This document shows positions 1 to 28,203 of a DNA stretch of 28,203 bases, piece after piece; the stretch's first letter is position 1, and every line of letters begins with the position of its first letter. Below the pieces are notes generated by a model. It was not told the origin of the DNA, searched no databases, and saw only the letters and a program-made list of their open reading frames with translations. The position numbers and the translations under genes were made by a program. Source of the DNA: a virus; IMG/VR virus record IMGVR_UViG_3300025592_000050, positions 1 through 28,203 of that record. One strand, given 5' to 3'.

Positions 1-240
1 AGCTATTTCACTAGAACCAACAGCGTCAGCATCTATCTGAGAAGCACCTACACTATTTAAACTAGCTAAAGCACCAGTAGGAATGTCTGATTCCTTAGCT
101 AAAGGAACACCTCCAGCAGTTGATCCATCATGAACTACTACTGTATCCTTACTTGTATCTACAGTGGTTTCGCCAACTGCGCCAGTAAAACTGGCATGCT
201 CGGCGGTTGTTCCACGTCTTAATTGTAATTGTGTTGACAT
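1..240 (-). CDS. Tail fibre protein, N-terminal part (runs off the left edge)
   Basis: Eighty codons are visible from an ATG at 240, with no stop before the window edge. The start overlaps the stop of the preceding gene by one base (TAATG), which suggests translational coupling. The first 45 residues (QLQLRRGT, then GAVGETTVDT and VVVHDGSTAGG) match the short N-terminal module common in phage tail fibre and collar proteins. The same kind of opening, a basic KRT or RRGT followed by a G-E-x-x-x-x stretch, begins the proteins at 2504-4816 and 1803-2339. The later residues (ASQIDADAVGSSEIA) resemble the low-complexity shaft of fibres. It is inferred to be a receptor-binding or fibre-shaft protein. 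The C-terminal, receptor-specific part is outside the window. Confidence 0.75.
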   Translation of the reverse strand, partial: MSTQLQLRRGTTAEHASFTGAVGETTVDTSKDTVVVHDGSTAGGVPLAKESDIPTGALASLNSVGASQIDADAVGSSEIA

Positions 241-593
241 TATGCGATTCCTCCACAGTCCATTGAGCTAAGAACTAAACCTGAAAAAGTTGGACTAGAA
301 TTAGTTGCAACTTGTTGGTTCATGCCATCAGCATAAGTATTTGAATAATTATTAGCTGAAGCTTCTATACCGTCTAGTTTAGTATTTAACGTAGAAGTGA
401 AACTCTCAACGCCTGCATTACTTTCATATGCGGTTTTAATTTCTGTAGCACTTTGATCGGCTGTAGCGCCAACCTCAATGTTATCTAATTTATTACCATC
501 TATAACAAGATCACGGCCATCAACATTACCAGTAACAACAACGTTACCACTAACATTTAAACCGTGTTTAATTTTGAAACTTGAATTGGACAT
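240..593 (-). CDS. Small tail fibre-like protein, 117 aa
   Basis: I chose the ATG at 593 because a GGAGG lies at 604-608, ten bases upstream. A TTG at 602 is in frame but sits almost on the GGAGG, so it is an unlikely start. The N-terminus (GLNVSGNVVVTGNVDGRDLVIDGNKLDNIEVGA) is typical of phage fibre shaft modules with N-V-x-V-x-G-N-V repeats. The middle (KLDGIEASANNYSNTYAD) resembles the 'LDGIE-GATN' fibre repeat. The C-terminus (SSMDCGGIA) looks like a variant of the DGGT(Y/F) ending seen on three neighbouring fibre proteins. No enzyme motif is visible. It lies between two other fibre genes and probably contributes a short trimeric fibre or adaptor. The exact role is unknown. Confidence 0.7.
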   Translation of the reverse strand: MSNSSFKIKHGLNVSGNVVVTGNVDGRDLVIDGNKLDNIEVGATADQSATEIKTAYESNAGVESFTSTLNTKLDGIEASANNYSNTYADGMNQQVATNSSPTFSGLVLSSMDCGGIA

Positions 594-617
594 AGTTTCC
601 AAACCTCCACTATGAGT

Positions 618-642
618 GCCCCCCTAAAGGGGCTTCTTTTTT
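618..642 (+). terminator. Plus-strand-oriented terminator-like hairpin
   Basis: A GCCCC/GGGGC stem (618-622 with 629-633) with a six-base loop is followed on the plus strand by TTCTTTTTT. That is the shape of an intrinsic terminator reading rightwards, against all genes here. Read on the minus strand, the A-tract comes before the stem and no U-tract follows, so it would be only a hairpin in the fibre mRNA. Confidence 0.5.
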
Positions 643-644
643 GA

Positions 645-1790
645 TTAGGCTTCTACTAAAGTACGGATTACTTTAACATTATTGTTAGCACTGATACCTG
701 TGCCTCTTAAACGAACGTTACCACCAGAAATATCTGTAGTAAAGGTTACTAGAGGATTGACGCCTGTATGTAACTGCCCGTACTCTGTTAAGTAAGAGGT
801 ACTACCATCATGTACAATGAGAACTTCGCTTGACTGATACTCAGAGTTGGTAACGTCCTTGATAGATACAAGATACTTAGCTGATCTATAAGATGTAGCT
901 GAGAAAGTATCCATATCACTAATAGAAGTGCCTAGAGAAGTTACAGTAGCTGTATCTAGTGTCGCAACACTATCAATATCAACAACTGAGGCTTCTACAG
1001 TTCCAGCACCACTAATGTCGCTTCCGCCCATTGCAATGTTACCAGTCATTGTACCACCGGCAAGCTCTAATCGAGCATTTAAGGCACTAGTAGTAGAAGC
1101 AGCATAGTTAGCATCATCACCAAGTGCTGCAGCTAACTCATTAAGAGTATCCATAGCTCCTGGAGCGGCATCCACAAGATTAGCAACCTCAGTGGCTACA
1201 AATGCTGTAGTAGCAATCTGAGTAGTATTAGTACTAGCTGCTGCAGTAGGAGCAGTTGGCGTACCTGTTAAATCTGGGCTAGCGTCTAGACTAAGAGTTA
1301 GCTCATTAAGTGCCATAGAGGAGGTTAAATTAGTGCCTCCTGTAATAGTAAATGTATCTGTACCAACTGTTACAGTATCAGAACCTGAATCACCTGCAAC
1401 GGTTAAGTCAGAACTAATTCCGGTTAAGTTTGAACCATCTCCATACACTGTAGTAGCGTGGATTTCAGCCCATTTCTTAGTAGCAGAACCTAAATCGTAT
1501 GTATTAGTAGCATCGGGAATAACATCAGAGGTAAGCTCAGCTAAAATGCTAAGATTATCTGAATTGGCATCACCGAGTGTCAATGTACCGCCATTAGCAG
1601 TCATTGTCCCTGTAATCACAGCGTTTCCGCCTACATACAAATTTTCTTGAGTGGATATACCACCAGTTACTTTAAGAGCACCGGTGGACGTTGAGGTTGA
1701 TGAAGTATTGTCAGTAATTACAATAGCTTTATCGGCTGTAACAGTAGATCCAGTTACAGCAGTAATATTATTAACTTTTAAAGTAGACAT
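645..1790 (-). CDS. Tail fibre protein, 381 aa
   Basis: The start codon is preceded by AAAGGA. The N-terminal 120 residues (STLKVNNITAVTG, then GALKVTGGISTQENLYVGGNAVITG and a YDLGSATKKWAEIHATTVYGDGSNLTG segment) are the beta-repeat shaft typical of phage fibres. The last of these is the 'DLGS-x-x-K-W' element often found before receptor-binding domains. Residues from about 175 carry LTGTPTAPTAA and TTAFVATEVANLVDAAPGAMDTLNELAAALGDD, a widespread fibre repeat. The C-terminal 90 residues (SATSYRSAKYLVSIKDVTNSEYQSSEVLIVHDGS) form a distinct beta-rich domain that I have seen only as a fibre-tip module. It is inferred to be a structural fibre with a C-terminal tip domain. No S74 chaperone domain is present. 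Confidence 0.8.
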   Translation of the reverse strand: MSTLKVNNITAVTGSTVTADKAIVITDNTSSTSTSTGALKVTGGISTQENLYVGGNAVITGTMTANGGTLTLGDANSDNLSILAELTSDVIPDATNTYDLGSATKKWAEIHATTVYGDGSNLTGISSDLTVAGDSGSDTVTVGTDTFTITGGTNLTSSMALNELTLSLDASPDLTGTPTAPTAAASTNTTQIATTAFVATEVANLVDAAPGAMDTLNELAAALGDDANYAASTTSALNARLELAGGTMTGNIAMGGSDISGAGTVEASVVDIDSVATLDTATVTSLGTSISDMDTFSATSYRSAKYLVSIKDVTNSEYQSSEVLIVHDGSTSYLTEYGQLHTGVNPLVTFTTDISGGNVRLRGTGISANNNVKVIRTLVEA

Positions 1791-1802
1791 AATTTTCCTT
1801 TA

Positions 1803-2339
1803 TTATTCGTGCAATACAAACCATGGATCATGGATATATACTGTAGAATTTTCTGATATTGTTAAAGTTGCACCACTATTAATCTGCCAAGGTCCGGACT
1901 GTTCAGCTAAGAAGTATGAAGGTAATGTATAATCATACGAAAGCTGGGTAGCCCAAGCATTTAAAGGATTAGTAGTAGTAGTTAGTGTGGCATTAACCCA
2001 TGATGTACCGTTGTACTGAAGTACATGATCAGCTTCTGGAGTATTAATAGTAATATCAGTCAGACTTGTAAGATTTGTCTTAGCAGTGTCTTCCTGAGCT
2101 TCCCAGATACTAGTAGCAGCATTGTATTTTAGTACTTGACCATCCGAAGGTGAAGCAACACTAACATTATCTAAAGCATTCAACGATCTAGTTGTTAGCT
2201 CTAGGATATTATTAGAGGTGTCTCTAACGTAAAGTTTTTTATCGGCAAGGTTAATTGCAATCTCACCAGCTTCTAAATTGCTGGTGGTAGGCGCATTACC
2301 TGCCGAACTCGTTCTTTTGGGTTTAATCTGTAGTGCCAT
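1803..2339 (-). CDS. Tail fibre / collar protein, 178 aa
   Basis: A strong GGAGGG lies five bases upstream of the ATG. Residues 1-45 (KPKRTSSAGNAPTTSNLEAGEIAINLADKKLYVRD) form the compact N-terminal fibre module found in many tail fibres and in Mtd-like proteins, shared in outline with the proteins starting at 240 and 4816. Two 'G-Q-V-L-K-Y-N-A-x-T-x-x-W' type repeats follow (about 65-85 and 105-120, ending TSIWEAQ and TSWVNAT); these occur in phage collar proteins. The C-terminal 60 residues (PLNAWATQLSYDYTLPSYFLAEQSGPWQI ... YIHDPWFVLHE) are unlike the neighbours and may be the exposed tip. This is the first gene after the structured gap at 2414-2492. Confidence 0.75.
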   Translation of the reverse strand: MALQIKPKRTSSAGNAPTTSNLEAGEIAINLADKKLYVRDTSNNILELTTRSLNALDNVSVASPSDGQVLKYNAATSIWEAQEDTAKTNLTSLTDITINTPEADHVLQYNGTSWVNATLTTTTNPLNAWATQLSYDYTLPSYFLAEQSGPWQINSGATLTISENSTVYIHDPWFVLHE

Positions 2340-2413
2340 ATGGCCCTCCGTTTATTGCTTCGCTATGTAGCGATGAGTTAAAGTTCTCTATATAGAAAAC
2401 TTGATTAACCTGG

Positions 2414-2492
2414 AAATATATGATTCCCAACTTATTTAATACTACTGACGTATTAAATAAGTTGGGAACCGAAGTCCCCAACTCATATATTT
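2414..2492. repeat. Interrupted 28-bp inverted repeat in an intergenic gap
   Basis: The left arm (2414-2441) and its reverse complement on the right (2451-2468 plus 2483-2492) match at all 28 positions. They are separated by a nine-base loop. The only interruption is 14 bases (2469-2482) inserted in the right arm. Those 14 bases create a second hairpin that uses part of the same arm, so two mutually exclusive folds are possible. Confidence 0.85.
2461..2482 (-). terminator. UUCG-capped hairpin, probable terminator or attenuator
   Basis: On the minus strand a nine-base stem beginning GTTGGGGAC is closed by the tetraloop TTCG (C-UUCG-G, an extra-stable type), with one G-U pair. It is followed by TTATTTAAT, a weak U-rich tract. 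It lies 21 bases after the stop of the 770-residue fibre gene. Its 3' arm is also an arm of the larger inverted repeat, so termination could compete with the alternative fold. Confidence 0.6.
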
Positions 2493-2503
2493 TATTTACT
2501 TAC

Positions 2504-4816
2504 TTAGTAAGTACCACCGTCGATAGCATTAGACCATTCTGGAGCAGTTGCACCAGAATTCATTACTAACATCTGTCCTGCAGTACCTTTAGCAAGTTTA
2601 GAAACTGAAGTTGCGCCAGACGCAAACATCATATCACCTACAGTGTAAGACGTAAGTCCTGTACCACCATTGGCTGCTGTTATAGTATCAGCGTTCCAAG
2701 TACCTGTAGAGATAGTACCTACAGTACTAATAGCTGTTTGACCTGCCCAAGCTGTATCAATCTGAACAGTATCAGCATTAACAACGATACCGTTGCCTGC
2801 GCCTACATCTAGAGTGTTACCTAACTTAGTCATACCAGTACCAGCTGTTAGCTGACCTGCACCAGAGAACTGAGTCCAAGTATTAGCATCTGTACCAATA
2901 GTAAGTGCACCATTAGAAGTAACTACAAAACCGCTGTCTGCATTACTTGTACCTTCTTCAACAAATACGAAAGTACCTCCAGATAGCTCACCAGCTGCAT
3001 CCATATCTGAAGCACGAGTAGGAGCTCCCGAAGCAGCAACGACGTATATTCCATTTTCAGAAGCTGTAGCCTGATCCTTAATAAGGATACGGTCTCCAGT
3101 TCCTAAAGTAACTCCGTCAATAGCGAGGCCATTAGTAAAGTCAGAAGCTAAAGTACCTGCAGCAGCAGATGCGGCACGTACTGAATCTTTAACGTCTAAA
3201 CCTTGTTTAGAAGCGTCAACGTAAGCCTTAGTAGCAGCATCAGTAGCTTGTGTTGGAGTAGCAAGATCAGTAATCTTGTTAGAACCCATACTTAGAGCAG
3301 ATGCTTGTGTACCTATAGACGTGATATTAGTCTGTGCAGCAGTGTCTAGAGTACCTGAAAGAGATACAGCAGATAAACTATTAATTCCAGCGATATCTTT
3401 AGAAGCGTCAACTACTAAAGCTTTAGAGGCTGTAGTAGCCCCAGCTGTAACACCTAGCTCAGCAGCAGCAACAACGGCAGCTCCAAGACTAGTAACACCT
3501 GATGCAGAGATACTTACATCTCCAGACATAGCAACAGATTCGAAGCTACTGCCATCAGCAACTAGGAAGTTACCAGCAGTTGCAGTTGCAGTACTAACAT
3601 CATCTAATTCAGATAAGGCATTAGCACCAACGTTAGAAGCTGCAATTTTCTTCATTGCGCCGGCTGATGTATCATAGATCATCATATAATCACCAGCAGC
3701 AGCATTACCTGCTAATTCTGTCTGACCTGTAATTACGTTATCATTTAACATATCCTTCTCTACAGAAGAATTGCTAATAGTGACTACACCAGCGTTAGTC
3801 ATAGTAACGTCGCCAGAAACAGCTACAGAAGCTACGTCTGTTCCATTACCAACTATAACTTTACCATCACCAGAAGCGTCTAAATCAGTAGGGGCTCCAG
3901 CAGCTCCACCGACTTTAACAGTACCCTGAGCCATGTTACCTAGCTTAGCATTAGTTACCTGATCATCGGCAATATTAGCAGTAGTAATAGCACCTGAAGC
4001 AATTTCAGCAGAACCGACTTTTCCAGCCCCAATCTCAGAAGTAATGCTAATATTAGCAGAACCGTCAAAGGAAGCAGAACCTGTAATATCACCAGCTAAA
4101 GCGACAGTGCGAGCAGTGGCAAGAGTAGTTGCAGTATCTGCATTACCCGTTACGTCTCCTGTAACATTTCCTGTAACATTTCCTGTAACAGGTCCAGTAA
4201 ATCCAGTAGCTGAAACAGTACCAGTAACTACAGTAGAGTTACCTATATTAACTGTACCCGCGCCTTTAGCCGTTAAGCTTAAGTCTACGTCTGTACCTGA
4301 ACCCGTTGCTTCAAACTGTGGAGCACTTCCTGCTGCAGCATTCGTAATCTTAACAAAGTTTACAGCTGTTGCAGTCTTACCAAATAGAAGTTGCTCATTT
4401 CCTGAGTCATCCAAGATACCTTTAGCATCATCAACTTGAATGTTGCTGCCATTAGTATCTAGATCTCCACCCAACTGAGGGGCAGTATCTTCTGCTAAAT
4501 TTAGCATTACAGTACCAGCAATATCAGGGAGGTTAATTACACGATCACCTGTTAAAGTTGGGGCAGCTAAAGTTAATGTATCTGAACCTTCTGTAATTAG
4601 AAGAGAACTATCACTAAGAGTAATATCCCCTGTAATCGTATCTCCAACATTGGATACGTACCCTTTAGTACCACCAATTAGAATGCTTCCAGAAGCTCCA
4701 TCTGGGTGTCCAATGTATAAACCATCATTACCGCCTACATAAGCCAACTCACCTGCTGCTAAACCTGCAGGTGCATTAGAAGTTGCGGTTCTTTTAATTT
4801 GAATAGTATTCGCCAT
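2504..4816 (-). CDS. Large tail fibre protein, 770 aa
   Basis: AAGGA precedes the ATG. The N-terminal module (IQIKRTATSNAPAGLAAGELAYVGGNDGLYIGHPDG) is the fibre attachment type shared with nearby genes. Residues about 205-225 carry tandem G-x-V-T-G-N-V-T-G repeats, a triple-stranded fibre shaft signature. A T4-like 'ATPTQATDAATKAYVDA' element follows near 520, then a domain with GDRILIKDQATASENGIYVV, which is common in phage fibres. The end of the protein is low-complexity beta repeats finishing in AIDGGTY. The composition is rich in Ala, Gly, Thr and Ser with almost no Cys. It is the longest fibre gene here and is inferred to be the main side or tip fibre. Host specificity cannot be inferred. 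Confidence 0.85.
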   Translation of the reverse strand: MANTIQIKRTATSNAPAGLAAGELAYVGGNDGLYIGHPDGASGSILIGGTKGYVSNVGDTITGDITLSDSSLLITEGSDTLTLAAPTLTGDRVINLPDIAGTVMLNLAEDTAPQLGGDLDTNGSNIQVDDAKGILDDSGNEQLLFGKTATAVNFVKITNAAAGSAPQFEATGSGTDVDLSLTAKGAGTVNIGNSTVVTGTVSATGFTGPVTGNVTGNVTGDVTGNADTATTLATARTVALAGDITGSASFDGSANISITSEIGAGKVGSAEIASGAITTANIADDQVTNAKLGNMAQGTVKVGGAAGAPTDLDASGDGKVIVGNGTDVASVAVSGDVTMTNAGVVTISNSSVEKDMLNDNVITGQTELAGNAAAGDYMMIYDTSAGAMKKIAASNVGANALSELDDVSTATATAGNFLVADGSSFESVAMSGDVSISASGVTSLGAAVVAAAELGVTAGATTASKALVVDASKDIAGINSLSAVSLSGTLDTAAQTNITSIGTQASALSMGSNKITDLATPTQATDAATKAYVDASKQGLDVKDSVRAASAAAGTLASDFTNGLAIDGVTLGTGDRILIKDQATASENGIYVVAASGAPTRASDMDAAGELSGGTFVFVEEGTSNADSGFVVTSNGALTIGTDANTWTQFSGAGQLTAGTGMTKLGNTLDVGAGNGIVVNADTVQIDTAWAGQTAISTVGTISTGTWNADTITAANGGTGLTSYTVGDMMFASGATSVSKLAKGTAGQMLVMNSGATAPEWSNAIDGGTY

Positions 4817-4862
4817 ACTTTAATTCCTTTTTTTAATTCTTTGTGTTAGTAAACACAGTGTA

Positions 4863-4884
4863 AAATATTTTTCGAAAAATATTT
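4863..4884. repeat. Perfect 22-bp AT palindrome, with a neighbouring hairpin
   Basis: The half-site AAATATTTTTC is followed directly by its exact reverse complement. The palindrome overlaps the stop codon of the gene at 4883-5368. A second hairpin (TGTGTT/AACACA, loop AGTA) lies at 4842-4857 in the same gap. Possible roles are a weak terminator, an RNA-processing or stability element, or a protein-binding site; the sequence does not decide. Confidence 0.6.
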
Positions 4885-5368
4885 AGAACGTACCACCGTC
4901 CATTGCTATGGTATCAAAATCACCTGAGAGAGCATCTGCTAATACAAATAACTCCCATTCAGAATTTCTATATACCTTCATTTGGTTATTAGTCGTGTCA
5001 TACCAAAGATCCCCTTCATCTACAGCACCTCCGGTAGGTGCTGATCCAGCTCTCCACGCATTATCTGCTAATTCATTTAAAGCGTCTTGAACATTCGTGG
5101 ATGCAATACTGCCGTGTGGGCTATAAGAAACACCTCCAGCATTATTTACGGAACCAATTTGGTTATCTACGTATGTTTTTACGGCTCTTTCAGTAGAAAC
5201 TGCAGTATCGCTGTTCCCTACTAATGTGCCCTCTGTGCTGAACTCGCTAATTGCTACCCCATTAGGTAGGGTTAGAGTTGCTGCAGTAGTTAAGCGCATA
5301 TCACTTACAACTTCGACATATGTATTCCTGTAAGAATCCAGTTTATCGAGTTTAATTTTATTTCCCAT
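4883..5368 (-). CDS. Fibre-associated protein, 161 aa, paralog of the 118-aa gene upstream
   Basis: GGAG lies about nine bases before the ATG. Residues 1-75 (a beta-rich segment ending TERAVKTYVDNQIGS, the T4-type 'AVKTYVD' fibre element) are specific to this gene. From about residue 80 onward it parallels the protein encoded just upstream: S-P-H-G-S-I-A-S-T-N-V-Q-D-A-L-N-E-L, then VDEGDLWYDTTNNQMKV and the ending MDGGTF. The WYDTTNN element also appears as WWLDTGTNQLKIRN in the S74 protein. It has no catalytic motif. It is inferred to be a short fibre, collar or adaptor protein that arose by duplication of its neighbour. Confidence 0.75.
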   Translation of the reverse strand: MGNKIKLDKLDSYRNTYVEVVSDMRLTTAATLTLPNGVAISEFSTEGTLVGNSDTAVSTERAVKTYVDNQIGSVNNAGGVSYSPHGSIASTNVQDALNELADNAWRAGSAPTGGAVDEGDLWYDTTNNQMKVYRNSEWELFVLADALSGDFDTIAMDGGTF

Positions 5369-5391
5369 TATTGTTGCTCCAGTACATTATG

Positions 5392-5748
5392 CTAATAAGT
5401 ACCTCCATCCATACCTACATCGGGATAATTTCCACTATCCCCGTCTGATTTAGTATCGGATAATTGATTGGATAAGACAAGTTCCTCCCATTCATTACTC
5501 CTTCGCACCATTAGTTTATTATTGGTAGTGTCATACCAAGTATCTCCTTCATCTACTGAATGAGCAGCAGCATCAGGTGCAATAGCTTGATTATAAGCAT
5601 TATCTATTAACTCTTCTAGAGCTCCTTGAACGGTAGTTGAAGAAATACTTCCATGAGGGGTAAACGCCATTATTCCAGCACCTCCAATAGTAGAGGTAGT
5701 TGTTACTACTATATCTGAGGTTTCTGCTACAGTAATGACTATAGACAT
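5392..5748 (-). CDS. Fibre-associated protein, 118 aa
   Basis: GAGGAGA precedes the ATG. This is the first gene downstream of the consensus promoter at 5802-5830, with a leader of about 47 bases. The protein consists of a 25-residue beta-strand opening, then the T-P-H-G-S-I-S-S-T-T-V-Q-G-A-L-E-E-L element, VDEGDTWYDTTNNKLMV, and the ending MDGGTY. The last 90 residues align by eye with the C-terminal half of the 161-residue neighbour, so the two are paralogs. The first motif is widespread in phage structural proteins, where it follows fibre shafts. Its function is inferred only from context. Confidence 0.75.
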   Translation of the reverse strand: MSIVITVAETSDIVVTTTSTIGGAGIMAFTPHGSISSTTVQGALEELIDNAYNQAIAPDAAAHSVDEGDTWYDTTNNKLMVRRSNEWEELVLSNQLSDTKSDGDSGNYPDVGMDGGTY

Positions 5749-5801
5749 ATTAGGTTCTCCTCTTAAAAAAATCTTGTATCAAAACTTCTATTGATATGAG
5801 A

Positions 5802-5830
5802 ATTATAACACAATATACCTGCATTGTCAA
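5802..5830 (-). promoter_or_regulatory. Consensus extended -10 sigma70 promoter for the fibre genes
   Basis: TTGACA (5825-5830), a 17-bp spacer and TATAAT (5802-5807) match the sigma70 consensus perfectly, and a TG one base upstream of the -10 gives an extended -10. An AT-rich run upstream could act as an UP element. The expected start site is near 5795, about 47 bases before the gene at 5748. Most of the spacer is shared with the promoter at 13946-13974. Confidence 0.88.
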
Positions 5831-5851
5831 TAAAAATTTTTCGAAGGTTCA

Positions 5852-6190
5852 CTAGGTAGTTACCTCGGAGGCAATCGTTACTCTACCCTGTAATAATCTT
5901 ATTACAGTACCATCTATATGTTCCATTTCTACGTCATAGGTTTCAATCCCGACATCCATACCTGTAGTAGCACTAGCAGATAAAACAGCCTTAAATATAC
6001 CATTAGGTAAGTCTAAATCTATCATACTAAAGGTAGCTGAAGGTCCATCTGCATAAGCAGACTTTTTGATTTGACCCCTAAAAGACCACCCTGTTAAATC
6101 CTTGTTCGTACCTGCGGGCTCATCTAACGATAGTGTCATTTCGAAAGTGGATCCTTGTTCAATAACTATATGGTGTTTTCCTGCGGACAT
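5852..6190 (-). CDS. Small beta-sandwich tail accessory protein, 112 aa
   Basis: AGGAG is correctly placed before the ATG, which lies two bases beyond the stop of the S74 gene. The sequence (HIVIEQGSTFEMTLSL, LTGWSFRGQIKKS, then GIFKAVLSASATT and YDVEMEH, with a closing V-I-R-L-L-Q-G-R-V-T-I) alternates polar and hydrophobic residues as in a beta-sandwich. The Q-G-S-T-F opening and the R-L-L-Q-G-x-V-x-I ending are typical of small phage proteins encoded beside tail tip genes, similar in style to BppU N-terminal domains. It is probably a baseplate or fibre-attachment subunit. I cannot assign a precise family. Confidence 0.65.
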   Translation of the reverse strand: MSAGKHHIVIEQGSTFEMTLSLDEPAGTNKDLTGWSFRGQIKKSAYADGPSATFSMIDLDLPNGIFKAVLSASATTGMDVGIETYDVEMEHIDGTVIRLLQGRVTIASEVTT

Positions 6191-6191
6191 C

Positions 6192-6782
6192 TTAAACTCC
6201 TAAACTAGCTTCAAGCTCTTGTATTCGGTTATTTTGAATATCTAATAAGGACTTTAGTTCTTTTATGGACTCTACTAGTATAGATGTTAACTTACTATAC
6301 TGAATACCTTCCGTATTGGGAGAGACTAAATCAGGATATACCTTTTCTACTTCTTCTGCTATCAAACCTATTTCGTGCTTGCCAGTAGCTATTCGGTCAT
6401 ACTCGACACCCTGTAATTTAACTAATTTTTTTAATTGATTAGTTATGGGTTTGATATTTTTCTTGAACCTTTTAGAAGAAGTCTCTACCAAGGTACCTGT
6501 AACAGTTAGATTATCTGCATACAAATCATTATACCCTGTGGTATTGATTGTAGCAAGAGACAACCAACCACTATTTGCTGAGTTACGTATTTTTAACTGA
6601 TTTGTTCCTGTATCTAACCACCACTGATAAGGTTGAGTTACGCCTAAAGTGCTCACATTACTGAGGTCACTTGGATCTGTTGCTCCACTACATTTAGAAG
6701 CTGCAGATGCTAAAGAGTTATTTAAATCTGTCCGTATTTGCGGAAAGAAGTCATTTGCTATATTATAATCGTGTTGAGACAT
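6192..6782 (-). CDS. Fibre tip protein with C-terminal peptidase S74 (intramolecular chaperone) domain, 196 aa
   Basis: AAGGA precedes the ATG. Residues 45-80 hold the WWLDTGTNQLKIRN element and 88-100 a short shaft strand (YADNLTVTGTLVETSS). From residue 101 the sequence is a peptidase S74 domain: TSSKRFKKNIKPI, then IGLIAEEVEKVYPDLV and YSKLTSILVESIKELK, with a terminal coiled coil. In the family a Ser-Lys dyad with S-x-x-x-x-K spacing releases the chaperone after trimer folding. By alignment to that pattern Ser102 and Lys107 are the likely pair, with Ser103/Lys108 as the alternative. The fibre part in front is unusually short, about 100 residues. It lies directly after J, so it may form a stubby central fibre or act on other fibres in trans. 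Confidence 0.88.
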   Translation of the reverse strand: MSQHDYNIANDFFPQIRTDLNNSLASAASKCSGATDPSDLSNVSTLGVTQPYQWWLDTGTNQLKIRNSANSGWLSLATINTTGYNDLYADNLTVTGTLVETSSKRFKKNIKPITNQLKKLVKLQGVEYDRIATGKHEIGLIAEEVEKVYPDLVSPNTEGIQYSKLTSILVESIKELKSLLDIQNNRIQELEASLGV

Positions 6783-6794
6783 ATATGTTTTCCT

Positions 6795-9700
6795 TTAATA
6801 ACCAACTGCTATATAATTAAAATTCTTCTCAGGTCGCCCATCTGTACCATACAACTGATTTAAAGAATTATATATAGCTACAGAGAATCCTGAGTTATTT
6901 TGATTTGTTAAGTTCCAATAGTCCCCGGTACTAAGGTCACTTACTGTTAATCCCACGCTGGGGCCTGTTTTAAAGTCTTGGTCAAATACTACATCTTTTA
7001 TACCCGAAACAGTACTAATGTTATACGCTCGCGCTGTTCTGTCTGGCATATCTATTGTAGTTCTTAATTTAGTTACTACAATATTATGGTTGGGGTCTGC
7101 TGTAAATAACTTTAATCTAAATTTATAGGCTCTCGCACTATAATCCCCAATATTAAAGGGGGTCCAAGAATCCCATAAGGGGTTAGGAATACTTGGGTCA
7201 TCAGAGGTGGTAGATACTTGAAGCTGTACATCTGCATCAGATACATCACCTCCATCAAATTTACCACTATTTGAATCAAACAATCCAGAAGCTGTATCAA
7301 AAGTAGTACCTACATCTGTAGTATATACTGCAAGATCAGATGTAACTCTAGAAGTAAACACTTGGCCTAAATCAACAGGATTAGTACTAAAGTTATAATA
7401 ACCTAAGGTTTTAACTAAACTAGCTCCAGGGGTTACAACTCCATAATCATAGGAATCTATAGCAGTTATACTTTCATTCTGTAAATCTACTCCGGGTTCA
7501 TCAAAGTCGTGTATTCCCGAAGTGTTCTCACTACCTCCTCCAATAGATACTATAGTGGAGCCCGATAAGGAATCTGATAGTGGGATTCCTATACCCCCTT
7601 TTGGCTCTATTATATCTACTATACTAGTAATAGTACCTTTATCTAATATAGTAGAAGTCGCGGTTAAGGATCCTAAGTCTTCAGGTGTTTCCATAGATTC
7701 CGCAGAATAATCTGCATCAGTAATTTCAGCTAGCCTCAAAGTACCATTCTGAACCGTAGTATCTGAGTGATCCCCTAAAAACTGTATATCTTCAACATTA
7801 CTATGTACAGCATTTAAAGACATCATAGTAGCTACATTTGATTTAGCCGCTACAGCATTTACAGATTCATTTCCTGAGGAGTCATATGCTTTTATTAAGT
7901 AAGAACCTGCTAATAGAGGTACCGTAGTAGAGGAGGAGCTACCCCCTATTTTTCCACCAATATCAGTACTACCTGCCCAAATAGGGTTAACTATAGCATT
8001 ATTATATCTAATTCTATAGTAGCCTCCATTAATTACATCTAAGTCAGAGTTACTTGTGGGTCTATCCCATGTAATAATAGCATTATTTCCCACGCCTACT
8101 AAATTTAAGCCCGTAACATCTGAAGGTAAGGTTTGCTTACCATTTAAAGTCTTTTGGAGGGTTACCCAACTAGAGAATTTACCTAGAGTATTTTCTACTT
8201 TTACTCTTACACTATAAATACCTGCGGGGGTGCTATCTATCTCTACATAACTAGATTGTGTAGAACCCGCACTTAGCCAGTTAGATGTAGCATTTTTATA
8301 CTCTATAACATAGTTTTTCTCATAAGGATAACGACTATTTCCATTGTAAATCGGGTAATCCCAACTAACTACCATCCTATTGTTTACAGACTTATTAGGG
8401 TTTAAATACAGTTCTTCTTGAATATCTAAATTATTAATAGAAGGTACAGAGTCTGAAGGACTAGGTAGTGAATTTATAGTTTTGTCTTGTAACGATACTC
8501 CTGATTCAATATAATTATATTTAGAACCATTGTACTCTAAAGCTGTTACGGTATACTCGTTCTTATGAGACTCTGCAATTGCTAAAACTCTAAAATCTTG
8601 AGTTTCAGTTATCCCGATCTCGTCGAGTACCCACAAGTGTTGTGTAGTGGGGACTACCGAAAAGGCTGAGGAAACTTCGATAGCTAGAACATTGGTACTA
8701 TCTAGTATATTAGTAACATCTTTTGTTTCTACAGATGTATAATCCTGCCATTGACCACTAGCATTAACACAATCTTCCTGTGTAGTGTACGCACTACTGA
8801 CTTCACTATTTAATATGCAAGTAGGGCTGGTTCTCATAATACTTAAGGTATAAGAATTTGTAGTATCAGTACTTAGAGGGTAATCTAAACATACTAAAGT
8901 ATTACTGGTAGTTCCCGAAGCATTGGAGGCTGAAACTCTTCCTCCCATACGTTTTCCTGCGCGAGCGGGGTCTGCTATTTTTACTAAATCTCCTGGTCTT
9001 AAGGATGCCCCATCTAAGCCAGTTTTGAAACTTATAGTATCTGTTTCTAGTCTCTCAGAGTACAGAATCCATTTACCAATTCTGTGAGCTTGAGCTCTAG
9101 AAGTACACCCAAAGGCTATGACATCAGTCTGTCTAACACCCCACTTAGTAATACCGGAGCGGTCCTCTACATACTCTATATTTCTTCTATAAAAATCCTC
9201 TGGGTTATTCCAAGTAACTAATGCAGTAGTATGTCGAGCTTTCTTCGCTGTCCCTGAGTAAGTAAAATCACCCCCTATTACATTAGCCTCACTAAATAAC
9301 ATTATAGGGTCTTTAGGGGAATCTTGGACTGCTGTAAGCATTCCTTGACCCCAGTAGGTCATACCTCTAAACACTGAAGCCATATCCGTTATTATTTTTA
9401 GGGCTTCATTTTGGGTTTGAATATATAAGTTTAAAGCAAATCTCTTTTCTTTAGCTCCAAAGCCATCATCAACACCTAAAAAAGTTCCAGATGCGTCAAC
9501 AGCATCACAGTATCTAGCTATTTGGTATAAAGCCCACTTATCAATATGAGTTTCCGGAATATAAGCTCCGAGACCATATCTTTCATCTGTCAATATATCA
9601 TAATAACACCAAGCGGGGTTATTAGTCCAAGCAGTTTTGAAAGTACCATCCCAAGCGCCCGAGTATAAGTTAGTAACTCCTGTCTCTAAAGAATCTGTAT

Positions 9701-11006
9701 TATTATAATTTGTAGGTACTCTTACTTTTAAACCTTTTATATCGTAAGCTCTATTAGGTATCCTAGAAAACTGTTTAGCGTCTATCTGAAGACCTACTAA
9801 AGCACTATTTGGGTACGTGAACTTATTATCAATAATTTGAGTATAGGACTGCCAGTACAGAGAGTTTTGTGTAGATAAATCTGCCGCATCGTCTGTAATT
9901 CGTTCTACTTTTATAGTCACTACTGTAAAAGAACCACTTAAGTTTATTCGATGTTGTCTCTCATACTTCTTAGTAGTTTTTCCTTCCATAGTAGATTTCA
10001 CTCTTTCTACAAAACTACCACTATCGTACTTAATATACACTTTATAAGACACAGAACTTCCATGCATATCTCCAGTTTCTTTATTTTGTACAGTTAAAGA
10101 AGGAGTATATAAAGTTACAGAAACTGCATCTAAGTTAGGATTATTTATAGATCTAACTATGGGTCCGGGGGCGCCTTTCTTTAATTGAGTACCTACGGCA
10201 ACTCCAGACTCAACGCTAGTAAAACCTCCTACATACGTTTGACTCTGTTGCCCCGTTCTTTGTTCCCAACTAACATCTTCGAAGTTATAAGAGTTATCAC
10301 TATTCTGCAGTGCTGTTTCGTTTAAGTATATAGATTTAGCACCGTCTACCAAACCCTCAATTTCACCTTCGCATATTAAATCTAGTACTCTAGCGTTAGC
10401 TTTAGAAAATAAAGAATCTGGGTCCTCTTTAGCAGGCTGCCCGGCACCACCTCCTTTACCTCCCCCCTTACCCCCCATTACAGGTATATTATTGGAAGCT
10501 AGTTGGTATGCCTCTCCGGAATCCCCTCCGTTATGTACTCTTATACCGTTAGCTATAAAAGTTTTAAATTCTTTTACAGTAATATTATATACAGTACTAC
10601 TAGTAGATACTTCTGCAATATCTTCAATAGGTAGTAGGGTACCTGAGTCACTAACTAAAGCGTCTTCCTTTGTTAAGTCTCCCACCCTCTGAAAAGTATT
10701 ATCTTCTCTTAAGAACCAGTGGTTAAAAGTAGTATAAATTACCCCTAACCAATGTTTGATACGCACTACAGAGTGGTCTTCATGCTTGTGTGTAGAAGCG
10801 ACTGTACTAGTATGTATAGTACCCTCTACAGAAAAACAAAATACTTCATCACCTACACTTAATTCTTCAATTTTCGTACTACCATAAGGAGTAGATACGA
10901 GAGTCCCTGCCGAGAAGCACCCTTTGGAGCCTCCAATAGCTCTTTCTCTAAGTAAGGGGCCCTCGGTATTCCATTCTTTTATATGTTTATAATCTTCGTT
11001 GTTCAT
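6795..11006 (-). CDS. J: Tail tip attachment protein (lambda J-like) with an N-terminal intein-like Hint domain, 1403 aa
   Basis: From Met177 onward the protein follows lambda J: a Gly/Lys-rich start (MGGKGGGKGGG), LDLICEGEIEGLVDG, WQSYTQIIDNKFTYPNSALVGLQ, SGAWDGTFKTAWTNNPAWCYYDILTDERYGLG, DKWALYQIARYCD and FGCTSRAQAHRIGKW. This central tip hub initiates tail assembly and contacts the receptor. Residues about 855-1065 look like two fibronectin type III domains. A Cys/Trp motif insert lies at 730-753. Residues 30-159 form a Hint domain, so the J body begins about 176 residues later than in lambda. No Shine-Dalgarno precedes Met177, so one fused polypeptide is likely. The ATG overlaps the upstream stop (ATGA). 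The C-terminal 250 residues are beta-rich and probably receptor-facing. Confidence 0.93.
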   Translation of the reverse strand: MNNEDYKHIKEWNTEGPLLRERAIGGSKGCFSAGTLVSTPYGSTKIEELSVGDEVFCFSVEGTIHTSTVASTHKHEDHSVVRIKHWLGVIYTTFNHWFLREDNTFQRVGDLTKEDALVSDSGTLLPIEDIAEVSTSSTVYNITVKEFKTFIANGIRVHNGGDSGEAYQLASNNIPVMGGKGGGKGGGAGQPAKEDPDSLFSKANARVLDLICEGEIEGLVDGAKSIYLNETALQNSDNSYNFEDVSWEQRTGQQSQTYVGGFTSVESGVAVGTQLKKGAPGPIVRSINNPNLDAVSVTLYTPSLTVQNKETGDMHGSSVSYKVYIKYDSGSFVERVKSTMEGKTTKKYERQHRINLSGSFTVVTIKVERITDDAADLSTQNSLYWQSYTQIIDNKFTYPNSALVGLQIDAKQFSRIPNRAYDIKGLKVRVPTNYNNTDSLETGVTNLYSGAWDGTFKTAWTNNPAWCYYDILTDERYGLGAYIPETHIDKWALYQIARYCDAVDASGTFLGVDDGFGAKEKRFALNLYIQTQNEALKIITDMASVFRGMTYWGQGMLTAVQDSPKDPIMLFSEANVIGGDFTYSGTAKKARHTTALVTWNNPEDFYRRNIEYVEDRSGITKWGVRQTDVIAFGCTSRAQAHRIGKWILYSERLETDTISFKTGLDGASLRPGDLVKIADPARAGKRMGGRVSASNASGTTSNTLVCLDYPLSTDTTNSYTLSIMRTSPTCILNSEVSSAYTTQEDCVNASGQWQDYTSVETKDVTNILDSTNVLAIEVSSAFSVVPTTQHLWVLDEIGITETQDFRVLAIAESHKNEYTVTALEYNGSKYNYIESGVSLQDKTINSLPSPSDSVPSINNLDIQEELYLNPNKSVNNRMVVSWDYPIYNGNSRYPYEKNYVIEYKNATSNWLSAGSTQSSYVEIDSTPAGIYSVRVKVENTLGKFSSWVTLQKTLNGKQTLPSDVTGLNLVGVGNNAIITWDRPTSNSDLDVINGGYYRIRYNNAIVNPIWAGSTDIGGKIGGSSSSTTVPLLAGSYLIKAYDSSGNESVNAVAAKSNVATMMSLNAVHSNVEDIQFLGDHSDTTVQNGTLRLAEITDADYSAESMETPEDLGSLTATSTILDKGTITSIVDIIEPKGGIGIPLSDSLSGSTIVSIGGGSENTSGIHDFDEPGVDLQNESITAIDSYDYGVVTPGASLVKTLGYYNFSTNPVDLGQVFTSRVTSDLAVYTTDVGTTFDTASGLFDSNSGKFDGGDVSDADVQLQVSTTSDDPSIPNPLWDSWTPFNIGDYSARAYKFRLKLFTADPNHNIVVTKLRTTIDMPDRTARAYNISTVSGIKDVVFDQDFKTGPSVGLTVSDLSTGDYWNLTNQNNSGFSVAIYNSLNQLYGTDGRPEKNFNYIAVGY
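10530..10919 (-). other. Hint (intein-like) domain inside the J gene
   Basis: This covers J residues 30-159. Block A is Cys30-FSAGTLVSTPYGSTKIEELSVGDEV. Block B is T-T-F-N-H with His96 in the T-x-x-H pattern. The end is VYNITVKEFKTFIANGIRVHN, with His158-Asn159. There is no room for a homing endonuclease. The residue after Asn159 is Gly160, not Cys, Ser or Thr, which resembles bacterial intein-like (BIL) domains that cleave rather than splice by the standard route. Confidence 0.88.
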
Positions 11007-11680
11007 GGTACATAGTCCTCTGAGTACACTCCAGCACTAATTACAGCACTTCCAATTGTTAATCTTCCATAGCATATAGGTACAGGAACACCTTGTCTAC
11101 TAGTATTTATAGGACCATCAAAGTGGTAAGAAGGTAAGTTATCTGCATATTGGTATTCCCCTCGAGGCTTGGGCTGAGGCGCTAGAGCTTGAGATATACC
11201 TCCCAGCATCATAGAAACTCCAAGTTTTGCTATCATACCATTAGTTACCCCCATTCCTAGCCCTCCCGCGAAGGGCATACCCCAACCACTAATTCCTGAG
11301 ACAGATATTGCTTCAAAAGATACTGCTTCAAAAGCGGCAAATTCTGCAGCAGAACCAGGTGCTATTGCACCCATTGCAGGCCAAGCTGCCCATATTAAAA
11401 CCGCCCCTAATATTATTTTAAATGTGGAACTTTTTGAACCAGAAATTACTGGTACTATTTTAAATACTTGAGCACCTAAAGGATCCGTTAACTGTAACTC
11501 GTCAATAGACTTCTTGCCTACAAAGACTTGATAGCCTTTTAGGTCCTTTAATAAATACTCTCTGAAACCTCTTAAGTTTACATCTAAAGCTCTAATTGCT
11601 TCTGACGGATTACTTATATCTAACTTAAAAGACTTACCAAATTTCTCTCCCAATTCACCATATAGTTGTATAGATTTCAT
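11003..11680 (-). CDS. Tail assembly protein I-like, second copy, 225 aa
   Basis: It has the same layout as the gene just upstream. There is a beta-grasp-like N-terminal domain (IQLYGELGEKFGKSF, about 1-80), a hydrophobic Gly/Ala-rich middle (about 90-165, IILGAVLIWAAW and GGLGMGVTNGMIAKLGVSMMLGG), and a C-terminal signature: ALAPQPKPRG, YHFDGPINTSRQGVPVPICYGRL, then SAVISAGVYSEDYVP. The C-terminus is nearly identical in pattern to its neighbour, so this is a tandem paralog. It starts with an ATGA overlap on the upstream gene and overlaps J the same way. In lambda, I acts with K, L and J to build the tip and is not kept as a major virion component. The hydrophobic core may interact with membrane or with the tape measure tip. 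Confidence 0.85.
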   Translation of the reverse strand: MKSIQLYGELGEKFGKSFKLDISNPSEAIRALDVNLRGFREYLLKDLKGYQVFVGKKSIDELQLTDPLGAQVFKIVPVISGSKSSTFKIILGAVLIWAAWPAMGAIAPGSAAEFAAFEAVSFEAISVSGISGWGMPFAGGLGMGVTNGMIAKLGVSMMLGGISQALAPQPKPRGEYQYADNLPSYHFDGPINTSRQGVPVPICYGRLTIGSAVISAGVYSEDYVP

Positions 11681-12300
11681 GGTACATAATCTTCAGAGAA
11701 TACACCCGCACTAATTACCGCAGCACCTGCTATCATACGCCCATAACATACAGGGACCGGAAGCCCTTGTCTGGAGGTAGAAACAGGCCCATCAAAATAA
11801 TAAGAAGGCGCATTATCTGCTGTAATAGTTTCTGGAGTCTTAGGCTGTGGCGCAAGCATTTGAGCAGCCCCTTGAAGGGCTAAACCTAAACCGAATTTAG
11901 CTACATCTCCATATGAGAAGCCTCCAAAAAGCCACTCAGTTCCACCAACTGTTTCGCCCCAAGCAGCTTCACCCCCTATTGCTGGTGCAAAATTCCAAGC
12001 ACCCCAGATCATTAAAGCTCCAAAGATAAGTTTACCTAGTCCCCCTTTTTTTGATCCACCAACTACAGGGATTATTTTAATAGTGTTTCCGAAAGCGGGG
12101 TTACTTATTTGTGTTAAACTGTAATTATCTGAACCTACTCTTATTTCATAGTATTGATCTATATTAGCTAGGTACTTAATAAAAGATTTATTATTTGCAG
12201 AGATACCCCTAAGAGCTTCTGCAGGGGAGTATATATCTAAAAACCACTCTTTTCCGAACTCTTTTCCGAGTTCCCCATATAGTTGTATTTTTGTTAACAT
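11677..12300 (-). CDS. I: Tail assembly protein I-like, first copy, 207 aa
   Basis: The N-terminal domain (KIQLYGELGKEFGKEW ... NTIKIIPVVGGSKKGG, about 1-85) has the beta-grasp character of lambda I. A Gly/Ala/Trp-rich hydrophobic stretch follows (LGKLIFGALMIWGAWNFAPAIGG and later FGLGLALQGAAQML). It ends with LAPQPK, YYFDGPVSTSRQGLPVPVCYGRM and SAGVFSEDYVP. It overlaps K by seven bases and the second copy by four. Its position between K and J is exactly that of lambda I. Having two intact I-type genes in a row is the unusual point. Both keep all the recognisable blocks, so neither looks like a decaying copy. Confidence 0.88.
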   Translation of the reverse strand: MLTKIQLYGELGKEFGKEWFLDIYSPAEALRGISANNKSFIKYLANIDQYYEIRVGSDNYSLTQISNPAFGNTIKIIPVVGGSKKGGLGKLIFGALMIWGAWNFAPAIGGEAAWGETVGGTEWLFGGFSYGDVAKFGLGLALQGAAQMLAPQPKTPETITADNAPSYYFDGPVSTSRQGLPVPVCYGRMIAGAAVISAGVFSEDYVP

Positions 12301-13007
12301 AGTGATTTGTGCCTTAAGTGGTACGTTGTATGCTTTCTCCAGTAACCCCCATAGATATCCCGAGAAGAAAGCCTATCCATAACGTGATGTATTATTAAAC
12401 CATCACCCATATAAATAGCTGCGTGATTAGGAACAGAAGAAATTAACTGAATTAGGAAAGCATCGTGTTTACGAATATCTAAAGGGTTGTTTATAACTAC
12501 GAAGCCTTGTTTAGCATAATTGTCTACATAAATATTTTGTCCTTTATCCCACCACTCATAGTCTCTAGGTATAAAGTCTAGTTCAATATCTAACTCTTCT
12601 TTATAGTAATCTTGTACTAAAGAATAACAATCTACTATACCGTGGTGGAACTCTCTACCCACTAAGGGCAGTTTGAAACCGTCAGGTTCGATACGTAATA
12701 GCTTATTTAAAGGCCAAGCCAGTATATACCAAGGCTTACCTGTTGCGTTACAACTTACTCTATCCGCTTGACTAGGTTTAGCTTCTACAAAAGGGTGACT
12801 ATGTACAATAGCTATAATATCTCCTAAGTCTTCTGCATCGGCATAGTCCCTGGGGTCAATTATAAAATCTTCCTCGGGATTGTCTGCTATATTTTTACAC
12901 GGTATGTAAACTTCCTTACCTTTTTTATTTATTAGTAGTCCACAGGCCTCTTTAGGCAGTGCTTCTTCGGCTTGTTCTCTTAATTTATCTAAGTTAATAT
13001 CTAACAT
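12294..13007 (-). CDS. K: Tail assembly peptidase K-like (JAMM plus NlpC/P60), 237 aa
   Basis: The N-terminal half is a JAB1/MPN metalloprotease domain. Glu20 lies in KEACGLL, and HSHPFVEAKPSQAD supplies His69, His71, Ser79 and Asp82, a complete zinc-binding JAMM motif. The C-terminal half is NlpC/P60-like: Cys127 in HGIVDCYSLVQDYY, His195 in PNHAAIYMGDGLIIHH, with His207 or His208 as candidate third residue. Lambda K has the same two-domain arrangement and acts in tail tip assembly; the P60 part may cut peptidoglycan during entry. All key residues appear intact. The ATG overlaps the L stop by one base (TAATG), so the two are translationally coupled. Confidence 0.93.
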   Translation of the reverse strand: MLDINLDKLREQAEEALPKEACGLLINKKGKEVYIPCKNIADNPEEDFIIDPRDYADAEDLGDIIAIVHSHPFVEAKPSQADRVSCNATGKPWYILAWPLNKLLRIEPDGFKLPLVGREFHHGIVDCYSLVQDYYKEELDIELDFIPRDYEWWDKGQNIYVDNYAKQGFVVINNPLDIRKHDAFLIQLISSVPNHAAIYMGDGLIIHHVMDRLSSRDIYGGYWRKHTTYHLRHKSLC

Positions 13008-13831
13008 TATCCTACCTTGAGTCCTGCTCCGGGGAATCCTCCAAAAGGCATGGAACCCGATACCCCAAACCTTAATTCACAATCAGATACTCTCTTACCA
13101 CAGGCATCCTGCTCTACGGTAGAGACTGAAGAACCATTTTCGTCATAGTAATCTGTGCCTGTGTACCCACACTCCGCATGTCTATATACCCATAAACAAG
13201 TATTGCGAATAATCTGTCTTTTAGGTAATTTAACTCCCTCTATGTCGAAGGAAGGGGCTAATTCAAATTCTACTAAGACTTTATTCTCAACGGACTTTCT
13301 ATCTATATAGAATATATCATCCTCAAAAAAAGCTGTTGCATCTTCAGTACTGTTAGCATACCAAGTACCTGTACAGGTACCTGAGGTATATGGAGTCCAC
13401 GTTCCTGAGTTTTCCAAGCATTCTGTTTTATCTTCATAGGAAGCATTTGAACAAGTACCACTTAAAGACTGCCCAGATATGACGCAGTAAGCATCTAGAT
13501 ACCTAGCGAAAGTTCTTTTTCTCAGTACTTTGCAACCTATTAAGTCTTCATAAGACTGTATATAATTTGTAAAAGAGTTATTAATATTAGCTACTTTAAA
13601 ACTGGGGCGTGCAATAGCACCTCTACCTGCAAACTCAAAGCCTGTAACTTCTAAGGGAAAAGCTACGTACCTGTTACCCTGCCAAACTATATTCTCATAT
13701 ACCTCATTTGTACCTGCATGAAACCTTAAAGTTTCAGAGCCCCCTACACTAGTTAAGTCTAATTCGAATAATTCTACTATTACACCCGGTTCTAGAGAAT
13801 GAAGCCTAGAGACTAAATCAGATTGTGACAT
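13007..13831 (-). CDS. L: Minor tail protein L-like, with a Cys/Trp insert, 274 aa
   Basis: The protein follows lambda L: PGVIVELFELDLT at the start, FARYLDA near 108-114, FFEDDIFYIDRKSVENKVLVEFELAPSFD at 168-196, LPKRQII, and a C-terminal four-cysteine region. Cys212, Cys221 (ECGYTG), Cys244 (DACGKR) and Cys251 (SDCELRF) are the expected iron-sulphur ligands, and the protein closes with FGGFPG. Lambda L forms part of the conical tip. Residues about 116-157 are an insertion not expected in the family, with five cysteines (116, 127, 138, 153 and the spacing C-x10-C-x6-W). AGGAG precedes the ATG. A consensus promoter lies 115 bases upstream, so L begins a promoter-proximal tip operon. Confidence 0.92.
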   Translation of the reverse strand: MSQSDLVSRLHSLEPGVIVELFELDLTSVGGSETLRFHAGTNEVYENIVWQGNRYVAFPLEVTGFEFAGRGAIARPSFKVANINNSFTNYIQSYEDLIGCKVLRKRTFARYLDAYCVISGQSLSGTCSNASYEDKTECLENSGTWTPYTSGTCTGTWYANSTEDATAFFEDDIFYIDRKSVENKVLVEFELAPSFDIEGVKLPKRQIIRNTCLWVYRHAECGYTGTDYYDENGSSVSTVEQDACGKRVSDCELRFGVSGSMPFGGFPGAGLKVG

Positions 13832-13945
13832 ATTTCTACTCCTATATTATAGCCCAAGTGTTCTTCAAAGTATTATAACTACTTGATTAAGTAATACTCT
13901 TTAATAAACATTTCACTACTTTAGATAATTAAATTAGAAAAACCT

Positions 13946-13974
13946 ATTATACCAAAATATACCAGAAATGTCAA
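13946..13974 (-). promoter_or_regulatory. Consensus extended -10 sigma70 promoter for the tail tip genes
   Basis: TTGACA (13969-13974), 17 bp and TATAAT (13946-13951), with TG one base before the -10, match the sigma70 consensus perfectly. The start site should be near 13939, giving a leader of about 108 bases before L. The leader contains a possible bulged hairpin at 13869-13898 (AGTATT/AATACT outside, ACTT/AAGT inside). Over the 29 bases it is identical to the promoter at 5802-5830 at 24 positions, including GGTATATT inside the spacer. Confidence 0.88.
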
Positions 13975-13985
13975 GGTATATTTTT

Positions 13986-14336
13986 CTAAGGCTCAAATAC
14001 TTTAGTGAAGGTACAACTGATAGACTTAGTATTGTTTGCTACAAGAGATATATCCCACTTAGGACAGTAAACTCTAATACTGGAAGAGGAGTACGGAGGG
14101 GTCCAGTCAAACGCCTCCACACCCTTTCTGTCTTCCAAGAAACCTACTAAAATATCAGCCTCCGTTGAGTTTCTATTTATAAAACTTAAGCTCCAATTCT
14201 CTTCAATACTATTTATACCATCAACAGTTCTTTGTAGATACCCGTCACCAAACTGAGCTTTTAAAATCCTAGGTGTAGGATTTCTTTTAACCCCCTTAGT
14301 AGGGTTAAAAGTTACCACTGTATTAAAATTAGCCAT
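13986..14336 (-). CDS. M: Minor tail protein M-like, 116 aa
   Basis: Length and motifs fit lambda M. They are an N-terminal strand with K-G-V-K-R-N-P-T-P-R-I-L-K-A-Q-F-G-D-G-Y, then NWSLSFINRNSTEADILVGFLEDRKGVEAFDWTPP, and an ending that returns to a strand (SCTFTKVFEP). M sits between the tape measure and L in lambda-type tips and helps nucleate the tube. GAGG precedes the ATG, and the gene follows the tape measure stop closely. The gap after it holds the tip promoter and no terminator I can recognise. Confidence 0.9.
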   Translation of the reverse strand: MANFNTVVTFNPTKGVKRNPTPRILKAQFGDGYLQRTVDGINSIEENWSLSFINRNSTEADILVGFLEDRKGVEAFDWTPPYSSSSIRVYCPKWDISLVANNTKSISCTFTKVFEP

Positions 14337-14339
14337 TTA

Positions 14340-17300
14340 TTACCTCGTATAGTTATTTAGCATGCCGCCATATCTCTGTTGATCTAACAGCTCTTGTCTT
14401 ACTGCACCCGCTATCATATCTCCTAGTTTATCACCGAAGTCCTTCATTTGGGAAGTATCTTTACCTCCACCAGACTGAGCTACATTTACGTCTGCCTTAC
14501 CATCTGAAGCCACATTAACAGAAACGTTAATAATAGGAGCACCCTTACCTAGCGCTTTTCCTCCTACAATAGTAACAGGAAGTGGTTTGTTTAATGGTAT
14601 AACCGCTTCAGGACCTGCCTCGCCAATAATAGTGTTAGTAGGCTTCCCAACTATACCACCTTTAGCTAACATAGTGGGTTCTCTCCAGGAAGCAGGCACT
14701 CCCTCGGGGGTCCCTCCTATAGCCTGTCCCACCATACCACCTGACTGGCCATAGTGTGTAGTTAAATTAGTAGGTGTAGAAACCGCATTGGAGAAGAACG
14801 CATTCCCAAATATCTTTCCTAAACCAAAAGGTAAGTTACTATCAAATAACGCATTCACGCTACTTAATGCAGCCGTATTAGCATCACTAGATAATGAGTT
14901 AGAACTTCTAAAGTACCCTGCGTTATTCATATCCTCTTTACTGCTGAAGTGTTGTAATTCTGAAGATCTAGAGGCTCCGGGTCTTCTCCATCTACCTTGT
15001 TCCTCTGTCTCAAATCCGGAATCAGATACGCTATAGGAGTCAAACTGATTAAACATATCTGCCGCAGGACCTAAACGTCCTAATAATTCTCCAATTAAGG
15101 GACCTACAGGACCGAAGCTATCTAAAGCCTTATTAGACTTTTTAACCTTGTAATTGCCATATAGATTACTATGGTTTGGCCAATTTATACCTCCGTCAGC
15201 ATAACCTGTTGACATACCTTCAACTTGTTTTAAGGCATCTCCACCAAGAGGAACCGTCTGTCCTGTTTGAAGTTGTGCAGATAAGCCCCCTTTATTATCC
15301 ATAACGGTTGGAATAGACCTACCATCGGGCATAGGTACAATAGCTTCAGGGAACTTGCCTTCACCTACTACACCTAAAGTGGGTTTATTAACAGTTCCGC
15401 CATCTGCAAAGGCTTTAAAACCTCCAGGGAATACAGCCCCATTTGCTGCAAATAACGAGTCAAACATCCAATCCATAGTCTTATCAGCAGCTTTATTAGC
15501 TAGAGAGTTTATAATAACGTTACCCATAGCCATGGTGAAATTGGCAAAAGTTTGTTTAAGATCAAAATTACCTGTTTTGATTGCCGTACCTATACTTTGT
15601 GCTAACGATGCAGATCCGACATTAAATACCCCTTCCGCGGATACTCCCCAGTCTGTTAACGTTTTACCTAATGTAGAATTATTTATTTTATAAACTTTTG
15701 CTAAGTTATCTTTAGAAACAACATCAGCTTTCTGACCTTCCTCTAACCCTGTAACTACCGCTCCCCCTCTTTCACGGAAAGTGTTATCAAACTTATTATA
15801 CCATATATCTAGCTCGTTTACGTGTTTGTTATTTAAGGTGTCTAATGATTTAAGATACGCAGCCGAAAGGTTACCTTTTTCTTCAAGCCACCCCTTCGCC
15901 GCCTCACTACCTTCCGGAGAGTTCTCTATTATGTCTCTAATATTTCTAAAAGTATTATAGAGGTTACCTACCTGCTCTTCTATAACACCCTGTATATTCT
16001 CGTCATGAACGTATATAGAGCCTTTCTTAAGTCCCGCCTCTGCTAATTTATCTTGGCTAGATGCATCTGGAAGTAGTCCTCCCATATCTTTTGTAGTTAT
16101 ACCCATACTCGCATTAAACTTATCTTCATCGCAGGTCCAAATCTTATACTTCACGTACTCATAAGCTTGAATTATAGTACTATATATATCTTCTGCTAAA
16201 TTATTAGGATCGTAGCTAGAAGTATCAGTAGATATTCTATCCTCTATACTACTCTTAGCAGTTTGTGCTAATTCAAGCATTTTTAAACCTACAGCATCTC
16301 CTATATCGGAAGCACTATTTATAGTACTAGTAGCTACTTCAGAAATTAAATTCGTAGCTTTAGGTATCCACACCTCTGTAGCGCTTACACCCTCACTTAT
16401 CATTTCTTTCCAAGAGGTATCTTCCTCCTTAACTACTTTAGTTTCTTCTAGTAACTGGGAACTTGCTCTTGATATTCTAACTAGAGTTTCGGCTTTACTA
16501 TCATCACCTTCGTTGAGTTTACCTAACTCCTCAAGTATTTTCTCTTGAAGAGAGGAATCATCCCGTTTTTTAGGTTTGTCAGAACTAAACCAATCAAATC
16601 CAAAGAATTCAGGTAAACCCGTGTTAGGGTTTATAGTGCCTGAACCTCCTAAAGATTTTAGTAATGCTTGTTCGTCTTTATTAATATGAGCTAACTCAGA
16701 ATCTCCGTTACGTCCTAAGGAAGCTAAGCCCCCATTAGAGAAGCCTCCTGCGAAGTTTAATAGACTATCTAAGATACCCTGCTCCTTAGGCTTCTCCTTG
16801 AACATAGTAGGATTAAAGTTGTATAGTATCTTTTTCGTCTCTCCATTTAATATACTACCGTGTTTATCAAATAGTTCCTGGGCATCTGTTCTGTTACCTA
16901 AAGTCTTAAGCAGATGAGCCATATAAGCCTTCTGTCCCAACTTGTCTGTACTTAATAAACTAAAGTCCTGGTTCGCCTCTTGGGCCTGACTAATATAGGC
17001 TACTTGCTTCGCCCCTATATAGTCTATAGTACTTTTTGGACCAAATTTAGTACCTGCAAAGTTTCTTAGATTTTTAAAGATTCCAGCATTAGCTAGAGCT
17101 TCATCCAAGTCTCTGGAGTGCTTAATTATAGAATCTAGTTGATAAAATATTTTAGCAGTACTTGTATTAGCTAGTTCTGCCCCCGTATCATAATCCCTAT
17201 GAGAGCCGCCATGTAACTTAAGTTTTGGAGTTGGGTTTTTATTAAAGGTTCTATTCTTTCCGGCTAACCACATCCAACCAGCTCCTGATGCGGCTAATCC

Positions 17301-20300
17301 ATTTAAATGTGTATCCATAGCATGGGCTGCAATATCATTTATTATATTTGTGGCGTATATAATATTCCCACCCGTCGAATCAATATCTACCCTGTCTGTA
17401 GAGAAATTATCTAATCCATAATCCCAGGCCTCTTTCATATCCTTATTAATACTTCCATGTACTTTAAAGGTACTACTACCGTCTAAGTACTTAGCATACT
17501 TTGCAGGTATAGGAGTAGGTGTTTGAGCAGGTGTTTGAGCCCCTAAAGAACCCCCCTTTGCAAACCCAGGGAGCTTATCTTCATTAATAGCTTCAATTAG
17601 CGCTCGGTGCTTCCCAGTAGACGCTGCATTGATTACGTACTCACCATTAGAGAGCATTGCGGGGATTTTATCCTCTTTTGGACCACCAGGTCCTGTGATA
17701 GACCCGCCAGTTGCCCTATTAACTCCAGCCCAAGGGTTATAGGTAGGAGTATCTGGAGCTCCTGGAGTACGTGGATTATAATCCTGCCAAAAAGTTTGTA
17801 AAGCGCCAATTAAATCATCTAGTTTACCTACTAAAGTATCTGCTATAGTGGTTTTTAAATCTGTAATACTATTGGCTATAGCTAAAGAGTCTAGGTCTTT
17901 TAAAGAAGTGCCTAGTGTCTTCATGGCTTGTACACTTGCGGATAACTCTACAGTGTTATCAAGAACTGCATTTAAAGACTTCTCTGCTTGTGCTTTTGCA
18001 AGTTCTGCGCTGATTCGGGCTTCTTGTTCAGGGGTCTTACCTCCCTCATTAGCAAATCCTGCCATAATTTGGCTCTGTCCTAGTACCATTAGGTCTTGAC
18101 CCTGCTGGATTAGTGAATCTCCTAAAGATCCCCACATAGTGTCTACTAAATCCGCAGCCCAGATAGTGCCGTGCTCTTCCCAGTTTTCCATAGCTTTTTG
18201 GTTAACAGTACGGAAAGAATCTACAGAAGCCTGTACCATAAATTCAGCAAAGGAAGACATGCTATCCTCCATTTCCTTAATAGTATAAAACCACTCATCT
18301 CTTACAGTTTTTGCCCATTCATTACCATTTTTCATGCGGCGTTTATGTGCAGCTTCCTGGTCCTCGTAGAAACTTTGCTGTAAGTCTCTTAGCTCTTCTT
18401 GCTTCTGATACTCTAAACCCATTAACTCTAGAGTTTTAATTCTATACTCCAAGTCATCTGAATTATACTGACCTCTCTCTTTTAGGAGTTTTGATCTATC
18501 TCTCTCACGACTCTGTTCTGCTGCTAAAAACTTAAGAGACCTGGCTTGTACCAAGTTTTCTTCTTTGAATAACTGGGACTTAGTGTCTCTTTGAGACTCT
18601 ACTAAAGATAGGTATGCTTCAGTTGTACTTATCTGAGCATCGTACATTCTCTGTCTATTTTCCAGTACTTTATTTATACGATTCTCTTCCTGAAGGATCG
18701 CAACATCTAAGTTATAAATAGTACGCAGATGTACTGCCTCTTGTTGCCTTTCTTCAGCAGTTTTTTCAGATAAAGCTACACGTACCTTCTCAGCCTCATA
18801 CACCTCGCGTAGGCGAGCAATTTGCTGTAGTTCTAATGTAGTATCTGCTTTAATTCTATTGCCAGAAGCATTGGCTTCTAGCTCTATTAAAGACTCCGTT
18901 CTACTTCGAAGTTCTTCTTGCTTATTAAGTGCTGCATCTACATATTCTATCTTACGAGTATTAATGGCCTGACGTCGTGCATCCTTAACTATTTCAGACT
19001 GGATATCTAAATACTTTTCTTGTAGGGTATTCTTGGCTGTTTGTAGCTCTACTTGGCGGTTATACTCTTCAGTAATATAACTAGTATCCCCTTTCTCTAG
19101 ACTTAGATTAGTTTGATACTTAAGTTGTAAATTGTTTAGCTTCTCCTGGTGAGTCGCCTGCTGTACTAAGAGATTATTAGCTAGAACTTGCTCTATATTA
19201 ATACTGGTTGCTAAACTCTCTATCTGAGTTCTTAAACCTAAAAGAGCTCGGTTTCCTTCTAACTCTTGATTTTTTAATTTTGTAAGAATCTTTAGGTTTT
19301 CTACATTTACATTCTGGTAACTTTCCCGTATCTTAAATATTTTTGTTTCTAAGCCCAGTATAGCAGCTTGTGTACTTCTTATCTTTTTAGCATCTTGCTT
19401 ATCCTCATCTACAGAAGTTAAAGCTGCTAAAATAGCACGCCTATTTTCCAGCATTTGGTTGTGGTGCTCTAATTCCTTAGATACAGCAGTATTATGAGAT
19501 GCTGCTGCTCCATTCAACAAACCAATTTCTTTCTTATTCCTTGCTAATCTTTTAGCTAATCTGGTTTGATTCGCTAAACTTAGTTCTATAGCTCTGGCAT
19601 CTAATAGAGCTTTTAGATTGTAACCTTTCTGCTTTGCTAATAACTTATTAACCTCTGTTAGTGGTCCTTCTTGCCACTCTTCTTTATCAAAAGTTCTAGC
19701 TTTAGTACGTGGGTCCACTAAAGGGGCATTAAGCTTCTTACCCATCTCTATTAAGGTTTTGTATTGTTGCTCAGCATTTTTAAAAGCATTGGTACGTCCC
19801 AACCAGTCATCTTCAGGTTTCACCTTTATAGCTTCTAAACTATTATTGAAGTTCTCCAGAGCTTCAATCATACCGTCAAATATAGAGACATTTTTAAAAC
19901 CTTCTTCAAACGTTTTATACTCTTTATTAAACGCTTTTGAGGAATCTACAGCACCTCGGGTATTACCCGCAAGTAGCTTCTGGCTCTTCGAAACCTTCAT
20001 TAAACCTGCAGAAGCTATTTCTGTCACTTTTCTAAGCTCACGCAGAGTAGCAGTTTCAGATTCAGTGATCTGTTTAACTCGCTCTTCTGTTAACCCCAAA
20101 CTCTCCCACTCTAATCCACTAGTATGTAGTGATTCGCCTAAACTAACAAAGGCTTCTTGAGAGTCTTCTAACACGGAGCTCCCCATATTACCCCACATTT
20201 CATTTATACTCTTATCTAATTCAGAACTATTATCAATAAAGATACCTTGTTTAGCTGTAAACTCCTCAAAAGAGGCAGCTAAATTAGAGGTTCTATTAGC

Positions 20301-22475
20301 AGTATGTTCTGCTGCAAGTGCTACGGAGTTTAGAGACCCGTCTGAGCTCTGTAAAGTTTGCATGTACGCCCGGTATTTTTGATTCGTATCTGTAAAAGTA
20401 TTTTGTAGGGTTTTAAATGCCTCATCTACCTCTGAAGCGTTTTGGGTAGATAGCCCTGTAATTTTTAGAAAAACGTCCCCCACTATCTGAAGAGTACCCG
20501 CAACGGATATTACCTTCAAAGCTGTTGTTACTAAGGTGTTTAGTGCTGTGGTTAATGTACGAACTGCTAAAACTACAGAAGTAGATATTGTAGTGGCCCA
20601 TCTCTTCCATATAGTTATTCCATGCATCTGCGTAGTGTGTAAAATATCCATCTGTTTATTTATATTTTTAACACCTCTAATAAAGGACTTGAATACTCCT
20701 GACCCTTTACTTATTTCACTATAGTAATCTTTTAATACAGAACCACTAGCTGACTTAGCAACTGCGCTGCTATATAGTTTTCTAGCCTTCCCTTTACTTA
20801 TGTACCCAGCCTTTCTAGACGCTATTACGGACTGCTCTACTTCATCCGTATTAATAGACATTTGCTCTGCTTTACTCTTCCACTCCTTAGATAGGTTTCC
20901 TATACTAGGCACTACTTTATTACCTAAATAAGATATTAAAAGACCAAAAGAAGTCATCATAGCAATGGGGGATTTAGCCACTATATCTAATGCTGGAGAT
21001 AGTATAGAATTAAAAGCTCCTCCCACATTTAAAGCCATATCTGTTACTTTAGAGGATAACACATCCCATTGGTTCGGGTCCATAGTATCATTTAAATGAC
21101 CAAACTTATCTAAAGCCTGACCTGTAGCAAACTCCATAATAGCCATCTGCTTCTCAAATGTTGTCATAGAAGACACAGATTTATCATTAGACTCTGCCCA
21201 GGCTTCCTGCGCATCTTTAAGTCTTAGAATAATACCTAATTCATCCAGTAACTCTGGCTCAGCCTTTACTACACCACGTGTCATTCTATCTAAAGCGTCG
21301 GGCACATTACGTCCCAAAGCTAAAGCCGCTACTTTGGCGGCTTTACCCATTTTAATTATATCGTCGGAACCAAAACCTGCAGCAGAAGCTAAAGTAGCAG
21401 TATCTGCAGCTTCTTTATAAGTTACGGCCATATCTGTAGCACTCTGGAGTTGTTTAGCTACAATACTTAAAGATAGTCCTGTAGTTTTTCCATACTCTGC
21501 CATACCTTTTTTCATCTGAACTAAGTTTGCTGCTTCTCTTAAGCCTCTAAAAGCTGCTCCAAGAGCAAATACTTTAGCGGCATAATCTGCGTACATAGCA
21601 ACAAAGCCTCCCATACCCGAAGCCATTTTCCCAAAATCGCGACCAGCGGCTCCGGAAACGCCTGCTAAACCTTTCTCCCCTTTATTATACTTGCTGGTAT
21701 TTCTAGAATTTCTATCCTGTTTAATCCCGGAGAGTGCGGCCTGACCTGCACTCCTTTTCTCCTCTACAGTTCTTCCAGAAGCTACCGCTGCCCTATATCT
21801 ATTATGCTCTTTTTCGTTAAGACTTTCACCCCTAACTACTCTAAGTTCTCCAGCATGAATCTCCCCTCTAGAGGCTCTGGCTCTCTTCACTTCTTGCATA
21901 GTAGCTAGTCTAGCTTTAGAACCTTTTTTCATAGTACGACCAATAGTAGTAATCAGTCTCTCCAAATTCTTATTTAGAAGATTCATTTGAGCATTAGATC
22001 GTACAGCTATATCTTTCTGACTTTTAAAAACTCTAGCCATATCTGTAAACTGACTTTCAAACTTAGATTCGTGTGCACCGATGGCTTTAGTAGTACCTGC
22101 TTGCAACACACTACCTATTCCCGGAGACCTTGCAGAATCCTTATAGCTTCGGGAAGATTCTCTTGAGTCTCTACCTGTAAGTCTAGCATTTAAGCGTATT
22201 CCCTTTGCCTCAATCAGCTTAATCTGTTGCATAATTGAGTTTTTAAAATACTTCTTATCTATTACTGCTTTAATTTTAAGGGACTTAGATCCTCCAGCAC
22301 CTAGACTAGCGAAAGCTCGTGATACACTTCTTTGGAATGAGGGTCTATCAACGGATAGCTTAACCTTACGGTTCTTCTTACCCGCTGCCTTATTTAATTC
22401 CTTTAAATCAGCTACAGTCTCTTTTAAACCTTTTGAGGTAACCTTAACTAATACTGTTTTTTTATTATCAGCCAC
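14340..22475 (-). CDS. Tape measure protein with an embedded ClpP-like domain, 2711 aa
   Basis: The start is GTG with GGAG six bases upstream. By position (after G-T, before M) and content this is the H-equivalent that sets tail length. Residues 1-270 are basic and helical. The stretch about 278-480 is the conserved tape measure core (FRGLREAANLVQ ... ALDRMTRGVV ... FEKQMAIMEFATGQALDKFG). Hydrophobic, possibly membrane-inserting helices lie near 500-525 and 625-675. Long Gln/Glu/Lys/Leu coiled coil fills roughly 940-1480. Typical C-terminal Gly-Gly motifs occur at about 1590 (GPGGPKEDKIPAMLSNGEYVI), 1915, 2355 (GVVGEGKFPEAIVPMPDGR) and 2605 (IIGEAGPEAVIPL). Residues 1668-1830 are a ClpP-like domain placed between these motifs. 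At over three times the lambda H length it implies a very long tail. Confidence 0.93.
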   Translation of the reverse strand: MADNKKTVLVKVTSKGLKETVADLKELNKAAGKKNRKVKLSVDRPSFQRSVSRAFASLGAGGSKSLKIKAVIDKKYFKNSIMQQIKLIEAKGIRLNARLTGRDSRESSRSYKDSARSPGIGSVLQAGTTKAIGAHESKFESQFTDMARVFKSQKDIAVRSNAQMNLLNKNLERLITTIGRTMKKGSKARLATMQEVKRARASRGEIHAGELRVVRGESLNEKEHNRYRAAVASGRTVEEKRSAGQAALSGIKQDRNSRNTSKYNKGEKGLAGVSGAAGRDFGKMASGMGGFVAMYADYAAKVFALGAAFRGLREAANLVQMKKGMAEYGKTTGLSLSIVAKQLQSATDMAVTYKEAADTATLASAAGFGSDDIIKMGKAAKVAALALGRNVPDALDRMTRGVVKAEPELLDELGIILRLKDAQEAWAESNDKSVSSMTTFEKQMAIMEFATGQALDKFGHLNDTMDPNQWDVLSSKVTDMALNVGGAFNSILSPALDIVAKSPIAMMTSFGLLISYLGNKVVPSIGNLSKEWKSKAEQMSINTDEVEQSVIASRKAGYISKGKARKLYSSAVAKSASGSVLKDYYSEISKGSGVFKSFIRGVKNINKQMDILHTTQMHGITIWKRWATTISTSVVLAVRTLTTALNTLVTTALKVISVAGTLQIVGDVFLKITGLSTQNASEVDEAFKTLQNTFTDTNQKYRAYMQTLQSSDGSLNSVALAAEHTANRTSNLAASFEEFTAKQGIFIDNSSELDKSINEMWGNMGSSVLEDSQEAFVSLGESLHTSGLEWESLGLTEERVKQITESETATLRELRKVTEIASAGLMKVSKSQKLLAGNTRGAVDSSKAFNKEYKTFEEGFKNVSIFDGMIEALENFNNSLEAIKVKPEDDWLGRTNAFKNAEQQYKTLIEMGKKLNAPLVDPRTKARTFDKEEWQEGPLTEVNKLLAKQKGYNLKALLDARAIELSLANQTRLAKRLARNKKEIGLLNGAAASHNTAVSKELEHHNQMLENRRAILAALTSVDEDKQDAKKIRSTQAAILGLETKIFKIRESYQNVNVENLKILTKLKNQELEGNRALLGLRTQIESLATSINIEQVLANNLLVQQATHQEKLNNLQLKYQTNLSLEKGDTSYITEEYNRQVELQTAKNTLQEKYLDIQSEIVKDARRQAINTRKIEYVDAALNKQEELRSRTESLIELEANASGNRIKADTTLELQQIARLREVYEAEKVRVALSEKTAEERQQEAVHLRTIYNLDVAILQEENRINKVLENRQRMYDAQISTTEAYLSLVESQRDTKSQLFKEENLVQARSLKFLAAEQSRERDRSKLLKERGQYNSDDLEYRIKTLELMGLEYQKQEELRDLQQSFYEDQEAAHKRRMKNGNEWAKTVRDEWFYTIKEMEDSMSSFAEFMVQASVDSFRTVNQKAMENWEEHGTIWAADLVDTMWGSLGDSLIQQGQDLMVLGQSQIMAGFANEGGKTPEQEARISAELAKAQAEKSLNAVLDNTVELSASVQAMKTLGTSLKDLDSLAIANSITDLKTTIADTLVGKLDDLIGALQTFWQDYNPRTPGAPDTPTYNPWAGVNRATGGSITGPGGPKEDKIPAMLSNGEYVINAASTGKHRALIEAINEDKLPGFAKGGSLGAQTPAQTPTPIPAKYAKYLDGSSTFKVHGSINKDMKEAWDYGLDNFSTDRVDIDSTGGNIIYATNIINDIAAHAMDTHLNGLAASGAGWMWLAGKNRTFNKNPTPKLKLHGGSHRDYDTGAELANTSTAKIFYQLDSIIKHSRDLDEALANAGIFKNLRNFAGTKFGPKSTIDYIGAKQVAYISQAQEANQDFSLLSTDKLGQKAYMAHLLKTLGNRTDAQELFDKHGSILNGETKKILYNFNPTMFKEKPKEQGILDSLLNFAGGFSNGGLASLGRNGDSELAHINKDEQALLKSLGGSGTINPNTGLPEFFGFDWFSSDKPKKRDDSSLQEKILEELGKLNEGDDSKAETLVRISRASSQLLEETKVVKEEDTSWKEMISEGVSATEVWIPKATNLISEVATSTINSASDIGDAVGLKMLELAQTAKSSIEDRISTDTSSYDPNNLAEDIYSTIIQAYEYVKYKIWTCDEDKFNASMGITTKDMGGLLPDASSQDKLAEAGLKKGSIYVHDENIQGVIEEQVGNLYNTFRNIRDIIENSPEGSEAAKGWLEEKGNLSAAYLKSLDTLNNKHVNELDIWYNKFDNTFRERGGAVVTGLEEGQKADVVSKDNLAKVYKINNSTLGKTLTDWGVSAEGVFNVGSASLAQSIGTAIKTGNFDLKQTFANFTMAMGNVIINSLANKAADKTMDWMFDSLFAANGAVFPGGFKAFADGGTVNKPTLGVVGEGKFPEAIVPMPDGRSIPTVMDNKGGLSAQLQTGQTVPLGGDALKQVEGMSTGYADGGINWPNHSNLYGNYKVKKSNKALDSFGPVGPLIGELLGRLGPAADMFNQFDSYSVSDSGFETEEQGRWRRPGASRSSELQHFSSKEDMNNAGYFRSSNSLSSDANTAALSSVNALFDSNLPFGLGKIFGNAFFSNAVSTPTNLTTHYGQSGGMVGQAIGGTPEGVPASWREPTMLAKGGIVGKPTNTIIGEAGPEAVIPLNKPLPVTIVGGKALGKGAPIINVSVNVASDGKADVNVAQSGGGKDTSQMKDFGDKLGDMIAGAVRQELLDQQRYGGMLNNYTR
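16986..17474 (-). other. ClpP-like (S14/crotonase-fold) serine protease domain inside the tape measure
   Basis: It covers residues about 1668-1830. FKVHGSI matches the first ClpP strand. Ser-Thr-Gly-Gly (1700-1703) matches the Ser-Pro-Gly-Gly oxyanion loop. GLAASGAGWMWLAGKNR carries Ser1730 at the nucleophile position, and KLKLHGG carries His1755. The Gly-to-Ser distance is 28 residues (29 in E. coli ClpP), and Ser-to-His is 25 (97 to 122 in ClpP). The IDYIGAKQVAYI segment fits the ClpP 'EAVEYGLVD' helix. The catalytic Asp position appears to be Gly or is shifted, so activity is uncertain. Confidence 0.82.
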
Positions 22476-22476
22476 T

Positions 22477-23312
22477 TTAAACTCCGGGAGGTACGCCTTT
22501 TTTCGCTTTCGCTTGGGCCTCGGCTACTTTCTTAGTAGCCTTCTGTTTTTTCTGCATTGCTTCAGATCTTCTTCCATCCATATAACGGATAAAGAATAAT
22601 GCTAATGCTTTATCTTCTAATTTATATATATCGCACAGTTCAGAGAACCCTGCCCAATCCTTACCCATATATGTTCCAGACATCCCATCCCATTTATCTG
22701 CTAAAGTATTATAAAGGGTGAAGTACTCTTGGATTTCTAGGGGGAACTCCTCCATCTCTGGAGGTATCTCTTCCTCACTAGGTTTAGTTCCTAGTTGCTC
22801 ATGAATAGCAAGGATCTTCTCTCTATCAAAATCCTGAGTGATAAATTTAAAGTATCTATCAATTAATTTAGTAACTTCAGCTACTTGGTCTTCGTAAAAT
22901 TTTGTAGGTCACCTACAACATCTGCTACGAAGCTATCAAAATCTGGGGAATTTTTCATAAGGAGGTAAGCATTTTCAGTACTGTAGTCTAACTCCGCGTT
23001 AGTATCTACATCCTCTAGCTCTACTAACATGAAGTCCGCTAGATACTCATACTTAAAGCCAGACCAACCCTTTATGACTGCCTCTACATACAGTTGTAGA
23101 AATAAATCATCATCTACTTCTTCCATAGGTTGACGTGTTTTTCTGTCAAATTTAGTACTAGTAGATTTCTTACGAAGCTTCATTAGTTCATCTCGGCCTA
23201 AAAAGGTTAGTTTCAAAATGAAATCTTTATACCCCGGGTAGTCAATATCTACTGTTTTAGAGGGGGTCATTAAAGACTCAAGACTTGGTTTAACTGCTGC
23301 AACCGTATTCAT
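22477..23312 (-). CDS. Tail assembly chaperone G-T fusion made by -1 frameshifting, 278 aa
   Basis: A -1 slip at A-AAT-TTT (22896-22902) changes ...GDLQNF-TKTK-stop into ...GDLQNF-YEDQVAEVTKLIDRYF and continues, without a stop, to 22477. The product has 139 residues from the first frame and 139 from the second. The T part ends in a Lys/Ala-rich tail (MQKKQKATKKVAEAQAKAKKG). In lambda the G-T protein binds the tape measure and recruits tube subunits, with T contacting the tube protein. An ATG at 22755 lies inside the T frame but is not a plausible independent start. The stop is one base before the tape measure GTG. Confidence 0.85.
22881..23312 (-). CDS. Tail assembly chaperone G-like, 143 aa
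   Basis: AGGA lies about eight bases before the ATG. The acidic, helical protein (VDIDYPGYKDFILKLTFLGRDELMKLRKKS, then DDDLFLQLYVEAVIKGWSGFKYEYLADFML and VADVVGDLQNF) resembles the G-type chaperones that precede tape measure genes. The GRDELMKLRKKS stretch and the central W-S-G-F/L element are characteristic. It is produced by normal termination at 22881, while a fraction of ribosomes shift at 22896-22902 into the T frame. It coats the tape measure before tube polymerisation and is not expected in the mature virion. Confidence 0.87.
   Translation of the reverse strand: MNTVAAVKPSLESLMTPSKTVDIDYPGYKDFILKLTFLGRDELMKLRKKSTSTKFDRKTRQPMEEVDDDLFLQLYVEAVIKGWSGFKYEYLADFMLVELEDVDTNAELDYSTENAYLLMKNSPDFDSFVADVVGDLQNFTKTK
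22896..22902 (-). promoter_or_regulatory. Programmed -1 ribosomal frameshift site (A-AAT-TTT)
   Basis: In the G frame the codons are CAA-AAT-TTT-ACG, so the heptamer A AAT TTT has the canonical X-XXY-YYZ form and re-pairs as AAA-TTT one base back. The T frame has a stop just upstream (22909-22911) and is open afterwards. A small hairpin (AGTAGC/GTTACT, TGAA loop, 22870-22885) starts ten bases downstream and includes the G stop codon; it may be a weak stimulator. Confidence 0.85.
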
Positions 23313-23401
23313 ATTTATATTCCTATATTAAAAATTTTCTGTATTACCTGATAATAATTCAGGGGTGTTTTAAGATTTTCTAACCACTAGGTCTTAGGGT
23401 T

Positions 23402-23499
23402 AAGGCATCTTTGCCTTTATTAAACTTTTTGCTCTCCAATGAGCGAAATTTGGTGAGACTAGTTAAGTAATTGGTTACCTAACAGGAGTTGCAACTCCT
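23402..23499. repeat. Structured gap upstream of G: hairpin and 16-bp palindrome
   Basis: The 250-base gap at 23313-23562 holds no gene. It contains an AAGGCA/TGCCTT hairpin with a four-base loop (23402-23417) and a perfect palindrome AGGAGTTGCAACTCCT (23484-23499), in addition to the terminator next to the tube gene. Imperfect inverted arms flank 23463-23482. I see no consensus promoter, so G and the tape measure may depend on read-through or on an atypical promoter here. Confidence 0.6.
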
Positions 23500-23510
23500 T
23501 TCATCTCTTA

Positions 23511-23545
23511 ATAAAAAGGCGGCAACCACCTAGGCAGCCGCCTTT
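23511..23545 (-). terminator. Intrinsic terminator after the tail tube gene
   Basis: A nine-base stem AAAGGCGGC/GCCGCCTTT (23537-23545 with 23515-23523) is followed on the minus strand by TTTTTAT. It lies 18 bases past the stop of the tube gene. The A-run on the other side makes it usable in both directions. Partial termination here would raise tube protein relative to chaperone and tape measure. Confidence 0.88.
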
Positions 23546-23562
23546 ATTTAACGTACTACTTA

Positions 23563-24981
23563 TTAAGCGTCTAGGTCTACACTAGTAGAACCTTTATACG
23601 TAATAGTAGCTTCATCTGCAGAAGAGAATGCGGTACTTTCAAGACCAGTAAACTCAATAGTTACAGAGACTACATCCGCTACGTCTACAGTAGGGATAGT
23701 AAAGTGTGCATGAGGAACACTAACGGACATATTAGGAGCTACTGCGCCACCAATATTCAAGGTCATTGTTCCATCAACAGTTGTATCTGGGTTGGCACTA
23801 CTAACATCAGACATGAAGTCGTTTAGTAGTTCCTCTGAGTCTGATGCTCCTCCAGATGTTAGATAACAAGTTAATGAACCAGATACTGCACGAGTACCTG
23901 TGAAGTGTGATTGAGGTTGGTTAATTACTCCCAATTCTTCAGGGGTTAACCAGGTAATCCCATTATCAAAGGTAAGACTTCCACCTGTTACTGCTAAGCT
24001 ATACTCTTTCGAACCATTAGCTGCAGTAGCAGTAGCTGTTGCACCACTACCTGCACCACCACTAATATTAATAGTTGGAGCGCTGGTATATCCAAAGCCT
24101 CCACTAGTTACAGTAATAGCAGTTACTACACCCCCAGCTACAGTAGCTGTAGCTTTAGCTCCAGAACCACTTCCACCAGTAAAGCTTACTGTAGGTGTAC
24201 TAGTATATCCAGTACCTCCAGCAGTAACAGCGACAGAACTAATAGTTCCTGCAGCACTTCCATCTAAATCTAAGCCTAAAGTACAAGTACTTAGCTTATT
24301 AGTAATGAAGTCTGCTGTAGCAGGAGCTGCTAAATAATCAGTACCTGCAGTAGCTGGGCGGGTAGAACCTACCTCTACTAGAGACTCTCCTTGTCCATTC
24401 CAAGAGATTTGGGCGAGACCGTCAATACTAAAGTCTACTTCAGCAGAGTTTAGTACTCCATTCCCAATCTTGTAACAAAGACCTGAATCCGAGAAATAGA
24501 AGTAGTAGTTTAACAACTCAAGCTGATGAACATCAGAATCGTTAAAATCTACAACTAAATTGGTAGCACTAGAAGTGACACCTTTAGCACCTGATTCAGC
24601 ATCAGTAGTACTAGCTACCATAGCATTCCAGAGTAACTTCTCAGTTGCAGAATGTACTGCACTACTTGCTCCACCACCATCTGTATCCTGATAAGGACGT
24701 ACATAAGTTGTAAAACTAAAATCAACAGGATCTAATGCTGTATTGAAGATCTGCTGTCCACGTTTAGGGGCGTCGCCTGCTTCATTAACAGTAATATTCT
24801 GAGTTTGGTTTCCTTGAGAGAAACTAAACCCGTCTAATACAGGGATTTCGTATGTATCGATTCCTGCAGTTCCTGCACTATTGCGTAAACGCCCACCTAT
24901 AGTACCACTAGCAGCTCCAACCCAGCTGGATCCTACGGTTGATACTATGAGGGTACAATTTCTACTTAAACTAAATGCCAT
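23563..24981 (-). CDS. Major tail tube protein (V-like) with a GGxGY repeat insert, 472 aa
   Basis: AAGGA precedes the ATG. Its place between the tail terminator and the chaperones, and its own strong terminator, fit the tube subunit. Residues 1-230 ([70 protein letters not shown]-like [11 protein letters not shown]) and 325-390 ([42 protein letters not shown]) are the tube fold. Residues 430-455 ([21 protein letters not shown]) form its last strands. Between them, 247-324 is a two-copy repeat domain that is not part of the basic tube and would probably project outward. The tube assembles as rings around the tape measure. Confidence 0.87.
24010..24243 (-). repeat. Two tandem ~39-residue GGxGY repeats inside the tube gene
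   Basis: Residues 247-285 and 286-324 share the pattern [I-x-x-V/I-x-V-T-x-G-G-x-G-Y-T-S-x-P-T-x-x-x-x-G-G-x-G-S-G-A-x-A-T-A-T]. The first copy has [16 protein letters not shown] and the second [16 protein letters not shown]. Such repeats occur in many phage and bacterial surface proteins and probably fold as small beta units. Confidence 0.85.
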
Positions 24982-25002
24982 AATAATTTCCTTTATAACA
25001 AA

Positions 25003-25070
25003 CTTACCAATATTGGTAAGACTCTTTGTCTATAGATTAGTATTGACTATTATCTTATAATCTATTAGAC
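25003..25070. repeat. 18-bp perfect palindrome and a second hairpin between tail terminator and tube genes
   Basis: CTTACCAATATTGGTAAG (25003-25020) is its own reverse complement and is followed on the minus strand by TTTGTTAT. A second inverted pair, GTCTATAGATTA (25028-25039) with TAATCTATTAGAC (25058-25070), pairs with one bulged base. The two fill most of the 91-base gap. Candidates are an RNA-processing or stability element before the highly expressed tube gene, or a weak terminator. No consensus promoter is visible. Confidence 0.65.
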
Positions 25071-25072
25071 AT

Positions 25073-25513
25073 TTACATCACTTGATATTTGACTTCAAGC
25101 GTTATCTCTCCCACTCCAAAAGGTGCTAATAGCCCCTCATCGGAAGTGATAGATTGAATTCTGATTTCTTGTGTAGTTTTACCTACATCGTAGGTTAATT
25201 GATTATTATTATCAATAATTTCCTCTACATCAGTAAAAACTTTTTCTAATTCGTTTACGGGGTCTTCCCCTTGAACGTACATTCTTACTGTAATACCCAG
25301 TATACCCCATTTAAATGAGTTCCCGGGTAGGTACTCTCTTACCTCATTTCCCGCTGTTACGCTGAGATAAGGAAAGTCATTTACTTCATCCCAGAAAACT
25401 AATTTATTAGTAACATTAGATGCTAAATCTGAGTTATACGTACCAGACCCATCAATTAACTTTAGTTTTGTTACTAAAGCTTCTACGATGCCTCCTCGTG
25501 CCCTACCTGCCAT
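25073..25513 (-). CDS. Tail terminator protein (U-like), 146 aa
   Basis: The length and pattern fit tail terminator proteins: GIVEALVTKLKLIDGSGTYNSDLASNV at the start, WDEVNDFPYLSVTAGNEVREYLPGNSFKWGILGITVRMYVQGED in the middle, a helix (VNELEKVFTDVEEIIDNN), and a C-terminal strand (GVGEITLEVKYQV). These form a hexameric ring that stops tube growth and joins the neck. The gene sits just before the tube gene, as U does before V in lambda. The ATG overlaps the upstream stop by one base (TAATG). Confidence 0.83.
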   Translation of the reverse strand: MAGRARGGIVEALVTKLKLIDGSGTYNSDLASNVTNKLVFWDEVNDFPYLSVTAGNEVREYLPGNSFKWGILGITVRMYVQGEDPVNELEKVFTDVEEIIDNNNQLTYDVGKTTQEIRIQSITSDEGLLAPFGVGEITLEVKYQVM

Positions 25514-26949
25514 TATAATCTCCTAGTCTTTAAGTTGAACTTACTATGTATGTAAGTAGCTGCTACTTCTCTAATAGACTTATCTATTAGAAGTCTTGGG
25601 TCTCTATACTGGTTACCTTGTTTAAAACCTCTTTCGAAAGTTTGATAAGGAGACTTCATATAAGTATAGAAAGCTGTTAAGTTACCTTCTCGTGTAAACT
25701 GTAAGTCTGTAACTCCTACAGAGTTTGCAAAACGCCCTGTTCTATAATTAAGAGCTGGAGATTTCATGTTGTGTTTTACTTGGGATCTAATTAAGCTATC
25801 TATAAGACTTCTTATAGTAACTAAACTAGTAAACTGCCCTCTAGGGTTTTGTAACTTAGCAGTAATTGCGGCTCCCTTTATCTTAGCCTGTTGCTTTTTA
25901 TAGTTGTTTCGTAGCTTTATAGAATTGTTTTTAACTTTAGAGGCTCGTAACTTAATATGTTTACTTTTTATTTTTCTATTTTTTGAAGTTACTTTAGTAA
26001 GTTTCTTACCTTTTATAACTAAGTCTAATACCTTTAAGATTTTATCTTCATAACTAGGACTGGCTTTTAGCTTAGAAATATTGCCTTGAAGTCTTTTAGA
26101 TAAATTCTCTGCTGCAAAATTATTCAAGTCTTTTAGTACTGTTCTTATAATATCTTTAGTATCTACGTCTCTTTCACCCTTTGACTGATTAAGTTTACTT
26201 TCAATATAAACAACTCTTTCGTACTCAGAACCTAATAAGTCACTGAAGTTATCGTCTATTTGTAAATTCTGGTTTTTAAACCAGGTATCTATAGAATCTT
26301 CTATTAACCAAGTAACTTTCTCTATAGAAGTATTATTAAGACTACTTGGGGGTAACATGTTTAAAATAATTTTGGTTAATCTATTACCTACAGCTATTTG
26401 TTTAATAGGAAAATTGTGTCCAATATCAAAAAACTTTAAATCAATTCTATCACTAGCAGGTAGCGTTTTATTATATTCGTAAAATAAACTAGTTATTTGA
26501 TTAGCAGCACCTCTAGTACTAGCTAACCTTACGTATTTATTTCTAATATCTTCAGGTAATTCATCTTTATGTTCATATAACCATTCTTTGGCTAGTATAA
26601 AGCTGGACTTAGCTCCGATTTTGTTTGCAAAAATTCTTGCATTACCGAAGTTAGAGAAAGTTATCTCAAAACCTGAACCTATCTTGTCTACTCTAAGAAT
26701 TGTTTTGGAGGGTTTAAAACCTAATATAAAATTAGATATGTTCTCCCACATTCTTACAGCGACTTTAGGCCCTAAGCCATTGTTTTGTACTTCATGGCTT
26801 ATTTGAGCTTCACTAACTACCAGAACTTGCATGTTTTTAGCTTCTGATATTCTTAAAGCTTTTGTACCTAATGCGTATTCTTTACCGCTGGCAATATCAA
26901 CCAGTAAATTATCATATACGTCACTAACTCTGCTAAATTTTTTCGGCAT
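25513..26949 (-). CDS. Putative neck / tail completion protein with a long N-terminal extension, 478 aa
   Basis: It lies between connector and terminator, where lambda has FII/Z and HK97 has gp10. The last 100 residues fit such a protein: MKSPALNYRTGRFANSVGV ('N-Y-R-T-G-R-F' is the gp10/Z-type element), YMKSPYQTFERGFKQGNQYRDPRLLIDKSIREVAATYI. The first 290 residues are not recognised. Residues about 285-345 are strongly Lys/Arg-rich (KGKKLTKVTSKNRKIKSKH ... KKQQAKIKG) and could contact DNA in the neck. It is two to three times the usual length of the family. Both ends use TAATG overlaps with the neighbouring genes. A fusion of two neck functions is possible. Confidence 0.65.
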   Translation of the reverse strand: MPKKFSRVSDVYDNLLVDIASGKEYALGTKALRISEAKNMQVLVVSEAQISHEVQNNGLGPKVAVRMWENISNFILGFKPSKTILRVDKIGSGFEITFSNFGNARIFANKIGAKSSFILAKEWLYEHKDELPEDIRNKYVRLASTRGAANQITSLFYEYNKTLPASDRIDLKFFDIGHNFPIKQIAVGNRLTKIILNMLPPSSLNNTSIEKVTWLIEDSIDTWFKNQNLQIDDNFSDLLGSEYERVVYIESKLNQSKGERDVDTKDIIRTVLKDLNNFAAENLSKRLQGNISKLKASPSYEDKILKVLDLVIKGKKLTKVTSKNRKIKSKHIKLRASKVKNNSIKLRNNYKKQQAKIKGAAITAKLQNPRGQFTSLVTIRSLIDSLIRSQVKHNMKSPALNYRTGRFANSVGVTDLQFTREGNLTAFYTYMKSPYQTFERGFKQGNQYRDPRLLIDKSIREVAATYIHSKFNLKTRRL

Positions 26950-27977
26950 TAATCAATATTCCTGTATAGCTCCAGAATACGTTTTATATGGGGTGGGAAA
27001 TCTGAAGGTGTGGAACCTGCAATATTATTAATGCTAGCAGATCCTGGTATAGCTTTATTGGGTGTTGATTCTTTTTTCATATAATATGTAATTAAATCAA
27101 AACAAGCTAGTTTCAAATCGGAAGGAGTAGAGGAGTAGCCACCTTTATAAATCAGTTTTACAGATTTAGTGCCTACAGGGAAGTTAGCTTTTAACTTAGT
27201 AACTGCTTGATCTGTAGAGGCTAACTCGTAGTCTCTATCTGCAGTCCAGTACTCAGAAGCTGCTTCGCAAGTCTCTTGAGTTGTATAAGTTGTATTGCTA
27301 CAACTGCCAGTCCATCTTTCTGCTGTGAAAGACCAGCTCTCACTGTTAGTATGTCCTGTAGTTGCCCCGAAGGTTATAGATATATTACCCTCTAATTGTT
27401 GAATAGACCCTGTAATAGCTACATTAGTCTCTTTCCAATTTGAACCCCCGTCCCTTGACCATTTAAAAGTATCTGGAGTTCCTGCGTTGTCAATTTGTAT
27501 AGTGTAACTACGACCGATTTCACCTGACGACGTATTTGCGTTGTATCCAGTGATAGTTAAATCGTTTAAGCCACTTCCATTGAAAGTGTCATTATTTATA
27601 CAATTTGTTTCATTTGCTTTTGAAGAAAGAGTACATTGAGCAGTACCAGATTCTAAGAGATAGTAATTATTTGCGTCTGCAAAGTTACTCTCGATGGTAG
27701 TTTTGTTTGTAGAGGCACTACCGCGCTCTAATAATTGCACAACTTCCGTAATAGGAAGTTCTGCAGGATGTATTGTATTCTGGTACTCTTCTACATCAAA
27801 ATACTCAGTTTTTTCACTTGAGTAGTTATCTATAAAAGTGCGCCCACAATAGGTTTTTACAAGCGAACTAACGTGTGTACGCAGAGAGTTAATCTTTGAG
27901 TCATTAGTATTACTATTTATATTAGCGTAAGCTTTATATTCACTTACAGAAACTAAATCAGCCATTCCTTTTCCCAT
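26949..27977 (-). CDS. Head-tail connector (gp6-like) with an inserted domain, 342 aa
   Basis: Residues 5-110 (MADLVSVSEYKAYANI ... LRTHVSSLVKTYCGRTF ... EYFDVEEYQNTIHPAELPITEVVQL) and 247-342 (YKGGYSSTPSDLKLACFDLITYYMKKES ... FPPHIKRILELYRNID) together make a gp6-type connector, the adaptor ring below the portal. Residues about 115-246 interrupt it. They hold a beta-sandwich-like module (SYTIQIDNAGTPDTFKWSRDGG ... ITFGATTGHTNSESWSFTA) flanked by two Cys motifs (Cys115/Cys126 and Cys226/Cys237/Trp244). The start may be the ATG at 27977 or the one at 27965, which begins MADLV; neither has a well-spaced Shine-Dalgarno, and coupling to the overlapping upstream gene is likely. Confidence 0.85.
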   Translation of the reverse strand: MGKGMADLVSVSEYKAYANINSNTNDSKINSLRTHVSSLVKTYCGRTFIDNYSSEKTEYFDVEEYQNTIHPAELPITEVVQLLERGSASTNKTTIESNFADANNYYLLESGTAQCTLSSKANETNCINNDTFNGSGLNDLTITGYNANTSSGEIGRSYTIQIDNAGTPDTFKWSRDGGSNWKETNVAITGSIQQLEGNISITFGATTGHTNSESWSFTAERWTGSCSNTTYTTQETCEAASEYWTADRDYELASTDQAVTKLKANFPVGTKSVKLIYKGGYSSTPSDLKLACFDLITYYMKKESTPNKAIPGSASINNIAGSTPSDFPPHIKRILELYRNID

Positions 27978-28203
27978 TGTATAATTATATTATAACCTAA
28001 AGACTTGATATGTTCTAGTCTTTCTATTGTTTCGTTGTGTAACTGTCCAAACGTTTTACTACAGCTTTTATTATAGTCGTCTGGATCGTAAACTTCAGGA
28101 TTACCGTGCCAGTAATCACCTAAGAACTCGTATACTGTATTAGTCTCAGGATCGTATCCATCGACTTTATAGTTCGCTATCGGATACTGCCGCTCTGTAA
28201 TAC
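27953..28203 (-). CDS. VSR-like / EDxHD-type endonuclease, C-terminal part (runs off the right edge)
   Basis: Eighty-two residues in an open frame end at 27953. They read KVDGYDPETNTVYEFLGDYWHGNP, a stretch rich in Asp and Tyr, then TFGQLHNETIERLEHIKSLGYNIIIQWEKEW. This is the pattern of phage VSR-like endonucleases with a PD-(D/E)xK-type fold: Asp in VDGY, Glu in YEF, Y-W-H-G, and the final GYNIIxxWExEW. Such proteins include free-standing homing endonucleases. The stop overlaps the connector start by 25 bases. It sits where a capsid-module gene would be expected, which suggests insertion of a selfish gene. Being partial, it could also be the end of a larger fusion or intein. Confidence 0.7.
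   Translation of the reverse strand, partial: ITERQYPIANYKVDGYDPETNTVYEFLGDYWHGNPEVYDPDDYNKSCSKTFGQLHNETIERLEHIKSLGYNIIIQWEKEWLI

Follow-up and report, generated by a model that had tools for sequence, protein, structure and literature searches.

A ClpP-fold serine-hydrolase domain predicted within an exchangeable cassette of a phage tape-measure protein

Introduction

Phage TM4 carries in its tape-measure protein (TMP) gp17 a domain, mt3, which has been demonstrated to be a peptidoglycan hydrolase, is dispensable for viability and improves infection of stationary cells; tails become ~20 nm shorter when the 114-residue domain is deleted (PMC1796659). In the TMP of mycobacteriophage Baudelaire, an enzyme cassette stands behind the same sequence motif that precedes mt3, with a second copy of that motif bounding its downstream side, and the enzyme in this case is NlpC/P60, a cysteine peptidase of peptidoglycan and as such unlike ClpP. 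A comparable logic is seen in Sle1, a tape-measure-derived reconfigurable effector of contractile injection systems, where a TMP-like carrier is combined with exchangeable C-terminal functional domains (PMC13277306). Sle1 belongs to bacterial contractile particles rather than to a phage, and neither abstract nor discussion mentions a ClpP domain (PMC13277306).

ClpP-type (S14) proteases of phages, on the other hand, are encoded as separate head-module genes. Such head-maturation proteases (Flavobacterium phage lotta8 gp34, NCBIfam NF045542, PHROG 2976) have the ClpP fold, a glycine loop, the Ser of a GLxAS motif and a following His, all of which they share with the domain we describe here, and cellular ClpP enzymes (E. 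coli, Listeria, Enterococcus) have the fold and the Ser-His spacing in common with it. Here, we analyse IMG/VR virus record IMGVR_UViG_3300025592_000050 (28,203 bases from an uncultured tailed phage, hereafter the window), for which a ClpP-like serine protease domain had been predicted inside the TMP at 16986-17474 (minus strand), i.e. TMP residues 1668-1830.

Results

The main genes of the window all lie on the minus strand and follow a lambda-like order: head-tail adaptor, neck, tail terminator, major tail protein, G, TMP, M, L, K, I, I, J and fibres, with the I gene present in two copies. These lambda-like neighbours identify the ORF at 14340-22475 as a tape-measure gene within a siphovirus tail module of lambda-like type, in line with its length, its position after the G/T chaperones and its matches to PHROG "tail length tape measure" profiles (E 9e-43 and 7e-21). 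G and T show a -1 frameshift arrangement, with a slippery A AAT TTT read from the sequence just ahead of the G end. Since gpK contains JAB and NlpC/P60 domains, the phage has a peptidoglycan cutter without the ClpP cassette. Features of the TMP are collected in Table 1; towards its C-terminal region, sister contigs other than L001, L003 and L005 diverge from the window at 15499.

Table 1. Positions of the tape-measure gene and of its cassette, boundary and active-site features in the window
Feature	Position (nt)	Strand	Details
Tape-measure protein (TMP)	14340..22475	-	2711 aa, GTG start
Left boundary motif, residues 1587-1641, RATGGSITGPGGPKEDKIPAMLSNGEYVINAAST...GFAKG	17553..17717	-	97.6% DNA identity to L037 over 164 nt
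Exchangeable cassette with ClpP-like domain, residues 1642-1913, 272 aa	16737..17552	-	unrelated 231-aa cassette in L037
Predicted ClpP-fold core, residues about 1669-1826	16998..17471	-	AlphaFold2, Foldseek, HMM 46.2 bits
STGG glycine loop, residues 1700-1703	17367..17378	-	13/13 aligned sequences keep Ser and both Gly
Ser1730, predicted nucleophile, in GLAAS 1726-1730	17286..17288	-	invariant 13/13
His1755, predicted general base	17211..17213	-	invariant 13/13, 25 residues past Ser
Lys1823, at canonical catalytic Asp position	17007..17009	-	alignment and model least certain here
Right boundary motif, residues 1914-1956, GGLASLGRNGDSELAHINKDEQALLKSLGGSGTINPNTGLPE	16608..16736	-	98.4% DNA identity to L037 over 127 nt
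Second variable TMP segment, residues about 2415-2591	14703..15232	-	absent in sister contigs L001, L003, L005

The landmarks on which the original prediction was built, a GSI strand, STGG, GLAAS with Ser1730 and LHGG with His1755, are found in that order and at the places claimed for them, with GSI at residue 1674 and LHGG at residue 1754. Their Ser-His spacing of 25 is that of ClpP in an alignment with the enterococcal enzyme (6cfd); the distance from glycine loop to Ser, which had been put at 28 against 29, needs correction, as from the last loop Gly to Ser we count 27 here versus 29 in 6cfd. A profile HMM made from 12 phage ClpP-type head-maturation proteases with the query left out, all 12 of which match Pfam PF00574 (CLP_protease), has one significant match in the TMP (residues 1689-1772, 46.2 bits), and it scores the isolated domain at 52.8 bits while 2500 shuffled sequences peak at 8.7 bits. 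Because its members were gathered by likeness to the query, this score is somewhat favoured; matches from the NCBIfam and PHROG libraries are free of that bias. Among these, NF045542 ("head maturation protease, ClpP-related") hits the domain with an E-value of 8.7e-5, and head maturation protease families are the best PHROG matches of the isolated region (PHROG 2976, E 0.003). By tblastn against phage records, the proteases of Flavobacterium phages lotta8 and pippi8 are retrieved (E 5e-5, 29% identity), the identity between lotta8 gp34 and the TMP domain being about 29% over 122 residues. Pfam, PF00574 included, gave no match to the domain above the gathering cut-off and phmmer against the PDB returned nothing meaningful. 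Together, the resemblance to ClpP is beyond chance.

Structure modelling, proposed along with the original prediction, agrees with this. An AlphaFold2 model computed from a 13-sequence alignment (pTM 0.67, block-mean pLDDT 86-93 across the first 90 residues) partly depends on homology, since ClpP-type head proteases were part of that alignment; it has the ClpP order of secondary structure including the long handle helix. An earlier run with 6 sequences had been confident for the first 100 residues only, and the model improved with 13. Foldseek searches with the model list ClpP structures throughout the top 50 (best E 3e-9, TM 0.65-0.70), and the top PDB matches are all ClpP at E-values of about 1e-9 to 1e-8, which places the domain with the ClpP/S14 fold of clan SK. 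Model confidence is lowest in the C-terminal part of the domain. That the TMP contains a ClpP fold, set between Gly-Gly motifs as had been claimed and supported by profile, library and model, seems to us highly probable.

As for catalysis, Ser1730 and His1755 are both kept throughout the sequences aligned (13/13), so that the Ser and His typical of clan SK are present; the third catalytic residue, Asp, is replaced by Lys1823 according to the alignment. What had been left as an unclear third residue can hence be assigned a position, and the phage relatives vary there, too: Asp occurs in 5 of the 12, and the remaining 7 carry L, T, K or E. Catalysis could rely on a Ser-His dyad or draw on some other third residue, or it may have been lost. 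On balance, we lean towards predicting that the domain is an active hydrolase.

Searching with the TMP region ahead of the domain, we found two informative contigs, L035 and L037. The latter is from a related phage, whose tail chaperone has 71% DNA identity to that of the window and most of whose TMP gives no DNA alignment. Two near-identical islands stand out between window and L037, one at 17717-17554 (164 nt, 97.6%) and another at 16735-16609 (127 nt, 98.4%), with unrelated content between them; the 231-aa cassette of L037 shows no recognisable enzyme signature. So the suggestion that the domain looks as if inserted between Gly-Gly motifs is strengthened by a relative with the same flanks (~98% DNA identity) around an unrelated cassette, and modularity of the slot is well supported. 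Recombination at the boundary motifs would be a parsimonious source of the difference. Among the seven sister contigs compared, the ClpP cassette has zero codon differences. Contig L035 matches the window at 99.8% over 9046 nt up to the cassette border and continues with 50 nt of the L037 cassette before the contig ends. L035 could represent a genuine variant or an assembly chimera across a 75-nt exact match; for the latter reason we do not use it as evidence that cassettes are swapped within a single population of the phage.

The left motif (GGxxxGPG...NGEYVxNA...FAxG) recurs in 446 phage records, and most among the matches listed are annotated as tape measures. In TM4 it directly precedes the mt3 peptidoglycan-hydrolase domain, with Trp853 (W853) at the expected number; in Baudelaire Pfam NLPC_P60 is found in the region after it, and Larva and Eponine have a TM4-like and an NlpC-like domain there, respectively (both judged by eye). 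By position and motif, the window TMP thus resembles TM4-like TMPs with a virion-associated enzyme in having an enzyme-fold domain after GG/GPG...NGEY: as in TM4 gp17, it sits in the C-terminal half directly after GGxxxGPG...NGE(F/Y)(I/V)xNA, the difference being that mt3 is a peptidoglycan hydrolase whereas the fold of the window domain is that of a serine protease. An enzyme does not always occupy the slot: most of 13 motif-bearing records sampled have no recognisable one after the left motif, and in several of the sampled phages the TMP ends shortly past it. Relatives of the right motif (GRxGDxxLAHIxxxEAxxLKxxGGSGTINPxTGLPE) occur in 230 viral contig stretches, mostly in other, shorter ORFs; in phage DSL-LC04 it lies inside a protein annotated as tape measure.

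Sister contig G004 (30162 bases) reaches the terminase and portal genes; one of its products, 644 aa long, joins a Peptidase_S78 domain to major-capsid sequence. No second ClpP was found in G004, the TMP being its sole ClpP-like match. With a separate S78 prohead protease at hand, head maturation needs no ClpP. In contrast to phage ClpP head proteases, which are separate head-module genes, the window domain is located inside the TMP, does not have the canonical Asp and belongs to a phage that encodes an S78 head protease as well. From cellular ClpP it differs in that there is no evident Clp ATPase partner, no Asp and a fusion into a large structural protein.

Other ClpP-in-TMP fusions were not found in the viral contigs retrieved with three ClpP patterns and a GLAASxAGWxxLAG DNA pattern, in the genome contigs scanned, among the top 50 BFVD structures or by tblastn of phage records, where 0 of 120 rows spread across the matches were annotated as tape measure; the collection scans rest on short conserved patterns, which diverged relatives could escape. 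One BFVD candidate, Cellulophaga phage phi13:1 gp20 ("putative tail protein"), combines pyrophosphatase and ClpP, is followed by a structural-protein gene and most likely is a head protease. Nor did our literature search yield a paper that describes a tape measure with a ClpP domain. The view that no described tape measure carries its own ClpP-fold protease therefore holds for the phage and viral collections and the literature searched: enzyme domains in tape measures are already known and, as far as we have found, the ClpP fold is new there.

Discussion

Our data are best explained by a TMP whose C-terminal half has an accessory slot with exchangeable content, filled here by a serine-hydrolase domain of the ClpP (S14) fold. 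We infer that this domain, being built into the TMP, would be housed in the tail tube, exit with the TMP at ejection, refold in the host envelope and there cut envelope proteins or proteins that interfere with entry, by means of a Ser-His dyad or a non-canonical triad. This would follow the same logic as the peptidoglycan-hydrolase cassettes behind the left motif in TM4-type tape measures, and a cassette that can be exchanged points to a function that is accessory and depends on the host, not to an indispensable step of assembly. We put at roughly 0.5 the probability that this is a swappable serine-protease domain which the virion carries for use at host entry, and not for obligatory self-processing of the TMP; both its catalytic activity and its target are presumed. 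Several points count against delivery. ClpP family enzymes usually form heptameric or larger rings, and the few TMP copies may not form one; also, the domain must cross the tail lumen unfolded or extended and then refold. Lys1823 in place of the canonical Asp, and an L037 cassette and most sampled slots with no recognisable enzyme, likewise count against this reading.

Among the roles raised by the original prediction, action on the envelope fits best, while obligatory self-processing and cutting of G-T find no support: G-T resembles an ordinary -1 frameshift product, and content that is non-homologous in the slot of the relative L037 speaks against a domain needed for processing of its own TMP or, more generally, against an obligatory step for this tail type. 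A cut made by the domain during tail assembly, in the TMP itself or in another tail protein, would result in the C-terminal trimming that some tape measures undergo; in favour of it, the domain is placed in cis ahead of the C-terminal third of the TMP and looks like enzymes that are known to mature structural proteins in phages. C-terminal cleavage of a TMP is known, too, from lambda gpH. As a cleavage site in the window TMP was not identified either, we consider this scenario unlikely. Rather doubtful to us is an inactive structural domain, i.e. a ClpP fold that serves as oligomerising or spacer module and only adds tape length. ClpP folds do oligomerise, the canonical Asp is absent and cassettes count as tape, judging by the ~20 nm by which TM4 tails shorten upon domain deletion (PMC1796659). 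A spacer, however, has no need for an active-site motif, and here all 13 sequences retain Ser, His and glycine loop, while phage head-protease relatives with no Asp are presumably active.

Replacement of the head-maturation protease by the TMP domain is very improbable; its nearest relatives are indeed head-maturation proteases, but the S78 prohead protease fused to major-capsid sequence in G004, with no second ClpP there, leaves little room for such a substitute. Hardly credible at all is misjoining of a head-protease gene into the TMP gene. The assembly is metagenomic and L035 a possible chimera, yet the same in-frame fusion is seen in seven separate viral contigs at 100% protein identity, several of them spanning both sides, and cassette GC (0.385) is close to that of the whole TMP (0.394).

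Returning to delivery, our findings suggest that a protease is brought into the host envelope by this phage as it infects. A stronger version, which we put forward as tentative and rather unlikely in full, would see the slot as a plug-in site, shared by the tape measures of this phage group and flanked by two recombination-competent motifs, and an active ClpP-fold plug-in injected into the envelope, where it would degrade host proteins standing in the way of incoming DNA, making it the first phage-delivered ClpP-type protease. The TMP enzyme domains described so far are, as far as we have found, cell-wall hydrolases. With a ClpP fold at this position, the repertoire would come to include delivered proteolysis, with the TMP C-terminal half as a general payload bay, and the boundary motifs provide a handle by which the region past GG/GPG...NGEY may be mined in phage TMPs for delivered enzymes that have gone unrecognised.

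Tape-measure protein: cassette borders and C-terminus

The motif at the right boundary of the ClpP-like cassette in the tape-measure protein (TMP), GRxGDTxLAHINPxEAxxLKxxGGSGTINPNTGLPE (window 16608-16736, minus strand; relatives in L069-L145, stretches of viral contigs), is present in about 230 viral contig stretches and lies, as a rule, close to the N-terminus of ORFs of 200-1200 aa. In a related phage an unrelated 231-aa cassette fills the same TMP slot (L037:8166-8858); searches of phage records and other viral contigs, of PDB sequences and of the Pfam and NCBIfam families turned up no recognisable relative of it. The C-terminus of the TMP is itself variable: a 530-bp segment (window 14703-15232, minus strand) is missing from the sister contigs L001, L003 and L005, and below window position 15499 (minus strand) L002, L004 and L006 carry a different TMP C-terminus together with diverged downstream genes.

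Neighbouring tail genes and a sister contig

Tail genes around the TMP gene
Feature	Window position	Strand	Remark
G/G-T tail chaperone genes	22476-23312	-	canonical arrangement; slippery heptamer candidate and T frame
lambda I-like tail assembly gene, two tandem copies	11003-11680 and 11677-12300	-	both PHROG 32
gpJ, tail-tip protein	6795-11006	-	Hint/intein-like domain, residues about 30-160

The candidate slippery heptamer, A AAT TTT, is found just upstream of the G stop, and the T frame extends to the TMP start. The tandem lambda I-like copies have diverged: across an aligned 193 nt their DNA is about 69% identical. As for gpJ, its C-terminal region at window 7530-7703 (minus strand) is without a match in sister contigs L001 and L005. 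Its N-terminal domain, matched by PT-HINT (E 4e-8) and Hint_2 (E 8e-5), begins with CFSAGT and ends with VHN-G; it may be a self-splicing or self-cleaving element within J.

Scattered between the terminase, portal and capsid genes of sister contig G004 (L178, G004:C1:1-9500) are four ORFs with homing-endonuclease-associated HNH repeats, which are possible drivers of local recombination.
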